NCBI RefSeq assembly: GCF_004212215.1
Contig: NZ_QVFV01000009.1
Span: 62,001 to 126,000 of the forward strand
Direction: 5' to 3'
Origin: Leptolyngbya iicbica LK
GTDB taxonomy: Bacteria > Cyanobacteriota > Cyanobacteriia > Phormidesmidales > Phormidesmidaceae
DNA length: 64,000 nucleotides
In this document: positions 1 to 64,000 of the stretch, one piece after another
How positions within the stretch are numbered: the first letter of the stretch is position 1
How the letters are laid out: every line of letters starts with the position of its first letter
Position numbers and translations under genes: made by a program
The notes under the pieces: model-generated
Told to the model about the DNA's origin: nothing
The model's input: only the letters and a program-made list of their open reading frames with translations
Databases searched by the model: none

Positions 1-1
1 G

Positions 2-526
2 GCGGCGCGGCCCTTTCGCATTGGTGATGAAGTGGTGATCGATCAATATGAGGGGCGCGTGGTGCAGGTGCAGTTGCGGGTCACCACGGTGCAAACTTAC
101 GACGGTCGGCAGGTTTACATTCCCAATCAAGAGGTCTTTCAGAGCAGCATTACCAACAACACCGCGTCACCCGTGCGGCGCAGTAGCGTGCTGGTGGGCA
201 TTGACTATGAGGCGGATCTGCGACAGGCGAAAACCGAAATTCTGACGGCGATCGCCCCCGTTGATGGCATCGAAGCTGACCCACCCCCCATCGTTTTGGT
301 GCAAGAGTTGGCGGCCAGCACCGTCAATCTCGAAGTGCTCTTTTGGGTCAACTCGCGCCGCAAGTCGTTTTTGCAAGTCACCTCTGAGGCCCGCCAGGCC
401 ATCAAAGAGCGCTTGGAAGCCGCTGGTATCGAGATGCCCACCGACATTTACACGCTCAACTTCCGCAATCCCCCCCCGTTTGAATCATTTCACCCCGGTT
501 CGGGAGCCAATGCGCCACCGAGCTAA
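2..526 (+). CDS. Mechanosensitive ion channel MscS family, C-terminal part (5' truncated by window edge)
   Basis: The reading frame is open from the window edge and ends with TAA at 524-526, so only the last ~174 residues are present. The first visible residues, RPFRIGDEVVI, match the start of the MscS beta-domain just after the pore helix, and the stretch YIPNQEVFQSSITN matches the conserved (I/V)PN...I.N segment of that domain. The rest fits the cytoplasmic alpha/beta vestibule domain. By family, this is a membrane channel that opens under hypo-osmotic tension. The transmembrane part, the start and any N-terminal sensor domain lie outside the window. No promoter can be assessed. Confidence 0.85.
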   Translation, partial: AARPFRIGDEVVIDQYEGRVVQVQLRVTTVQTYDGRQVYIPNQEVFQSSITNNTASPVRRSSVLVGIDYEADLRQAKTEILTAIAPVDGIEADPPPIVLVQELAASTVNLEVLFWVNSRRKSFLQVTSEARQAIKERLEAAGIEMPTDIYTLNFRNPPPFESFHPGSGANAPPS

Positions 527-733
527 GCCGCTGCCTGAACCGCCGAGAGCATCGCCATGGTGCCCAATTCCGTCCCCAACTCAGGCGGCATGGCCAGCGA
601 TCGATCTCTATAGAACGAGGGAGGAATGTGGCCGGAATCCCTGATGGATTGTCGCTTTTGAGCGATGTCGTCGCTGGGGGTAGCCACCTATGGTTTAAAC
701 AGATGCACGCAAAAGGAGGGCGATATCCCAAAT

Positions 734-1087
734 ATGGATACTCAAACTCAATCAACTAATAATCAATCGATTCGTCAGCCTTTGACGCCCGAGCAAGTCT
801 CGCCCGAGCAGGCCCAAGCTAATGCCGCCGCCATGCAGGAAGGCAATCCGACGTTGAATCCTGGCGACATTATAAATCGCGAATTGACCTTGGAAGAGAA
901 GGCGAAAAAAGTCGCGGTGAACGTGGCAGACATTACTGGTGACAAGATTGTCGTCCCGACCTATTTCATCGTGGATGACCCCGAGGAAGGTCAGAAAGCG
1001 CTACACCATATCCACGATGCGGAAGAGATTTCCGACGTGATTCGCCAAGCTCGGGTCGATGAAAATGGCGATCGCACTTGGTGGTAA
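734..1087 (+). CDS. Conserved hypothetical protein, 117 aa
   Basis: I do not recognise a named family. The open frame extends upstream to 665, but ATG 734 is preferred because an AAAAGGAGGG Shine-Dalgarno run lies at 711-720. The protein starts with a Gln/Asn/Ser/Thr-rich, probably disordered ~40 residues, then has a compact segment (about residues 50-117) with TLEEKAKKVAVNVADITGDK and a VPTYFIVDDPEEGQKAL stretch, ending in a Trp pair. No signal peptide or membrane helix is visible, so it is probably cytosolic. It is followed 38 bp later by a strong intrinsic terminator, so it is likely monocistronic. No function can be assigned. Confidence 0.7.
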   Translation: MDTQTQSTNNQSIRQPLTPEQVSPEQAQANAAAMQEGNPTLNPGDIINRELTLEEKAKKVAVNVADITGDKIVVPTYFIVDDPEEGQKALHHIHDAEEISDVIRQARVDENGDRTWW

Positions 1088-1124
1088 GCCACGCACCAAG
1101 AACGTGATCACGCTGATCATCGCC

Positions 1125-1152
1125 AGTCCCAGGAATTTCCTGGGACTTTTTT
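1125..1152 (+). terminator. Intrinsic terminator after the 734-1087 gene
   Basis: An inverted repeat with arms AGTCCCAGGAA and TTCCTGGGACT is followed directly by a run of seven T. This is a textbook Rho-independent terminator for the upstream small gene. Confidence 0.85.
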
Positions 1153-1198
1153 TATCGCGTTGCTAAGAAGAAAGATTTTATAAAATCCAAGTTTTGTC

Positions 1199-1259
1199 GG
1201 GCAAGCATCTGGCCTGCTCCGGCACAGCCGAGACGGCTGCCCACACTTAGATCAAATTC
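1199..1259. repeat. Dispersed palindromic repeat, copy 1
   Basis: This stretch is clearly related to 13585-13645. Both carry an imperfect GCA-N-CATCT-N-CCTGC-type hairpin, then an AGCCG-AGA-CGGCT hairpin (AGCCG-TCT-CGGCT in the other copy), then the shared tail CACACTT-GAT. The loop of the second hairpin is inverted between copies. The copy lies between a terminator and the ABC exporter, with no ORF in it. Confidence 0.55.
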
Positions 1260-1277
1260 CCGTAATAAGGAATCAGG

Positions 1278-1315
1278 TCGTAGTTGTAGCGCTTGTAGTA
1301 TTTGTAGTATATACT
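1278..1315 (+). promoter_or_regulatory. 9-nt direct repeats (TTGTAG x3) abutting a TATACT box
   Basis: TTGTAG occurs at 1284, 1293 and 1302, that is with an exact 9-nt period, preceded by a TCGTAG at 1278 and followed at once by TATACT at 1310-1315. The last resembles a -10 hexamer and lies 33 nt before the ABC exporter ATG (1348). The arrangement suggests a promoter overlapped by a small iteron-type operator; the regulator is unknown. Confidence 0.35.
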
Positions 1316-1347
1316 AGGCAGATTCATATCGAACTCATGGTTTTGTC

Positions 1348-3165
1348 ATGGCGAAGTTCGCAGACGTTATTCAATACTACAAAAACTACAAGGCGATCGC
1401 AGTCTTCAGCATTGCCGCCAGCAGTCTCTTTGAGCTGCTGGATCTGGTGGTGCCCTATGCGATCGGTCAGCTGCTCAACCTGCTGTCAGACCGTCCGGTG
1501 GACCGTCTCGCGCAGGGATTGGCAGATGGGCTGGCGGGACTGGCCGGGGTGGAGGTGACGCGATCGCTGACCCTCGGCCTGCTGCTGGGGATGATTTTCC
1601 TGGTGACGGTCGTCCGCGCCCCGATTGAGCCGTGGCTGGGCGTCTGGTTCCACTGGGACATCGCTCTCAAAAGCCGCCGCGACCACTCAGTAGAGGTGGT
1701 GAAAAAGCTGCTCAGCTTGCCCCTCGGCTTTTACGACGAAAACAACCCCGGACGCATTGCCGGACGGGTCGCACGGGGTCTGTCGAACCACACCTGGACC
1801 TATCCCGAAATCGCGGGACAGCTTTTCCCGAAGCTGGTGCGGGTGGCGGGCATCTTTTGCATTATCGCCATCATCGATTGGCGCATCGCCGGACTCTTCT
1901 TCCTGTCCTTTGTGGCGATTCTGGCGTTCAGTATGCGCGACCTGATTCGGCTGAACCGCAAAGAGCAAGCCCTTGACAAGTACATGGAGACGACGGAGAG
2001 CCGCACCTCCGAGATCATCACCAACATCAAAACGGTCAAAGCCTTTGCGACGGAGCACGACGAGTTGGCGCGTCAACGTCAGCGGTTGGGTCGTGAGCTG
2101 AAGGTGGTCGATCAGATCATCCACCGGGGGTACGTGGTGTTGATGACCTGGCAGGAACTGTTCATTCAGACCTGTGTGTTTGGGGTGTTGGTGCTGACGC
2201 TGGTGGCGACCCTGCGAGGCAACATCTCCCTGGGGCACTTCGTCACCACGCTGACGGTTTCCAGCATGGCCTACGCCGAGTTGGAACCCATCAGCAACCT
2301 GGCGGAAATCTTCGCCCGTCGTTATGCCTCGATGCTGCGCTTTCACGAGTTTTTGCAGCAGCCCACAGGCATCGAAGCGGCGAGCGTATCAGGCACTCCC
2401 GAAGCCGTCACCCGCTACCAGTTCACGGGGAAGGTACATTTCGAGCATCTCAGCTTTGGTTACGATCGCGATCGCCCCGTCCTGAAGGACATCGATTTGC
2501 TGATTCAGCCGAAGCAGACCGTGGCGCTGGTGGGTCGTTCCGGTTCCGGTAAGTCCACCTTGGTGAAGCTGCTGTTCCGCTATTTTGAGCCGCAGCAGGG
2601 CCGCATCCTGATCGATGGCGAAGACATTCGCAAGCTGGATATCACGGGCTATCGCAAGCAATTGGCGATCGTTCACCAGGAGGTGGATGTCTTTAACGGC
2701 ACGCTGATGGATAACCTGACCTATGGCAATCCCCACGTGACGCGGGAGCAGGTGGATGAAGCCTGTGCGATCGCGCGCGTGGACGAGTTCATCAACCTGA
2801 TGCCCGATGGCTATTCGACGGTGGTGGGGGAACGGGGCGTGCGCCTCTCGGGGGGACAGCGCCAGCGGCTCGGCATCGCCCGCGCCCTGCTGATGAACCC
2901 CGATGTGCTCGTCTTTGACGAAGCCACCTCTAGCCTCGACTACGAATCGGAGCGGGCGATTCAACTGGCGATGCGCAGCATCCTCGGTACCCGCACGACC
3001 CTGATCATCGCTCACCGCCTGAGCACCGTCCGCGATGCCGATGTCATCGTCGTCCTCGATCAGGGCCGCATTTTGGAGATGGGCAGTCACGAAGACCTGC
3101 TCAACCACGGTGGTCTCTACCACCGTCTCCACATGCTCCAAGAAACTGGCGATTTGTTGGGGTAG
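1348..3165 (+). CDS. ABC exporter, fused permease and ATPase (type IV/MsbA-like half-transporter)
   Basis: At 605 aa it has the standard length of a homodimeric ABC half-transporter. The N-terminal ~320 residues form a six-helix exporter permease with the typical GFYDENNPGRIAGRVARG intracellular loop. The ATPase domain has Walker A GRSGSGKST at residues 396-404, the signature LSGGQRQR near 501, Walker B VLVFDEATSSLD near 521-532 and the H-loop Ile-Ile-Ala-His. It should use ATP to export a lipid, peptide or drug across the cytoplasmic membrane; the substrate cannot be read from the sequence. ATG 1348 is chosen because it opens directly into the permease domain. A repeat-containing promoter candidate lies just upstream. 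Confidence 0.9.
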   Translation: MAKFADVIQYYKNYKAIAVFSIAASSLFELLDLVVPYAIGQLLNLLSDRPVDRLAQGLADGLAGLAGVEVTRSLTLGLLLGMIFLVTVVRAPIEPWLGVWFHWDIALKSRRDHSVEVVKKLLSLPLGFYDENNPGRIAGRVARGLSNHTWTYPEIAGQLFPKLVRVAGIFCIIAIIDWRIAGLFFLSFVAILAFSMRDLIRLNRKEQALDKYMETTESRTSEIITNIKTVKAFATEHDELARQRQRLGRELKVVDQIIHRGYVVLMTWQELFIQTCVFGVLVLTLVATLRGNISLGHFVTTLTVSSMAYAELEPISNLAEIFARRYASMLRFHEFLQQPTGIEAASVSGTPEAVTRYQFTGKVHFEHLSFGYDRDRPVLKDIDLLIQPKQTVALVGRSGSGKSTLVKLLFRYFEPQQGRILIDGEDIRKLDITGYRKQLAIVHQEVDVFNGTLMDNLTYGNPHVTREQVDEACAIARVDEFINLMPDGYSTVVGERGVRLSGGQRQRLGIARALLMNPDVLVFDEATSSLDYESERAIQLAMRSILGTRTTLIIAHRLSTVRDADVIVVLDQGRILEMGSHEDLLNHGGLYHRLHMLQETGDLLG

Positions 3166-3211
3166 GTTAATCTCGTAGTTAGTTCCGGACTGCTTTCGAT
3201 ATACTGACCCG

Positions 3212-3245
3212 AAAGTCCTCTGCAATGTTATTTGTGGAGGACTTT
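3212..3245 (+). terminator. Hairpin downstream of the ABC exporter
   Basis: A 9-bp inverted repeat (AAAGTCCTC / GAGGACTTT) with a 16-nt loop lies 47 nt after the ABC stop codon. The T run is weak, so this is a probable rather than certain terminator. It marks the left border of the AT-richer DUF262-HipA segment. Confidence 0.4.
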
Positions 3246-3428
3246 GGGTGAACTGAAGGAAGGTCTCTGGCAATTGATAAAGCTACCAATCCGCCAAAAT
3301 ACATCCCAACTGTCTGAATGTGAAAGAAAATAGGTATGAGGTTCCGATAACCTCCTTGAAATTTCCGAGTTAAAAATCAGATCAACAGGCAATCCTGGCT
3401 TTTATTCACTAAGCGTAAGATCAACAAA

Positions 3429-5075
3429 ATGGTAGGTTCAAAAATTACCAACGCTAAGACCTTTCCACTTGAAGACCTCGTAGGTGAAGTGTTATCTGGC
3501 TACATACGCATTCCTGACTTTCAACGGATATTTCGCTGGCAATGGGAAGATGTAAAAAGACTCATGGATAGTATTGTTCGTGGCTATCCAATTGGAAGCT
3601 TGCTTCTTTGGGCACGTCCTGCTCTAGAGGACACGCTGAAAATCGGAGCGCTAGAGATTAAGGCTCCTAGTCTAGATGAAGCAAGATGGGTTGTTGATGG
3701 TCAACAAAGGCTTACTAGTCTTGCGAATGCATTGAATGATGATGGCTCTAAGGATCCACGCTTTGCGATCGCTTATGATCTAGCACGCAAAGAATTTGTC
3801 AAGCCCATTGATGAAGAAATTCACGTCATCGGCCTACCGATAATTTTTGACTTACAGAGATTGTTGAAATGGTTTAGTGAGCATCCAGAATCCGCAATTT
3901 ATTTTGAAGAGGCCACAAGAGTCGCTAAAGCAATTCGTGAATATTCAATACCGGCTTATATCGTGAAGCAAGAAGATGAAGAGGTTCTTAGAGATATCTT
4001 CGACCGCATGAATAATTACGGCAAAAGGTTGACGCGTGCAGAAGTTTTCTCGGCCCTACATGGCGGACCAAAGTATGATGTAAAAAATATCATCGAAAAA
4101 ATCAGTGCGACTTTTCCCTTTGGTGAAATTGATGATAATACTGTCTTAAGTGCCATTCTAGCTCGCAGAGGCTCCGATGTAACACGTGATATTCGTGCGG
4201 AATTCAGTCAGAAGAAAAAATCATCAGAGTTTCCAGGTGAGACTCGTGAAGAAGCATACATTGCTGGGGAAAGAGCTTTATCAAAAGCCGTCAACTTCTT
4301 GCAGAGTGAAGCTGGAGTTCCACACTTTAGTTTTTTGCCCTATCGATACCTCCTTGTTGTTCTTGCGCGCTTCTTTGCGCATTATCCCGAACCTAAGCCC
4401 CGCAGCATTGAACTGCTCAGACGATGGTTTTGGCGTGCTGCTGTGATTGGCCCAGAGGCATTCAGTACTTGGACTAAAGCCAGCCGAACATTATGCTCGA
4501 AAATCATTCCTAATGATGAGGCAAAGTCTGTCACAGATTTAGTGAAGGCTGTTTCAAGTGACCGAAAGGATTTGAATCTGAGTGATTTCAATAGCACCTC
4601 GGCTAGTACTCGTATTCTTCTCTGCGCAATGTGGGCGCATCGGCCTCGGTCTTTCCTTACAGCGGAACATTATCTTCAAGAAGATCTAGGAAGAGCTCTT
4701 AAAGAAGAACAGACAGCAAGAGATATTGTTGAAATCATTGAACCATTAGGCAAAAAAACACCTACCGCAAATCGATTCATCTTTCTTGGAGAAGATTCTG
4801 TTGAGCACGTGAGAGATATTTTTCTAAATCAACCTATTACGATGTCTAGTTCATCTTGGACTAAATTGTTAAACTCTCACATTTTTGATGATGACATGAG
4901 ATCGTATTTGCTCGAAGGAAACGTCACTCAGTTTTTGGAACTTCGAGAGAACCGATTAAAAAAAATAACTGGGAATTTCCTTAAATCTATGATGAAGGCT
5001 TCGTTTGAGGATACACCCCCACTTTCCTCTTTAATTATTGATGAAGATGATGATGAGGCTCTAGTTGATGAGTAA
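3429..5075 (+). CDS. DUF262 (GmrS/ParB-like) domain protein, first gene of a DUF262-HipA operon
   Basis: The 548-aa protein opens with the DUF262 signature: IPDFQRIFRWQWEDVKRLMD, then DGQQRL at residues 90-95, the nucleotide-binding/hydrolysis loop of this ParB-related fold. The C-terminal part resembles the region that in GmrSD-type proteins precedes or contains a DUF1524 HNH nuclease (ANRFIFL; SHIF-N-FLELRENRL), but I see no HNH triad, so no nuclease domain is evident. The tail is acidic (DEDDDEALVDE). DUF262 proteins are common in type IV restriction and other defence loci. The gene overlaps the HipA-like gene by 8 nt. Codon use is AT-richer than the neighbours and I found a single HIP1 site in it, suggesting acquisition. 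ATG 3429 has no strong RBS. Confidence 0.8.
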   Translation: MVGSKITNAKTFPLEDLVGEVLSGYIRIPDFQRIFRWQWEDVKRLMDSIVRGYPIGSLLLWARPALEDTLKIGALEIKAPSLDEARWVVDGQQRLTSLANALNDDGSKDPRFAIAYDLARKEFVKPIDEEIHVIGLPIIFDLQRLLKWFSEHPESAIYFEEATRVAKAIREYSIPAYIVKQEDEEVLRDIFDRMNNYGKRLTRAEVFSALHGGPKYDVKNIIEKISATFPFGEIDDNTVLSAILARRGSDVTRDIRAEFSQKKKSSEFPGETREEAYIAGERALSKAVNFLQSEAGVPHFSFLPYRYLLVVLARFFAHYPEPKPRSIELLRRWFWRAAVIGPEAFSTWTKASRTLCSKIIPNDEAKSVTDLVKAVSSDRKDLNLSDFNSTSASTRILLCAMWAHRPRSFLTAEHYLQEDLGRALKEEQTARDIVEIIEPLGKKTPTANRFIFLGEDSVEHVRDIFLNQPITMSSSSWTKLLNSHIFDDDMRSYLLEGNVTQFLELRENRLKKITGNFLKSMMKASFEDTPPLSSLIIDEDDDEALVDE

Positions 5076-6306
5076 AGTCAAAAAAATCTATGGGATTTGG
5101 CTTTATCAAAGACGTATTGGCAGCATCACACTGAACGGTGGCATTATCCGTTTTCAATTGGATAATGATTACGTCCATGATCCAACTCATGCTGTTTTAG
5201 GTCTCGTATTTGAAGATGATCTTGAAGCCATCCACCGCTCCAAAAACCGATTGCCTCCGTGGTTTTCAAACCTACTTCCAGAAGGGCGATTGCGTCACTG
5301 GATTGCTGAAGATGCAAGCGTAGATGAAAATAAGGAAATAGAGCTACTACTCAAGGTTGGCCATGATTTGCCTGGGGCAATTCGAGTCGCCGAAGCAGAA
5401 ATTGGTCAGACAGAATTTGATAGTACTAGACGCGAGATAGTTTCAGATGCAGATGCCGGGAATCTCCAGAGAGACATTTGGCGGTTTTCGCTGGCTGGAG
5501 TTGCCCTCAAATTCTCGATGTTGAATGTTGGTGAAAGATTTACCTCGCCAGGTGTTGGCGAGGGTGGTGACTGGATTATTAAGCTTCCAGACCGTAGCTA
5601 CCGCCATGTACCAATTAACGAATTTTCAATGATGGAACTTGCGCGTCGGGTCGGCATTGACGTACCTGAAGTGCGTCTTGTTCATCGAGAACAGTTAGCT
5701 GATGTACCTGATGACCTATGGCCTGAATTTGAAAATATGGCCTACGCAATTCAGCGCTTTGATCGCACCCCTTCAAGAGAGTTGATTCATATTGAGGATT
5801 TTGCACAGGTCAGAAACCTTTATCCTCATAAGAAGTATACGGGCACGTTTGAGACACTCGCAAATTTGATTTATCGTCAGTATGATACAAATTCATTGAT
5901 TGAATTTACACGAAGACTAGCGTTCAACTATGTCATAGGCAATGGTGATGCACACTTGAAAAACTGGTCGTTGATATACACCGATCCTCGCCGACCAGTT
6001 CTTTCTCCCGCCTATGATTTAGTTTCAACAGCCGTATATCGTCCATCAGGAAACCCTGAAGACCTTGGTCTGAAATTTGCAAAGTCTAGGAGCTTCGACT
6101 CAGTTACACTCGAAAATTTCGAAAGATTAGAAAGAAAAGTCAATGCTTCTGGAATTGGCTTACGCGATGTAGCGCATGAAGTTATTCAAAAAACAATGTC
6201 ATCCTGGCCAGAAATTGAGGAAATACTGAAAGATTATCCTTGGCTTCAAAAAAAAATTGGTGAAGGAATTTCGGCGCGTACCTCAGCAGTATTAGTCAAA
6301 CAATGA
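5068..6306 (+). CDS. HipA-like serine/threonine kinase (type II toxin family), without adjacent HipB
   Basis: The 412-aa protein has the full HipA layout: an N-terminal beta domain (YGIWLYQRRIGSITLNG, LPEGRLRHWI), then FSLAGV-KFS, ATP-lysine motif WIIKLPD with Lys172, IQRFDR, the IHIEDFAQ loop, the catalytic loop GNGDAHLKNWSL (Asp294, Asn299) and metal-binding LSPAYDL (Asp317). All catalytic positions are present, so an active kinase is expected. Canonical HipA phosphorylates glutamyl-tRNA synthetase; the target here is unknown. ATG 5068 lies inside the DUF262 gene (8-nt overlap), implying translational coupling. No HTH HipB-like ORF lies on either side, so the DUF262 protein takes the genomic place of the antitoxin. 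Confidence 0.88.
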   Translation: MSKVKKIYGIWLYQRRIGSITLNGGIIRFQLDNDYVHDPTHAVLGLVFEDDLEAIHRSKNRLPPWFSNLLPEGRLRHWIAEDASVDENKEIELLLKVGHDLPGAIRVAEAEIGQTEFDSTRREIVSDADAGNLQRDIWRFSLAGVALKFSMLNVGERFTSPGVGEGGDWIIKLPDRSYRHVPINEFSMMELARRVGIDVPEVRLVHREQLADVPDDLWPEFENMAYAIQRFDRTPSRELIHIEDFAQVRNLYPHKKYTGTFETLANLIYRQYDTNSLIEFTRRLAFNYVIGNGDAHLKNWSLIYTDPRRPVLSPAYDLVSTAVYRPSGNPEDLGLKFAKSRSFDSVTLENFERLERKVNASGIGLRDVAHEVIQKTMSSWPEIEEILKDYPWLQKKIGEGISARTSAVLVKQ

Positions 6307-6534
6307 GTGAGGCAATCAATTTTGCCCCCTCAAAATTATGCAAGACGCTCTTAAATAGCAATTTTTAGCAATTTTCCTATGTTGATCGCTGAAATGATTT
6401 TAGAGCGATCGCCCCAATCGCATCCGAGTCATTTTGAGCGATCGCGTCCAACCCACTGACTCTTCCATTAAGGCTGTGGCGGAATGGGCAGTTTTGGCGA
6501 CAATGGATATCAAAGCGATCGGAGAGTCTCGATC

Positions 6535-6798
6535 ATGCAAATTATGCTTGACCTGCCAGATGAGCTGATGCAGCACTTCAACTCAAATCGCCTGCCCCAG
6601 GAGATCTTGGAAGCGCTTGCCATGCAAGCATACCAGACCGAAAAAATTACTCACGCAGAGGTCGGGCGCATTCTCGGGCTCTCGTCCCGCTGGGCCGTTG
6701 ATGAGTTTTTGAAAGCTCACAGAGCCGATTTACACTACGACGAAACTGATTTGGAGCGCGATCGCGCAACTCTCCATCAACTCTGCCAAAGTAGTTGA
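6535..6798 (+). CDS. UPF0175 family protein (putative antitoxin)
   Basis: An 87-aa protein starting at ATG 6535, chosen because GGAGAG lies 8 nt upstream; the frame stays open back to 6484. The sequence fits UPF0175: an N-terminal strand (MQIMLDLPDEL), then a helical segment with ITHAEVGRILGLSSRWAVDE and the conserved end ADLHYDETDLERD. UPF0175 proteins are small predicted HTH antitoxins, usually paired with a PIN-domain or similar toxin. No PIN gene is present here; the next gene, 23 nt downstream, is a GIY-YIG nuclease, followed by another small protein. The pairing is therefore unusual and the toxin-antitoxin role is inference. Confidence 0.75.
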   Translation: MQIMLDLPDELMQHFNSNRLPQEILEALAMQAYQTEKITHAEVGRILGLSSRWAVDEFLKAHRADLHYDETDLERDRATLHQLCQSS

Positions 6799-6821
6799 AT
6801 GGCACCCAAGCTCTTATTTCT

Positions 6822-7199
6822 ATGTCAACGAGCGATTCTGAATTAAAGGCCCAAGCTCGAAGCATTCTAGACGCGATCGCCTTCACACCGTTCGAGCAAT
6901 GCCAACCACTAACCCGCGATTTTAATTTGATTCCCTCACGTCCTGGTATTTATGCAATTCGCCATAGAATTCATGGGTTGCTTTACATCGGTAAAACCAA
7001 AAGTTTGCGAGGTCGTTTTACAGGTGGTCACAAAGCATTTTTGTGGGCATGGCTTGATAGGTATCGCGATGAAGATGTTCGCATAGCGATCCAGGTAATT
7101 CCTTACTGGAAAAACCCCACGTTACTATTGGAGTTAGAGGCCATCATTCTCAGAGCGACTGAACCTCCATATAACGCTCAGATTCCAACAGAAAGGTGA
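6822..7199 (+). CDS. GIY-YIG domain nuclease, small
   Basis: A 125-aa protein. It carries the GIY-YIG core: GIY at residues 42-44, YIG at 55-57 within LLYIGKTKSLRGRF, Arg63/Arg65, His70, a Glu in LLLELEA (104-106) and a terminal PYN (Asn118). Single-domain GIY-YIG proteins of this size cut nucleic acid or act as repair or mobile-element endonucleases; no DNA-binding extension is visible. The open frame extends to a TTG at 6795 overlapping the UPF0175 stop, but ATG 6822 is the more conventional start. The gene sits 23 nt after UPF0175 and 4 nt before the next ORF, so the three are probably co-transcribed. Confidence 0.78.
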   Translation: MSTSDSELKAQARSILDAIAFTPFEQCQPLTRDFNLIPSRPGIYAIRHRIHGLLYIGKTKSLRGRFTGGHKAFLWAWLDRYRDEDVRIAIQVIPYWKNPTLLLELEAIILRATEPPYNAQIPTER

Positions 7200-7203
7200 T
7201 GCT

Positions 7204-7410
7204 ATGCCAGCTAAACTGCAAGAACAACTTTCCCGTGCCGACGCTGAAGTAATTTTAGAGCGGCTGCCTGAGCGCATACGGCAGGCTTTGAGCGATCGCG
7301 CCCAAGACATTGACTATCCCATCGAGGCTGTGGTGGAAATGGCGATCGCCAGCTTCCTCGACTCCGAAGCTTTGGGCTTTGCTGATTGCCAACCGGGACG
7401 GGGACAGTGA
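7204..7410 (+). CDS. Small conserved cyanobacterial protein, 68 aa
   Basis: Starts 4 nt after the GIY-YIG stop, so it is the third gene of this small cluster. The protein is helical, with LPERIRQALSDRA, then YPIEAVVEMAIASFLD and a C-terminal FADCQPGRGQ. The middle resembles the C-terminal helix of ribbon-helix-helix antitoxins, but I cannot demonstrate that fold. From memory, proteins ending in FLD...FADC occur across cyanobacteria as unannotated short genes. HIP1 sites occur inside the gene, so it looks native. Function unknown. Confidence 0.6.
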   Translation: MPAKLQEQLSRADAEVILERLPERIRQALSDRAQDIDYPIEAVVEMAIASFLDSEALGFADCQPGRGQ

Positions 7411-7542
7411 TTGCAAGTTTGATAGGCGATCGCCCCAATTACATCCGAGCCACATGGAGCGATCGCTGATTTTGAGCTAAGAGGTGCCATTTTTTTTGCA
7501 ACCCGACGGCTTTTGGCAATCGGGGTGGCGACAGTCGCAGAG

Positions 7543-10056
7543 TTACTGATTAAGACAAAACTCAGCCTTATTCAATTCATCTGGATAAATCGAGGCAAAC
7601 CAGAGGTTGGAAATGGGATTTTCTCTATCGCTGAGCAAGAATTGATTGACTAGCGTCCGCCATTCGGGGTCGTTGTTGGGCAGAGCCAGACCGTAATATT
7701 CGCAGGTGAGCGGCACTTCCGGAATCAAGGCAAAGTCATCCACTGCCCGCCCCTCTAGCTGCAATTGACCGTAGGACAAAATGCCGTCTCCGACAAAGGC
7801 CTCAATCTCGCCGTTGGCGGTGGCAGCGATCGCATTTTGCCGACCTTCCACTCCGGAGAACAGCCGAACATCAGCATTCGGATAGTTTTCTTCCACAAAC
7901 CGCTGAGTGGTCGTATTTTCCAACACGCCCAAGCGGACTCCGGCCAAGGGCGTTGTCGGTCGGATGGTATCTTCCTGTCCGGCGGGAACCAAAAATTCGG
8001 TACTCGTGACAAAAATGGGATTTGAAAAAGTAATCCCTTCCACATCATTGCGAATGGTATTTGGCCCACATTCCAAATGCACGGCTCCTGACGTGACCAA
8101 ATCAAAGCGGTTGTCTAGGGTGGAAGTCAGTTCTACTAGCCGAATATCAACATCGCTGTTGAGTTCATCTGAAATATAGTCGCTGAGGGCGATCGCCATA
8201 TCCCCGCAGTACCCATCCCAAGCGTCTTGCGGATTGATAAAGCCAAAAGGCATAGCGTCTTTGCGAAACGCGACCTTGAGCACCCCAGTCTCGGCAATCT
8301 CGGACAACACGCTTTGGGCTCTAGGGGGCGGCGTAGCGGCGATCGGGGCCGGAATAATGGGCACCGGCGATCGCCGTCCGTAGGTCGCTTCAATCTGTTC
8401 GGGTCGCAACTCGGTGATGATGCTCAAGCCCATCGGCTGATCAGCACTCAGCTGGTTGCCATAGCTCGCACTTAAATAGGGTAAAAACTCCGCTTGCTCC
8501 CGTAAGTAGACGTTGTAGAAAGCCACGCTCAAAGCTTTGTAGTAGCCACTGCCGATATCGCGATTAGCCCCCGCCAGTAACCCAAAAATGCCCCCGGCCC
8601 CATCGCGCCCCGGTTTCGAAGAAAAATGCGTACCAATATCGAGCATGGCGAAGTACTTATGCTCCGTCTCTAGCCAAATAAAGGGATGAAACTGTTCAAC
8701 CACGACGGGGGCCACAATATCTTCCGAGCCCCCGACCATGAGCAACGGCACGTCAATCTGACTGAATCCCTCTGGGCCATACAGAAAGCCGCCCAAAGGA
8801 TGCCCCGTGACCACCGCCTTGACCCGAGGATCGCGGAGGTTGAAATTTTGCGGCGGCAAAAATTGCGCCCGACACTGTAGATACAAGGCAAAATTTAAGA
8901 TCAAGTTGTCGGCATCACACGCCTCGACCAATCGCGCATAATTCATCTCGGCTCCGGCGAGGGCGAGGGTATTGGTGCTGCCCAGGGAATCTCCCGTGAC
9001 GCCAATGCGATCGAGATCTAACTGAGCTGCCCACTCAGGAGACTCCGCAACCAGTTCTTCCAACTTGTCAATGAGGAAGGAAATTTCTTGGGGACGGTTA
9101 ATAAACTCCATCGGGCTCAACAAGGTATTGAGTCGTCCTTGAAGAAATTCCTGGCGATAGGCCAAATCACTGCCCACATGGTCCGGTAGCAGCACGACAA
9201 AACCATAAGAAGCCAGATGCTCGGCAATAAACGCAAAACTCTCTTTAACGTCGCCAAATCCGTGGGAAATGATGACGATTGGGGCAGGACTGGTTAAGCC
9301 ACTGGGAATGTAAGCATCGACATCAAAGTCATAGTTGACGGACAGACCAGCCGCCGTTTGACGTAGCGCGGGGTTGGTGACTGTCACCGTTTCTTTGGTG
9401 AATGCGAAGGTTCCAGGCTGCCTGAGGTCGGCTAATTCGCTCAAGTTGACTAGGGGGGCGGCAGCGGCTTCGGCCAGTGCCTCAGCCCGAACGGTGCGGA
9501 CGACCGCATCGTTGTAGCTGAAATAAATCGCCAGTTGTCGCCGGAGTTCTAGGAGATCTCGCAGTTCAATCTCGATCGCTGGAGTCGGAAATTCTTTGAG
9601 GACATCGATAAAAGTCCACCCCTCTGCATCGGCGTTGGCGGCGGCCCCAATCACGGCAGCCCGCAACGCTCGCTGACCATTTACCCCGCGATAGACTTGC
9701 AGCACTTTACCGACGTTTAATAAGGCGTCGCGCCCCAGGGGAGAATATGCGAGGTTATCCACCGTGGTCACATCGAGGGGAATCTTGCGCGTCAGTCCCT
9801 GGCGCAAGAGTTGCAGCGTCCCTTCATTCAAAAATCGCGCATACAGTCGCAAATCCCCGATGATTTCTCCCGTTTCCGCAAAGGTCTCTAAGGACTCGAC
9901 GGAGAGGTCAAACAACAAGGGGCCATCGACTAAGATGCGGATTTTTTCCGCACTTTCGGCCGGGCGAGGGGCTAACGCTTCCACCGCGACGCCTGTTGTG
10001 AGCAGGGCGATCGCGGAAAGTCCCATGTGCAGAATGCGACGCAACGTTTGCTTCAT
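7543..10056 (-). CDS. Secreted DUF1400 alpha/beta-hydrolase fused to a family 3 solute-binding domain
   Basis: An 837-aa protein with an N-terminal signal-like segment (to about residue 35). Residues ~36-200 match DUF1400, the cyanobacterial N-terminal extension of a hydrolase. Residues ~245-560 form an alpha/beta-hydrolase of the dienelactone/PAF-acetylhydrolase type: oxyanion region IVIISHGFGD, nucleophile motif GDSLGS (Ser357), late Asp in GGSEDIV and His in DIGTHFS. From about residue 580 the chain switches to a type 3 extracellular solute-binding domain (VLKVAFRKDAMPFGF, DLVTSGAVHLECGPNT, GVRLGVLENTTTQRF) as in amino-acid ABC transport or LGIC-like receptors. It probably acts in the periplasm. 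No permease or ATPase gene adjoins. It is divergent from the cryptochrome gene. Confidence 0.85.
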   Translation of the reverse strand: MKQTLRRILHMGLSAIALLTTGVAVEALAPRPAESAEKIRILVDGPLLFDLSVESLETFAETGEIIGDLRLYARFLNEGTLQLLRQGLTRKIPLDVTTVDNLAYSPLGRDALLNVGKVLQVYRGVNGQRALRAAVIGAAANADAEGWTFIDVLKEFPTPAIEIELRDLLELRRQLAIYFSYNDAVVRTVRAEALAEAAAAPLVNLSELADLRQPGTFAFTKETVTVTNPALRQTAAGLSVNYDFDVDAYIPSGLTSPAPIVIISHGFGDVKESFAFIAEHLASYGFVVLLPDHVGSDLAYRQEFLQGRLNTLLSPMEFINRPQEISFLIDKLEELVAESPEWAAQLDLDRIGVTGDSLGSTNTLALAGAEMNYARLVEACDADNLILNFALYLQCRAQFLPPQNFNLRDPRVKAVVTGHPLGGFLYGPEGFSQIDVPLLMVGGSEDIVAPVVVEQFHPFIWLETEHKYFAMLDIGTHFSSKPGRDGAGGIFGLLAGANRDIGSGYYKALSVAFYNVYLREQAEFLPYLSASYGNQLSADQPMGLSIITELRPEQIEATYGRRSPVPIIPAPIAATPPPRAQSVLSEIAETGVLKVAFRKDAMPFGFINPQDAWDGYCGDMAIALSDYISDELNSDVDIRLVELTSTLDNRFDLVTSGAVHLECGPNTIRNDVEGITFSNPIFVTSTEFLVPAGQEDTIRPTTPLAGVRLGVLENTTTQRFVEENYPNADVRLFSGVEGRQNAIAATANGEIEAFVGDGILSYGQLQLEGRAVDDFALIPEVPLTCEYYGLALPNNDPEWRTLVNQFLLSDRENPISNLWFASIYPDELNKAEFCLNQ

Positions 10057-10422
10057 CCGTATTAAGGGGCCTCAACTGCCCAGAATCACGACGCTGCCAA
10101 CGATATCGGCAGATTTTCGACGCAATCATACTGCAAAACGGCTAGCCACCTAGCGGCTTGCATCGCAATTATTTAGAAACGCGACGTTAGGGAGAAGCTC
10201 GCACTAAAAATCTCCATCTGCCCCACCGACCCGCTATCTAACCATCTCAGCTACAGAACACTACCGGGATATGATTTTTGCGCCAATCCCTGATCGTGAT
10301 TAACTCGGATTCACCCTTGGCCTCCCCTGCTGGCAATTAGAATCCCTGCCCCATGACGCCCTCAGCAACGCGGGCAAAAACTTGTTAGCTTTACATAAGT
10401 TCACGAAAATGCGTTTGCTCTC
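10057..10422. other. Divergent intergenic region, hydrolase fusion / cryptochrome
   Basis: The 366 bp separate two genes transcribed away from each other, so both promoters should lie here. I see no ORF, no repeat and no convincing sigma-70 box; the cryptochrome ATG has no clear Shine-Dalgarno sequence. Confidence 0.5.
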
Positions 10423-11886
10423 ATGTCCATACTGGTTTGGTTTCGCAATGACCTGCGGCTGCACGACCACGAACCGTTGCAAGCCGCCCTTAAGGCCGGG
10501 GGTGGCGTTATTCCCGTCTATTGCTTTGACCCGCGACAGTTTGGCGAAACCGCCTTTGGCTTTCCCAAAACGGGCAAGTTTAGAGCCCAGTTTTTGTTAG
10601 AGAGTGTGGCGGACTTGCGGCGATCGCTGCAGCAGCGGGGCAGTGACCTGATCATTCGCTGGGGCGAACCCGAGACCGTGATTCCGTCCCTAGTCAAGGA
10701 ACTCGACGCGCAGGCGGTTTACTGGCACGAAGAGGCCACCGCTGAAGAGTTGGCAGTGGAAAATGCCCTGGCCGACAAGCTTGAGGCGATGGGCACCACG
10801 GTGCAAACCTATTGGGGCGCAACCCTTTACCACCTGGACGATTTACCCTTCTCGATCAACAAGGTGCCGGAGGTGTTCACCCAGTTTCGAAAGCAAGTGG
10901 AAAAGTCGAGCATCGTTTATGAACCCTTTAGTGCTCCGAAGAAGCTACCGCCTTTGCCCCAGTCGGCGTCTGTGGGAGAGCTGCCTGATTTGGCAAAACT
11001 GGGGGTAGAAGCGCCGCAATCTGACGATCGCGCTGTGCTGAAATTCGTTGGCGGTGAAACTGCTGGCCTGGCGCGGTTGCAAGCCTACATTTGGGACGCT
11101 GATTGTCTTAAGGTCTACAAACAAACCCGCAATGGCATGTTGGGCGCCAACTATTCTTCCAAGTTTTCGGCCTGGCTGGCGCTGGGGTGTCTCTCGCCCC
11201 GTTGGGTTTATCAGGCAGTGCAAGATTACGAGAACGAGCGGGTGCGCAACGATTCCACCTACTGGCTGGTGTTTGAGCTACTGTGGCGCGACTACTTTCG
11301 ATTAATTTGTTTGAAGCATGGCGATCGCGTCTTCTACCCTTCGGGTCTGCGCGGCCTTAAGGTGGATTGGCAGCAAGATTGGCCCCGGTTTAATGCCTGG
11401 TGCGCGGGCGAAACGGGCTATCCCCTGGTGGATGCCAACATGCGCGAACTCGCGGCGACGGGCTTTATGTCCAATCGCGGTCGGCAAAATGTCGCCAGCT
11501 TCCTCACTAAAAATTTGGGCATCGACTGGCGCATGGGGGCCGAGTGGTTTGAGTCGCTGCTGGTAGACTACGACGTTTGCAGCAACTGGGGGAATTGGAA
11601 CTACACCGCTGGCGTTGGCAATGATGCGCGCGGCTTTCGCTATTTCAACATCCCCAAGCAGGCCAAAGACTACGACCCCCAGGGTGACTATGTGAAACAC
11701 TGGCTGCCAGCATTGCAGCGGCTGCCAGCGTCTAAGGTCCATGCCCCCTGGCAGTTATCGAATGTGGAACAAAAGCGCTTTGAGGTGCGATTAGGGGTCG
11801 ACTATCCCAACCCGATTGTCGATTTACACAAGTCGGTGCAGGCCAACGAGCGCATTTACAACGCCGCGCTGGAAAGGAGTGCCTGA
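10423..11886 (+). CDS. cry: DASH-type cryptochrome / photolyase
   Basis: 487 aa, usual length for cyanobacterial CRY-DASH. The N-terminal photolyase domain starts with SILVWFRNDLRLHDHEPL, and the FAD-binding domain shows KVYKQTRNGMLGANYSSKFSAWLALGCLSP read in two parts, then ELLWRDYFR, NRGRQNVASFL and the DASH hallmark DYDVCSNWGNWNYTAGVGND. These proteins bind FAD and usually an MTHF antenna, and repair cyclobutane dimers in single-stranded DNA or act as blue-light sensors. Substrate and role cannot be separated from sequence. The gene stands alone; the next gene on this strand starts 115 nt later. Confidence 0.92.
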   Translation: MSILVWFRNDLRLHDHEPLQAALKAGGGVIPVYCFDPRQFGETAFGFPKTGKFRAQFLLESVADLRRSLQQRGSDLIIRWGEPETVIPSLVKELDAQAVYWHEEATAEELAVENALADKLEAMGTTVQTYWGATLYHLDDLPFSINKVPEVFTQFRKQVEKSSIVYEPFSAPKKLPPLPQSASVGELPDLAKLGVEAPQSDDRAVLKFVGGETAGLARLQAYIWDADCLKVYKQTRNGMLGANYSSKFSAWLALGCLSPRWVYQAVQDYENERVRNDSTYWLVFELLWRDYFRLICLKHGDRVFYPSGLRGLKVDWQQDWPRFNAWCAGETGYPLVDANMRELAATGFMSNRGRQNVASFLTKNLGIDWRMGAEWFESLLVDYDVCSNWGNWNYTAGVGNDARGFRYFNIPKQAKDYDPQGDYVKHWLPALQRLPASKVHAPWQLSNVEQKRFEVRLGVDYPNPIVDLHKSVQANERIYNAALERSA

Positions 11887-12001
11887 GCGCGGTTCGTTCG
11901 ATGATCAAAACGGCATCGGCGGGAGAGAAGCGATCGCGCCCATTCGTTTCACCGTGTAGGATAGAACCGTGTGGTGGCAAACAGTAAGGAGAATCTCACT
12001 T

Positions 12002-12217
12002 ATGTTTTTGGATGAACTGACCCCTTTTCTTCAAGAACTGACTCGTCAGCCCGTGGCTTTTGTCGGCGGCTTTATGTCTGGGGTCTTACGCCTCGATCTC
12101 AACGACGACCCCGTCAAGTCTTGGCTCAACAAGCAAGATGTCAACGTTACTGACGATGACGACGACTCTGCTAACAACGGCAGCAGCAGCGGCCCACAAA
12201 AAATCTCGATTGACTAG
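12002..12217 (+). CDS. Small conserved cyanobacterial protein, 71 aa
   Basis: ATG 12002 is preferred over the upstream GTG at 11969 because AAGGAGAA lies about 10 nt before it. The N-terminal ~45 residues (MFLDELTPFLQEL, PVAFVGGFMSGVLRLDL) are hydrophobic to amphipathic and look conserved; the C-terminus is an acidic, Ser/Asn-rich tail (DDDDDSANNGSSSG). From memory, proteins with the PVAF-GGF-SG-LRL pattern occur throughout cyanobacteria without an assigned role. A short membrane-associated protein is plausible. Confidence 0.75.
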   Translation: MFLDELTPFLQELTRQPVAFVGGFMSGVLRLDLNDDPVKSWLNKQDVNVTDDDDDSANNGSSSGPQKISID

Positions 12218-12404
12218 GGTTCATTGGGCCTTACGGCAATGCTCCGTAGGTTGACCTTGCTGCCATCAGTGCCAAGGCAGCGTCAGCAACCATACTGAGT
12301 GATGTCTGAGGCTGCAGCGATCGCTTCGCTCAGCGATTTTGGTATCCCTTTCTCCAGTCTCCTTTCTGGCATATCCACAGAGAGGGGACTTAATTTTTTC
12401 GATT

Positions 12405-13118
12405 TTAAGCCGCGACACTTAACTCACTGAGCCAGTTCATCACGCGATACCGACAAGAATTCAGGTTTAGCCGCGTTTCAGCATCAATGGTGGCTAACGC
12501 TTGCAAGGCCCGGCGGTAGTCCGCGATCGCGCAATTCCAATCGCCGCGCAGGTGATATGTGCGGCCTCGCTCAGCATAGGCTTCACCCAAGTTTTGATTG
12601 AACAATAAAGCATTATCAAAACTTTCGAGGGCGGCGTCATAACACGCCAACTCCCGCAGGGTAATGCCCTGGTTAATGCGGGCTCGCACATGAAACGGAT
12701 TCAGATCAATGGTTTGCTCATAATCAGCCAAGGCCCGTTCAAAATCGCCCATCGCCGCGTAATAATTGGCACGATTGTTGTAAGCGGCGGCTAATTCTGG
12801 ATTGAGGGCGATCGCGTGGTCAAAGTCACGGATAGCCTTATATAGCTGACCATTCCATAAATGAACTAGCCCGCGATTGTTAAAGTCTTCGGCCCGTGCG
12901 CCCTGGTGAATGATCAGTCGATTCAAAGCGGCGATCGCCTGCGAGTAGTCGCCGCGCCGAATGGCTTGTTGCGCCTGTTGACGCATCAGGCGAGCGGACT
13001 CGGGTAAGCACCGGGGCAATTTGTGAGGGGCAATTACCGAAGCTGCAACCAAATCACGACACTGCTCTACAGCGTTTTGATTGGCGGCACTATCGGGTCG
13101 GTAGACACGCTTCGACAT
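12405..13118 (-). CDS. Tetratricopeptide repeat protein, 237 aa
   Basis: Four to five TPR units occupy roughly residues 50-210, seen as the recurring pattern A-ALNP-A-NNRA-Y-GD---AL-DY (for example ALNPELAAAYNNRANYYAAM and DYEQTIDLNPFHVRARINQG). The start is ATG 13118, because GGAGGAAG sits just upstream; an in-frame TTG at 13133 precedes that RBS and is rejected. No signal peptide or catalytic domain is visible, so it is probably a cytosolic protein-protein interaction scaffold. It is convergent with the small gene at 12002-12217. The partner is unknown. Confidence 0.85.
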   Translation of the reverse strand: MSKRVYRPDSAANQNAVEQCRDLVAASVIAPHKLPRCLPESARLMRQQAQQAIRRGDYSQAIAALNRLIIHQGARAEDFNNRGLVHLWNGQLYKAIRDFDHAIALNPELAAAYNNRANYYAAMGDFERALADYEQTIDLNPFHVRARINQGITLRELACYDAALESFDNALLFNQNLGEAYAERGRTYHLRGDWNCAIADYRRALQALATIDAETRLNLNSCRYRVMNWLSELSVAA

Positions 13119-13878
13119 AGCCACTTCCTCCAATGGCTAAGGGACTAAAAGAGATACCAACGCTAAGCACGAGGGAACAATCATTGCGATGAGTTAACCG
13201 ATGTTGTGAACCAAAAATCAATAACGGTTCTCGTAACATCAAGTCAATCAGTATCTACACCCTTAAGTCGGATATTTACACCTACCTCTAGAGAAACCAA
13301 CCGGGTAAACCCTTAGGGAAAAAGTCTTTCGATGCGATATACAAATTTTTGAGGCGAACTTTCTCAGTAGAAACTCGCAAACTTTATTCTTCCTTCACAA
13401 AAGTCGGCGACAAGTCAAACAATCTTGATATTGTGGGCACTATTTTTTCGGGGAAATAGCAGTTGGCGACGGCAATCAATGTCGCAGTTCTTAACCTTTG
13501 ACTATCAACAATGCGCCCCGAAAGACTGTCATAGCCTCCTTCTAAATTTTGCCTTGACGCTATGTGCTTAACCACGACTCATTTGCGCAGGTATCTTGCC
13601 TGCGCCGGGACAGCCGTCTCGGCTGTCCACACTTCGATTCAATGCCCATGCTTTAAACTTTTGGGCTCTCGGCACTTGACTGCGGATGGCGATGTTGGCA
13701 GGGCCGTAACCTCTCCGTCCAGTACGTGTAAACGGCGTGTCGGTGACTTAACGTTGGGGGGCGTCAGTTAACCTAACTCTCAGAAAATTCTTATCTCTCC
13801 GAATATCTACCTACCCGGAACTCCGAAATTTCAGTCAGTAGTATTGAGAAAGAGTTCCTCACCCCCTTGAGTCATGCC
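13119..13878. other. 760-bp intergenic region, TPR / adenylate cyclase
   Basis: This is the divergent spacer between the TPR gene and the adenylate cyclase. It is AT-richer than the flanks. Apart from the palindromic repeat at 13585-13645 I see no supported gene; a 63-codon minus-strand frame (13384-13575) starts with GTG and has no recognisable family. Promoters for both neighbours should lie within it. Confidence 0.5.
13585..13645. repeat. Dispersed palindromic repeat, copy 2
   Basis: Two adjacent perfect hairpins: GCGCAGG (13585-13591) / CCTGCGC (13599-13605) with loop TATCTTG, and GGACAGCCG (13608-13616) / CGGCTGTCC (13620-13628) with loop TCT, followed by CACACTTCGAT. The same order is found, degraded, at 1199-1259; the first hairpin also resembles 18104-18132. 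Confidence 0.65.
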
Positions 13879-15363
13879 ATGGCCAGCATTTTGCAATCTT
13901 CCGTCGGCCTGCTGCGATCGCGCCTATCTCGGCGCATTGTGAGTTCTGTATTTCTCAGCATTGTCGTGATCGAGGTGGTGATTTTCATCCCTTCATTTAT
14001 CCGCCGTTACCGCGAAAAACTAGATGACTTGCAAGACGTCTCGACGGAAGTGCTGTTCACGGCCAAAGCCACGGCCATGCTGAATGCTGATCTGGAAACG
14101 GTATTGCAGCTCATTCAGCAAAATTTGAAGCCCGACTCTGTCATCTTAGGGGCTAACTTATGTACCGTGGATGGCACGCTCATCGACACCTTTGGCGAAT
14201 CCCCCACTATCGACTGTGCGACCGTGCCTGAGGGGCAAGCGGTCAAGCGGTTAACCGAAGGCCGCCGCCGATATGATGTCGCCTGGCCCAGCGATCGCTT
14301 TGCCGATGAATACATTTTGGTCGTGCGTCACGATGCGAGCGGGGTCATTCACGAAATGTGGCAGTACGCCCTGGCCATTGCCGGACTGGTATTCATCATC
14401 TCGGCCTTTGTCACGCTCGTCACGATTTTGGTGCTAGAGCAGATTCTGATCATTCCTATTTTGCGGTTACGCGACGATCTACAGCAGGCCGGTGAAGCGG
14501 TTAGCCAAGACCAGCCGCCGACGTTTCAAACTCAGGCGATCACTCGCCATGATGAATTGGGGGAAGTGTCTCGGGCCTTTTGCGACATGTTCGAGCGCGT
14601 GCATCAAGAAATTAGCGATCGCAAACAAGCGGAACAAGCTCTCAAAGAAGAGCAAGCCAAATCTGAAAAACTGCTGCTGAACATTCTGCCCGATAGCATT
14701 GCTGAGCAGTTGAAACAGGAAGTGGGCGCGATCGCTTCGCGGTTTGACGAAGCCACTATCTTATTTGCCGACATTGTGGACTTTACGGGACTCTCAGCCC
14801 AAGTAGCGCCCGGAGAACTCGTTGACGTTCTGAACGAGATTTTTTCGACATTTGACTGCATTGCCGATGCCCTCGGGCTGGAAAAAATTAAAACCATTGG
14901 CGACGCTTACATGGTGGTAGGTGGTCTACCCGAGCCCCAACCTGACCACGCTACCGCCACGTTGGAAATGGCGATTCAAATGTTGGATGCGATCCAGACA
15001 TTCAAGCGTCACGACGGTACGCCCTTTCGGCTGCGCATTGGCATCAACACCGGTCCTGTGATCGCGGGCGTCATTGGCATCAAAAAATTCAGCTATGACT
15101 TGTGGGGCGATGCTGTTAATATCGCCAGCCGCATGGAATCCCACGGTCTCATCGATCGCATCCAAATCAGCGAGAGTACCTATCGCCACGTGCAAGACCA
15201 TTATCAATTTGATGATCGCGGCTGCATTGACATCAAGGGGCGTGGGCAAATGCACACCTATCTGTTCAAAGGCCGACGTCAGACAATTTCTTCAAAGGGA
15301 CTTCCCCGGCACTTGCGCTTAGGCCAGTCCACTGCCAGCGATCAGCCCAGCCCTGATAAATAG
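13879..15363 (+). CDS. Membrane-bound class III adenylate cyclase with HAMP linker
   Basis: 494 aa from ATG 13879 (an in-frame TTG at 13867 is less likely). A first membrane helix lies near residues 20-42, a ~110-residue extracytoplasmic sensor follows, a second helix near 160-185, then a HAMP-like linker and a coiled coil (EISDRKQAEQALKEEQAKSE). The catalytic domain begins near 290 with metal aspartates Asp298 and Asp301 (FADIVDFT), has Lys336 (EKIKTIGD) and Asp407 (YDLWGDAVN), the pair that selects ATP over GTP, and Arg418 in NIASRME. It should convert ATP to cAMP in response to an outside signal. It is a single gene; the stimulus is not visible. Confidence 0.92.
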   Translation: MASILQSSVGLLRSRLSRRIVSSVFLSIVVIEVVIFIPSFIRRYREKLDDLQDVSTEVLFTAKATAMLNADLETVLQLIQQNLKPDSVILGANLCTVDGTLIDTFGESPTIDCATVPEGQAVKRLTEGRRRYDVAWPSDRFADEYILVVRHDASGVIHEMWQYALAIAGLVFIISAFVTLVTILVLEQILIIPILRLRDDLQQAGEAVSQDQPPTFQTQAITRHDELGEVSRAFCDMFERVHQEISDRKQAEQALKEEQAKSEKLLLNILPDSIAEQLKQEVGAIASRFDEATILFADIVDFTGLSAQVAPGELVDVLNEIFSTFDCIADALGLEKIKTIGDAYMVVGGLPEPQPDHATATLEMAIQMLDAIQTFKRHDGTPFRLRIGINTGPVIAGVIGIKKFSYDLWGDAVNIASRMESHGLIDRIQISESTYRHVQDHYQFDDRGCIDIKGRGQMHTYLFKGRRQTISSKGLPRHLRLGQSTASDQPSPDK

Positions 15364-15900
15364 CGAGTCTGTGTTCTTTCCAGTTCATCCCAGCGCCCCT
15401 TAAGTCGAAGATTTGCGACCGCCATCATCGCAGTTGATTGACTCCGCGCGTCGAGCCTTTTAAGTCAAGATGGTCGGTAAATATTTTGAGGGCAACGCCT
15501 GCTTCATGGCCGTGGTTTGCAAAGGAAACATCGGCAAGCGCGACGGCATGCCACTCACTCGCATTAAGTTGACTGCGTACGCTTGCTTAAGCAGGCACGC
15601 GAGACAATGGACTATAGTCTTTCTCAAAAGAAAAGTGGAACCTGTATTTATTTGACTCTATGCACGGACTTGAGTAGTTTTACTTATACAAGTGTTAAGT
15701 CGTCAACAGGTTTAACTGTATTTTTCTATACTATTGTTAAGAGCGTTGAAATATTTTCCCCGAATTGCAAGTGCTCAAAGCACGATTGTTAGCGCGCTTG
15801 CTTGAGGAAAAGGCTCCAGCTTAACGGTGGTTGAGTTGCTTCGGTGGCTTGTCCTGGCTGGCTTTCACGTTCGCTCCGCAGAGTGTCAAGGAATTTTGCC
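15364..15900. other. 537-bp intergenic region
   Basis: This lies between the adenylate cyclase and the ABC1 kinase, both on the + strand. The part from 15640 to 15780 is AT-rich, with TATACA and CTATACT boxes that could serve as -10 elements for the downstream gene. Two open frames of about 60-70 codons (15470-15655, 15583-15792) overlap each other and resemble nothing known, so I do not call them. Confidence 0.4.
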
Positions 15901-17616
15901 ATGCAAGCATCGCTATTTCAATCCAAGGTTTACGACGCGGATGTGATTGCGAAGTGTTACGGTCGTCGTCCTTGGATTGTGGTGTGGCGATCGCTGCAAG
16001 TGCTGTGGTGGCTGGGCACCTTTGTGTTGGGGTTGCAGAGCGATCGCTGGTTTAACCGTGAAGAGCGCAACCTGACCAAGCGAGCCGTGCAGTTGCGCCA
16101 ATTGTTGACCCGATTGGGGCCGACTTTCATCAAAGTGGGGCAAGCCCTTTCAACGCGCCCTGACCTGATTCGCAAAGACTTTTTAGAAGAACTCACTAAG
16201 CTCCAAGATCAGCTGCCGCCCTTTTCGACGCCGTTGGCGATGATGATTTTGGAAAAAGAGTTAGGCTACTCTCCTGAAGAAATTTACAGTCGAATTTCTC
16301 CTGAACCTGTTGCCGCTGCCAGTCTGGCGCAGGTGTATCGGGCGCGACTCTATACCGGCGAAGAAGTCGCAATTAAAGTGCAGCGCCCCCGGTTGTTGCC
16401 TGTGCTGACGTGCGATCTATTCATCATGCGTTTTGCGGCGCAAAGTTTGGGATGGTTGCTGCCGCTGAATTTAGGGCATGACCTCACCCTGATTGTGGAT
16501 GAATTCGGCACCAAGCTGTTTGAAGAAATCGACTATCTCAACGAAGGGCGCAACGCTGAGCTATTTGCCGCTAATTTTCAGAACGATCCGACGGTTAAGG
16601 TGCCTAACATCTTCTGGCGTTACAGCAGTCCGAAAGTCCTAACCCTGGAATGGATTGAAGGCTTTAAGCTAACCGACGTTGGCAGTATTCAGGCGGCATC
16701 GCTCGATACGGACACCCTCATTGAAGTGGGCGTTACCACGAGCTTGCAACAGCTTTTGGAGTATGGCTTCTTCCATGCTGATCCGCACCCAGGCAACTTG
16801 TTTGCCATGGCCGATGGGCGTATGGCTTACATCGACTTTGGCATGATGGATCAGCTCAATCAGGAAACGAAGGAAACGCTAGTAGATGCCCTGGTGCATC
16901 TGATCAATCAAGATTATGCGGCTTTGGCTAACGACTTTGTTAAATTGGGCTTTCTGACGCCGGATACCGATATTGAGCCCATTATTCCTGCCCTGGAAAC
17001 AGTGCTGGGTGAGGCTTTGGGAGCTAAAGTGCGTGACTTTAATTTCAAAACCATCACCGATCGCTTTTCTGAGTTGATGTATGAGTATCCCTTCCGCGTC
17101 CCCGCCAAGTTTGCGCTAATCATTCGCTCGCTGGTGACTCAAGAAGGCGTCGCCTTGAGCCTAAATCCCGACTTTAAAATTGTGGATATTGCCTATCCCT
17201 ACGTGGCGCGACGGTTATTGAAGGGTGAGACGCCTTCGCTGCGGCGGCGATTACTGGAAGTACTGTTCAAAGACGGGAAGTTTCAGTGGCAGCGGTTGGA
17301 AAATCTGTTGCAGATTGCTCGCAGCGATGAAGATTTCGACATTCTGCCCACGGCGAGTTTGGGCCTCCAGTTCTTGATGTCGGAGGAGGGCCGCTACATT
17401 CGCGATCGCCTCATTTTGGCCATGACTGAAGACGATCGCCTCCACACCGAGGAAGTGCAAAAACTATGGGAACTGGTGAAAGAGGACGTGACTCCGTCCA
17501 AAGTACTCGGGGTGGCGTGGAATGTCATTTTGCAGTCTTCCGTCGATCGCGCCGCCGATTGGTTGCCGCCAGTCGCTGCGTTGTCTGCTAGTTTGCAGCC
17601 TGCTAAGAGCCTGTAG
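15901..17616 (+). CDS. ABC1/UbiB family atypical kinase
   Basis: 571 aa from ATG 15901, which has an AAGGA box upstream; the frame runs back to 15844. Family motifs are all present: the KxGQ motif KVGQALSTRPDLI, the Ala-rich loop AAASLAQVYRA in place of a Gly-rich loop, VAIKVQRP, EIDYLNEGRNAE, the catalytic HADPHPGNLF and metal-binding YIDFGMM. Cyanobacterial and plastid members support quinone or prenyl-lipid metabolism and stress tolerance, probably as ATPases or lipid-linked kinases at membranes. Substrate unknown. The next gene, a small membrane protein, begins 79 nt later and may be co-transcribed. Confidence 0.92.
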   Translation: MQASLFQSKVYDADVIAKCYGRRPWIVVWRSLQVLWWLGTFVLGLQSDRWFNREERNLTKRAVQLRQLLTRLGPTFIKVGQALSTRPDLIRKDFLEELTKLQDQLPPFSTPLAMMILEKELGYSPEEIYSRISPEPVAAASLAQVYRARLYTGEEVAIKVQRPRLLPVLTCDLFIMRFAAQSLGWLLPLNLGHDLTLIVDEFGTKLFEEIDYLNEGRNAELFAANFQNDPTVKVPNIFWRYSSPKVLTLEWIEGFKLTDVGSIQAASLDTDTLIEVGVTTSLQQLLEYGFFHADPHPGNLFAMADGRMAYIDFGMMDQLNQETKETLVDALVHLINQDYAALANDFVKLGFLTPDTDIEPIIPALETVLGEALGAKVRDFNFKTITDRFSELMYEYPFRVPAKFALIIRSLVTQEGVALSLNPDFKIVDIAYPYVARRLLKGETPSLRRRLLEVLFKDGKFQWQRLENLLQIARSDEDFDILPTASLGLQFLMSEEGRYIRDRLILAMTEDDRLHTEEVQKLWELVKEDVTPSKVLGVAWNVILQSSVDRAADWLPPVAALSASLQPAKSL

Positions 17617-17695
17617 GGGTACCCACAGGTCGATATAATGGGCGCAGCTTTACATTTCTTTGTGTCGATTTCGCCGTTTCGTTGAGGTCTGTGCC

Positions 17696-18058
17696 GTGTA
17701 TCCTGATCCGCCCTATGTGTTGATGATTGCTGGTTTTTTGTCGGCGATCGCCGCTGGCTCAGCCTTTAATACCTCATTACAACAAGCCACCCAAGCCTGG
17801 GCCAAAAATCCGGAGGCGGGTTCCTTAGAAGATATTCGGGGATTGTCTCTGCAGTTGCCGTATGTGGGTATTTGTCTCGGCGTCTGGGTGACTTTGGCAG
17901 CAGGTATTCAGATCTTTGGATTCTCTGCGCCACCGTCGTTTGCGATTAGTGCGGTACTCACGGTGCTAATGGCGTGGCTAGTATGGCGTCAACTCGGCGT
18001 GATTTTGGGTCAGTTGCAGCGGGGCGGCTCTAAGGCCCTCGATCTGGACGGCTTCTAG
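17696..18058 (+). CDS. Conserved small integral membrane protein, 120 aa
   Basis: GTG 17696 is chosen because GAGG lies just before it; the frame extends upstream to 17660. Three hydrophobic segments are visible: PPYVLMIAGFLSAIAAGSA, LPYVGICLGVWVTLAAGIQI and FAISAVLTVLMAWLVW. A soluble loop with AWAKNPEAGSLEDIRGL joins the first two, and the C-terminal tail is short. I do not recognise a characterised family. Location after the UbiB-like gene on the same strand is the only context. Confidence 0.75.
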   Translation: MYPDPPYVLMIAGFLSAIAAGSAFNTSLQQATQAWAKNPEAGSLEDIRGLSLQLPYVGICLGVWVTLAAGIQIFGFSAPPSFAISAVLTVLMAWLVWRQLGVILGQLQRGGSKALDLDGF

Positions 18059-18103
18059 TCTGGGAGTGAGACTTGAATCAGTTGGGATCGCTGTCTCGGC
18101 GAT

Positions 18104-18132
18104 GCCAAGGCAGGCATCTTACCTGCCTTGGC
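18104..18132. repeat. Perfect hairpin, GCCAAGGCAGG arms
   Basis: An 11-bp perfect stem (18104-18114 / 18122-18132) encloses the 7-nt loop CATCTTA. It lies 46 nt past a stop codon but has no T run. The core CAGG-CATCTT-CCTG matches the first hairpin of the repeat at 13585, so it may be another member of that family rather than a simple terminator. Confidence 0.6.
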
Positions 18133-18262
18133 TAATTTGGATGTTATTGGACCTTCATTTCATAGAGATCCTTGCTCTGGTCTAGGACAAGCATCATGGC
18201 CGATCATGGCTCATGGGTGAGTCCGTCAGCACCTGGCTTTTAATGTCTCGACAGAGGTGCCT

Positions 18263-19237
18263 GTGTGGTTTTTGGCTCAAATTTATATCCCACTTTGTGG
18301 TGGGGTATTGCTTGGTGTGGTAGCTAGTGCGCTGCTGGGCTGGCTGGGAAAGCGATCGCCTCGGCGAGCATCCTGGCAAGCCCGCACGCCTTTGGCATTG
18401 GGGCGCTTTTTGTTTTGGCTGGGCGTTCCTGGTAGCCTGATTCACTTTTTGCGACAAACTGACCTCTCCGGCGGGGTGTGGATGGCGCCGATAATGGCCT
18501 GGGTGACGTTTGCGATCGCGTTTGGGCTGGCTTGGGGTTGGTTGCAAGTCAGTGGTCAGCCTTGGCCCAGGGCCACTAAAGGCATTTTTTTGCTCTCCTC
18601 AATGGTGGGCAATACGGGCTATATTGGCTATCCCATCGTTTTGCTACTGCCCCAGTTGGGCACTGCCTACTTTGGCTGGGCGGTGTTTTACGATCTGTTG
18701 GGCACGGTATTTGGGGCTTACGGTGTAGGGGCCATGATCGGGGCCTATTACGGTCAGGGGGTAGGGCAGGGGCGATCGCTGTCACCCTGGCGACAAAGTC
18801 TGAATGCATTGGTGAGAGCACCAACTTTTCCAGCTTTTGCCCTGGGGCTATTGCTGCGTCCCGTCCCGTTTCCTGGTTGGCTCGATCTCGGGCTTCAGGG
18901 GTTTGCCTGGTCAATGGTGATGCTGTCGCTGGTGCTGATGGGGATGCGGCTACAGCAACTGCGATCGTGGCAAAACCTGCGTCCGGCGCTGATGTCGACT
19001 TTGATTCGCATGGCGATCGCCCCGGTGATAATCGGCGTTTTACTCACGCTATTGGGCTGGCAGGGCGCCCCTCGCCTCGTGATCATCTTGCAGTCGGCCA
19101 TGCCCGCCGCCTTTGCCAACCTGGTCTTAGCCGAGACCTTTGATCTGGATCGCGACTTGGCGGTGACCTGTTTGGGGGTCAGTTCGGCGCTATTGTTAGT
19201 CACCTTGCCGCTTTGGCTCGGGCTGTTCCCAGTTTGA
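18263..19237 (+). CDS. AEC family permease (auxin efflux carrier / malate permease type)
   Basis: 324 aa from GTG 18263 (GAGG ends 5 nt upstream; an in-frame GTG at 18257 overlaps that box). About ten hydrophobic segments are arranged as two halves of five. The stretch LLSSMVGNTGYIGYPIVL holds the NTG-GYP motif typical of the family's crossover region, and the last helices contain ILQSAMPAAFANLVLAETF. AEC proteins transport small organic anions or hormone-like acids with a proton. The substrate cannot be inferred and no neighbour suggests one. Confidence 0.85.
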   Translation: MWFLAQIYIPLCGGVLLGVVASALLGWLGKRSPRRASWQARTPLALGRFLFWLGVPGSLIHFLRQTDLSGGVWMAPIMAWVTFAIAFGLAWGWLQVSGQPWPRATKGIFLLSSMVGNTGYIGYPIVLLLPQLGTAYFGWAVFYDLLGTVFGAYGVGAMIGAYYGQGVGQGRSLSPWRQSLNALVRAPTFPAFALGLLLRPVPFPGWLDLGLQGFAWSMVMLSLVLMGMRLQQLRSWQNLRPALMSTLIRMAIAPVIIGVLLTLLGWQGAPRLVIILQSAMPAAFANLVLAETFDLDRDLAVTCLGVSSALLLVTLPLWLGLFPV

Positions 19238-19333
19238 GGGGAGTGACTGCGCGGGGATAGCGCCTATGCCTGATCTGGTGAAGCCTACCCCTTAAAATAA
19301 GTTGACACTTGCTCCCTCGCAGTGGTGCTGGCC

Positions 19334-19831
19334 ATGCTTTCTCTCAACCCACAAAATGCATCGCGATCGCCGTCCCTGGCATCGGTCAACAACTCACGCA
19401 TGTGCCCGACCGCTGGCAGTGGGCGGCGGTTAGGGGTGATCGCGGGAGGACTGGTATTGTTGGGTTTCCTGAGCGGCGGTGGCGTCCGGGCGGCTGAGAC
19501 TCCTGTCGCGATCGCTCCCGGAGTAATCGTTACGCAAGTGTCGGCAGACTCTCCCACACAGTCCCCTGAGAGGGCGCAGTTGGCCCCAGCTAATGTGAGT
19601 GATGAGTCGACTGGAGAGAACTCACCGACCGAGGCTCCGTCGGTGGTGTGGCTGATTGCGATGCCTGCGGTGCCCATTTTGGGAGGCGCGTTCATCTATC
19701 TATCACGCCGACTATTGGGTCAGCCAAACGGTGAATGTCGCTTGGTCACCCAAGCGCCGCTACCGGAACCGACGGATGTGGAATCCCTCGCTCTGGAAGT
19801 CGAAGAGACCGACCCGCCCACCGCGCCATAA
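19334..19831 (+). CDS. Hypothetical exported/membrane protein, 165 aa
   Basis: No family recognised. A hydrophobic segment near residues 33-53 (LGVIAGGLVLLGFLSGGGV, followed by AAE) looks like a late signal peptide or anchor. A Pro/Ser/Thr-rich extracytoplasmic stretch follows, then a second membrane helix (VVWLIAMPAVPILGGAFIYL) and a short Pro/Glu-rich cytoplasmic tail. ATG 19334 is preferred to the GTG codons at 19322-19327, but no RBS is clear. Coding status rests on length, codon pattern and the membrane-protein layout. Confidence 0.5.
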   Translation: MLSLNPQNASRSPSLASVNNSRMCPTAGSGRRLGVIAGGLVLLGFLSGGGVRAAETPVAIAPGVIVTQVSADSPTQSPERAQLAPANVSDESTGENSPTEAPSVVWLIAMPAVPILGGAFIYLSRRLLGQPNGECRLVTQAPLPEPTDVESLALEVEETDPPTAP

Positions 19832-20240
19832 TCTACTGTGAGCCGGCACGAAGCGCCGCTACGGTCATCGCTTTGTGGTTGTGGACACTCACTGGGCGGC
19901 ATCTCAGACTGGCCCACTCAAAAATTCACCAGTGATTTAGGGGCGACTGTTTTGTCTGCGATCGCTAGCAGCCCTACAGAATGGCAGCGGTAGATATCGG
20001 TTCACCTTTAGGCGCAAAATCACGCTGGCTGGCCTCACCTCTAACGAAGGGTCTGGGCACACTGGAGGCAACGCTTTGCAGTACAGGACTTCATTGCCCC
20101 ATGAATCCTCTCTAAGTTGTGTGCGGATGAGCTCAATCTGGCTTTGCCGGAAGCCGAATCTATCTCAACTAACCCGTGGTCACAGGCGCAACGTTTTTTG
20201 AGGTAGCTGTGGCGGCGCGAGGCGTCGTAATGATCATGCG
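19832..20240. other. 409-bp intergenic region
   Basis: This convergent spacer lies between the hypothetical membrane protein (+) and the SNF2 gene (-). I see no supported gene, hairpin terminator or family repeat in it. Confidence 0.4.
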
Positions 20241-23200
20241 CTAGTCGTCATCGATGACGGCGGTGCGATCTAGCAGCAGCAGGTTGCGGAGGGCGTCGGT
20301 GTCGAGTTCGGTGAGCCACTGTTCGCCCGCGCCGACTACCTGTTCCGCCATCGCCTTTTTGGACTCGATCATGTCGTGGATTTTTTCTTCCAGGGTGCCA
20401 GTGGCGACGAACTTGTGCACCTGCACGTTTTTCGTCTGGCCGATGCGGAAGGCGCGATCGGTGGCCTGGTTTTCCACGGCGGGATTCCACCAGCGATCGA
20501 AGTGGAAGACGTGGTTGGCGCGGGTGAGGTTGAGGCCGACGCCCCCCGCCTTCAACGACAGAATGAACAGGCGTGGGCCGCTGGGATCATGCTGGAAGCG
20601 ATCGACCATTTCTTCCCGCTTGCCTTTGGACGTACTGCCGTAAAGGAACAGGGTTTCTTGCCCAAAGGTGCGCTCTAAATGGGCCTGGAGGTGTTTGCCC
20701 CATTCCGCAAACTGGGTGAAAATCAGGGCACGATCGCCTTCATCCAGCAATTCCGCCACCATCTCGTCAAAGCGCAACAGCTTGCCCGATCGCCCCGCGG
20801 CCAGGGTGTCCTTTTCTTCTTTGAGGAACTGGGCGGGGTGATTGCAAATCTGCTTTAGCTTAGTGAGCAAGCCGAGAATTTGGCCCCGTCGCTGCACGCC
20901 CTCCGCCGCTTCGATGTCGCGCATGGCTTTTTCGACAGTGGCCTGATAGAGCTGGGCCTGCTCGCTAGACAGGCCGCAAAAGACCGTCATTTCCTGCTTT
21001 TCGGGCAGGTCTTGAATGATGGTGCGATCGGTTTTGAGGCGGCGCAGGATGAAGGGCTGAACGAGCGATCGCAGGGTTTTCAGTGAGGCGGTGTCGCCAT
21101 AGCGCTCAATCGGGGTGGCAAACCGCTTTTGAAAAAAGTTCTTGGGGCCGAGGTAGCCCGGATTCAAGAAATCCATGATGGACCACAGTTCAGCCAGGCG
21201 ATTTTCCACTGGGGTGCCCGTCAGCGCAATCTGGAATTGGGCCTCGATTTGTCGCACGGCTTTCGACTGCTTGGCGTCGGGATTTTTGATGTTTTGGGCT
21301 TCGTCCAGCACGACGCCGAGCCACTCCACCCGCTCAAAATCCTTCAGATCCCGCTGGGCCAGGGCATAGCTAGTGAGCACAATATTCGAGCCACGGGCTT
21401 TGCGGGCAAACACCGCCGCATGAGATCGCTTGTCGCCGTGGTGCATCAACACTTTCAACTCTGGGCCAAACTTATAAATTTCCCGCTCCCAGTTGCCCAA
21501 CACCGAGGTGGGGCACACCAGCAGCACCGGGCCAGTGAGCAGATCCCGCTCCTTCATCGTCAGCAAAAAGGCGATGAGCTGAATGGTTTTGCCCAAACCC
21601 ATGTCATCGGCGAGACACGCCCCCAGCCCCCACTGTTCTAAAAACGTGAGCCAGGAGACGCCCCGCGCCTGATAGGGGCGTAGCTTGCCCTTGAACCCGT
21701 CGGGCTCGCTAATCGGTTCCAGGGACTGGTTGCCTTCCGTCAGGGTGGAAATGAGGTCTTGCAGAATGCCCGAGGCTTCGAACTTGACGACGGGTAGCTT
21801 GTCGATGACCTGGGTATCGCCCGTGCTAAGGCGAAGCGCATCTTCGACACTGAGTTCGATGGGGGTGTCGCGCCGTTTGAAGAAGTCCCGCGCAGTGCGC
21901 ACGTCTTGGGGCCGCAGTTCCACCCACTGGCCGTCAATTTCCAGCAGCGGGGTTTCTTGGGCAACGAGCTTTTCAAAGTCCTTTTGCGACAGCTTTTTGC
22001 CCGCGAGGGAAAGCTCCCATTCCACATTTAGCAAGCTTTTCAGACCGAGGCGCTGGCGCTGTTTGCGATCGGGGGCAGCGGCGGCCACTTGAATGCCCAG
22101 CCGGTTATCTTCGCTGGGGGATTCCAAGCCGGGGGGCAGGGCGACGCCAAACCCGCTATCCCGCAGGCGCGGCAGGGTCATTTTGAGAAAAACGAAAGTC
22201 TGGGCCGGATCGAGGGGAACGCGGTTAGGCCGCCGCTGTTGCAGACTCTCACGAACGGGATCGCTAAATCGGGACGCCCGACCGAGCCCGCCTAATAACG
22301 TCTCTTGGGGATTGGGGATCGTTTGGCCGTCGATCACGGCCTGGTCGACGGGATAGTTCCACAGGGTGTCGGCGGGCACTAAGAAGCTGTCGTCGTCGCG
22401 GGATTGCAGGTAGTAGCCCAGGTGCCAGGAGTCTTCATCCGTGGCAGGCGGTTCCAGCTTAAAGCAGACGCGAAAGCGGTTTTCATCCACGCTGCTTTGC
22501 AGGGGCATGGTCCAGGTGGTGAGGGCATCCCGCAGGCGGGCGGCCGCGATCGCACTACTTTCGATCTCCGGGTTTTGCTCACTACTCAGGGCGGTTAGCC
22601 ATTCACGCAGGGGCAACTCGGGGCTGAGCACTTCGTTGCTGCCGACAGGCTGGGCCTGCGATCGCACCTGCGCATCGACAATCTGCTGCAAAAAGTCGTA
22701 AAGCTGATCGCTGTCAGTGGCGGGCAAGGGCACCGACACACCCAGTGGCTTGCCCTTGCGGGCTTTGGAGATGGGCTGATACGTGCGACCACTGAGAGGC
22801 AGATGCCGACTAAAGTGTTGCAATCGTTGGGCATCGGTTTCACTGTCGAGCAAAAGTTGCCACTGGGCGACGGTCTTTTTCTGCGGCGTGATGGCGATCG
22901 CGGGCAAAAATTTGCCCCGCGCCTGCAAATCCAGGCTCCACCGGGCCACATGGCTCCAAAAGCGCAGGTCGGCACCGATTTCGATGCCTGCGACTTCCTG
23001 TTGTCCCAAGGGCAAACTTGCCAGAAACTGTGCGGCTTCCGCCGGGGTCAGTCCCACCCCGAGAATCTTCCAGGGATGGAGGGCGATCGCTTCCCCCGCC
23101 TCGGTCAAATCTTCCGCCGAGTGTTTGGGCAAACACGCATCCGCCGTGATCGCCGTCGGCAAGGCAAGCAGTTGCTCCAACGCGCGGGCAGATTTTTTGC

Positions 23201-23423
23201 GACTGCGCCTAGTGCCGCCGTCGCCGACCTCGACCCAGAAAGGTTTGGGCAACCCCCCGATCGCCTTCAGCCGCTCCAGCAGTTCAGGCATGGCCATACA
23301 AAACGGATGGTCTTGCAGTTCCGGTTTCGGGGGAAACTCGCTGGCCTCTAGCCGCTGCCACATTTCGCCCCAGAGCAAGAACTGCTGCTGTTCGGGTAAC
23401 CAGCTTCCGTGTACGATTGCCAT
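20241..23423 (-). CDS. SNF2-family DNA-dependent ATPase / helicase-like protein
   Basis: 1060 aa from ATG 23423. The N-terminal ~550 residues form the bacterial SNF2-associated region. The motor follows: Walker A DDMGLGKT near 605-612, DEAQ box VLDEAQNIKN near 705, LTGTPVENRLAELWS, then in the second RecA lobe LSLKAGGVGLNL and the arginine-finger motif ATDRAFRIGQ near 990. This matches the bacterial RapA-like/HepA-type SNF2 enzymes that remodel protein-DNA complexes using ATP. No nuclease domain or restriction gene adjoins, so a general DNA-metabolism role is more likely than defence. The start is head-to-head with the acetyltransferase gene. Confidence 0.92.
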   Translation of the reverse strand: MAIVHGSWLPEQQQFLLWGEMWQRLEASEFPPKPELQDHPFCMAMPELLERLKAIGGLPKPFWVEVGDGGTRRSRKKSARALEQLLALPTAITADACLPKHSAEDLTEAGEAIALHPWKILGVGLTPAEAAQFLASLPLGQQEVAGIEIGADLRFWSHVARWSLDLQARGKFLPAIAITPQKKTVAQWQLLLDSETDAQRLQHFSRHLPLSGRTYQPISKARKGKPLGVSVPLPATDSDQLYDFLQQIVDAQVRSQAQPVGSNEVLSPELPLREWLTALSSEQNPEIESSAIAAARLRDALTTWTMPLQSSVDENRFRVCFKLEPPATDEDSWHLGYYLQSRDDDSFLVPADTLWNYPVDQAVIDGQTIPNPQETLLGGLGRASRFSDPVRESLQQRRPNRVPLDPAQTFVFLKMTLPRLRDSGFGVALPPGLESPSEDNRLGIQVAAAAPDRKQRQRLGLKSLLNVEWELSLAGKKLSQKDFEKLVAQETPLLEIDGQWVELRPQDVRTARDFFKRRDTPIELSVEDALRLSTGDTQVIDKLPVVKFEASGILQDLISTLTEGNQSLEPISEPDGFKGKLRPYQARGVSWLTFLEQWGLGACLADDMGLGKTIQLIAFLLTMKERDLLTGPVLLVCPTSVLGNWEREIYKFGPELKVLMHHGDKRSHAAVFARKARGSNIVLTSYALAQRDLKDFERVEWLGVVLDEAQNIKNPDAKQSKAVRQIEAQFQIALTGTPVENRLAELWSIMDFLNPGYLGPKNFFQKRFATPIERYGDTASLKTLRSLVQPFILRRLKTDRTIIQDLPEKQEMTVFCGLSSEQAQLYQATVEKAMRDIEAAEGVQRRGQILGLLTKLKQICNHPAQFLKEEKDTLAAGRSGKLLRFDEMVAELLDEGDRALIFTQFAEWGKHLQAHLERTFGQETLFLYGSTSKGKREEMVDRFQHDPSGPRLFILSLKAGGVGLNLTRANHVFHFDRWWNPAVENQATDRAFRIGQTKNVQVHKFVATGTLEEKIHDMIESKKAMAEQVVGAGEQWLTELDTDALRNLLLLDRTAVIDDD

Positions 23424-23471
23424 GCAACACTCAGATCTATCTACAAACCTTACCAACTAACGCGATCGCCA

Positions 23472-24032
23472 GTGGATCTCCCAATTTACCGCCAAACGAA
23501 ATCATCTATTCCGGTATGTCTCGATGTGATGTCGGCCCACGAGGCTGAAACGGTGCGGGCCATGCTGAATGAACTGGTGGCCGAGGGGCTCAGCTATCCT
23601 CAAGCCGAACCACTGACGGTGGCAGACTTTGCCGCCTATTGGCAGAAGGGCGAGGCCTTTGTCGTCCGCACGGGAGAGGGCACTTTGTCGGAGAACTTGC
23701 CCCCCAACCAAATCGTCGGGGCGTTCTATCTTAAGCCAAACTTTCCGGGGCGGTGTAGTCATATCGCCAACGCCGGATTTATTGTAGCGCCGGAAATGCG
23801 CGGTCAGGGATTGGGTCGCTGGATGGGGGAAGTGATGCTGCAATTGGCCCGCGATCGCGGCTATCGCGCCGTGATGTATAACCTGATCTTTGAAACCAAT
23901 ATCGCCTCACTAAAACTGTGGGAATCGCTGGGCTTTCAGGAGATTGGTCGCATTCCGGCTGGCGTCTGTCTGCCCGATGGGCGTTATGTGGATGCGGTGA
24001 TGATGTTGCGATCGCTGGTGAATGAGCCGTGA
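23472..24032 (+). CDS. GNAT family N-acetyltransferase
   Basis: 186 aa from GTG 23472; ATG 23529 is an alternative, and the frame is open back to 23409, inside the 5' end of the SNF2 gene. The acetyl-CoA site is visible as IVAPEMRGQGLGRWMGEVML (Q/R-x-x-G-x-G/A), followed by MYNLIFETNIASLKLWESLGF, the usual C-terminal motif B. The N-terminal part (HEAETVRAMLNELVAEG) supplies acceptor-binding elements. The acceptor substrate cannot be read from sequence. It is divergently transcribed from SNF2 with almost no spacer. Confidence 0.85.
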   Translation: MDLPIYRQTKSSIPVCLDVMSAHEAETVRAMLNELVAEGLSYPQAEPLTVADFAAYWQKGEAFVVRTGEGTLSENLPPNQIVGAFYLKPNFPGRCSHIANAGFIVAPEMRGQGLGRWMGEVMLQLARDRGYRAVMYNLIFETNIASLKLWESLGFQEIGRIPAGVCLPDGRYVDAVMMLRSLVNEP

Positions 24033-24194
24033 GTTGGCTGGTGGGCGGGCGATCTGCGGCAACTTCAGATTCTCCCTAATCTCTGGCCAATTCGCGGTCA
24101 ATCCCTAGCGGCTCTCGATATCGGGAGATGATACGTTGCTTTTACAGGAGTGCCAGGTCTGTTTACTGGTTGCGACCCTGTCTTGACCCAGCGG

Positions 24195-24851
24195 ATGAAT
24201 GCCATGTCAGCGATCAACAAGCGACAATATGCCCCCGCTGCTGAGCGAAATCGGGAGCCGATTAGTGCAGTGCTGGCCGAGCACTTGCCCGCGTCGGCCA
24301 CCGTATTGGAGATTGCCAGCGGCACCGGGCAACATGCTGTCTTTTTTGCCGAACAGCTGGCCCCTCGGCACTGGCTACCCAGTGATCCCAATCCCATCGC
24401 GCGGGAGAGCATTGCCAGTTGGCGAGCGATCGCCCAACTGCCTAACCTTCATGAACCGCTGGCGCTGGATGTCACCCAAGCGCAATGGCCCGATTTCGTC
24501 ACCACCTGGCAGCAGCAAAATGCGCCAGAGTCGGCACTGCGAGCGATCGTCAACATCAACATGATTCACATCTCACCGTGGGCTGCTTGTGAGGGACTCT
24601 TCGCCGGAGCCGCCCAACTGCTCACGGCGGGAGATGTGCTGTATCTCTATGGCCCTTTCAAACAGGGCGGACAACATACGGCTCCGAGCAACGCTGCCTT
24701 TGACCGATCGCTGCGGCAGCAAAATTCGGCTTGGGGCGTCCGCGATCTAGACGTGGTTTGCGAGACGGCGCAACAATCGGGGTTTGTTCTCAAAGCGGTC
24801 ATTGCCATGCCTGCCAACAACCTGTCAGTCATCTTCCACGCCGCTGATTAA
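24195..24851 (+). CDS. DUF938 SAM-dependent methyltransferase-like protein
   Basis: 218 aa from ATG 24195 (ATG 24204 also possible; frame open to 24150). DUF938 features: KRQYAPAAERNREPI at the N-terminus, SAM-binding motif I VLEIASGTGQHAVFFA, PSDPNPIARESI after strand 2, and NINMIHISPWAACEGLF at motif IV, then YGPFK. The C-terminal RDLDVVCETAQQSGF is also typical. Such proteins have a class I methyltransferase fold; no substrate is established. The gene is alone and is followed by a strong hairpin at 25024-25061. Confidence 0.9.
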   Translation: MNAMSAINKRQYAPAAERNREPISAVLAEHLPASATVLEIASGTGQHAVFFAEQLAPRHWLPSDPNPIARESIASWRAIAQLPNLHEPLALDVTQAQWPDFVTTWQQQNAPESALRAIVNINMIHISPWAACEGLFAGAAQLLTAGDVLYLYGPFKQGGQHTAPSNAAFDRSLRQQNSAWGVRDLDVVCETAQQSGFVLKAVIAMPANNLSVIFHAAD

Positions 24852-25252
24852 CCGGACTGTCGCGCCCTCATTCGTCAGGCCGATGTAGTTCGTCGACTGA
24901 TACCACCGCCGCCGCTTGCCGGGGCCAATACCCTGGCGATAAATGCGACAGGCACTTGACTGATGTTGATGATCCCAAGCCTTTATTGGAATTCTGTAAA
25001 AGTGCTGACAAGTTTCTGTGAAGCCTTTGTGTAATCAGTGTCTCTCCTGATTACACAAAGGTGACCTGAGGGCTACCGTTTGGGTGGAAAGCAAGACGAG
25101 TTCCATATTTGCCTCGGATGCTACGACTTTGAGCCGACGATCGCTATATTTCCCGTATAGCCAACCGTCACGCGCCAAATTGCTGGTTACTCTGCTTGCT
25201 TTTCAACGTTTCCTGTGAAAGATGTCACGCCTAGCAAAGGGATGGATCAGCT
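24852..25252. other. 401-bp intergenic region with hairpin
   Basis: This lies between the DUF938 gene and a small conserved gene. The only distinct element is the perfect 15-bp hairpin at 25024-25061. No ORF is supported here. Confidence 0.4.
25024..25061. terminator. Perfect 15-bp hairpin without T run
   Basis: Arms CCTTTGTGTAATCAG and CTGATTACACAAAGG enclose an 8-nt loop (TGTCTCTC). There is no following T tract on either strand, so it may be a non-canonical terminator or another structured element. Confidence 0.5.
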
Positions 25253-25453
25253 ATGGTTTCCGCCGCCCATGAACAGTCCGGGATTCAAACGCTGGTAAAA
25301 CATGCGGTCAAAGCACGACAGCTAAGCCGCCGAGAGCATTTGCGGCTGACCTCAGCCATGTTGTCTGACCCTGGTATGCCTGCCACCGATCGTTTCCACA
25401 TCAATCGACTTTTAGATTACGTGCGAGCTGGCAAGATTAGTCTGATTGACTAA
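25253..25453 (+). CDS. Small conserved cyanobacterial protein, 66 aa
   Basis: A 66-aa helical protein: IQTLVKHAVKARQLSRREHL, LRLTSAMLSDPGMPATDR, INRLLDYVRAGKISLID. From memory this pattern (Q-L-R-E---LTS--L-D--------IN---D-V--G---L-D) recurs in many short cyanobacterial proteins, often in several copies per genome, with no established function. An RBS-like AAGGGATGG lies upstream of ATG 25253. The gene is followed by an 8-bp hairpin at 25526-25560. Probably cytosolic. Confidence 0.75.
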   Translation: MVSAAHEQSGIQTLVKHAVKARQLSRREHLRLTSAMLSDPGMPATDRFHINRLLDYVRAGKISLID

Positions 25454-25525
25454 CGTTTCTGAACACTGGGGCTGTTACCGATTGGTCCCCTCTCTGTAAT
25501 TAATATCCATTCTGACTTGAGACTT

Positions 25526-25560
25526 CTGCCTCCTCAGAGCTAACGGCTTTGGGGAGGCAG
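25526..25560 (+). terminator. Hairpin upstream of the hydrolase-like gene
   Basis: Arms CTGCCTCC and GGAGGCAG form an 8-bp stem with a 19-nt loop. T run absent. It could end the 25253-25453 transcript. Confidence 0.3.
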
Positions 25561-25625
25561 TTGCGATCGCCCCACGTGAGACCGTAAGCTTAGCGACACT
25601 CCAACGGTCTAGAGAAGGGGGCGCG

Positions 25626-26489
25626 ATGGCATTAACCGAAGGCTACAAAGTGCAGGTGGGCAAACTGGACTGGTTTTATCGGGATGAGCCGCCCACCCAG
25701 ACGAGTAGCGATCGCCTGCCAGTACTGCTGCTACACGGGTTAGTGTCCCAGAGTTACAGCTGGCGCGATGTGATGCCTAAGCTGAACGAACAAGGCTTTC
25801 GGGCGATCGCCCCTGATTGGATTGGGCACGGCTTTTCCTGCTTTCCCGAAAAACGCGACTTCGCCTACACTGCCGATGCCTTCGTCACTGAGTTGGGCAA
25901 CTTTTTGACCGCTCTAGAAATTGACAAAGTGCATCTGGTGGCTCAGGGATTTATGGGCGTCTATGGCGTGCTCTTTGCCCTGCGCCATCCCGAGCGGGTC
26001 GAGCGATTGGTCATCATCAACACCCCCCTCGCCCCCGAGGTGAAATTGCCGGGGGCCATTCGCCGCATGACCTGGCCCCTAGCCGGCGAAATGATGACCC
26101 AAGATCCCCTCTTGGTCGATCGCACTTTGGAGGGCGGCGGTCCGTATCAGGTGGATGACAGCGATTTGGATGTCTATCGCAAGCCGTTTTTGACCACTTC
26201 ATCGGCGGGGCGATCGCTGCTATTTACCTTGCGCAACTTTAAATTGGCAGAGATCACCCAAGAAATTGCCGCCAAGCTGCCTGATTGGCCCAAAATGACC
26301 CAACTGATTTGGGGCACTGCCGACCCCTGGGTACCTGTAGCTCTAGCAGAAAAATGGGTAGACACCGTGCCAACGGGCGAGCTGGTGAAGCTCGACGAAA
26401 TGGGCCATTACGCCCAAGAAGACTGGGCCGAAAAAGTGGCCGATGCCTTGGTTCTGTTTTTACGGCGTGCGCCCCTAGACAATGCGTGA
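25626..26489 (+). CDS. Alpha/beta-hydrolase fold protein lacking the nucleophile
   Basis: 287 aa, closest in layout to haloalkane dehalogenase/epoxide hydrolase-like proteins: oxyanion motif LLLHGLVSQSYSWRD, then PDWIGHG. At the nucleophile elbow the sequence is LVAQGFMG, where family enzymes have VQDWGG or GHSMGG; the nucleophile position is Gly108. The later Asp (GTADPWVP) and His (EMGHYAQE) are present. By composition it is soluble with no signal peptide. From memory, cyanobacterial relatives also carry Gly here, so it may be a non-catalytic subfamily rather than a local mutation. ATG 25626 follows a GAAGGGGGC stretch. Confidence 0.85.
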   Translation: MALTEGYKVQVGKLDWFYRDEPPTQTSSDRLPVLLLHGLVSQSYSWRDVMPKLNEQGFRAIAPDWIGHGFSCFPEKRDFAYTADAFVTELGNFLTALEIDKVHLVAQGFMGVYGVLFALRHPERVERLVIINTPLAPEVKLPGAIRRMTWPLAGEMMTQDPLLVDRTLEGGGPYQVDDSDLDVYRKPFLTTSSAGRSLLFTLRNFKLAEITQEIAAKLPDWPKMTQLIWGTADPWVPVALAEKWVDTVPTGELVKLDEMGHYAQEDWAEKVADALVLFLRRAPLDNA

Positions 26490-26627
26490 CGCGCGCGCGA
26501 CGGACTGAGCGAGAAACAATACGAATCTCTACGAAGAACGAATTCTAACGATAGATTCTGATTTACCCAGGAGGGAGGCCGATAACATGAAGTACGTCGT
26601 CAAGCAGGGCTTCTAGGCGCTTGGACT

Positions 26628-29432
26628 ATGACCGATTGGCTCCACACGCCTCCTGAGGGGGGCTGGCATACCCTACTGCCACCCAAAGCACTCACCCTGC
26701 TGGATAGTGACCAAGTTGCGGGCCTCTCGCCTGAAACGGTGGAACGTCGCCGTGAACAGGTGGGGGCGAACGTACTCGAAGAAACCAAAGGGCGCAGTAG
26801 CTGGCGCATTTTGCTCGATCAGTTCACCAACATTATGTTGCTGATGCTGATTGCGGTCGCCATCATTTCTGGCATCATTGCCCTTCGCGCCGATGAAGTG
26901 CCGAAAGACGCGATCGCCATTTTTGCGATCGTGATTCTCAATGGTGTGTTGGGCTATTTCCAAGAAAGCCGCGCCGAAAAGGCCCTCGCCGCTTTGAAAC
27001 AGATGGCCTCGCCCATTGTGCGGGTGGTCCGGGGGGGCAAAGTGGTGGAAGTGCCATCGCAAGAGCTGGTACCCGGCGACATTTTGCTGTTGGAAGCCGG
27101 GATGCAGGTTGCCGCTGATGGCCTGTTGTTAGAGTCGTCCAATTTGCAAGTCCGAGAGTCTGCTCTGACGGGGGAGGCCCAGGCCGTCAGCAAGCAAGCC
27201 GCAGAGGCCCTGCCTGCCGAAACCAGTGTGGGCGATCGCACCAACCTCGTTTTTCAGGGCACCGAAGTCGTCTATGGCCGGGGCAAAGTCCTCATTACCC
27301 AAACGGGAATGCAGACCGAACTGGGCCGCATTGCCGCCATGTTGCAGGCAGTCGAGAGCGAACCTACGCCCCTGCAAGTGCGCATGGATCAGCTAGGCAA
27401 TACCCTGGTGACGGGCTCTCTAATTCTCGTGGCCTTGGTCGTCTTCGGGGGGGTGCTGCGCGCTGGCTGGAGCGCATTTGAAGACCTGCTGGAAGTCTCG
27501 CTAAGTATGGCCGTGGCCGTAGTGCCCGAAGGCTTGCCCGCCGTGATCACCGTTACCCTAGCCATTGGTACCCAGCGGATGGTGCGCCGCAACGCCCTGA
27601 TTCGCCGTTTACCCGCCGTTGAAACCTTAGGCTCTGTTACCACCATTTGTTCTGACAAAACGGGAACGCTCACCCAGAACAAAATGGTCGTCCAAGCCGC
27701 GCAGACAGCGTCTGCAAATTATCGCATTACGGGAGATGGCTATGCTCCTGAGGGCCAATTTACCGATGCAGACCAGGGCGCGATCGCTGCCCCAGCTCAA
27801 CCGGAGTTAGTGCAGCTGCTTTTTTGTGGGCTACTCTGCAACGACGCAATTTTGCAAAAAGAGCAGGGCGAATGGGTGATCTTGGGCGACCCAACCGAAG
27901 GGGCATTGGTCGTCTTGGCAGGCAAAGGTGGCCTCAATCAACAACAGTTGCTGCACCAGTTTGAGCGGGTCTCAGAATGGGCCTTTTCGTCTGAACGGAA
28001 ACGGATGAGCGTCGCCGTGCGATCGCCCACGACCAGTCAAAACTTACCGGATGAGCTGACTGCGACTCCCTATTGGCTGCTGGCCAAAGGGTCTCCGGAG
28101 CTTTTACTCGAGCGGTGCCAGTCGCTGCAGCGACAGCGCGATGTGGTGCCTCTCGATGACGCCATTCGCCAACAGATTCTCCGCCAGAATGAAAGCATGG
28201 CTGCCCAAGGATTGCGGGTGCTGGGACTCGCGTGCAAACCTTTGCAATCTGCCCCCGATGATCACGCCGAGGCTGACATTGTCGAACAAGAGATGGTGTG
28301 GCTGGGGTTGGTGGGCATGATGGATGCGCCCCGCCCTGAGGCCAAAGAAGCGGTGCGGCTGTGCCTACAAGCAGGCATTCGTCCCATGATGATTACGGGC
28401 GATCATCAGTTGACGGCGCAAGCGATCGCTGCCGACATGGGGATCGCCGCCCCTGGTGCTGATGTGCTCACCGGCCAAGCCCTCGAAGCCATGGCGCAAA
28501 CCGACCTACGACAAGCCGTGCAGCAGGTGCAGGTCTATGCCCGCGTGTCGCCCGAGCATAAGCTTCGCATCGTCCAGGCCTTACAAGCAGAGCATCAAAT
28601 TGTCGCCATGACGGGCGATGGCGTGAATGACGCGCCCGCCCTTAAACAGGCCGACATTGGCATTGCGATGGGCATCACCGGTACCGACGTCAGCAAAGAA
28701 GCCAGCGATATGGTGTTGCTAGACGACAACTTTGCCACCATCGTCGCCGCTGGGGAAGAGGGTCGAGTGGTTTACAACAATATTCGCCGGTTTGTGAAAT
28801 ACATTCTGGGTTCCAATATTGGGGAAGTGCTGACGATCGCCGCCTCGCCGATCTTGCTGCCAATTTTGGATGTGCCGCTGACGCCCCTACAAATTTTGTG
28901 GATGAACCTGGTGACTGATGGTTTTCCGGCGTTGGCCCTAGCAGTGGAACCCGCCGAGCCCGACGTCATGAAGCGCCCGCCCCATGATCCCAAAGAGAGC
29001 ATCTTTGCTCGGGGTCTGGGTGCTTATATGATCCGCATCGGCCTTGTCTTCAGTGTGATTTCGATTTCGTTGATGTATTGGGCCTACTTTGCCGCTCAAG
29101 ATCCCAATGTTCCCGGTGATCCTGAACGTTGGAAAACCATGGTGTTTACCACGTTGTGTATTGCCCAAATGGGACACGCGATCGCTGTACGTTCCGACAC
29201 CCAGATGACCTACGAAATGTCCCCCGTTTCCAATCCCTTTGTCCTCGCCGCAGTGGTCATCACCACAGTGCTGCAGATGATGCTGATTTATGTGGAACCG
29301 TTGCGCAATTTCTTTGGTACCCATTTGCTCAATCCCACTGAGCTATTGATTTGCTTTGGCTTCAGCACGCTGATGTTTGTCTGGGTAGAGGGCGAAAAAT
29401 TGGTGCGAAAACTCCGATCACCCCGGCAGTAG
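26628..29432 (+). CDS. pacL: P-type ATPase, Ca2+-transporting type (P2A, PacL-like)
   Basis: 934 aa with the full P2A layout. The actuator has LTGEAQAV, the phosphorylation site is SDKTGT with Asp343, and the hinge is [12 protein letters not shown] near 662. Residues that bind Ca2+ in SERCA are conserved: Glu in PEGLP (M4), Asn and Glu in SNIGE (M5), and Asn, Thr and Asp in NLVTD (M6). It should pump Ca2+ out of the cytosol at the expense of ATP. The symbol follows the cyanobacterial pacL precedent and is tentative. No regulator or partner gene adjoins; there is no heavy-metal domain at the N-terminus. Confidence 0.93.
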
Positions 29433-29605
29433 AGCGCCGGATAGGCCCCACACCCCGATAATGACGAGTGATGGAGTCAGGGTCGGTATCGCAGTTCCGT
29501 CAAGCCGTTGGGCCGTTCATTTCGGTGAATCCCCACCGCTTGCCCATCATCCGGACTTGCTACCAGATGCCGCCCGCCCGCCCCAGTCGCTGAGGTGCCG
29601 CCACA

Positions 29606-29866
29606 TTATTTCTCTAAGCGAATGGCAAACCACTGCATTGTTTGGCCGGGCTGGAGCTCAAAATCACAGGCCGTGTTAATCAGATATTGCGCTTGTGCGG
29701 TTACCGTTGGTTGCTTTGCCAGATCCCGAGGTAGATCGGCTTGGTGATCGCGCAAGATGGTCTCGATGCGCTGGTGTAGTTCTTCTGCGGTCAAGATTTC
29801 TTCTGCCGCTCCCGGCATCAACAGCACAAAATAGGACTCTTCATACATCAGAGATCGATCAACCAT
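29606..29866 (-). CDS. crr7: CRR7-like protein (chlororespiratory reduction 7 family)
   Basis: An 86-aa protein. The pattern MYEESYFVLLMPG, EILTAEELHQRIETIL, DLPRDL, AQYLINTACDFELQPGQ and the C-terminus QWFAIRLEK matches the small CRR7 family of cyanobacteria and plastids. In plants CRR7 is needed for accumulation of the chloroplast NDH complex; the cyanobacterial role is less clear. No signal peptide or membrane helix is seen. ATG 29866 has AGGAAAG just upstream. It is convergent with the P-type ATPase gene; no other NDH gene is near. Confidence 0.8.
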   Translation of the reverse strand: MVDRSLMYEESYFVLLMPGAAEEILTAEELHQRIETILRDHQADLPRDLAKQPTVTAQAQYLINTACDFELQPGQTMQWFAIRLEK

Positions 29867-30105
29867 CAGACTTTCCTACTAGCGTCACTGATTCAATCTT
29901 AAAGGGGGCACCGTCTCTTCCCAGGTGTGGGCAAGCGACTTTCGCAATGTCGGTTTTGAGAATGAGCCCGAGGCTGGTGCGATCGCCCGGCTGTTGCACT
30001 GCTTGGCCCGCTGCAACACTAGAGCTGTTGAGAATTAGGGACTAGCTGCAACAAGGTGCCCCGCGATATCACTGCGTTAGTGACAAACTTCATCGGACGA
30101 CTGAC

Positions 30106-30303
30106 ATGCACCACACTTCCATGCCCACCAATCCTGCCCTGACTCGCCAACATCGCCTGCGGGCGATCGTGAAACGCCTGGTGATCGAATTGGGTTATCT
30201 CGAATATTGCCTGGCTGCAGGGCTAGAAGACACTAACCTGCAGACCGCTGCCCTGAGCATTGATACGGCCATCGACTGCCTCAATGAACATCTCGTTCCT
30301 TAG
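30106..30303 (+). CDS. Small hypothetical protein, 65 aa
   Basis: ATG 30106 (or ATG 30121) opens a 65-codon frame with HIP1-containing codons and a helical product: ALTRQHRLRAIVKRLVIELG, YLEYCLAAGLE, ALSIDTAIDCLNEHLVP. No family recognised. Codon pattern resembles nearby genes. A 17-bp hairpin lies 91 nt beyond its stop. Confidence 0.5.
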   Translation: MHHTSMPTNPALTRQHRLRAIVKRLVIELGYLEYCLAAGLEDTNLQTAALSIDTAIDCLNEHLVP

Positions 30304-30393
30304 TGCGATCAAGTCATTCAGTCACCCCTGAGCCGAGGCACTGCCGCTGATCCCTTGAACTGTCATTTGATCAGGGGATTTTGGCCTCTTCTC

Positions 30394-30438
30394 TTCGGCC
30401 TCACACAACTCATCTTGGGATAGTTGTGTGAGGCCGAA
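30394..30438. repeat. Perfect 17-bp inverted repeat
   Basis: The arm TTCGGCCTCACACAACT (30394-30410) pairs perfectly with 30422-30438; the loop is 11 nt. No T run follows on either strand, so it is not a canonical intrinsic terminator. Confidence 0.65.
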
Positions 30439-30883
30439 TCCGAATGCAAACACCTTGAACAAAAGCGCTATCTCGTAAGAGCGAACGGCCATTCGCGCCT
30501 AAAAATCGAGGGTATGTAAGCAGGATTCAGTATTAGTCCGTTCTCTAAAATGCTCTTGGCTGGCTAACTAGATATTCTTGTTTCGCCAACCCTTTTGACC
30601 CTCACCCCCCAAGCATGTTGTTTGGGGCCTGCTACGTAATTTTTCTGATATATCGATCCCTAAGGCGATCTCAAGTCTTGCGCCACCAGCAGTTTTTGAT
30701 GAAGGCTCTATGAAGTATGCGCACGATCACACCAATTTTTTGTGAATTGGGCATTCTAAAGATGTAGAAATACAGTACCTTAGCGATTTCGTAGATTGGC
30801 TCTACTGAGGTGAATAATCCCTCTAAAAAATTCTCTCAAGTCGCAGTGAATCTGTAGTTGCTATTCAGAGGTAGTTAATCGTG

Positions 30884-30985
30884 ATGAAATATACCGCCAT
30901 AGACAATCGCCCCACTTTCGACATTTTTTTGCAATCCGGAATTTCTGTATTTGGCTTTATTTTGCTGGTGATTTTGCTGGCATAG
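30884..30985 (+). CDS. Possible 33-aa single-helix membrane peptide
   Basis: ATG 30884 opens a 33-codon frame ending in TAG. The product has a polar N-terminal half (MKYTAIDNRPTFDIFLQS) and a C-terminal membrane helix (GISVFGFILLVILLA). A GAGG box lies about 12 nt upstream, and a short GC hairpin follows the stop. The size and shape resemble small photosynthetic or respiratory complex subunits, but I cannot match it to a named one (PsaI, PsaM, PsbX, PetL and CydX do not fit by memory). It is too short for statistical support. Confidence 0.35.
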   Translation: MKYTAIDNRPTFDIFLQSGISVFGFILLVILLA

Positions 30986-31343
30986 TTTTGGGCGGTTGCC
31001 CGCCGGCAGTTTGTCGGCTCGTATTCCGGCCATTGCAGAGTTGTGACAAGGTTTGACGTGGTGATTCGATCGCTTCACCAACCGGGAAAAATAGCGCAGC
31101 TAGCAGGGTTGTTGTAAGACGAAGATGAGTCCTGCGCGGAAAACGATTCGCGACTGTTGGCCGCGATCGCTGGGGAGCTGACAACCCCAGCTATCTCATC
31201 TTCTGTCGCTGTGCCATGTATGCCAGGCATTTCCATCGGGGCCTCATAGACAGCAAAATCAACCCCCGTCTAGACGTTACTTAACGGCAACTCATCCTGA
31301 TATCTGTCAGCTATTTTTCCAGTGTCATTTCTACGGAGCGATC

Positions 31344-31538
31344 ATGATTCAAATTCGTACGATGAAGCAGGTGGCTAGCAGCCGCACTATTCCTAGCTTT
31401 CGCTCATGCCGTCGGTTAACCCAAGCCGATCAAGGTCAGCGGCTTGACCAAGGACGCATGGTCATGGGGCGGGCTCAAGCGCTCACCCAAGATGCTCGCC
31501 GTCAATGGCTGAATGGCGTCTGGCGATCGCGGCCCTAG
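31344..31538 (+). CDS. Possible small basic protein, 64 aa
   Basis: ATG 31344 follows ACGGAGCG, a fair Shine-Dalgarno sequence. The product is rich in Arg and Gln, with no recognised family: TMKQVASSRTIPSFRSCRRL, then DQGRMVMGRAQALTQDARRQ. A HIP1-like site lies near the end. It could be real or chance; it lies 85 nt upstream of gvpK on the same strand. Confidence 0.3.
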   Translation: MIQIRTMKQVASSRTIPSFRSCRRLTQADQGQRLDQGRMVMGRAQALTQDARRQWLNGVWRSRP

Positions 31539-31623
31539 GCGGCCAATGCCACCGTCGCCACAAAAGTATCAAAAAGCGTATCCCTACGGTTGGGGTTGAG
31601 AGGGCAAGCGCTAAGCTAAACCC

Positions 31624-32094
31624 ATGACACCTCCGGAAAATACCCCTTCAGAAAGTGATTTTGCCCTGGCGCGTTCCGGCAATGCGGATGCCGGTTTGGC
31701 ACCGCTATTGCTAACGGTGACTGAATTGGTGCGCCAGCTCATGGAAGCCCAAGTGATTCGTCGTATGGAGTCGGGGCATTTAGCCGATGAACAGCTCGAT
31801 CGCGCGGCTGAAAGTTTGCGGCGATTGGAGGCCGAGATTGTGCGGCTGTGCGAGATTTTTGAAATCGATCCCGCTGACCTCAACATTGATCTTGGAGAGC
31901 TAGGGGCTTTGCTGCCTCGAAACGGTGGCTACTATCCGGGCGAGACGTCTGACTCACCGTCTTTGCTGGAATTGCTCGATCGCTTGCTCGATACAGGCGT
32001 TGTCGTCGAAGGTGATGTTGACTTGGGACTGGCGCAACTCAATCTGATTCAAGCAAAATTACGATTAGTGTTGACCTCGAAACCGGTGAACTGA
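31624..32094 (+). CDS. gvpK: Gas vesicle protein GvpK
   Basis: 156 aa, matching the cyanobacterial GvpK length. The diagnostic core AGLAPLLLTVTELVRQLMEA is present, followed by QVIRRMESGHL, ICEIFEIDPADLNIDLGELG-like residues and the C-terminal LLELLDRLLDTGVVVEGDVD, LNLIQAKLRLVLTSKP. GvpK is an essential minor protein in gas-vesicle assembly. gvpF follows 44 nt downstream on the same strand, so the two are probably one transcription unit. The structural gene gvpA and the other accessory genes are not within this window. Confidence 0.93.
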   Translation: MTPPENTPSESDFALARSGNADAGLAPLLLTVTELVRQLMEAQVIRRMESGHLADEQLDRAAESLRRLEAEIVRLCEIFEIDPADLNIDLGELGALLPRNGGYYPGETSDSPSLLELLDRLLDTGVVVEGDVDLGLAQLNLIQAKLRLVLTSKPVN

Positions 32095-32138
32095 GGTAAG
32101 CTTTCAGCGCATCCTCATTGTTTCTCTGATGGCTAGCT

Positions 32139-32882
32139 ATGCCACAACTGCTATATCTATACGGAATTTTTCCTGCGCCGGGGCCACAAGATTTGGAGGT
32201 GCAGGGGTTGGATCAACAGCCGATTCACACTCACATCATTGATGAGTTTGTGTTTTTGTATTCGGTGGCGCAGCAAGAACGTTACCTGGCCAGCCGCAAA
32301 AATTTGTTAGGCCATGAGCGGGTGCTCGAGGCGGCGATGAAGGTGGGGTATCGCACTCTGTTGCCGCTACAATTTGGCCTCATCATCGAGACTTGGGATC
32401 GCGTCATCAAGGAGTTAATCACCCCTCGTGGCGATGCCCTCAAACGCTTGTTTGCCAAATTAGAGGGGCGTCGTGAGGTCAGCGTCAAACTTTTATGGGG
32501 GCCTGACGCCGAACTCAATCAGTTGATGGAAGAAGATGCTGGGCTACGGGCTGAGCGCGATCGCTTAGAAGGTCAGCAGCTGAGCATGGATCAAATTGTT
32601 GATATTGGTCAGGCCATTGAAACCGCCATGACCGAGCGCAAGGATGACGTTATCAATGCCTTCCGGCAACGGCTCAATGCCCTCGCCATCGAAGTTTTAG
32701 AGAATGATCCCCTCACCGATGCCATGATTTACAATACGGCCTACCTGATTCCTTGGGAGGATGAAGTGAAGTTTAGTCAGGCGATTGAGGAGCTTGACGA
32801 GCAATTTGAGGATCGCCTGCGCATTCGTTACAACAACTTCACCGCTCCCTACAATTTTGCCCAGCTCGATCAGTTGTCGTGA
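32139..32882 (+). CDS. gvpF: Gas vesicle protein GvpF/GvpL family
   Basis: 247 aa, as for cyanobacterial GvpF. It starts LLYLYGIFPAPG, has the central GYRTLLPLQFGLIIETWDRV and a C-terminal domain ending NTAYLIPWEDEVKFSQAI and RIRYNNFTAPYNFAQL, all characteristic. GvpF interacts with the shell protein GvpA and is thought to help nucleate vesicles. The last 13 nt overlap the 3' end of the opposing P-loop kinase gene. Pairing with gvpK supports the call; the remaining gvp genes must be elsewhere or lost. Confidence 0.93.
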   Translation: MPQLLYLYGIFPAPGPQDLEVQGLDQQPIHTHIIDEFVFLYSVAQQERYLASRKNLLGHERVLEAAMKVGYRTLLPLQFGLIIETWDRVIKELITPRGDALKRLFAKLEGRREVSVKLLWGPDAELNQLMEEDAGLRAERDRLEGQQLSMDQIVDIGQAIETAMTERKDDVINAFRQRLNALAIEVLENDPLTDAMIYNTAYLIPWEDEVKFSQAIEELDEQFEDRLRIRYNNFTAPYNFAQLDQLS

Positions 32883-33448
32883 TTCGGCGTGATGGTGTCT
32901 GGGCCACTCGTGGCGATGCTCTCAGGGAGCGATCGCAGCCAGGTCTCAGCCTCGGCGGGCGATCGCAGTTCCACCAGTTGTAAATGTCGATATTGCGGCA
33001 TGGCTAACCAATCGGGCAGCGATCGGCGATTTGGGCGGTAAGTTTTCAGCACCCACAGAATGATGGAATCACGACTCCAAAAGCCTTTGCGAAACGTTTC
33101 GTAGCAGCCATTCCATAGTTCTTGCTGCTGCCAACTGCGGGCGATCGTGCGCCGAGTTACCCGCCAAAGGATCAACGGTAATGAATAATTGAGCCAGACC
33201 ACGACGGTAGCTCGTTCCCAAACAATGAGTCGCGCTCGTAAATAATTGCCGTCAACAACCCAATCATTGCCAGCTGTAGCGGCAGTTACCTTATCCCCAA
33301 ACTCTTCGGTGGCCGAGGGCTGCCAACCCGGCTGCCAAAACAGCGCATCTAACTCGATATGCGGAATTTGCAACCTTGCGGTAATGGCCTGTGCCAAGGT
33401 TGTCTTACCGGCACCAGCGGTGCCCACAACGGCAATACGATGATTCAT
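32870..33448 (-). CDS. P-loop NTPase, adenylate-kinase/FlaR-like
   Basis: 192 aa. The N-terminal Walker A is GTAGAGKTT (residues ~9-17), followed by IELDALFWQPGWQP and WVVDGNYL, the pattern of the FlaR-like/adenylate kinase-related small P-loop proteins. An Arg-rich lid region (WRVTRRTIARSW) follows. Such proteins are annotated as topology-modulation or shikimate-kinase-like, but no substrate is established. Its stop lies within the last codons of gvpF on the opposite strand, so the two genes converge with a 13-nt overlap and no room for a terminator. Confidence 0.8.
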   Translation of the reverse strand: MNHRIAVVGTAGAGKTTLAQAITARLQIPHIELDALFWQPGWQPSATEEFGDKVTAATAGNDWVVDGNYLRARLIVWERATVVVWLNYSLPLILWRVTRRTIARSWQQQELWNGCYETFRKGFWSRDSIILWVLKTYRPNRRSLPDWLAMPQYRHLQLVELRSPAEAETWLRSLPESIATSGPDTITPNHDN

Positions 33449-33643
33449 CTCGCGCCCCCGACTGGCGGCTACGTCACTTCATCCAGTATCCATGACTGAC
33501 CCACCTAAGAGAGCCAGGCAGAAGCGCTGCCAGCCGCTGTTGTATTCCCCGCAAATTTACTGAACTTGTAGAAAACTCTTCTCAGCTATCCGGATTATTC
33601 ACCCACAGCGAAGAACAGTGGAACGGTAGATGCACCCTGATAG

Positions 33644-33671
33644 AAATCCCCGGTCAAATGACCGGGGATTT
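33644..33671. terminator. Strong intrinsic terminator, 13-bp stem
   Basis: Arms AAATCCCCGGTCA and TGACCGGGGATTT are perfectly complementary. The + strand continues with further T residues and the - strand with TTTC. It lies just past the stop of the minus-strand gene 33708-34046 and probably ends that transcript; it could also stop + strand transcription. Confidence 0.75.
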
Positions 33672-33707
33672 TTTTGTCTACAAATTTCGCTAATCGGCTG
33701 TTGGTAA

Positions 33708-34046
33708 CTAAGTCGACGGTTCAGATGCTTCCGGAGCATCAGCTGTGGGAGCGTCTGCTGCTGCCGCTTCGGGGGACGCTTCCGTCGCTTCTGGTTCGGA
33801 GCTCGCTTGGGGTTCGGGGCTCGCTTCGGGTTCCGGTTCCTCAACCTTCGGCTTGGGTCTCGGTCCCCGCATCAATGCGGGAGGTACTGCCGGAGCTTTT
33901 TCTTCGCGATCGCGCCGTCCCTTACCTTTGCCGCCTTTACGACCCTTGCGATCGCGGCGATTATCACTCCGCCCTTCGCTATCGCTATTGCCCTCTTGGG
34001 CGTCGCGGGCTGCTTTCTCCGACTTCTTAATAGGCCGTTCAACCAT
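33708..34046 (-). CDS. Low-complexity charged protein, 112 aa
   Basis: Starts at ATG 34046 (an in-frame GTG lies one codon earlier). The N-terminal half is basic (RPIKKSEKAARDAQ, DRKGRKGGKGKGRRDREEK), a short conserved-looking PPALMRGPRPKPK follows, and the C-terminal third is Pro/Glu/Ala/Ser-rich and acidic. It is probably disordered. From memory, cyanobacteria carry proteins with a basic KGKG stretch before an LMRGPRP motif, of unknown role; RNA or ribosome contact would fit the basic part but is inference. The opposite strand also has long open frames, a by-product of the repeat composition. Confidence 0.65.
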   Translation of the reverse strand: MVERPIKKSEKAARDAQEGNSDSEGRSDNRRDRKGRKGGKGKGRRDREEKAPAVPPALMRGPRPKPKVEEPEPEASPEPQASSEPEATEASPEAAAADAPTADAPEASEPST

Positions 34047-35142
34047 CACTCAAACTCTTTTGACACCATCAACGATACTACCGTGAAAGCTCCTACTTCC
34101 TAGACTGATACCCCCAACCGCAGCCTAAATAAGGTGTCTGAGCGGTCTGTGGGTGTAACAATCGTGTCTCCCCGTAGTTCATCAAGAGCCGTGCATGCCA
34201 TGCCGCCACACCTTTGGGAAAAGCCCAAGAGGCTTTCAATCTTCTCAAGCCAAGGTTCGATGAGCACTGTCATGAGCTAGCCGCCCAAAATCTTGCTTAC
34301 GTTTTTTCCTCTGCAAGGTTGTTGAGTTGATTGCCAACATTCGACCCAGGAGAGTCTGACGCTGGGAATTGCTGACTCCTGAATAACGCCGAGCAACCCC
34401 AAGATCAATCAGCAGTTAGCCGCTCCAGTCAGAAGGGGATGCGGTATTTGTACGCAGGAAACTTGCATACCCCACAAGTAGCTGGTGCCGAGCCAACATT
34501 AGTAACGTTGCAACCTGTTACCCCTCACTGCCTGACAAAAGTTCTTTGCACAGCTTGGACTAGCTGCAGGGAAACCCAAGAACAGCAACAGTTTCGGTAA
34601 TTTACGCTGGCGCTTTAGCCAAGCTATGCCCGGAGGACTTTACCTCATTGACGGCAGCATAGGAACTACGAGAGTTTTGGCAGTCAGTCGGCTGATAACC
34701 TTTCATTCTGACGATCCATCTAATGAGGATAAATCGTAGAGACAGCAGTGGTTTTAGCCAGATTGTAGGTATTTAAACATCCCTCCAAGGGAGCTAGAAA
34801 AAACTTAAATATCTCGATAAGTTAATGTTGGACAAATAAAAATAAGTTATTTGCGACTTGGTGAAAACTTATAGGCACAACAGGCGATTCCATTCAAAAT
34901 GCGTTAGAACAAAACCTTAAGCCCGTTTTTAATCGTTTAAAAAGCTACAGAGACTTTGTTCTCTGAACGCTAAGGTGATGTCTATCAGTTAAACAGTAAG
35001 CCCTTCCAAACACGGCCTGAGCAAGCGTTCTCACATACATAGGGGGCATTTTTAGAAGTCATTGAGTCCATTGCTGACTTTGTTAAGACAATCTAAAGAT
35101 TTAAGGCTAAAATAGGAATCTAGCAGCGGAAGGAGATATGCC
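34047..35142. other. 1.1-kb region without a supported gene
   Basis: This is the divergent spacer between the low-complexity protein and the DUF1815 gene. It becomes progressively AT-rich toward 35,100. I found no ORF above ~60 codons worth calling, no tRNA and no recognisable RNA family. HIP1 sites are absent from most of it, unlike the surrounding DNA. Confidence 0.4.
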
Positions 35143-35490
35143 ATGTTTGTCCGCCTGGCGGAACAGCACAAGAGTTTTGTGCAAGATCTAGTTATGAATT
35201 TGCAAGCTTTATCCATCGTTCTTGAGAACAGAGGATATTTGGCTTCTTGCTATACCTGTGGTGGGCAGATGAACAGTGCATCCTTTATGGTAAGCCTGGG
35301 TGATAGTCATCTGATTCGCTTTTTGGTTTCCGACTATGGCATTACCTGGACGGAAATGCGTGACGATAGAGAGTTGATGAAACTCGAAGGGGCCGAAGCG
35401 ATTAACCAGCTACAAGAATTAGCGGATTTAGTTAAGTTCAGCGTTGAGCCTTCTAACTGCCGACCGACTACGACTGCGGCTCAATCATAG
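35143..35490 (+). CDS. DUF1815 family protein
   Basis: A 115-aa protein with a very strong RBS (GGAAGGAGATAT) before ATG 35143. The sequence matches DUF1815, a highly conserved cyanobacterial family: MFVRLAEQHKSFVQDLVMNL, ENRGYLASCYTCGGQMNSA, FMVSLGDSHLIRFLVSDYG, TWTEMRDDRELMKLEGAEAI. A CYTC cysteine pair is present. The last ~15 residues are variable. No function is established. It probably has its own promoter in the long AT-rich upstream spacer. Confidence 0.9.
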   Translation: MFVRLAEQHKSFVQDLVMNLQALSIVLENRGYLASCYTCGGQMNSASFMVSLGDSHLIRFLVSDYGITWTEMRDDRELMKLEGAEAINQLQELADLVKFSVEPSNCRPTTTAAQS

Positions 35491-35634
35491 TAGTGGTGGG
35501 CCTATCGTGGCCAAGGAAGTGTCTCTAAATTGTGGGACGCTCTTATTTGTTGCTGGGCTCGATGAGTTTTACGTGGCGAACAAGGTTAAGTCATTCAGTT
35601 TCGTTGTCACTTAGTGGTGTTTTCCGGGTTCTGC

Positions 35635-36633
35635 CTAGAAGGTACTCTGAGTAGCGCTATCCTCATTTGGAGTGAGTGGATATTTGCGATCGCCGCCCTC
35701 AGATTTGACTTGTAAGCACAGGGGTGGCGGGCAGGTGATTTGCAACGTAGTGCGCTGGCGAGGATGAGTGAAATTCAGGTGATGGGCGTGCAGGTGGTAG
35801 CCGATATCGCTGGGGATGGGTGACTTGTCAGTGGCCATGGTTTTGAGAGGATGGCCCCCGGACGTATAGAGGGGATCACCCAAGAGTGGATAGCCGATCG
35901 CTGCCAGATGGATTCGAATTTGATGGGGGCGGCCGGTGGCAATGTTGACCTCCAGCAACGTTTGGTGGGCTTGTCGCTGTAAGACGCTACCCTGACTGTA
36001 GGCCCATTTGCCGGATGGGGTCGCGGCGAAAAGGGTTCCCAAACCTGGATATGGAACTGGCCCGATGGGCACTGACACCTCAAACGTATCAGGTAAATCG
36101 CTGGGGCCAATGAGCGCTCGATAGCTTTTGTGAAAATGGGTGGCCGGGCGTTGGCGATCGCTGGCTTGGCGTAACTGACGGCTGAGGTCAGCCCGAGCTA
36201 ACGGCGATCGCGCTAGCAACATCACCCCTGAGGTGCCCCGTCCTAGTCGATGCACGGGGGTGGGCGGGTTCTGGGGAAAGCGCTGCCGCAGTTGGTGTAG
36301 CAGCGTATGTTCCAAAAATTGGCCGCCGGGAAGGACGGGAAGGCCCGAGGGCTTGGCGATCGCCAACAAATCCTCGTCTTCGTAAAGCACGTCGAAGTTC
36401 AGCGGCACGTCAGGTTCTTGCCAGGGAGCGCGATGGTATGCCAAGAGTTGTCCAGTTTGCAGCCGCTGATCGGCATGACCGGGGGTGTCGGCGACGGTGA
36501 CTTGCCCTTGCTCGATGCGGGTGCGCCACTCCTCGCGGGTGGAATGGCGGTAGCGTTGAGCGTAATAGTCCAGCAGGGTTTGTCCGGCAGCCACCGGAGG
36601 AACGCGATCGCGGTAAATCCAGCCTTGGTTCAT
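35635..36633 (-). CDS. RluA-family pseudouridine synthase, catalytic Asp position is Gly
   Basis: 332 aa. The fold is clear: an N-terminal S4-like segment (TRIEQGQVTVAD), VLYEDEDLLAIAKPSGLPVLPG, the active-site loop PVHRLGRGTSGVMLLA, SYRALI, and the late motif TGRPHQIRIHLAAIGYPLLGDPLY. In canonical RluA enzymes the active-site loop reads HRLD-TSG; here codon GGA puts Gly at residue 131. From memory this HRLGRGTSG form recurs in cyanobacterial relatives. The C-terminus is a ~25-residue polar tail. It lies on the same strand as UPF0178 and the AI-2E transporter and could be the last gene of a loose cluster. Confidence 0.85.
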   Translation of the reverse strand: MNQGWIYRDRVPPVAAGQTLLDYYAQRYRHSTREEWRTRIEQGQVTVADTPGHADQRLQTGQLLAYHRAPWQEPDVPLNFDVLYEDEDLLAIAKPSGLPVLPGGQFLEHTLLHQLRQRFPQNPPTPVHRLGRGTSGVMLLARSPLARADLSRQLRQASDRQRPATHFHKSYRALIGPSDLPDTFEVSVPIGPVPYPGLGTLFAATPSGKWAYSQGSVLQRQAHQTLLEVNIATGRPHQIRIHLAAIGYPLLGDPLYTSGGHPLKTMATDKSPIPSDIGYHLHAHHLNFTHPRQRTTLQITCPPPLCLQVKSEGGDRKYPLTPNEDSATQSTF

Positions 36634-36663
36634 AGGGGGGATCAGGATGACAGGCAGCGAGGG

Positions 36664-37110
36664 TCAGGTGTGTTGGGTGAGAAAGCGATCGAGTTGGTTG
36701 GCAAAGGCTTCGCGATCGCGGGCGTGAAAGGGCGGTGTGCCACCTGTTTCGACACCACTATTGCGTAACTCGTCCAAAAAGTTGCGCATTGAGAGCCGTT
36801 GGCGAATGATGCCGCGATCTAAAAATTCGCCTCGGGGGGTGAGGGCGTAAGCGGCTTGGGCGATCGCCTCCGCTGCGAGAGGAATGTCTGCCGTGATGAC
36901 CAGGTCCCCTGCTTTGAGGTGCTGCACGATGTAGGTGTCTGCCACGTCGAGGCCCGCTTTAACCTGCACCGCTTCAATCAAATCAGACGCTGGAATGGTC
37001 AATTCTTGATTAGCGACTAGGGTGGTGGCGACGCTGACGCGCCGCGCTGCCCGAAAGATAATTTCTTTAATGACGCGCGGGCAAGCATCGGCATCGACCC
37101 AGATATGCAT
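36664..37110 (-). CDS. UPF0178 (YaiI/YqxD, DUF188) family protein
   Basis: 148 aa. Starts [16 protein letters not shown], the family signature, with [36 protein letters not shown] in sequence, and [18 protein letters not shown] near the C-terminus. The acidic residues in DADAC and TADIPLA fit a PIN-like nuclease fold, though activity is unproven. It starts 26 nt after the AI-2E transporter stop and ends 30 nt before the RluA-like start, so the three may be co-transcribed. Confidence 0.92.
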
Positions 37111-37136
37111 GGTGACGTTCCTGTCGGGTGGGCATT

Positions 37137-38342
37137 TTACGGTTCCGGCGGGGGGGCGATCGCGGTCGCAGCGGTCGCAGACGTATCCATGCCATTACCA
37201 TTGGCGGATTTGTCGGGCGATGGTGATATCGCGGCGGCAGCATCGTGGTCTTGGCGGGCAATCCGAATGGCTGCAAGGGCCTCTTTGACGACGACGGCGA
37301 TCGGCACCGCCACAATGACTCCCAGCAGTCCGCCAATGCGCACCCCGGATAACAGTGCAATGAACACCCAAAACGGATTCAAGCCGGTAAAACTGCCCAA
37401 CACTCTGGGAGCCAAAACGTTTTCGACCAATTGTTGCACCAGGGCCGACACCAACAGCACTTTGACCGCAATGCCGATATCGCGCAGACCGACCAGCAGC
37501 GTGACGATAATGATGCTGACGGTGCCCCCAAAAGGGATCAACGCCGCGAGGCCAATGCTGATGCCAAACAACAGACCAAAGGGGACTTGCAGGGCAACAT
37601 AAATCACGGTCAGCGTAGTGCCCATGAGTGACGCGACTACCACCTGCCCCAAAAAGTAGTTGCGAAAGCTCTGCCGTAGGGTTTCAGAAAAGAGCTCTTG
37701 CGCCTTGCCCGGTAGCCAGATGACGATGCCGCCCCACACGTCATCACCGTGCTGTAACAGGTAAAAGGTCAGCACGATCGCGAGCACCACATCCAGCAAT
37801 TTGTTGGCCGTGAAGAGAGCGACGCCAAAGGTCAGGTTGAGTGCTTCGCCGGCGATCGCTTCAAACCGGACTTTGAGGCGATCGTTAATCTGGCTAATCA
37901 CCCCGTCCAGGTTAAAGGGGAGTCCCCAGGCTTCAAAGCGACTATCGAGCATCAGCAGTTGTCCTTTGCCGGAGTCAAACCATTCCGGCAATTTAGTCAC
38001 CAACTGCTGCGCCTGTTCAAACACCAGCGGGAAGATCGTGATGCCCACCGTCAAAAAGGTCACGATCGCCCCCAGGAGCACCACAACGGAGGCAATGCCG
38101 CGACGAATGCCTAATCGCCGCAACCAGCTGACAGGGTAGCCCAGCAAAAACGCCAACAGTGACGCAATGATCACTGCCACTAAAATTTCCCGAAAGTAAT
38201 CAAAAATGCGAGCCAAAGCCCACACGTTAAGAACTGCTAGCGGCGCGGCCAGCAAGATCACCAGTGTGCGAGCAAATGGCCCGAGCGACTGCCACCAGCG
38301 CGCGATCCAACTCTCAGCGTGGGTAGGGGTGACATGGGTCAT
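37137..38342 (-). CDS. AI-2E family transporter (PerM-like)
   Basis: 401 aa. Hydrophobic helices lie near residues 25-45, 50-70 and 80-105, then a soluble ~80-residue segment, then a bundle with [20 protein letters not shown] and the late [32 protein letters not shown] block that defines the family. Members are annotated for autoinducer-2 or ion/proton export, but specificity is variable and cannot be inferred here. The C-terminal ~50 residues are polar. First gene of a possible three-gene minus-strand run. Confidence 0.88.
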
Positions 38343-38601
38343 AGGTTTGGCGGCCCCCAGACGGCGTGCGTTTTTTTAGTTTATGGCGACGACGATAAAA
38401 TCGTTTAACGCAAATTTAGCCCACCGCCACAAAGACTGATTCAAGTTTGCTAGCAGCCTCCTGCCGCCCTGGAGTCTCGCATGAGCTGAGGAATATGGCA
38501 AAAAAAGAAACTGAGCCTGTAACTCATTAATCTATCCACCCATCCAAGGCTTCCGACTGGGTTGTGATTTGATCGGCGATCGCTGCTGTGCAGGACGCTC
38601 G

Positions 38602-40086
38602 TTACAGATCGCCAAAGCCTTTCTTTTTCTTGTTCTTTTTCTTCTTTTTGCCGCCGCCGCCCATGCCGGGATAGCCACGAAAGCCCGGTTGGGCGCCGCC
38701 GCCCATGCCCGGAAAGCCACCGCCCATGCCCGGAAAACCACCCCCCATGCCGGGGAAGCCGCCGCCCATGCCGGGCATCCCCATCTGGCCGGAGCCCATT
38801 TGCTGCATCATGGTGCGCATCTTTTGGAAGTCGCTGACCAGCTTGCTCACGTCCTTATCTTGGTAGCCCGAGCCACGAGCGATGCGGCGGCGACGGCTGG
38901 GTGAACTGGAGAGCAATTCTGGGTTTTTGCGCTCTTCCTTGGTCATAGATTTGATCATGGCTTCGACCCGGCGCAGTTGGGTTTCGCCCTGTTGCAACTG
39001 ATCGTCGGAGATTTTGCCCGCCATCCCCGGAATCATCTTCATGATGCCGCCGAGGGAGCCCATATTTTTCATCAGGCGGGTCTGCTTGAGGAAGTCATCG
39101 AAGTCGAATTTCGCTTCTAGAATTTTTTCTTGGAGCTTTTCGGCATCGGCAATATCCACCGCTTCCTGGGCTTTTTCCACCAGGGTGAGCACGTCGCCCA
39201 TGCCCAGAATGCGGGAAGCCATGCGATCGGGATAGAAGGGCTGCAGCGCCTCAACTTTCTCCCCCACGCCGATGAATTTGATCGGCTGGCCGGAAATTTG
39301 TCGCACAGAAAGCGCCGCACCACCGCGCGAGTCGCCGTCCATTTTGGTGAGAATGGCCCCAGTGATCCCGATCTCTTCATGAAAGCTGCGGGTCAGGTTG
39401 GCGGCTTCTTGCCCGGTCATGGCATCCACCACCAGCAGCACCTCATCAGGCTGCACGGCTTCCTTGATCTGGGCCAGTTCCGCCATCATTTTGGGGTCAA
39501 TTTGCAGACGGCCAGCCGTATCCACAATGACGGTGTCGATGCCGTCTTCTTTGGCTTTGGCGACTCCCTGGCGGGCAATCTCGACGGGGTTGGCATCCGT
39601 GCCCAGGTCAAAGACGGGAATGTCGATCTGTTTTCCCAGGGTGATGAGCTGATCCACGGCGGCGGGACGGTAGACGTCGGTGGCGACCATCATGGCCGAT
39701 CGCGATTCTTTGCGCAGGTGCAAGGCGAGTTTGGCGGTCGCGGTAGTTTTACCCGTCCCCTGCAAGCCCGCCATCAAAATCACCGTTGGCGCGGTTTCTG
39801 CCTTCGCCAGGGGAGCGTTGGTTTCCCCCATCAGTTTCGTCAGCTCGTCGTTGACGATTTTGATGAACTGCTGACCCGGATTCACGCCCGAAACGACTTC
39901 CGCCCCTAGCGCTTGCGCTTGCACTTCGGCCACAAATGCTTTGACCACTTGCAGGTTGACATCCGCCTCTAGCAGCGCGCGACGGACATCCCGCAACGCT
40001 TCCTGAATATTGGCTTCGCTGATTTTGTCTTGGCCTCGGAGCTTTTTCCAGGCCGAGTCAAATCGTTCAGAAAGGGCTTCAAACAT
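38602..40086 (-). CDS. ffh: Signal recognition particle protein Ffh (SRP54)
   Basis: 494 aa. N domain with ALLEADVN, G domain with P-loop GLQGTGKTTATAKLAL, DTAGRLQID and TKMDGDSRGGAALS, then the Met-rich M domain (IMKMIPGMAGKI, SPSRRRRIARGSG). Ffh with SRP RNA targets membrane proteins co-translationally to FtsY and the translocon. The C-terminus ends in a Gly/Met/Phe/Pro repeat (FPGMGGG units) and a Lys-rich tail, longer than the minimal M domain. I found no SRP RNA gene nearby. Confidence 0.97.
   Translation of the reverse strand: MFEALSERFDSAWKKLRGQDKISEANIQEALRDVRRALLEADVNLQVVKAFVAEVQAQALGAEVVSGVNPGQQFIKIVNDELTKLMGETNAPLAKAETAPTVILMAGLQGTGKTTATAKLALHLRKESRSAMMVATDVYRPAAVDQLITLGKQIDIPVFDLGTDANPVEIARQGVAKAKEDGIDTVIVDTAGRLQIDPKMMAELAQIKEAVQPDEVLLVVDAMTGQEAANLTRSFHEEIGITGAILTKMDGDSRGGAALSVRQISGQPIKFIGVGEKVEALQPFYPDRMASRILGMGDVLTLVEKAQEAVDIADAEKLQEKILEAKFDFDDFLKQTRLMKNMGSLGGIMKMIPGMAGKISDDQLQQGETQLRRVEAMIKSMTKEERKNPELLSSSPSRRRRIARGSGYQDKDVSKLVSDFQKMRTMMQQMGSGQMGMPGMGGGFPGMGGGFPGMGGGFPGMGGGAQPGFRGYPGMGGGGKKKKKNKKKKGFGDL
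38700..38785. repeat. 21-bp tandem repeats inside ffh
   Basis: About four units of the 21-bp motif coding for GMGGGFP are arranged in tandem near the 3' end of ffh. Units differ by a few silent bases. Copy number could vary between strains. Confidence 0.7.
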
Positions 40087-40411
40087 AAGTCAATTTGCTG
40101 CAAGTTAGCGGAAACGAAGGTTAAAGTAGGCAAAATAGTCGTTGAGTACCTTGCCGTTTTAACGGTTTTTCAGAATCTCTATTGTAAGGGGTTGATGCCT
40201 TGGACTATGGCTTTGATGCCGACGGGTTTCTGGAAAATTGCTCTGACCCGCTGTAGGGGTAGGCGTATTGCAGGCCAAGGGGTAAGTGGGCAAGGTGCAT
40301 CAGAGTCTTCAGCTGAACCGCCGATTCAAATTCTTCCGAGACTTGTCGCAGATGGATGACGGACACGCTGTCTTGGGATCGACCAATCATGATCAGCAGG
40401 GGAACCCCACA
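40087..40411. other. Divergent spacer, ffh / GAF-like gene
   Basis: The 325 bp hold the promoters of both divergent genes. The GAF-like reading frame extends back to 40286 through this DNA, but a better RBS places its start at 40412. No other element is seen. Confidence 0.4.
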
Positions 40412-42634
40412 ATGCCAGATGGTCAAGCAAAGCAGTCACCGCAATTTGAACCCGTGACCGTACCGAGTTGGTGGTCGGTGCTGGAGCACCACAGTCGGCT
40501 GCTGGTGGCCGCGATCGATATTGCCACCCACCGCATTGAGTGGACCAGCGATCGCTTTCGGCAGTTGGTCGGCATGGTGGATGCGCCGCCATCGCTAGGG
40601 GCGGCTGTGTTGCAGCGACTGTCGCCCGATGATCAGCTGTGGGTACGCGAGCGGATTCGGCGGCATATTTTGAACGCGATTTTGACCGAACGCTATGGGC
40701 AGAGCGACCTGTTGCCCTCGCGCTGGCTGCATGAGTCGTTAATTGTCTCGGTGAGTTCGCTGGATGGCGATCGCGCCCGCTTTGTGGAATTTACCGTGAG
40801 TAGCGATCGCCTCCAACTGCTGACCCTGGACCCGGCAGTGCAAGCGGCTTTGGATCGCTGCTGGCCGGAATCGCCGGAGGCGGGTGAGGTGTTACAGCAG
40901 CTCCAAGATGCCCATTCGCCGTTGCAAGCGGTGTTGCAGTTGCTCAACCCGCAAACCTACACCGCCAGTGGAGTGGTTTTGGTTGAGGGAATGGACGTTA
41001 GCGATCGCGAGGTCACGCAACGGCTGATCCACTTGTTGCTAGATCGCGAATCGATTTTGCAACCCCGCCGCTTTTTGCAGGCCAATACGCTGCTGAAGCG
41101 GCTATTTCGCGCCACCGATAGCTTTATTCTCACGGCTGAAGATAGCAACGCCGCCTTATATTTGGATTTGGACAAACCCGAGTGGACGACGCATCCGCTG
41201 CCCGCCGACTGCCTACAAGAATCGGTGTTGTTCAAAGCGGCCTCTGCAGGCACTGTGCTGAATCTGAAGGATTTGAGCGTACCGTGTTTGTCGGCTTGCG
41301 AACCGATGCTGCGCCAGCGCGGTGCCCAGTCACTGTTAATCTTGCCCCTGGTGCTGAAATCAGTCCGTCTACAAGACTCGCCCCAGTTGCTAGGCGTAGT
41401 GGGAGTGATGAGCGACCAACCTGATGCCTTTGATGCGATCGACGAGCACAATGGCAAAACCCTGGCTCCGGCCTTGACCATTGCCATGCGCCAAAGCGTC
41501 AACGAGCGATTTATTCACATTCACGAATCGGTGCGGTGGCGATTTGAAGAAGAAGCTGAGCGGCGCAGCTTGGGCTTGCCGCCCGCGCCCATCACCTTTC
41601 GCGAAGTGTATCCGCTCTATGGCATTTCCGATATTCGCGGCTCTTCTAACGAACGCAATCGGGCCATTCAGCAAGATTTACTGACCCAGTTTCGGCTGGC
41701 GCTGGCGATCGCGACGGCAGTGTACGAAGCCACCCAGACGGCGTTTGCGGCGCAATTTAAGCAAGATCTGCAAGCCACGATTGAGCAGCTCCAGCAAGGT
41801 ATCACGGTCGATGCCGAGATTACGCTCTTGCGATATCTGCAAGAAAATTTAGAAGCCCACTTCGACTTTTTCAAAACCTGTGGGGAGACTGTGCGGTCGG
41901 CGATCGCGGCCTATGACGCGGCTAAAGATAACGAACATGACTGTGTGTACGATGCGCGATCGCGCTATGACCAGACCGTGCAGCACATCAACCTTTCACT
42001 GCGCGATACCTGGCAACGCTGGCAGCGCACTATGCAGTGTGTCTCGCCCCACTACTGCGACATCGAAGCGACTGACGGCATTGATCACATGATTTATGCG
42101 GGCAGCGCCATTGATCAGCGATTTTCATCCTTTCATCTGCGGAGTTTGCGGTACGAGCAGCTCCGGGCCGTTTGTGCCTGTGCTCGCACGGGCTTTCGAC
42201 TCAAGGCAGAACACGCTACTGATATGGACCTGACTCACCTGGTTTTAGTGCAAGACAGCACGGTAGATATCACCCACGACGAAAGCACTGAACGGTTGTT
42301 TGACGTGCGGGGCACCCGCGACACCCGCTATGAAATCGTGAAAAAGCGCATCGACAAAGCCCTTGATGCCACGACCCACGATCGCATTACTCAACCCGGC
42401 TGCCTCACGCTCGTCTATTCCACCAATGAGGAATGGAAGGAATATCAGGAGTATCTGCGTTATTTGCAGCGCGAAGGCTGGGTCGGCAGCGATATCGAAC
42501 AGGGTGCAGTGGAACCGTTGCAAGGCGTCACGGGGCTGAAATTTGCCCGCGTCACCGTGTTAGATGCACCACCTCAGCAGGACGAGCTTCAACCGATGGA
42601 TGCCTCTCGTAATCACCATAAAGCGGAAGTCTGA
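40412..42634 (+). CDS. Large GAF-domain-like protein of unknown function, 740 aa
   Basis: ATG 40412 has AGGGGAA about 9 nt upstream; earlier in-frame starts (40286, 40352) lack one. No catalytic domain is recognised. Residues ~240-380 have the alternating pattern of a GAF-like ligand-binding domain (ASAGTVLNLKDLSVPC, QSLLILPLVLKSV). The middle contains EVYPLYGISDIRGSSNERNR, a motif I recall from unannotated GAF proteins of cyanobacteria and Bacteroidetes. The C-terminal third has several Cys and His (CVSPHYCDIEATDGID). It is predicted cytosolic with no membrane segment. It may be a sensory protein, but no output domain is visible. The stop codon overlaps a 13-bp hairpin. Confidence 0.75.
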   Translation: MPDGQAKQSPQFEPVTVPSWWSVLEHHSRLLVAAIDIATHRIEWTSDRFRQLVGMVDAPPSLGAAVLQRLSPDDQLWVRERIRRHILNAILTERYGQSDLLPSRWLHESLIVSVSSLDGDRARFVEFTVSSDRLQLLTLDPAVQAALDRCWPESPEAGEVLQQLQDAHSPLQAVLQLLNPQTYTASGVVLVEGMDVSDREVTQRLIHLLLDRESILQPRRFLQANTLLKRLFRATDSFILTAEDSNAALYLDLDKPEWTTHPLPADCLQESVLFKAASAGTVLNLKDLSVPCLSACEPMLRQRGAQSLLILPLVLKSVRLQDSPQLLGVVGVMSDQPDAFDAIDEHNGKTLAPALTIAMRQSVNERFIHIHESVRWRFEEEAERRSLGLPPAPITFREVYPLYGISDIRGSSNERNRAIQQDLLTQFRLALAIATAVYEATQTAFAAQFKQDLQATIEQLQQGITVDAEITLLRYLQENLEAHFDFFKTCGETVRSAIAAYDAAKDNEHDCVYDARSRYDQTVQHINLSLRDTWQRWQRTMQCVSPHYCDIEATDGIDHMIYAGSAIDQRFSSFHLRSLRYEQLRAVCACARTGFRLKAEHATDMDLTHLVLVQDSTVDITHDESTERLFDVRGTRDTRYEIVKKRIDKALDATTHDRITQPGCLTLVYSTNEEWKEYQEYLRYLQREGWVGSDIEQGAVEPLQGVTGLKFARVTVLDAPPQQDELQPMDASRNHHKAEV

Positions 42635-42661
42635 TTGGCGCCACCAGACCAATCAGACTTC
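42626..42661. terminator. 13-bp hairpin between convergent genes
   Basis: Arms GAAGTCTGATTGG and CCAATCAGACTTC flank a 10-nt loop. The left arm contains the TGA stop (42632-42634) of the GAF-like gene, and the CpcS-like gene ends 22 nt beyond the right arm. No T run follows, but the position suggests a shared bidirectional terminator. Confidence 0.6.
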
Positions 42662-42682
42662 AAGATAACTGCTATACATGGC

Positions 42683-43240
42683 CTAGGGCTGCTTTTGCTC
42701 GACGCCAAACCCAGCTAACCGCACCGTTTCGAGTGGCGCGTGATCGACTGGGGGGCGCTGATAATTCAAAATGCGGCGAATGCGCAGGGTCGGATTCACC
42801 AGCGTGATGGAGTCCACTGAAACGACCTGGGTGTAGCGGGTTGTCATCAGCAGTTCGCGATGGTGCAGGCCAAAGCGAAAGTGGGAAATGATGGGCTTGG
42901 CCTCTTCATAGGCGCGATCGCGCAAATAATCTCCTTCCAAAAAGCCGTCGCCCGTGAGTCGGGGGACAAACAGCATGCGCAGTTCTTGACTCACCTCTTC
43001 GCCCGTTTCAGAAACGGTGTGAAAGCCGAGGCGAAATCCTGGCATGGTGTCGATGTCCTCGACCTCGCCATACTGGTTATCCGACAACACTTTTTCTTTG
43101 AGGTCGCGGGTGATGGGGGCCACGGCGAATTCCGTACGCGATCGCTCGACTTCTTGATGGGTCAGGTAGTGATAGGTGCGCTCAGTCACCCATTCGCCCA
43201 CACAGCAGTCAAAAAAGTCGTAAAACGGTTGAATATCCAT
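42683..43240 (-). CDS. Phycobiliprotein chromophore lyase, CpcS/CpeS family
   Basis: 185 aa. The start DIQPFYDFFDCCVGEWVTERT and YHYLTHQEVERSRTEF match the CpcS/CpeS lipocalin-like family, as do LRMLFVPRL, GDYLRDRAYEEAKPIISHF and RYTQVVSVDSITLVNPTLR-IRRILNY. These lyases attach phycocyanobilin or related bilins to cysteines of phycobiliproteins. The subtype (CpcS, CpcU or a third class) cannot be settled by eye. No phycobiliprotein gene is near. On the same strand as DUF3611 but with a ~210-bp gap. Confidence 0.8.
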   Translation of the reverse strand: MDIQPFYDFFDCCVGEWVTERTYHYLTHQEVERSRTEFAVAPITRDLKEKVLSDNQYGEVEDIDTMPGFRLGFHTVSETGEEVSQELRMLFVPRLTGDGFLEGDYLRDRAYEEAKPIISHFRFGLHHRELLMTTRYTQVVSVDSITLVNPTLRIRRILNYQRPPVDHAPLETVRLAGFGVEQKQP

Positions 43241-43448
43241 GGTGCGATCGCCCCAGCCATGTCGTGCTCACTATTGCATGTTAAGCCATCTATGCAATGG
43301 TTTCGCCCGTTCAGTTACGGTTGGCAATGGTCTCATTGCGGCGAGTAAAACTTGAGGGGCCCATCGTGATTTGCGGTGCTTGGGGGCTGCTTCACAGCTT
43401 CACAACCCAAAAATCAGGTAAAGCGGGGACGGTTCCCTGAGATGAGCT

Positions 43449-44030
43449 CTAAGTATTGTCCAAAGAATTCATAATCCACAATGTCAACACCAACCCGACA
43501 AAATGGGCGAGCAGAATATTGGTATTGGCCTGGATGACAAAAATATCGAGAGGCTGTACATATTGGCTGACGTTGCCCGGCGCCCCAAACACGGCTGCGC
43601 CTTGGGGCTGAGACAGCGCTTTTGCCAGGAGGGCTCCGACAGTGGCTTCTGCGCCCAGCAGGGTGGCGAGCATGCCGCCGAGGCTCATGAACAGGCCAAT
43701 TTTCAACGTGCGGATGGCGTCTTTGGGTTTGGGGCGTTTGGTCTCGTCGCGGCTGCGGAGTTGTCGGCCCAGGCGAGTGTAGCGAAAGGCCCAAAACGCG
43801 CTAACAAAGACGGTGATTTGCCCCACTGACGTGAAAAAGAGTCCGGCCCCAGCCCCAGGATTATTGCCACCACTGCGGGCCGAGAGGCTGGCGATCGCAA
43901 ACAACAATGCCAAACTCGCAATCACCCCCAAGACAATCTGGGCCCAAAAACTAATCCAGCCAAAGCGCCGAAACGCGCCGGAGATGCGGCGAATGGCTGG
44001 GGGCAATGAATACTCTAGCTCTTGGGTCAT
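43449..44030 (-). CDS. DUF3611 family membrane protein
   Basis: 193 aa. Pattern typical of DUF3611: LPPAIRRISGAFRRFGWISF, WAQIVLGVIASLALLFAIAS, GLFFTSVGQITVFVSAFWAF-RYTRLGR, then KIGLFMSLGGMLATLLGAEA and NTNILLAHFVGLVLTLWI. Four membrane helices with a short basic loop (SRDETKRPKPKDA) between the second and third. Widespread in cyanobacteria and plastids; function not established. Divergent from tldD. Confidence 0.85.
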   Translation of the reverse strand: MTQELEYSLPPAIRRISGAFRRFGWISFWAQIVLGVIASLALLFAIASLSARSGGNNPGAGAGLFFTSVGQITVFVSAFWAFRYTRLGRQLRSRDETKRPKPKDAIRTLKIGLFMSLGGMLATLLGAEATVGALLAKALSQPQGAAVFGAPGNVSQYVQPLDIFVIQANTNILLAHFVGLVLTLWIMNSLDNT

Positions 44031-44191
44031 GGCGGCAAGCTCAGCCGGAATCTCGGTTCACAACAGGGAGGATAACAGCCACAAAGCTGTAGTTGTGATT
44101 CTAGACTACTCCTGGTTGGGGGCACCGATTTGGAAAAAGAGCGGCACAATAGTTAAAGTTCAAGTCGGGCGACCAATTGGAGGCTACTGGC

Positions 44192-45586
44192 ATGTCGCAA
44201 TCGTTTGACCGCTACACCGATCAGATTGCTGCGTTGATTGACCAGTACCGCGATCGCGTCGATTTTCTGGCCATTCGGTTGGAAGAGTCGGAAGGCACCG
44301 ACATTTTGCTGCGAGGGGGCAAGGTCGAGACCTTGAGTGAAGGCATTTCTCTGGGCGGGCAGGTGCGGGCCTGTCACAAAGGCGGCTGGGGCTTTGCCAG
44401 CTTTAACCAATTAGAAGATTTGATCGAGCGAATTGAGGGCGCGATTCACGCGGCTCGGTTGGTGGGCGATGATGAAACTCTCTTGGCGGCGATCGATCCC
44501 GTGCAGGTGCGATCGCCTCTCTTGATGCGGGGGACCGACCCTCGCACCATTTCCCTAACGCGCAAAAAAGCCCTCTGCACCCACTACGACGACATCTTGC
44601 AGAGTGTGGACGAGCGCATTGCCACCACTTCCGTCCGCTATAACGACGTCACTCAACGGCTATTGCTCGTCACCTCCGAAGGCACCCACATCGAGCAGAG
44701 CTGGTCGGATATGGAATTGCGCTTGGCGGCGACGGCGCGGAATGGGGACACCGTCCAAACCGGGCGAGAAACGAATGGCTCCCGCCAAGCCTTCGAAGAT
44801 CTGGAAAATCTGGATACGCAGGTGCGCAGTGCCGCCGAACGAGCAGTCGCCGCCTTAGATTTGCCCCCGGTCAAAGGCAACACCTACGAAGTGGTGATTG
44901 ACCCGGTGTTGTCGGGTTTGTTCGTCCACGAAGCCTTTGGCCACCTCTCGGAAGCCGACATGGCCTATGAAAACCCTGATTTGTTGGAAGTCATGACTCT
45001 GGGCCGTCGCTTTGGCCCTGAGAATCTGCAAATTTTTGATGGTGCCTCCCTCGAAGGTCATCGCGGCAGCTACAACTATGATGACGAGGGGTGCCCCGCC
45101 ACGACCACGCAGTTGATTCAAGATGGCGTCTTGGTGGGACGGCTGCATTCCCGCGAGACGGCAGGCAAACTGGATGAGCAGCCTACGGGTAATGCCCGCT
45201 GCCTCAGCTATCACTATCCGCCCTTGGTGCGCATGACCAATACGTGGATTGGTCGCGGCAACACGCCGGTGGCCGATCTGTTCTCCGGCATTCAAGAAGG
45301 GGTCTACGCCAAAAACTGGCTCGGCGGCATGACCAATGGTGAAATGTTCACCTTTACGGCGGGGGAAGCCTGGATGATTCGCGATGGCGAACTGGCGGAA
45401 CCCGTGCGGGACGTGACGCTATCGGGCAATGTGTTTCGCACGCTGGCAGATATTGAGGGCATTGGCGACGACTTTTATTGGGATGAGTCGGGAGGCTGCG
45501 GTAAGGCGGGCCAAAGTGGGCTGCCCGTGGGCTGCGGTGGGCCGAGTCTGCGCATTCGCAATGTGGTCGTGGGGGGCGAAGCTTAG
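44192..45586 (+). CDS. tldD: TldD family metalloprotease
   Basis: 464 aa from ATG 44192, with TTGGAGG just upstream; the frame extends to 44177. The zinc-binding motif HEAFGHLSEAD (HExxxH) is intact, and GASLEGHRGSYNYDDEGCP, TGNARCLSYHYPPLVRMTN and the C-terminal GGPSLRIRNV are typical. In bacteria TldD usually acts with a paralogue, TldE/PmbA, to degrade or mature peptides. No tldE lies next to it in this window; in cyanobacteria the pair is often unlinked. A RecB-like nuclease gene follows after 5 nt. Confidence 0.92.
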   Translation: MSQSFDRYTDQIAALIDQYRDRVDFLAIRLEESEGTDILLRGGKVETLSEGISLGGQVRACHKGGWGFASFNQLEDLIERIEGAIHAARLVGDDETLLAAIDPVQVRSPLLMRGTDPRTISLTRKKALCTHYDDILQSVDERIATTSVRYNDVTQRLLLVTSEGTHIEQSWSDMELRLAATARNGDTVQTGRETNGSRQAFEDLENLDTQVRSAAERAVAALDLPPVKGNTYEVVIDPVLSGLFVHEAFGHLSEADMAYENPDLLEVMTLGRRFGPENLQIFDGASLEGHRGSYNYDDEGCPATTTQLIQDGVLVGRLHSRETAGKLDEQPTGNARCLSYHYPPLVRMTNTWIGRGNTPVADLFSGIQEGVYAKNWLGGMTNGEMFTFTAGEAWMIRDGELAEPVRDVTLSGNVFRTLADIEGIGDDFYWDESGGCGKAGQSGLPVGCGGPSLRIRNVVVGGEA

Positions 45587-45591
45587 ACGCC

Positions 45592-46368
45592 GTGCTGCGA
45601 TTGTCGCAAGGTCAACTGAGTCTGCTGGAATATTGTCCCCGGCGCTATCAGCACACGATTTTGGAGTCGCTGTCAGTGCCGTCGTCCCCGGAGTTGCTGG
45701 CGGCGCAACAGTGGGGCGATCGCTTTCACCTGTTGATGCAACAGCGCGAGATGGGGTTGCCCATTGACCCGGTGCTGCAAGCCGATACCGAACTGCAAAC
45801 CTGTCTGACCCAACTGCAAGCTCAAGCTCCAGAGCTCTTTGACACGACAGGAGAAGTGTTTCGTCAGAGTGAGCATGAGCGATCGCTGATCTTCCAAAAT
45901 TTTTGGCTGACGGGGGTGTATGACCTGCTGCGGCTGTGGGGCGATCGAGCCGAAATTGTGGATTGGAAGACTTACTTACAGCCCAAAAGCTTGGTTCATT
46001 TGCAAAGAGATTGGCAAACCCGTCTCTATTTGTATGTGCTGGCCGAAACCACCGACTATCCGCCGTCAGCTATTTCGATGACCTACTGGTTTGTGCGCAC
46101 GGTCGATGCTCAGTCTGGGAAACTCACCCCGCAGCAGGTGCGCATCCCCTATTCTGCGCCACAGCATCAGCAAACTCGCCTAGATTTAGAACGGCTGACG
46201 CAACGGCTCACTGATTTGTTGGCCGTCGGTATTCCCTTTCCACAGATTACTGACGAACTGGAAAAATGCGATCGCTGTCCGTTTACGATTCGCTGTCAGC
46301 GCGCCCACACGAACGATCTCGTGACTGAGCTGACAGCATTTGAAGAGATTCCCGAAGTGGTCATCTAA
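45592..46368 (+). CDS. PD-(D/E)XK nuclease with probable Fe-S cluster (RecB/Cas4-like)
   Basis: 258 aa from GTG 45592, 5 nt after tldD. The nuclease core shows GVYDLL and the catalytic EIVDWKTY, with a later QTRLYLYVL helix (motif QxxxY). Four cysteines, one in EYCPRRYQ at residue ~15 and three in EKCDRCPFTIRC near 223-234, match the C-(n)-C-x2-C-x5-C iron-sulfur layout of Cas4 and AddB-type nucleases. It probably acts on DNA ends. No CRISPR or recBCD gene is near, so a repair role is more likely than adaptation. Co-transcribed with tldD by spacing. Confidence 0.85.
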   Translation: MLRLSQGQLSLLEYCPRRYQHTILESLSVPSSPELLAAQQWGDRFHLLMQQREMGLPIDPVLQADTELQTCLTQLQAQAPELFDTTGEVFRQSEHERSLIFQNFWLTGVYDLLRLWGDRAEIVDWKTYLQPKSLVHLQRDWQTRLYLYVLAETTDYPPSAISMTYWFVRTVDAQSGKLTPQQVRIPYSAPQHQQTRLDLERLTQRLTDLLAVGIPFPQITDELEKCDRCPFTIRCQRAHTNDLVTELTAFEEIPEVVI

Positions 46369-46437
46369 GCGAGTAATTGGGAAGCTGAACTCCTAAGGGG
46401 ATCTCCGCAAAAGAAATTACCCGAAAGAAGGTGCGGC

Positions 46438-46518
46438 GTAGGTTGCGGTTGACGTCAGGAAACCCAACAGCATCAAGGATTCAAGCATGTTGGGTCTCGT
46501 TCCTCGACACCAACTTAC
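46438..46518. repeat. MITE-like imperfect inverted repeat
   Basis: The stretch begins GTAGGTTGCGGTTGA and ends CGACACCAACTTAC, and carries the internal pair AACCCAACA / TGTTGGGT. It resembles the cyanobacterial non-autonomous repeats built on CAACCTA / TAGGTTG ends with a GTTGGGTTTCGTTCCT core. Lies in the convergent spacer between the RecB-like gene and the PBP gene. No target-site duplication was resolved. Confidence 0.6.
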
Positions 46519-46623
46519 GAGGGGAAATTTATTTCTAGAGAACTCCTGAAGCGAAATTCAGGTGCCAGGCAACACCCGCTAGCGTGACTCGATGAATCAA
46601 ACACGGCTTTGCATACAATCTCC

Positions 46624-49044
46624 TTAGCCGTCGTTAGAAGGAGGTGCGGGTTGGGGGACGGGCGCGGGCTCTGGCGGTGGCGGTGCAGGGGCCGGAGCGG
46701 GTGCCGGTTCGGGGATGGGGGCGGGTTCGGGGGCTGCGGGTTCGGGAATCGGAGCCGGCGCGGGCGCGGGCGCGGGTTCGGGAACCGGGGTAGGTGCAGG
46801 GGCTTCAGGCTCAGGCGTTGGTGCGGGCGTGGGCGCCGGTTCGCTTGGTGCCCCCCCACCAATATCGCTCAGCGACCCCGCGCCACTCGGAGCAGGATCG
46901 GCCGCGCTGTCGGCGCTAGCATCCCCGGCGTCCGAATCGGCACTCTCAGCGGCGGCATTCTCAGCCGCATCCTCGTCATCATCTGAGGCGGTGGCTGCTC
47001 TCACGCGACCGGGTTTAATCGGTTCGGCTTCGATACTGCCCTTACGGCCTGCGAGCTGGGGCAAGGGAGGAAAGTCCTCTTCGGGGATATCATCCAACAG
47101 CTTAGAGACAAAATCGCCCCAGGCGGCCGCTGCCGAGCTGCTCACACCCCAAGTGCGGCTATTGTCATCATTGCCCAGCCACACTCCCACCGCCAATTGG
47201 GGAATGTAGCCGATAAACCACAAATCGCGATCGTTTTCCGAAGTGCCCGTTTTGCCCGCGACGGGACGACCAATGTAAGCTCGTCCCCCGGTGCCACCTT
47301 CCACCACACCTCGCAACATCCAGGTCATAATCGCGGCGGTGGTTTCGTCAACGGCTTGGGTCGGGGTGTTATCAATCTCGTAGATGACTTTGCCTGAGCT
47401 ATCGCGGACTCGACGAATGCTGTGTACTGGGTGATGCTGGCCCTGACGGGCTAGCGTGCCATAGGCGCTGGTCAGTTCTAACAGGGTGACTTCAGACGCG
47501 CCAAGGGCGAGGGAATAGGTCGGGCGCAGTTCGGATTCGATGCCCATGCGCTGGGCCATATTGATGACCGGATCAAAGCCCACATCAATTAAGACTTTGA
47601 CTGCCACAATATTGACGGAAGAGGTCAGCGCCTGGCGCATAGAGACCGTGCCGCTGTATTTGCCGTTGTAGTTTTTGGGTTCATAGCCGTCGACTACGAA
47701 CTTGGCGTCAGCATAGGTTTTGTTGGGGTCAAATCCGGCAGCGATCGCGGTTGTATAGACAAACGTCTTGAAGGTAGAACCTGGTTGTCGGAGCGCCTGG
47801 GTTGCCCGGTTAAATTGGCTGTCGTTAAAGTCTGTCCCCCCCACGACCGCCTTAATTTCGCCATTGCGGGGATCAACCGCGACTAAAGAGGCTTGGCTGA
47901 ACCGCTGGCGGCTTCCCACCGTCTCTACAGTTTCATTAATGGTTTCCTGAGCCTTCTTTTGCCAGTCCGTGTTCAGAGTGGTTTCAACCGTTAGCCCCCC
48001 GGCTTCGACCACTTCGGGTGGCAAGATCTCACTCAATTGCTTTTGGACAAAAATCGTGAAGTAGGGAAACTCGCTGTAGAGAAACTTGGGCTCATTGGGG
48101 GTGGTGGCTACTTCTTCCGCTAAGGCGGCGTCAGCTTCTGCCTGAGTGATTTTTTCGTTTTCCAACATGCGGCGAATCACAATGTTGCGTTGGATTTCTG
48201 CCGCTTGCGGATCAACCAGAGGGGAATAGGCGCTTGGCGCCGGGGCCATGCCCGCAATTAAAGCCGCCTCCGACAGCGTCAGCTCATCTACGGGCTTGCC
48301 GAAATAGACCCAGGCGGCATCCGCCACGCCATAGGCTCCGGCCCCCAGATAAACCAGGTTGAGATAGCTCTCAATAATGTCAGCTTTGGTAAATTCGTCT
48401 TCGATCTTGAGGGCCAGCAAGGCTTCTCGGGCTTTACGCTGCAAGCTCCGCTCTTGATCGAGAAAGGCGATCCGGGCCAATTGTTGCGTAATGGTACTAG
48501 CCCCCTCGACGACATCGCGTTGGCGCACATTGGCCAAAGTTGCCCGCGCAATGCCCTGATAGTCAATCCCACTGTGCTCGTAAAAGCGCCGATCTTCCGA
48601 CGCAATGAAAGCGGCAATTAGCGTATCGGGAATGTCGTCGTACTCGATCTTTTGACGGGTGGCGGGACCGATTTTCTGCAAAATGACGCCATCTGCCGAG
48701 GTGATCGTAATGGTGCCTTGACGTTCAAACGTTTCTAAGTCGGTCACAGCGGGCAAATCGGCTTCCGTTGTCTGCCAAATGCGATGGGCGCGACTCACCC
48801 CCGTGGCACTGATGGCCCCTGCGACTAACACCAGCCAAAACAGGGGACGATAGTGGAGGGGACGGCGATAGGGCGGGCGGGGCTCCTGCTCAGTGTCCGC
48901 CCCAGGGGAGGCCGATGGATACACTTGCCGCTGCGCCGCTGATGATGAGCTGCTGGTTACTGGTCTCGAATGTGGCCGCGCAGAAGGAGCCGCTTTGGAA
49001 CTGGCAAATAATTGTCTGAATCGTTGAACGAAAGTATTAGCCAC
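46624..49044 (-). CDS. Class A penicillin-binding protein (bifunctional glycosyltransferase/transpeptidase)
   Basis: 806 aa, GTG start. A Ser/Pro-rich cytoplasmic N-terminus leads to one membrane helix near residues 74-90. The glycosyltransferase has SEDRRFYEHSG near 149 and STITQQLARI. The transpeptidase has SxxK as STFK (Ser near 424), SSVN near 473 and KTGTS near 597. It polymerises and cross-links peptidoglycan at the outer face of the membrane. After about residue 690 comes an acidic, then Pro/Ala/Glu-rich tail of ~115 residues, longer than usual, and likely a periplasmic spacer. Convergent with the RecB-like gene. Confidence 0.94.
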   Translation of the reverse strand: MANTFVQRFRQLFASSKAAPSARPHSRPVTSSSSSAAQRQVYPSASPGADTEQEPRPPYRRPLHYRPLFWLVLVAGAISATGVSRAHRIWQTTEADLPAVTDLETFERQGTITITSADGVILQKIGPATRQKIEYDDIPDTLIAAFIASEDRRFYEHSGIDYQGIARATLANVRQRDVVEGASTITQQLARIAFLDQERSLQRKAREALLALKIEDEFTKADIIESYLNLVYLGAGAYGVADAAWVYFGKPVDELTLSEAALIAGMAPAPSAYSPLVDPQAAEIQRNIVIRRMLENEKITQAEADAALAEEVATTPNEPKFLYSEFPYFTIFVQKQLSEILPPEVVEAGGLTVETTLNTDWQKKAQETINETVETVGSRQRFSQASLVAVDPRNGEIKAVVGGTDFNDSQFNRATQALRQPGSTFKTFVYTTAIAAGFDPNKTYADAKFVVDGYEPKNYNGKYSGTVSMRQALTSSVNIVAVKVLIDVGFDPVINMAQRMGIESELRPTYSLALGASEVTLLELTSAYGTLARQGQHHPVHSIRRVRDSSGKVIYEIDNTPTQAVDETTAAIMTWMLRGVVEGGTGGRAYIGRPVAGKTGTSENDRDLWFIGYIPQLAVGVWLGNDDNSRTWGVSSSAAAAWGDFVSKLLDDIPEEDFPPLPQLAGRKGSIEAEPIKPGRVRAATASDDDEDAAENAAAESADSDAGDASADSAADPAPSGAGSLSDIGGGAPSEPAPTPAPTPEPEAPAPTPVPEPAPAPAPAPIPEPAAPEPAPIPEPAPAPAPAPPPPEPAPVPQPAPPSNDG

Positions 49045-49187
49045 GACTCAACTTAGCCTCTCACCAAACTGATATTGAAACATTACCGCGATCGCTTCAG
49101 CACACTCTATACCAGAGACGCTATCCAAGAAACCGTAATCGACCCGCGAGGTTGTCGATCCATTTGAACAGCGACGCTTCAAGGGGT

Positions 49188-50186
49188 TTACACCAAAGCC
49201 GAGTGGCCTAAAGCAAGGCCCGTGACCAACATACCTAACACCAAAAAGGGCTGGGCACTGGCCTGATACTTCACATCATTTTCCAGGGGATTTCGCAAAA
49301 AGTACATGTCCTGAAAGGTGATTTGCGGAATAATCAACAGCACCAGAATAACCGCGTACAGGTTTTGATGAATGCTCATCAGGTAAGCTGCTACGCCCCC
49401 TTGAAACAGGTCAATCATCAATACACAAATCCACGCGGCGGTGCCCACGCCAAACATCACGGGCAAAGATTTGAGCCCCAGCTGGCGATCGCCCTCCACA
49501 CTTTTGAAGTCGTTCACAATCGCGATGCCCAGTCCAGCCAAGCTGTAAAACAGGGTGAGCAAGACAATCGTCAGATTGAGTTCGCCAAAGAGGGCGTGTC
49601 CGGCCCACCAAGGCAACGCGATGTAGCTCGCGCCCAAGGCATAGTTGCCCAGCCAGCCATTTTGCTTCAGTTTTAACGGTGGCGCTGAATAGATGTAAGA
49701 CAAAAAAGAGCCGCCGATTGCCAGCGCGGTAATCGTGGGGAACTCATGCCCAGCCCACTGATCCAGCGCATAGGCCACACCCACGCCAGCGCCTAGCAGC
49801 ACCAAAATCTGCACCACCACTTGAGGAACGGAAATAGCGCCGGAGGGGATGGGCCGATAGGGCTCGTTAATGGCGTCGATTTCGCGATCGTAAAAGTCGT
49901 TAATGGTCTGGGTATAGCCGGTCAGCAGCGGGCCAGACATCAACATACAGGCTGCCGCAATTAAGACACATTCCAAATTCCAGACGTACTGGCCAGACGA
50001 GGCCGCACCACAGACGACTCCCCAGATGAGTGGAATCCAGGTGATCGGCTTCATCAGCTGGAGGCGAATTTTCCAGATGGAAGTTTCACCCGCTTCAGCC
50101 CCTTTCATGCCCAAGAGCTGGCGTGTTTTGCTCCCTTTCGCCGCCTCTACTGCATCCTGTGGTGCTTCCGATACGGGGTCAACCAT
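49188..50186 (-). CDS. chlG: Chlorophyll synthase ChlG
   Basis: 332 aa from ATG 50186, with GGAGATTTT upstream; the frame runs open to 50285. UbiA-type prenyltransferase with motif NDFYDREIDAINEPYRPIPS (DxxxD) and a second Asp motif NDFKSVEGDRQLGLKSLPV. About nine membrane helices. It esterifies chlorophyllide with phytyl or geranylgeranyl diphosphate in the last step of chlorophyll synthesis. The N-terminal ~30 residues are polar, as in other cyanobacterial ChlG. Next to an ArsA-like gene on the same strand. Confidence 0.96.
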   Translation of the reverse strand: MVDPVSEAPQDAVEAAKGSKTRQLLGMKGAEAGETSIWKIRLQLMKPITWIPLIWGVVCGAASSGQYVWNLECVLIAAACMLMSGPLLTGYTQTINDFYDREIDAINEPYRPIPSGAISVPQVVVQILVLLGAGVGVAYALDQWAGHEFPTITALAIGGSFLSYIYSAPPLKLKQNGWLGNYALGASYIALPWWAGHALFGELNLTIVLLTLFYSLAGLGIAIVNDFKSVEGDRQLGLKSLPVMFGVGTAAWICVLMIDLFQGGVAAYLMSIHQNLYAVILVLLIIPQITFQDMYFLRNPLENDVKYQASAQPFLVLGMLVTGLALGHSALV

Positions 50187-50402
50187 ATAAAATCTCCAGT
50201 GACTATCTGCGTTTGTGATGGATATTGACTGTCGATGACCTGAGAACGGGCGACCTCGTCGGAACGCTCCGGACGATCGCGTCAAAGTTAGTAAGGTAAC
50301 CCAAAACTTCGCTGTTTAGGGTGTTCGATTACCCACAAATTTCCAATCTTCCAGCGCTATGGGGAAAGCCGTGATCGCTCACGATCCCCTTCCCGAGCCT
50401 GT

Positions 50403-51491
50403 CTAAAACGACAGAATGAGATAGTCTTCCTGAAATTTGGCTCCCTGCACTGAACGGTTTTTGAGGCTGGCTGGCAAAAACAGGTTGCGTCGTTGGTCGC
50501 CTGCTGTGACCGTCACCTCGGGGCCGTATTGTGTCAGGTCAATATCGGCCTTGCTAAAGCCGGGCAAAAAGAGCTTGACCTGCTTTTCTGCCTCGTTAAT
50601 CACGACTGGCGAAGGAGCATTTTGCACGGCCGCATCCAAACTCGGGACGGCGGCCATCAATGGTTGCCAGTTGCCGTCAGCCAACGGAGGAAAGTCATGG
50701 ACGGGCAACGGGGCAAAAGTTTGATCGTCCAGTTGGGCTTGGTAAGCGATCGCGCCCCCTACGGTCATGCCGATTTGCTGCGCACTCCCCCAGAGATAGC
50801 GCGCCATGTCGGCATCGCCCGGCTCCGCCGTGGTCACCAAAAAGCTCAAATGATGTGATGCCGACTGCACCACTTGTCGCCCGGCGGCTAGAAAATCTCG
50901 TGCCTGCTGTACGGGCTGGTTGATGGACTCTTGGCTCCCGCTAATATTCAGGACGGCTCCTGCAACGGGCTGGATAAACGGCGACAGCGCCCGGGCCAAC
51001 TCCGACTCGGCCAGTACTTTTTGAAAGCGCCGAATGTACCAGTCCATTTGCTCTGGCAAGCCCCACATACGCAGAGATGCCTTGGCCGAGATACCATCCA
51101 CAATCAAATAGTCGTATTCTTGGCTGTCATACAGCACGCGAATAGCATCTAACGTGAGCGCATCTTCCATCCCCGGCAGCAGTACCAGCTCCTGACCAAA
51201 GACCTGCTTCAGTAAGGGATTGCGCAGATACTGCGCCTCGATGCCTTTGACTACATCCCAGCTTTTTTCTAATAGCTGTGCCGACTGGAGTTGTAAGGTC
51301 CACAGATTGGCTCCCAAGGCTTGGGCCTCGGTGGATAAAGGTTGGCCCCACAACACTGCTGGCAATGGCCCGCTGTCTTGGGTCAGCCAAAGCACTCGGG
51401 CACCTTGCTCGGCTAACTGTCGTGCAAAGGCTACCGAAGCAATCGCACAGCTACTTCGCGATTGCCCAAGAAAAGTCAAAATTTGAGGCAC
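50403..51491 (-). CDS. ArsA/GET3-like protein with degenerate P-loop and HSP20-like C-terminal domain
   Basis: 362 aa, GTG start. Order of elements follows the cyanobacterial ArsA_HSP20 type: N-terminal P-loop region, YDYLIVDGISAKASLRMWGL (switch-like region), LVTTAEPGDADMARYLWG, and a C-terminal beta domain KQVKLFLPGFSKADIDLTQYGPEV read in two parts. The P-loop, normally GKGGxGK(T/R)T, here reads LGQSRSSCAIAS and lacks the deviant Walker Lys and the Gly pair. It may therefore not hydrolyse ATP. Homologues target tail-anchored proteins or bind metalloids; role here unknown. Confidence 0.8.
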   Translation of the reverse strand: MPQILTFLGQSRSSCAIASVAFARQLAEQGARVLWLTQDSGPLPAVLWGQPLSTEAQALGANLWTLQLQSAQLLEKSWDVVKGIEAQYLRNPLLKQVFGQELVLLPGMEDALTLDAIRVLYDSQEYDYLIVDGISAKASLRMWGLPEQMDWYIRRFQKVLAESELARALSPFIQPVAGAVLNISGSQESINQPVQQARDFLAAGRQVVQSASHHLSFLVTTAEPGDADMARYLWGSAQQIGMTVGGAIAYQAQLDDQTFAPLPVHDFPPLADGNWQPLMAAVPSLDAAVQNAPSPVVINEAEKQVKLFLPGFSKADIDLTQYGPEVTVTAGDQRRNLFLPASLKNRSVQGAKFQEDYLILSF

Positions 51492-51536
51492 AAGTCTTAT
51501 TTATTGATTGAGTAACGCCAAGTTCAATCTATTCAA

Positions 51537-51737
51537 TTATTGAACTGGGGACAATTCGTCCTCAAAAAACCAGGTGGAGTAGTTGCCGTCAAACTCAACC
51601 ACAACTCCAACGCCGCTGCCATCAACCATTCTAAATTGGCGAATGACGCCGGTTTTGCCGAGTCGCTCAGCGACGTCTGGAGAGACGCGATCGCGCAACC
51701 GTAGAACTTTCACCTGTTGTCCAATTTCTAAGGCCAT
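51537..51737 (-). CDS. DUF2862 family small protein
   Basis: 66 aa from ATG 51737; an in-frame GTG at 51752 is possible. Pattern MALEIGQQVKVLRLRDRVS, GKTGVIRQFRMVDGSGVGVV and STWFFEDELSPV fits DUF2862, a small beta-rich family found in cyanobacteria and plants. No function is known. Sits between the ArsA-like gene and hisF, transcribed away from hisF. Confidence 0.75.
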   Translation of the reverse strand: MALEIGQQVKVLRLRDRVSPDVAERLGKTGVIRQFRMVDGSGVGVVVEFDGNYSTWFFEDELSPVQ

Positions 51738-51885
51738 GCCTAACCTAACCACCTGAAAATGAGAGATTTAAGATCGGTGCTCACACCGACCAATCCACAG
51801 TTTATCAGCGTCTTGCGCCATCCTGGACTAAGGTAGATAGCGAAAATAAATTCCCACCCCTAAATGGTGGTTATGGTGAGTCATT

Positions 51886-52659
51886 ATGCTGGCAAAGCGA
51901 ATCGTTCCCTGTCTGGATGTCAATGCTGGGCGGGTGGTCAAAGGGGTCAACTTTGTGGATTTGCGCGATGCTGGTGATCCCGTAGAACTAGCCCAGGCAT
52001 ACAACGACGCTGGGGCTGACGAACTCGTGTTTTTAGATATCACCGCGACCCACGAAGATCGCGGCATCTTGCTCGACGTGGTTTACCGCACCGCTGATCA
52101 GGTATTTATTCCCCTCACGGTGGGCGGCGGCATCAATTCCTTAGAGCAAATCAAACAACTGTTAAGGGCCGGAGCCGACAAGGTCAGCATTAACTCGGCG
52201 GCGGTGCGCCAGCCAGAATTGATTGATCGGGCGAGCGATCGCTTTGGTGATCAGTGCATTGTGGTGGCGATCGATGCCCGCAAACGGGAGGCGGCTGACA
52301 ATCCGGGGTGGGATGTGTATGTGCGGGGCGGTCGACAAAATACCGGCTTAGATGCCATCGAGTGGGCAAAAGATGTCGTGCAGCGCGGCGCGGGAGAATT
52401 GTTGGTCACTAGCATGGATGCCGACGGTACCCAAGCGGGCTATGACTTACCCCTCACCCAAGCGATCGCGCAAGAAGTTGACGTACCCGTTATTGCTTCT
52501 GGCGGGGCCGGCAACTGTCAACACATTTATGAAGCTTTGACTGAGGGGAAAGCGGAAGCCGCCTTGCTGGCCTCTTTGCTGCACTATGGACAGCTCACGG
52601 TGGACGAAATCAAAACTTACCTGGCGGAACACCAAATTCCCACACGACCGGTCAAATAG
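51886..52659 (+). CDS. hisF: Imidazole glycerol phosphate synthase subunit HisF
   Basis: 257 aa, typical length. TIM barrel with the N-terminal [20 protein letters not shown] (catalytic Asp in CLD), phosphate-binding [17 protein letters not shown] (second catalytic Asp), [16 protein letters not shown] and IASGGAGN. With HisH it makes imidazole glycerol phosphate and AICAR in histidine synthesis. The other his genes are not in this window, as is common in cyanobacteria. Confidence 0.97.
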
Positions 52660-52900
52660 AGCATCGGCAAGAATGGGACTGCTGGTAGCGATCGTCTTGG
52701 GAAGAAGCAACGTTCTCCAACTCCTTCCTCGCGACAAACAATGACAATTCATCTTCTATGAGTTCAGTGTTGCGAAATCTAAACCGATTAGTAGCGATAA
52801 ACCGGCAGGAAAACCGCGAATTCAGCTCGGCACGGCACGAGGCGCGATCGCCCCAAAGCTAACAACTTCATTAAATTGCTGTTACACTGCTTAACATAGG

Positions 52901-53233
52901 TTGTTTAATGTACAGGTACGAGACGTACTAGGCATTTGTATGCTCTTCCTCACCGTAATTGTTGTGATCGCTTTGGTGGCTTGGGCCCTGCGCCTGATGG
53001 ATCAAGCCGTCAAGAGCCAGGAATTTTCGTTTATGTTGGCGGGCTTTTTGGTCGCTTCCTCGGCTGTCGCGATGATGACGGTTTACTTCTTGATGAGCAA
53101 TTACGTGCTTTACATGGATCAAGTGTTTGATGGCGCGCCGCTGCAGAGCGCTTCGATGATTTACGAAAACGACAGTTACGCTTACAACAGCTTGCTGTCA
53201 GGCGAAGGTACTCCTGCACAACGGCAGTATTAG
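52901..53233 (+). CDS. Hypothetical two-helix membrane protein, 110 aa
   Basis: Open from TTG 52901; ATG 52940 is an alternative start. Two membrane helices: MLFLTVIVVIALVAWALRL and FMLAGFLVASSAVAMMTVYF-LMSNYV. The C-terminal ~35 residues are polar (SMIYENDSYAYNSLLSG). No family recognised. Codon use and membrane layout support coding. It lies between hisF and the giant membrane protein on the same strand. Confidence 0.65.
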   Translation: MFNVQVRDVLGICMLFLTVIVVIALVAWALRLMDQAVKSQEFSFMLAGFLVASSAVAMMTVYFLMSNYVLYMDQVFDGAPLQSASMIYENDSYAYNSLLSGEGTPAQRQY

Positions 53234-53599
53234 CAGGTTGCCGATCAGCGGCGGCTAGCGATAAATCAATTTGGACGGCGCGATGTCGTTCTTTGTGCAT
53301 TGAGCGTCGTCAATAGTTTCAGGTTTTAACAGTGTCTTGATTGTGCTAAATGGAGCGCCAGATGCTTTGGCAGCTAGCATTCCTCAATGATCAACGGCAT
53401 CGTCGGCTATTGCCTCGTACAATACGGTGGGCGAATTCTCTGACAGGGGTTGTTGTCGCTAGTTTTCGATGAATGCTGGCTGGAGCTGACAGATTAATCC
53501 AGCTGTCTGCTGCACCCCCCTGCTGCCAACGTCGTGCGAACGGTGAGTTTGCCTTGGGGAGATTTCTGACCCATTGGGCAGCAATATTGTGGCGAGGCA
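53234..53599. other. 366-bp intergenic region
   Basis: No supported ORF, repeat or hairpin is seen. A GAGG box at its right end serves the next gene. Confidence 0.4.
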
Positions 53600-56500
53600 A
53601 TGTCGATGGCAGGCATGGATGGTACGTTCTGGCAGCAGTTTTGGGAACTGGTGATTGGCGGGTTAAGCCTTGACCCTGAGGTCTTTGGTAAGGTGGGCGA
53701 CAGTCTAGAAAATCGCTGGGTGGTGGCCGCCGTGGTGTTGCTAGCGGGGCTTTCGCAAGCAATAGGACAAAGTATCGTATTGTTTGCCAATCGCATCAAA
53801 CCCTTACGGTTTGTCTTGAGCTTGGTGATTTCGGCCCTCATCTACTTTGTAACTTTCATCGTCTGGGTGATATGTATCTGGTTGATTCTGCATGCCTTTG
53901 GGCGCAGTAGCTTCACCCTTGACAATGTGTTTCGCGGGTTGGCCGTGAGTTATGCGCCCCAACTGCTAGGCTTTCTCGTAGCCGCACCTTATTTTGGGAT
54001 GCCGATTTCGGTTTTGCTCTCAATCTGGACTCTATTGGCCGTCCTCGTCGGCATTGAATCCACAACGAATTTGACTTCGTGGCAAGCCATGCTGGCAGTG
54101 GGAGTGGGCTGGCTGCTGTTGCAATTGGGACAACGCACCATTGGTCAGCCGTTAGCTCGGTTAGAGCAATGGTTGACCAGCCTTTCAGCGGGGCATCAAG
54201 TCACGATGCGGCCGACCAACCTCGAATATTTGCTGGAACAGCAAGCGGTCCAGAATCCGCCTCGATTCCAGACTGATGTCATTGACGAGGTGGGTAATCA
54301 AGCCGCTCCGGGTCAGTCTCCCACCAGCCGCCGACTCTATCGCTATTTGGCGATCGCTTTTGTGAGTTTTCTCATTGTTGGGGTGATTACGACATCGCAG
54401 CGCGGCTTTCAACTTTGGTTTCGAGCATTAGATGATACGGTGCGACTCGTGATTGACCTGACGGTCTTGGGGCTGTTGGGCGTTGTCGTGGCGATCTTAA
54501 TGACGCCGTTGGAATCGTTGAGTTGGTGGGCCGGATGGCAGGGCGATCGCCCGCTCAATCCTGGAATTGCGGTGCGTCATCCCGACCAAACTGATGAGGA
54601 TGTGGTGCGCTACGTGACATACCTGGATGGCATCAACCAGGGCACCTATGGTTATCTGCCTGAGGTCGAACGCTTTTTGGAGCAATTGGCTGAGGCCCTT
54701 CCACCGAACGTCCTGCTGGTTAAGGGCATCATTCCTTACTCCGTCAGTAATACGCAGCTCACCGCCGATAATCCGTTCGCCTGGGTCTGGCGTTGGGTCG
54801 ATGCGTTTAAATCCACCGTGCCCGTTGTGCCCATCGGGTTTGTGGTGAATATCCGCAACATTTTTGCGGTGATGATGTCTGCCGATGCCCGCTATGGCCC
54901 GATTCAAAATCGGGGGCTGGCTCAGGTGCTGTACGACAGTTTGATTTACCACGGCTATCAGCCCGGCAGTGGCACGCCGATTAGTCTCATCGGCTTTAGT
55001 GGTGGTGGACAGATGTCGATGGGCTGCGTGCGGTATTTGCAGCAGGTGACTGAGGCGCCCATTGAGGTGATTTCCATCGCGGGGGTGATTAGCGGCAACA
55101 CGGGGGCCATGGCGGTGGATAAGCTGTATCACCTGGCAGGCGATTTGGACCCGGTGGAAAAGTTGGGCGTTAAACTCTTTCCGGCTCGCTGGCCGATCGC
55201 TCCGTTGTCGAATTGGAATAAGGCCAAGCGACGGGGGCGGATCGTCTTCATCTCGTTAGGGGAGATTGGGCACAGCGGTGCCAATGGCCCCATGAGCATC
55301 GGTCGGCAATTGCCAGACGGGCGGACGCCATTACAGCAAACGGTTGATATCACAACGGGGATATTGCTCAAAGACTGGGTGCGATCGGGCCTCCAGAAAT
55401 CTGATTTTATGCGCCCCAGTAACTACGAGCTTTACCAAGCAGCCGCATTCAACCGCGTGGAGTATTACCCGCTGCATAAAGTGCCTGATCTGGCGCGATA
55501 CCGACCGCTCGGTGACTGGATGGGACGCCTGATTTTGCCATCCGCCGAGGAACGGCAAACGCCGCGAAAAGTGGGTTTTGAAGTCTCGTATGCACCGGCG
55601 GCCCACGCTCATTTGATCGGGCAAACAGTGGCCTTGCGGTGGCATGATGATGTCGATACCCAAGCCTACGTGCAACTGGTGACAATGGATGTCCATTTTG
55701 CTGAACAGGTGGCGGTCAGCAGTCGTCAGGGCACGGTGCATCCCGATCGCCTCAACCACTGGGCGAAAGTTGACCCGCTGGAATCGATCGCGGGTGCCCA
55801 TCCCATTGACGACATCACAGTTGTCTTGCCCGCGTCCGTCGAGGTGCTGGAAGTCGCCGATCAATCGCCAACTTTGCGGATCAAGAGCGACCCGGTGCAT
55901 ACCACTGGGCGGTTTTATGGGTTGGTGCAAATCGAGGCCGCAGTGGGGAACGATCGCTTTCGGGTGCGGCACTACGATAAAGCAACCCAGCAATTTAGTG
56001 GCCCCGAAGAGATCGTTTATATTCCGGCCGTATTGCCTAATCGCGATGACCTCTACCAGTCCACCAATCGGGATATCGAACAGTCACCCCTGAATGAAAC
56101 GGGTTGGTATATCTATGGCGCTCTGAATGACCAGGATGAATTTGTAGTGCAGGCGATCGCCCCGTTTCATCTATTTGACCTGACGCCCGACATCGTCCTT
56201 ACTGACCCGAAAGCTTCCCTGCGCTATATCAATAATGAGTATTGGCAAGATGCCCGGCAGCGCAAGGGGCAGGTGGTGAACTCTTTACTGCTACCCCAGG
56301 TGCCTTCCACGGATGCGCGCTTGATGGTGGATGACCTTTGGCGAGAGGGCGATCGCGCCTTGCTGATGGAAGTCTATGGCGGCATCGGCGGCAATAAGAA
56401 GGAATTTGCGCCCGGTGGCATCTATTTTGGGCATTTTTCCTTTGGTATTGCGACGGTGGTGCGAGAGCCGTTGACGGGTCTCCTCCGGTTTGACATTGAA

Positions 56501-57232
56501 TATCGCCAGATTTTCACCCACAGTCCAGAAGGCGTGGTAGCGGGCAGCAATCATTGGACACGATTTATGGGCGATCGCCAATACGGCCGAGTGGGCTTTC
56601 GTCCCGTAGCCGATGTCATCATCAAGTTCCCCCCCTTCACCGAGGACTATGACTTCGACGGGGTCAAATTTTCGCCGATGACGCGCCTGATTCGCGAACT
56701 TGACGTCATGGCGGCACGCTATCGCATTGGCGATGGCACGGGCACTACGATGGTGAGTCCGGTCAATTCCTGTGTGCAAGATTCGACTCAGGCGTTAATT
56801 ACGGCATTAAATCGCTTGGTTGCTGAGTTTCGGCTCAATCCCTTGATGCTGAAATGGCTGCGCGAACATCCCGACCATGAGCAAACTCACCGGATTCGCC
56901 TGCTGTTTGATTTACTGAAATCGCTCGAATCAGCCTTGCAACCGCTGGGGTTTGCCCGCGCTGACTGGCGCACCGGGGAACTCACCCTGGGCCGATTTGC
57001 GGGTGAGACGCCGGGTAAAACCGTGATGAAAGCGCTTGCGAGTTGGCGATCGCTACTGCCCCGCTTAGCGAATGACATGATCGCGATGATTTTTTTGCAG
57101 CTCGGGGCGACGGTTTGGATCACCCAGGCCTATCAAATCGGGGGAGACGATCCTGACATTGAACCGATTGCCCCGACTAACTTCAGTGCCAAAGTCCCCA
57201 AAATCAAGCGAGTTAGGAAGCTCAAACTTTGA
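53600..57232 (+). CDS. 1210-residue multipass membrane protein with lipase-like and possible Cys-hydrolase motifs
   Basis: Not a family I can name. The N-terminal ~160 residues carry several membrane helices with a Yip1-like look (FVLSLVISALIYFVTFIVWV), more helices follow near 250-310, then a soluble region. Residues ~455-475 contain SLIGFSGGGQMSMG, a GxSxG elbow with Ser467 following a beta strand, as in lipase/esterase folds. Further on, GGIYFGHFSFG (His945) and MVSPVNSCVQDSTQAL (Cys1058) have the His-before-Cys order of permuted papain-like hydrolases. These are candidates only. GAGG precedes ATG 53600. TRIC/UPF0126 and bioF follow closely on the same strand. Confidence 0.8.
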   Translation: MSMAGMDGTFWQQFWELVIGGLSLDPEVFGKVGDSLENRWVVAAVVLLAGLSQAIGQSIVLFANRIKPLRFVLSLVISALIYFVTFIVWVICIWLILHAFGRSSFTLDNVFRGLAVSYAPQLLGFLVAAPYFGMPISVLLSIWTLLAVLVGIESTTNLTSWQAMLAVGVGWLLLQLGQRTIGQPLARLEQWLTSLSAGHQVTMRPTNLEYLLEQQAVQNPPRFQTDVIDEVGNQAAPGQSPTSRRLYRYLAIAFVSFLIVGVITTSQRGFQLWFRALDDTVRLVIDLTVLGLLGVVVAILMTPLESLSWWAGWQGDRPLNPGIAVRHPDQTDEDVVRYVTYLDGINQGTYGYLPEVERFLEQLAEALPPNVLLVKGIIPYSVSNTQLTADNPFAWVWRWVDAFKSTVPVVPIGFVVNIRNIFAVMMSADARYGPIQNRGLAQVLYDSLIYHGYQPGSGTPISLIGFSGGGQMSMGCVRYLQQVTEAPIEVISIAGVISGNTGAMAVDKLYHLAGDLDPVEKLGVKLFPARWPIAPLSNWNKAKRRGRIVFISLGEIGHSGANGPMSIGRQLPDGRTPLQQTVDITTGILLKDWVRSGLQKSDFMRPSNYELYQAAAFNRVEYYPLHKVPDLARYRPLGDWMGRLILPSAEERQTPRKVGFEVSYAPAAHAHLIGQTVALRWHDDVDTQAYVQLVTMDVHFAEQVAVSSRQGTVHPDRLNHWAKVDPLESIAGAHPIDDITVVLPASVEVLEVADQSPTLRIKSDPVHTTGRFYGLVQIEAAVGNDRFRVRHYDKATQQFSGPEEIVYIPAVLPNRDDLYQSTNRDIEQSPLNETGWYIYGALNDQDEFVVQAIAPFHLFDLTPDIVLTDPKASLRYINNEYWQDARQRKGQVVNSLLLPQVPSTDARLMVDDLWREGDRALLMEVYGGIGGNKKEFAPGGIYFGHFSFGIATVVREPLTGLLRFDIEYRQIFTHSPEGVVAGSNHWTRFMGDRQYGRVGFRPVADVIIKFPPFTEDYDFDGVKFSPMTRLIRELDVMAARYRIGDGTGTTMVSPVNSCVQDSTQALITALNRLVAEFRLNPLMLKWLREHPDHEQTHRIRLLFDLLKSLESALQPLGFARADWRTGELTLGRFAGETPGKTVMKALASWRSLLPRLANDMIAMIFLQLGATVWITQAYQIGGDDPDIEPIAPTNFSAKVPKIKRVRKLKL

Positions 57233-57262
57233 CCGTCACCCATTTCCTACCCTGGTAATGTC

Positions 57263-57892
57263 ATGAAAACTGAACTCATTCTCTACTTGCTAGATATGTT
57301 GGGGGTTGTGGTATTTGCGGTGAGCGGGGCTTTGGCCGCTGGTCGCAAACAGCTCGATTTATTAGGGGTGTTGGTAATCGCCTTTGTGACCGCACTCGGC
57401 GGTGGCACGCTGCGGGATGTGCTGCTCGATCGCTCCCCCGTGTTTTGGATTCAACAGCCGGATTACGTCTTGGTGGCCCTGACGGCGGGGTTACTCACCG
57501 TGCTCTATACCTATTTCTTCAAGCCGCCCCAACGAGCTTTATTAGTGGCCGATGCGGGCGGGTTAGCGCTCGTCAGCATTAGCGGGGCGCAAATCGCGGA
57601 AGCGGCTCAACTTCATCCCCTGGTGGTGATTCTCATGGGCACGTGCACTGGGGTGGTGGGCGGGGTCATTCGCGATGTGCTGCTGGTCGAAATTCCGATC
57701 ATTTTGCGCCGCAGCAATATCTACGCCACGGCGGCCATTGTCGGCATCGCGCTGTATCTTGTCCTCAAAACGGTCGGCTTAGCTACGGGACCGGCGACCC
57801 TGCTGGGGATGGTCACCATTATGGGATTGCGGTTGGCGGCCATCATCTGGGGCCTGGCGCTGCCGGTATATCGTTTGACCGATCAGAAATAA
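57263..57892 (+). CDS. TRIC/UPF0126 family membrane protein
   Basis: 209 aa with seven hydrophobic segments in two repeats. Each half has the family motif: [20 protein letters not shown] and [20 protein letters not shown]. Prokaryotic relatives are trimeric cation channels or, by context, glycine-related transporters (YicG). Ion selectivity cannot be read here. It begins 30 nt after the giant protein and ends 2 nt before bioF, so the three likely form an operon. Confidence 0.9.
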
Positions 57893-57894
57893 CC

Positions 57895-59100
57895 ATGTCT
57901 AGCGCTGCCTACGATTGGCTCCACCAATCCCTCAACACGATTCATAAAGCGCACTGGCATCGGTCGGTGCGATCGCTCGACGGCATGGCCGGTCCGGTGA
58001 TGACCTGCGACGGTAAACCGGTCGTCAACTTTGCCAGCAATGACTATTTGGGTCTGGCGGGTGATCCCCGGTTGGCAGCAGCGGCGATCGCGGCCATTCA
58101 GACCTACGGCACGGGCAGCACGGGCTCGCGGTTGCTGAGTGGACATCGCGACCTGCACCGCCAGCTAGAGCAAGCGATCACTAACTGGAAAGGCACCGAA
58201 GACGCGATCGTCTTTAGCTCTGGCTATCTGGCCAATATCGGCACAATCAGCGCCCTGATGGGCAGTCGCGACCTGATTTTGGCCGATCAATACAACCACT
58301 CCAGCCTGATCAGTGGGGCCAAGCTCAGTGGAGCCACGGTGCAAACCTATCAGCATGGCGATGTGGCTGATTTGCAGCGGCAATTAGAGCAGCAGCGATC
58401 GCGCTATCGCCGCTGTCTCATCGTCACGGATAGCGTGTTTAGCATGGATGGCGACCTGTGTCCCCTCCCAGAAATTTTGGACTTGGCCGATCACTATGAC
58501 TGCATGGTGATGGTGGATGAAGCCCACGGCACGGGGATCTTGGGGACGAACGGCTCCGGCGCGGTGGAATATCTGGGTTGCCGCGATCGCCCCCTCATTC
58601 AAATGGGGACCTTGAGCAAAGCTTTGGGCAGCCTCGGCGGTTACGTCACGGGAGCCGCCCACTTGATCGACTATTTGCGTAACCGCGCCCCCAGCTGGAT
58701 TTATACCACGGGACTGACGCCTGCTGATACCGCTGCCGCCCTCGCCGCCATCCACATCGTGCAAACGGAACCCCAACGACGCGATCGCCTTTGGCAAAAC
58801 GTGCGTCAACTTCAGCGATCGCTCCAGACTCTCATCGCCGAGTCCACCACGAATTGCTTCACTTCGCTGCTGCCATCGGACTCACCCATCCTCTGTATCG
58901 AAGTCCCTGATGCCGCTACCGTGATGCACCTCGGGCAACGCTTAACCGGCAGCGGATTCCTCGTCTCAGCGGTGCGTCCGCCCACCGTGCCCACCAGTCG
59001 GCTACGCTTGACTGTCATGGCCACCCACGAGCCGTCGCACATTCAACAATTGGTCGAGGTTTTAGGGCGATTGGCGATCGCTGGGCTCCCAGCAACATAG
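57895..59100 (+). CDS. bioF: 8-amino-7-oxononanoate synthase BioF
   Basis: 401 aa from ATG 57895, 2 nt after the TRIC gene; the frame is open upstream to 57643 through the overlapping gene and is not coding there. PLP enzyme of the alpha-oxoamine synthase family: [41 protein letters not shown] and the PLP lysine in [14 protein letters not shown]. It condenses pimeloyl-ACP or -CoA with alanine in biotin synthesis. Other bio genes are not in the window. Confidence 0.93.
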
Positions 59101-59290
59101 TTACGGCACAATTCGAAGCAGGCTTAGTTTGGACTAAATCGCTTCTGAATTATGCTTTGGACTGCCTGCTCTGTCGTTCACTCGATTGTAGTGAACCCTT
59201 CAGTTCAATCTGCTCAGTGAAAGGTACGATCATAGGCTTCCACATCAAGCACAATGCAGACCTTTCTGTGAAGGCTTTTTGATTGGCTAT

Positions 59291-62200
59291 TTAAATCACC
59301 GTCGATGGCGGTGCGCCCTCACTGGAAAACGCGGCTTCCAGTTCCGCCCGTTTTGGTTTGGGCATAAACCAGCGGCCAAACCTTGCATAGAGAGCAGGAA
59401 TCACCAGCAGAGTCAGGGCAGTGGAGGTGAACAAGCCCCCCAGCACCACGATCGCCAGCGGTTGCAGGATTTCATTGCCCGCCCCGCTCGCGATCGCCAG
59501 TGGCAGCATCCCTAATGCCGAGGTCAGGGCCGTCATCAAAATGGCGTTTACCCGTTCCAGGGAACCGTGGAACACCGCCTTCTTCAGAGGTAAACCCTCG
59601 GCGAACTTGCGGTTGTAGTTGTCCACCAGCAGCAGGCCGTTGCGGACGGCGACCCCAAACAGAGTGATGAAGCCGATCAGAGAAGCCACCGACATCACCC
59701 CACCGGTCAGCAAGATGGAGACAATGCCCCCCACCAGCGCCAATGGCAGGTTGATCATGATCGCCACCGTCGCGGGCAGCGACTTGACGGAGAAGAACAT
59801 CAGCACCGCGATCGCGATCGCCGCCAGGATGCTGTACACCAACAGGCTATTGGTGGCGTTCTGTTCCGCCTCAAATTGCCCGCCGTACTGAATAAAGTAC
59901 CCGTTGGGCAGTTGCACGTTTTGGCGAATCTGGGTTTGAATGTCGCCCACGACGCTGCCTAAATCGCGATCGGCCACGTTGGCTGACACCACAATCAGGC
60001 GCGATACATCTTCCCGGTTTACTACGTTTGCTCCCATGCCGTAGCCGACGTTGGCAACCTCGCCCAGGGAGATCAGTTCTCCCGTTGGGGTCGTGATGGG
60101 GATAGCGCTGATGGCATCCAGGCTATTGCGGGCGGACTCCGGTAGGGAAACTGTGATGTCGATGAGCTGCTGATCTTCCGGTACTTGGGAGACGACGCGC
60201 CCGTTTAGAGCCGTTTCTACCACGTTGGAGATCTGGGCCATCGTCAGACCATACCCAGCGGCGGCTTCCCGGTCGTACTGAATCTGCACCTGCCGGATCG
60301 GCAGTTGTGGTTCGAGCTGCAAGTCCACTACACCTTCGATGGGTTCAATTGTGTCGCGTACCTGCTCACCGATGCTCCGCAGTTCGGCCAGATCAGGGCC
60401 AAAGATTTTGATGGCGATCGCACTCCGCACCCCCGACAGCACCTCATCCATGCGGTGGGAGATGAACCCGCCGATGTTGGGCGCAACTCCAGGTAATTCC
60501 AGAAACGCCTCCCGCAATTCTTGCACCGCCGCTTCCCGGTCTTTTAGCGCTGCGTCACTAAGTTCGATATCGACATGGGCCATGTTCACGCCAGCGCCAT
60601 CGGCATCGCCAGGGGAGCGTCCGGCCCGCACCTGTACCCACTCGTAGAGGGGATTGTCCTGGAGCGAGTTCGCCAATGCTTTACCTGCTCCCACAGTGAT
60701 ATCCAGGGAAATGCCGGGAAACAGCACCATCGAGTTCACCAGAGATTTCTCTTGAAACTCTGGCAGAAAAACACGACCGAGGGAGGGCACCACTGCCGCT
60801 GAAGCGACCAGCGCCGCCAGCGCCAGGGTCAGGATGAGATGGGGTGCCCGCATGGACAGCCCCAGTAGCGGACGATAGAGCCGTTCGGCAAAGCGTGATA
60901 CGAAAGTCCCTTCCTGGGGCAAATTCTGATTCGCCAGCAGGATGGCACAGAGGGCAGGCGACAGGGTCATCGCCACCAGGGTTGAGGCCAGAATTGAGAA
61001 TAGATAGGCCAACCCCATCGGCGCAAAGATGCGGCCCTCCACTCCCGTCAAGCTAAAGATGGGGGCAAACACCACGACGATAATCACCGTGGAGAAAATT
61101 ACCGCTAGCCGCACCTGAACCGAGGTATCAAACACCACTTGAAACGGGTGCTTAGGGTTGCCTTGGGCCTGATTGGTGCGCAAACCGCGATAGCAGTTCT
61201 CCATATCGACGATCGCATCATCCACCACCGAGCCGATCGCCACCACTAAACCACCCAGGGTCATGGTGTTAATGCCCAGACCAAAGGCTTTCATAAACAG
61301 CAGGCCAATCAGCAGCGACAGGGGAATGGCGCTGAGGGTAATGATGGCGGTGCGCCAATTCATCAAAAACAGCAGCAGAATCACCGACACAATCACCACG
61401 CCCTGAAGCAGTGAACCGCTGACATTGCGAATCGCGGAGTCGATGAAGTTGGCCTGCCGGAAAGTGCGGGTTACCTGAACATCAGCAGGGAAGGTGGATT
61501 GGAGGTCGGCAATGACAGCCTCTACCGCGTTCGTCACCGTGGGGGTGTCCACTTCCGGCTGCTTGTTGATCATCAGCACCACGGCAGGTTGCCCGTTCAG
61601 ACTGGCATCGCCCCGCTTCAGCGCCGCGCCCGTCTGCACCGTGGCCACATCCCGCAGCAATATCGGCTGACCGTCTTGCACCTTCACGACGGACTGCTGC
61701 AAGTCCTCAATGGACTGCATTTGCCCCATGCCGCGCACCAGCAGTTCTTGACCGCCACCAATCAGGAATCCGCCGGGGGCGCTGGAATTCGCTCCGGTGG
61801 CCGCAGCGGTAACTTCATTGATGGAGACATTAAGCGCTCGCAGTCTGGCCGGATCGATCAGCACCTGCTCCTGCCGCTCGTCACCGCCGTAAACCGTCAC
61901 CTGGGAGACTCCCGGCACCGAGAGGATCTGGTTTTTCAGGGTGACATCCACCAGGCGGCGCAGGGCCATCAGGTCGGTCGGCCCCTGCCCGTCCACGGTG
62001 AAAGCGTATTGCAAAATTGTGCCCAGGGGCAACACCAACGGCGAAATTTCCGGCGGGTGGGCATTTTCCGGCAGTTGGTTGGTGACCTGTTGCAGCCGCT
62101 CCGTCACCGCCTGCCGCGCCTGGTAAATGTCGGTGTTCGGGTCAAACACGACGCTGACCATCGACAGTCCCACTTTGGAGGACGATCGCACCGTCGTCAC

Positions 62201-62446
62201 CCCCGGCAGGCCATTCACCGCACTCTCGATGGGCACGGTGATCTGGGTTTCGACTTCTTCGGGAGCCAGACCCACGGCTTCCACCTGTACATCCACCTGG
62301 GGCGGCGCAAAGGACGGAAACACATCTAGCGGCATCTGGGTAACGCTAAAAACGCCCCAAATGGTGACGGCGATCGCCCCTGCCACAATGAACCAACGCT
62401 GGGCAATGGAGTTTTTGAGGATTTGATTGAGAACTGCGTTCAGCAT
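59291..62446 (-). CDS. RND efflux pump, heavy-metal type (CzcA/CusA-like)
   Basis: 1051 aa, standard RND permease length. N-terminal helix, QMPLDVFPSFAPPQVDVQVE, then docking and pore domains, and TM4 with the proton relay VVDDAIVDMEN (Asp, Asp, Glu spaced as in CzcA). The second half begins with another helix near residue 550. It uses proton motive force to export metal ions, probably Co/Zn/Cd or Cu/Ag, across the periplasm. The substrate is not determinable by eye. A mini adaptor-like gene lies upstream on the same strand and a DmeF-type gene diverges beyond it. Confidence 0.9.
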   Translation of the reverse strand: MLNAVLNQILKNSIAQRWFIVAGAIAVTIWGVFSVTQMPLDVFPSFAPPQVDVQVEAVGLAPEEVETQITVPIESAVNGLPGVTTVRSSSKVGLSMVSVVFDPNTDIYQARQAVTERLQQVTNQLPENAHPPEISPLVLPLGTILQYAFTVDGQGPTDLMALRRLVDVTLKNQILSVPGVSQVTVYGGDERQEQVLIDPARLRALNVSINEVTAAATGANSSAPGGFLIGGGQELLVRGMGQMQSIEDLQQSVVKVQDGQPILLRDVATVQTGAALKRGDASLNGQPAVVLMINKQPEVDTPTVTNAVEAVIADLQSTFPADVQVTRTFRQANFIDSAIRNVSGSLLQGVVIVSVILLLFLMNWRTAIITLSAIPLSLLIGLLFMKAFGLGINTMTLGGLVVAIGSVVDDAIVDMENCYRGLRTNQAQGNPKHPFQVVFDTSVQVRLAVIFSTVIIVVVFAPIFSLTGVEGRIFAPMGLAYLFSILASTLVAMTLSPALCAILLANQNLPQEGTFVSRFAERLYRPLLGLSMRAPHLILTLALAALVASAAVVPSLGRVFLPEFQEKSLVNSMVLFPGISLDITVGAGKALANSLQDNPLYEWVQVRAGRSPGDADGAGVNMAHVDIELSDAALKDREAAVQELREAFLELPGVAPNIGGFISHRMDEVLSGVRSAIAIKIFGPDLAELRSIGEQVRDTIEPIEGVVDLQLEPQLPIRQVQIQYDREAAAGYGLTMAQISNVVETALNGRVVSQVPEDQQLIDITVSLPESARNSLDAISAIPITTPTGELISLGEVANVGYGMGANVVNREDVSRLIVVSANVADRDLGSVVGDIQTQIRQNVQLPNGYFIQYGGQFEAEQNATNSLLVYSILAAIAIAVLMFFSVKSLPATVAIMINLPLALVGGIVSILLTGGVMSVASLIGFITLFGVAVRNGLLLVDNYNRKFAEGLPLKKAVFHGSLERVNAILMTALTSALGMLPLAIASGAGNEILQPLAIVVLGGLFTSTALTLLVIPALYARFGRWFMPKPKRAELEAAFSSEGAPPSTVI

Positions 62447-62522
62447 CTACCTGAAAGTCCTAACTGCTGGCTGAAATACCCCTCATCCAGGTGCAAAAGT
62501 AGAGTTTTGGCATTTGGGCTGA

Positions 62523-62570
62523 CCTCACCGCCTGAGGTCCCTCTCCTTCAAAAGGAGAGGCTAGGTGAGG
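62523..62570. repeat. Nested inverted repeat between adaptor and pump genes
   Basis: Inner hairpin CCTCTCCTT / AAGGAGAGG (62540-62548 / 62552-62560) lies inside an outer pair CCTCACC / GGTGAGG (62523-62529 / 62564-62570). The composition resembles common cyanobacterial dispersed CCTCACC...CTCTCC repeats. It may also act as a processing or attenuation site in the transcript. Confidence 0.5.
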
Positions 62571-62637
62571 TTCTTCCACTCCTGCCCAACTCCAGTTTTG
62601 ACCTGGAGGGGGCTGTCATGTCTAAAGAGCGGCAACC

Positions 62638-63276
62638 CTACTTTTGGCGAGTCAGAACGACGGCCCCAACGGCTAGCCCAACGCCGCCGCCCAGAACTGC
62701 CAACAGCATCTTTGGAAACCCGCCGGAGGCTTCGCTCGTTTCAGCGGGAGTCTCAGCTGCTTCGCTCGTTTCCATCTCCGTCGCTTCCACCTCAGGCGCT
62801 TCAGCAGCGGCCTCTGCCTCCGCAGGCGCTTCACTCGTCGTTGCCGCCGCTTCCGATTCGGCTTCAGCGGTTTGCGTCTTGCGCGATTCGGCATAAAGCG
62901 ACAAACTGCCCTGAGTCACCAGTTGCTCGCCTACCGACAACCCTTCCAAAATTTCGACCATTTCGCCAACCGTGGCCCCCGTAGTGACGGGCACGGGCTC
63001 ATAGAAGTTTTCGTACAGCACAAATACCAGTTGGCGATCGCCATCCTCCACCAGTGCCGCTACGGGAATCATGACCGCACCGCTACCATCAGCGGCGGTC
63101 TCAATGGGAGCGACCTGAATGCCGAGTAGGGGATCGGTTTCGGCATTCACCTCAACGCGATCGACGCCACCCTCCGCCTGAAACTCATCGCCATGACCCA
63201 CATGGGCCAGGGCAGCGGGGGCACTCACCGCCAGACTCACCGCCAGCACAGAACTCAACAACGGTAAACGCTTCAT
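62638..63276 (-). CDS. Truncated RND adaptor-like periplasmic protein with C-terminal membrane anchor
   Basis: 212 aa from ATG 63276, with AGGAGGATCC upstream. A clear signal peptide (LLSSVLAVSLAVSAPAALA) is followed by HVGHGDEF and a ~100-residue beta domain: VMIPVAALVEDGDRQLVFVL, VTTGATVGEMVEILEGLSVG, EQLVTQGSLSLYAESRK. This matches only the C-terminal membrane-proximal part of CusB/CzcB adaptors; barrel-sandwich and hairpin domains are absent. An Ala/Glu-rich linker leads to a C-terminal helix (MLLAVLGGGVGLAVGAVVL). Lies 191 nt upstream of the RND pump on the same strand and probably works with it. Confidence 0.75.
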   Translation of the reverse strand: MKRLPLLSSVLAVSLAVSAPAALAHVGHGDEFQAEGGVDRVEVNAETDPLLGIQVAPIETAADGSGAVMIPVAALVEDGDRQLVFVLYENFYEPVPVTTGATVGEMVEILEGLSVGEQLVTQGSLSLYAESRKTQTAEAESEAAATTSEAPAEAEAAAEAPEVEATEMETSEAAETPAETSEASGGFPKMLLAVLGGGVGLAVGAVVLTRQK

Positions 63277-63528
63277 GGGATCCTCCTCACAATTGCGACA
63301 GCGCGAAGCAAAATCCCCAACAGGGTGCCACAGGGCAGATGAAAACCAGGTGAAATGTCATCGATGGAAAAATGGAAACACAGAGGAAAAGCTAGAGATG
63401 AAACCTGTAGGGTGCCGCAGCAATTTGCTCACTATCCTTTCAGCATCTAGCCCCAAGGAGGTATCCAGCTAGCCCATATAATTCAGAAATACTCGCTTTA
63501 GACTGCGCAACTTAGCGAATTCGACATT

Positions 63529-64000
63529 ATGCATATTCACGCCCTTGACCAGTGGCAACATTCTCACGACTTCTCCGTTCAGCAGAATCAGGCAGAGCGA
63601 AATACCAAAGTCGTGATGCTCATAACCGCAGTCACGATGGTTGCCGAAATTATTGCGGGCACTGTTTTTGGTTCGATGGCGCTGTTGGCAGATGGTTGGC
63701 ACATGGCAACCCACGTCGCAGCCTTCGGTATCACTGTGTTTGCGTATCGCTATGCCCGCCGACATGCAGCTGATCCAAGGTATACCTTTGGTACGGGCAA
63801 AGTGAGTGTGCTGGGAGGGTTTGCCAGCGCCGTTGCGCTAGCCGTGGTTGCATTTGTGATGGCGTTTGAATCTGTAGGTCGGTTTTTCCAACCGCAAACC
63901 ATTCACTTTAGCGAAGCTATTGGAGTCGCCATTCTTGGGTTAGCTGTCAATTTGGTGAGTGCCTGGTTACTCCAGGGCGATCATGACCACGGCCACCATC
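63529..64000 (+). CDS. dmeF: Cation diffusion facilitator, DmeF-type (3' truncated by window edge)
   Basis: From ATG 63529 the frame is open to the window end (157 codons). Starts MHIHALDQWQHSHDF, then membrane helix with VTMVAEIIAGTVFGSMALLA, the metal site DGWHMATHV (Asp and His spaced HxxxD-like), ARRHAADPRYTFGTGKVSVL, and later a His-rich QGDHDHGHH loop. This matches Co/Ni-exporting CDF proteins of the DmeF type. It pumps divalent cations out in exchange for protons. Divergent from the RND/adaptor pair, making a local metal-resistance block. Confidence 0.88.
   Translation, partial: MHIHALDQWQHSHDFSVQQNQAERNTKVVMLITAVTMVAEIIAGTVFGSMALLADGWHMATHVAAFGITVFAYRYARRHAADPRYTFGTGKVSVLGGFASAVALAVVAFVMAFESVGRFFQPQTIHFSEAIGVAILGLAVNLVSAWLLQGDHDHGHH

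What the first reader, a model, noticed from the sequence alone, without database searches (positions are those of the whole stretch)
3429..6306. DUF262-HipA operon: a HipA-like kinase whose partner is not HipB
Two genes overlap by 8 nt: a DUF262 protein with intact DGQQR loop but no visible HNH nuclease, and a HipA-like kinase with Lys172, Asp294, Asn299 and Asp317 all present. HipA toxins are normally preceded by a HTH antitoxin (HipB). Here a ParB-like NTPase-fold protein of restriction/defence origin takes that place. The segment is AT-richer than its surroundings and carries only one HIP1 site that I could find. A system in which DUF262 senses nucleic acid or modified DNA and releases a kinase to stop growth would be new to me; that mechanism is inference.
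Basis: partly seen in the sequence, partly recalled or inferred. Interest (0 to 1): 0.75.

Follow-up and report, generated by a model that had tools for sequence, protein, structure and literature searches.

The report
DUF262 sensor paired with HipA kinase
Bacteria from several phyla carry a conserved two-gene unit in which a restriction-enzyme-like protein that has lost its cutting site sits where the usual antidote gene of a growth-stopping kinase would be, suggesting that the kinase has replaced the nuclease as the weapon.

Summary
In detail: DUF262 (3429-5075) overlaps a HipA kinase (5068-6306) by 8 nt. The pair is a conserved module: of 54 loci found by DUF262 alone, 49 have HipA directly downstream. 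Starting from HipA, 18 of 19 actinomycete hits have DUF262 upstream; in Pseudomonadota 15 of 17 have a HipB-like HTH_3 gene instead, and both DUF262 cases lie in the genome used as search centre. HipA catalytic residues are invariant in 54 of 54 rows. The DUF262 keeps DGQQR and BrxU-like domains, but the HNH histidine is gone in 41 of 41 group members, while 8 of 11 relatives without HipA keep the motif. HipA-partnered DUF262s form one clade (100/100) and most carry a C-terminal tail that a strict pattern finds in 0 of 11 others. Best reading: a nuclease-dead, NTPase-gated sensor/antitoxin restrains HipA, the kinase being the effector. Sensing, inhibition and phage defence are inferred. My searches of the held library found no paper describing the pair, but HipAD (HipA kinase, another non-HipB partner) and ptuXYZ (DUF262 without HNH) are close. 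New variant, not categorically new.

The parts
3429..5075 (+). DUF262 / GmrSD_N protein, 548 aa, HNH site lost, proposed sensor-antitoxin
   Evidence: ORF; Pfam GmrSD_N 1.2e-30; model aligned to BrxU (Z 16.5, rmsd 15.1, 441 residues)
3471..4061 (+). GmrSD_N (ParB/Srx-like NTPase) domain, residues 15-211
   Evidence: ParB chains Z about 5 over about 93 residues
3558..3572 (+). RLMDS motif (RLFDS of BrxU, nucleotide binding)
   Evidence: sequence; family consensus RLFDS; role of the motif from passages of PMC8565348
3696..3710 (+). DGQQR motif, residues 90-94, invariant in 41 of 41
   Evidence: role in NTP hydrolysis from passages of PMC8565348 and PMC11662687
4716..4781 (+). Degenerate HNH site, residues 430-451; the column aligned with the catalytic His (I436) holds no His in 41 of 41
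5004..5033 (+). Conserved C-terminal tail FEDTPPLSSL (residues 526-535), found in most DUF262 proteins of HipA pairs
   Evidence: low confidence (pLDDT about 50-60) in the model
5068..6306 (+). HipA-family Ser/Thr kinase, 412 aa, proposed effector; starts inside the DUF262 gene
   Evidence: fold match to E. coli HipA (3dnv, TM 0.73 by target) of a homologue's model
5095..5388 (+). Couple_hipA N-terminal domain, residues 10-107
   Evidence: E 1.2e-20
5485..6207 (+). HipA_C kinase domain, residues 140-380
   Evidence: E 2.4e-46
5488..5511 (+). Gly-rich loop S141-K148 (E. coli S150, G153, K157)
   Evidence: S, G and K invariant in 54 of 54 rows
5947..5964 (+). Catalytic loop D294-A-H296-L-K-N299
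   Evidence: D, H and N invariant in 54 of 54 rows
6016..6018 (+). Mg-binding D317
   Evidence: invariant in 54 of 54 rows

Best explanation
The two genes are one module. The DUF262 protein is a BrxU/SspE/DndI-like, NTP-using sensor whose HNH nuclease site has decayed. It has taken the place of HipB and holds the HipA kinase inactive, perhaps through its conserved C-terminal tail. When its NTPase domain meets its ligand (probably foreign or altered DNA), the restraint is lifted; HipA then phosphorylates a translation factor (E. coli HipA targets glutamyl-tRNA synthetase) and growth stops, an abortive-infection-type response. Shown here: conserved pairing and order, intact kinase site, intact NTPase motifs, lost nuclease site, a tail typical of the HipA-paired proteins. 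Inferred: inhibition, sensing, release, phage defence, kinase target.
For: 49 of 54 DUF262-first loci have a HipA match directly downstream on the same strand (5 of these HipAs are broken: L005, L008, L009, L022, L048); 44 have a HipA ORF of at least 400 aa, all within 129 nt. HipA-first: 18 of 19 actinomycete HipAs have DUF262 upstream (16 of 17, two more known; at least 4 of the 19 were already among the DUF262-first loci). Among cyanobacteria 2 of 2, one being the window itself. No third conserved gene. Related HipAs at 36-44% identity have HTH_3 (HipB-like) genes in the same place and order: 15 of 15 non-centre pseudomonadote cases and 8 of 8 sampled plasmid cases, so DUF262 stands where the antitoxin stands. 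Kinase residues invariant in 54 of 54. DGQQR, P-x-F-Q-R and FDRMNN invariant in 41 of 41. HNH His in 0 of 41 members of the window's group (3 of them now without HipA); the aligned HNH motif is seen in 8 of 11 DUF262s without HipA and, by pattern, in 0 of 49 and 0 of 12 of HipA pairs. One DUF262 clade at 100/100. Tail motif, strict pattern: 45/49, 11/12 and 5/10 in HipA pairs, 0/11 without. HipA alone is broken or missing in 8 loci against at most 2 for DUF262 alone, as expected if HipA is the harmful part, though too few to be significant.
Against: No direct evidence of toxicity, inhibition, sensing or defence. No defence-island signal: no PADLOC family matched more than 2 of 141 flanking ORFs from 21 loci, though single strong hits occur (such as PDC-S48, E 2.8e-241). 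No relative in the viral contigs by a search that finds close relatives only. The AlphaFold2 model of a DUF262-HipA read-through has pTM 0.59, the tool gives no inter-domain error, and the tail is low-confidence in it, so it says nothing usable about an interface. The BrxU match has rmsd 15 A: the domains align, not the whole as a rigid body. In Pseudomonadota no HipA outside the centre genome has DUF262 (0 of 15). The strict tail pattern misses 4 of 49 and 5 of 10 paired proteins, was chosen after seeing the tails, and one protein without HipA (L060) has a similar TPEFNLDDD tail that just fails it. Resemblance of the DUF262 tail to tails of the HTH partners failed two weight-matrix tests (2 and 4 of 23 at p<=0.05). 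In E. coli the HipB tail is not needed for HipA binding but is a Lon signal (passages of PMC3376134). One HipA (L112) has no DUF262 in the 360 nt after its contig start.
Confidence: 0.5

Rival explanations
1. An ordinary stability or persistence toxin-antitoxin pair with an unusual antitoxin: DUF262 simply neutralises HipA and represses the operon through its ParB-like domain, with no sensing of phage or modified DNA.
For: Two-gene, often overlapping, antitoxin-first order as in hipBA; related HipAs use HTH antitoxins in the same position; patchy spread, with the DUF262 absent from 5 of 5 other same-genus genomes searched; on a conjugative Azospirillum plasmid beside a recombinase gene; no defence-island signal.
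Against: A 548-aa protein with invariant NTPase motifs and BrxU-like domains is more than a neutraliser needs; the DUF262 proteins whose function is described in the papers seen here (GmrSD, BrxU, SspE, DndI) belong to restriction or defence systems.
Confidence: 0.27
2. The kinase regulates the DUF262 protein: HipA phosphorylates DUF262 and DUF262 is the effector, acting on DNA by NTPase or an unrecognised nuclease activity.
For: DUF262 is found without HipA in 3 loci (L013, L015, L046), so it may act alone; H299 is invariant and H318 and H484 are conserved in 37 of 41.
Against: HNH His lost in 41 of 41; in 2 of the 3 HipA-less cases the DUF262 tail has decayed too; HipA-only losses look like loss of the effector.
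Confidence: 0.12
3. Chance neighbours in a horizontally acquired AT-rich patch.
For: The segment is AT-rich, HIP1-poor and not found behind the same ABC transporter in 4 same-genus genomes.
Against: Same order and near-contact in 49 of 54 loci from Cyanobacteria, Actinomycetota, Pseudomonadota and Myxococcota, and again from the HipA side.
Confidence: 0.01

Closest known systems
hipBA type II toxin-antitoxin (E. coli K-12 HipBA)
   Same: Full-length HipA with both domains and all catalytic residues compared; partner gene first, HipA second, overlapping or nearly so; related HipAs have HTH_3 partners elsewhere
   Different: Partner is a 548-aa DUF262 protein with no HTH domain found by Pfam instead of a small HTH protein
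HipAD / DS-6 (HipA-family kinase + DUF3037/DUF1829; phage defence; passages of PMC13092281)
   Same: HipA-family kinase with a partner unlike HipB, proposed there as a toxin-antitoxin defence system
   Different: Partner there is DUF3037/DUF1829; here GmrSD_N. DUF262 has 0 occurrences in that paper's main text
Hip kinase operons with HIRAN, HipS, resolvase-like or Stl-like antitoxins (hipIN, hipJS, hipMP and others; passages of PMC8262856)
   Same: HipA-homologous kinase with a noncanonical, in part DNA-binding, partner
   Different: DUF262 is not among the partners named in the passages seen (words beginning 'DUF' have 0 occurrences in the main text)
BrxU / SspE / DndI / GmrSD type IV restriction and related DUF262 nucleases
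   Same: DUF262 domain, RLFDS and DGQQR motifs, aligned along the length (Z/rmsd/residues: BrxU 16.5/15.1/441, SspE 9.6/15.8/441, DndI 8.3/9.3/399)
   Different: HNH site lost; effector supplied by a separate kinase gene
PADLOC PDC-M55 (ATPase + M55B + DUF262)
   Same: DUF262 protein matches PDC-M55C (E 1e-58)
   Different: No ATPase or M55B gene conserved with the pair; HipA instead
ptuXYZ (DUF262 + PtuA-like ATPase + PIN'-YoeB; section 26 of PMC11980606 read)
   Same: DUF262 protein without HNH next to a toxin-type effector
   Different: Three genes, RNase-like effector, ATPase present

Membership tests
HipA kinase family | Couple_hipA and HipA_C domains above curated cut-offs | tested here: met
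HipA kinase family | Catalytic D, H, N, Mg-binding D, ATP Lys, Gly-rich loop Ser and Lys | tested here: met
   54 of 54 rows including E. coli HipA
HipA kinase family | Kinase activity and growth arrest | not testable with these tools
   needs experiment
hipBA type II TA module | HTH-type HipB antitoxin gene beside HipA | tested here: not met
   Upstream gene is GmrSD_N with no HTH hit; 41 of 41 group members have GmrSD_N and no HTH family was listed
hipBA type II TA module | Antitoxin gene first, toxin second, adjacent | tested here: met
   positional only
hipBA type II TA module | Partner neutralises the kinase | not testable with these tools
   needs co-expression test
GmrSD/BrxU type IV restriction enzymes | DUF262 domain with DGQQR | tested here: met
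GmrSD/BrxU type IV restriction enzymes | DUF1524 HNH nuclease motif (DHIYP) | tested here: not met
   0 of 41 have a DUF1524 Pfam hit; His absent from the aligned column in 41 of 41
PDC-M55 | M55A ATPase and M55B genes with the DUF262 gene | tested here: not met
   no third conserved gene; contrast the Paracoccus plasmid locus, which has all three
ptuXYZ | PtuY ATPase and PtuZ PIN'-YoeB genes | tested here: not met
   only DUF262 and HipA are conserved
HipAD (DS-6) | Partner with DUF3037 and DUF1829 | tested here: not met
   partner hits GmrSD_N only above cut-off
Anti-phage defence system | Protection against phage | not testable with these tools
   neighbour scan gave no defence-island signal, which neither proves nor excludes it

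The most novel reading that the evidence does not exclude
A lineage of type IV restriction sensors gave up its own nuclease and recruited a HipA kinase as effector, so that NTP-dependent recognition of foreign or modified DNA is converted into protein phosphorylation and translation arrest instead of DNA cutting, with a conserved C-terminal tail of the sensor acting as the kinase-holding peptide.
Probability: 0.35. Interest if true: 0.82.

Novelty: new variant of a known kind. Interest (0 to 1): 0.62.

Why it matters
If true, it links two well studied but separate fields: restriction by DUF262 enzymes and HipA kinases, best known for persistence. It would give a HipA kinase a defined trigger and show that DUF262 sensors are exchangeable input modules that can drive a nuclease, an RNase or a kinase. 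The pair is small, complete in two genes and present in cultured strains (Salinispora, Streptomyces, Leptolyngbya PCC 6406), so each step can be tested directly.

Tried and rejected
Chance adjacency: rejected by conservation from both ends. Hidden HTH or HNH in the DUF262 protein: none listed by Pfam in 41 members; the HNH position is recognisable but lacks the His. A weak VIA match of residues 391-501 to the SaCas9 stretch 516-644 (Z 2.6, rmsd 4.3, 99 residues) fits an HNH-like remnant but is too weak to rest on; that this stretch of SaCas9 is its HNH domain is recalled.

A shared HipA-docking tail on DUF262 and HTH partners: by eye many HTH partners end in RPAYxLDEDD-like tails and this looked like the DUF262 tail; two weight-matrix tests with shuffles did not support it, so it is not used as evidence. 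The tail patterns were chosen after seeing the tails. Strict: 45/49, 11/12, 5/10 in HipA pairs, 8/23 in HTH partners, 0/11 without HipA, 1/3 in HipA-less members of the group. Loose: 48/49, 11/12, 8/10, 17/23, 4/11 (4.2 expected) and 1/3, so the loose form does not discriminate. L060, without HipA, ends in a similar TPEFNLDDD that the strict form just misses. The set of 49 is the window plus 48 of the 54 loci (left out: L013, L015, L046 without HipA, L045 and L049 at contig ends, L009 broken) and includes loci whose HipA is broken.

Decay asymmetry: HipA alone broken or missing in 8 distinct loci (L005 = L108, L008, L013, L015, L022, L046, L048 = L114, L116) against DUF262 alone in at most 2 (L090 split frame; L112 no DUF262 visible); both broken in L009; L045 has a split DUF262 but ends before HipA could be seen, and L049 ends inside DUF262. 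Too few for significance, and draft errors are possible. L053 at first looked like a broken DUF262, but the stretch before the match is a run of N. An early listing counted L022 HipA as intact; it is split over two frames.

Defence-island test: 141 flanking ORFs of 21 loci. 22 loci had been picked by me; L002 and 4 further ORFs were dropped to meet size limits, and a crude ORF picker also left out ORFs over 1000 aa. No PADLOC family hit more than 2 of 141; 25 of 37 matching families were shown. No random control was run. Empty site: flanking homology in 4 same-genus genomes stops at the end of the ABC transporter, so no clean empty site. Viral contigs: no relatives. Partner history: 2 changes on the HipA tree, direction unresolved. 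Upstream ORFs of L069 and L070 (31% identical HipAs) were not identified. Neighbours were inspected for 13 of the 64 plasmid records with a DUF262 match: the 2 best have HipA, the other 11 do not; these 11 are the comparison set, not a random sample.

Literature, all in the held open library: DUF262+HipA (1 paper, PMC11980606, where HipA occurs only in the references), PDC-M55 (0), GmrSD+HipA (the same 1), DUF262+toxin-antitoxin (15 listed; I looked into 3: PMC11980606, PMC8565348, PMC11662687), HipA/HipB/phage defence (100 held at least 4 of 5 terms, 15 listed), HipB tail (9), HipAD or DUF3037 (57, 12 listed, most unrelated), HipA with DNA-sensing and other terms (0). I also saw passages of PMC11706625 (HipA next to HIRAN genes; DUF262 0 occurrences). 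Subscription papers and preprints were not searched, so absence from print is limited to these searches.
Full report
What is there. The window holds two genes on the + strand: a 548-aa DUF262 (GmrSD_N) protein at 3429-5075 and a 412-aa HipA-family kinase whose ATG at 5068 lies inside it, giving an 8-nt overlap. The segment is AT-richer than the rest of the window (GC 0.426 against 0.551) and nearly free of HIP1 sites (1 against a mean of 5.5). In four same-genus genomes the upstream ABC transporter is 79-88% identical in DNA, but homology stops at its end and neither gene is found in the stretch of about 8 to 10 kb that follows. Among 29 genomes of relatives searched, only the window's own genome and one other of the same family have the DUF262. 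This fits horizontal gain.

The pair is conserved. A scan of one genome per species gave 54 loci with DUF262 relatives (40-52% identity, two at 73 and 76%), from Cyanobacteria, Actinomycetota, Pseudomonadota and Myxococcota. In 49 of 54 a HipA match follows directly on the same strand; five of these HipAs are broken (L005, L008, L009, L022, L048). In 44 the HipA ORF is at least 400 aa (L022 among them by an artefact), and all 44 start within 129 nt of the DUF262 stop; leaving L022 aside, 27 overlap it by 4-26 nt (starts chosen by rule). Of the five without HipA, two end too close to the contig end (L045, L049) and three (L013, L015, L046) lack it. Clustering of ORFs of 60 aa or more in 57 loci found no third gene conserved with the pair; judged by the coordinates of the examples printed, the other large clusters were frames overlapping the two genes. 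Two Azospirillum plasmids, one typed as conjugative, carry a more distant version annotated as DUF262 then HipA.

The reverse test, starting from HipA. Cyanobacteria: 2 of 291 genomes have a match at E<=1e-30 and both have DUF262 upstream, but one is the window itself. Actinomycetes: 18 of 394 genomes, 19 HipAs at E<=1e-45; DUF262 is upstream in 18 (16 of the 17 examined, and the loci of L006 and L026), and one (L112) shows none in the 360 nt available. L006's genome was the centre, and at least L005, L026 and L048 had also been found from the DUF262 side. Pseudomonadota: 15 of 398 genomes, 17 HipAs; 15 have a small upstream gene that Pfam calls HTH_3 in 15 of 15; the 2 with DUF262 (one split by a frame change) both lie in the genome used as centre, so outside it the count is 0 of 15. 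In the Actinomycetota phylum sample (296 genomes, E<=1e-25) 4 matched: 2 with DUF262, one of them the centre, and 2 more distant ones (31%) with other, unidentified upstream ORFs. On plasmids, 8 of 8 HipA relatives that I sampled from 40 listed (1067 records matched; 38-42% identity) have an annotated HTH gene immediately upstream, each overlapping HipA by 4-11 nt. So the pairing is the rule among actinomycete members of this HipA group, and HTH partners are the rule among proteobacterial ones.

The kinase looks intact. E. coli HipA S150, G153, K157, K181, D309, H311, N314 and D332 correspond to S141, G144, K148, K172, D294, H296, N299 and D317, and each is invariant in 54 of 54 aligned HipAs, DUF262- and HTH-partnered alike (the set was built from HipA frames long enough to align, so most broken copies are not in it). 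A predicted structure of a homologous chain matches E. coli HipA (3dnv, Foldseek E 4e-17, TM 0.73 by target).

The DUF262 protein looks like a restriction sensor without a nuclease site. The model (pLDDT 86, pTM 0.63) aligns with BrxU along its length (Z 16.5, 441 residues), SspE (9.6, 441) and DndI (8.3, 399), with rmsd of 9 to 16 A, so domain by domain rather than as a rigid whole; its N-terminal domain matches ParB proteins (Z about 5, about 93 residues). DGQQR, P-x-F-Q-R and FDRMNN-x-G are invariant in 41 of 41 members of the window's group (three of these, L013, L015 and L046, now lack HipA). In BrxU, RLFDS and DGQQR are tied to nucleotide binding and hydrolysis, and DHIYP is the HNH motif (passages of PMC8565348). 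In DndI the R87A change in DGQQR abolishes ATP hydrolysis, and ATP hydrolysis changes the distance between its domains (passages of PMC11662687). Pfam finds GmrSD_N in 41 of 41 and DUF1524 in none. At the aligned HNH position, DUF262 relatives without HipA read HHIYP, HHFFP, DHIFP, HHIFP, HHYFP or HHMMP in 8 of 11; the window reads VEIIEP, and the column of the catalytic His holds no His in 41 of 41. A pattern for the motif in the C-terminal part finds it in 0 of 49 and 0 of 12 DUF262s of HipA pairs (one of the 12, L090, is only a C-terminal piece mostly outside the searched part). That the 11 comparison loci have no HipA within 2.5-4 kb was checked by profile and tblastn. The three relatives that also lack the motif have other genes close by: ATPase plus M55B in L059, a protein with AbiC/AbiP matches in L060, and an ATPase gene a little further off in L128. 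So loss of the nuclease site seems to go with having a partner; the 11 were taken from the plasmid search and are no random sample.

The HipA-partnered DUF262s form one clade against the 11 others (28 rows, 100/100). Most share a C-terminal tail outside the folded part (FEDTPPLxxL in the window group; DRPSIxxL or RPPLxDL in distant ones), found by a strict pattern in 45 of 49, 11 of 12 and 5 of 10 proteins of HipA pairs and 0 of 11 others. A matrix made only from the distant group finds it in 44 of 49 window-group proteins and 0 of 11 controls at p<=0.05. Of three proteins that lost HipA, two have a decayed tail. This fits a HipA-contact or regulatory peptide. Limits: the pattern was chosen after seeing the tails; L060, without HipA, has a similar tail that just misses it; and shared descent alone could explain part of the conservation. 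The further idea that HTH partners carry the same peptide was tested and not supported.

On the HipA tree DUF262 and HTH partners need two changes (2-3 in bootstraps) and the deep order is unsettled; some DUF262-partnered HipAs (35-38% identical to the window's) are as distant as the HTH-partnered ones. A single old pairing with one or two partner exchanges fits; the direction is open.

How it most likely works. Shown: one conserved unit, intact kinase site, intact NTPase motifs, lost nuclease site, antitoxin position. Inferred: DUF262 restrains HipA and lets go when its NTPase domain meets a ligand, probably DNA, so that the kinase stops translation. The tyrosine involved in phosphorothioate sensing in DndI is Phe in this family; since P-x-Y-Q-R is also found in 0 of 11 comparison DUF262s, this says little about the ligand. 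Against a defence role: no defence-island signal in 141 neighbouring ORFs of 21 loci, although single strong PADLOC hits occur. An ordinary stability or persistence pair remains a fair rival.

Known relatives. HipAD/DS-6 is a HipA-family kinase with a DUF3037/DUF1829 partner; it protects against phage and mutating a key predicted catalytic residue of the kinase abolished defence (passages of PMC13092281). Hip operons with HIRAN, HipS, resolvase-like and Stl-like partners are catalogued without DUF262 in the passages seen (PMC8262856). ptuXYZ joins an HNH-less DUF262 protein to an ATPase and a YoeB-type RNase (section 26 of PMC11980606). PADLOC lists PDC-M55 with a related DUF262. The present pair differs from each by a tested feature. 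I therefore call it a new variant of a known kind; my searches of the held library found no description of it.

Noticed in passing
window 6484-7199 (+): Directly downstream, a UPF0175 gene (6484-6798) overlaps a small GIY-YIG nuclease-domain gene (6795-7199): another compact two-gene unit that might be toxin-antitoxin-like.
   Followed up: no
window 6384-6489 and 7228-7484: Intergenic stretches similar to repeated stretches downstream of the same ABC transporter in two of four same-genus genomes.
   Followed up: no
L060:3000-5593: A plasmid-borne DUF262 protein without the HNH motif, preceded by an adjoining gene with AbiC/AbiP matches in PADLOC: another possible DUF262 plus effector pair.
   Followed up: partly
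L125:2498-4919: DUF262 followed after about 20 nt by a DUF5677 gene on a Rhizobium rhizogenes plasmid.
   Followed up: no
L013:3999-4951: Where HipA should be, the reading frames look like an IS256-type transposase (recalled resemblance, not searched); the DUF262 tail is also degenerate.
   Followed up: partly
L056 and L057 (own genome, other contigs): Two further DUF262-like frames (862 and 618 aa open frames) in the same genome, without HipA in the short stretch fetched.
   Followed up: no
L112:1-420: A HipA of this family near a contig start with no DUF262 coding visible in the 360 nt upstream.
   Followed up: partly
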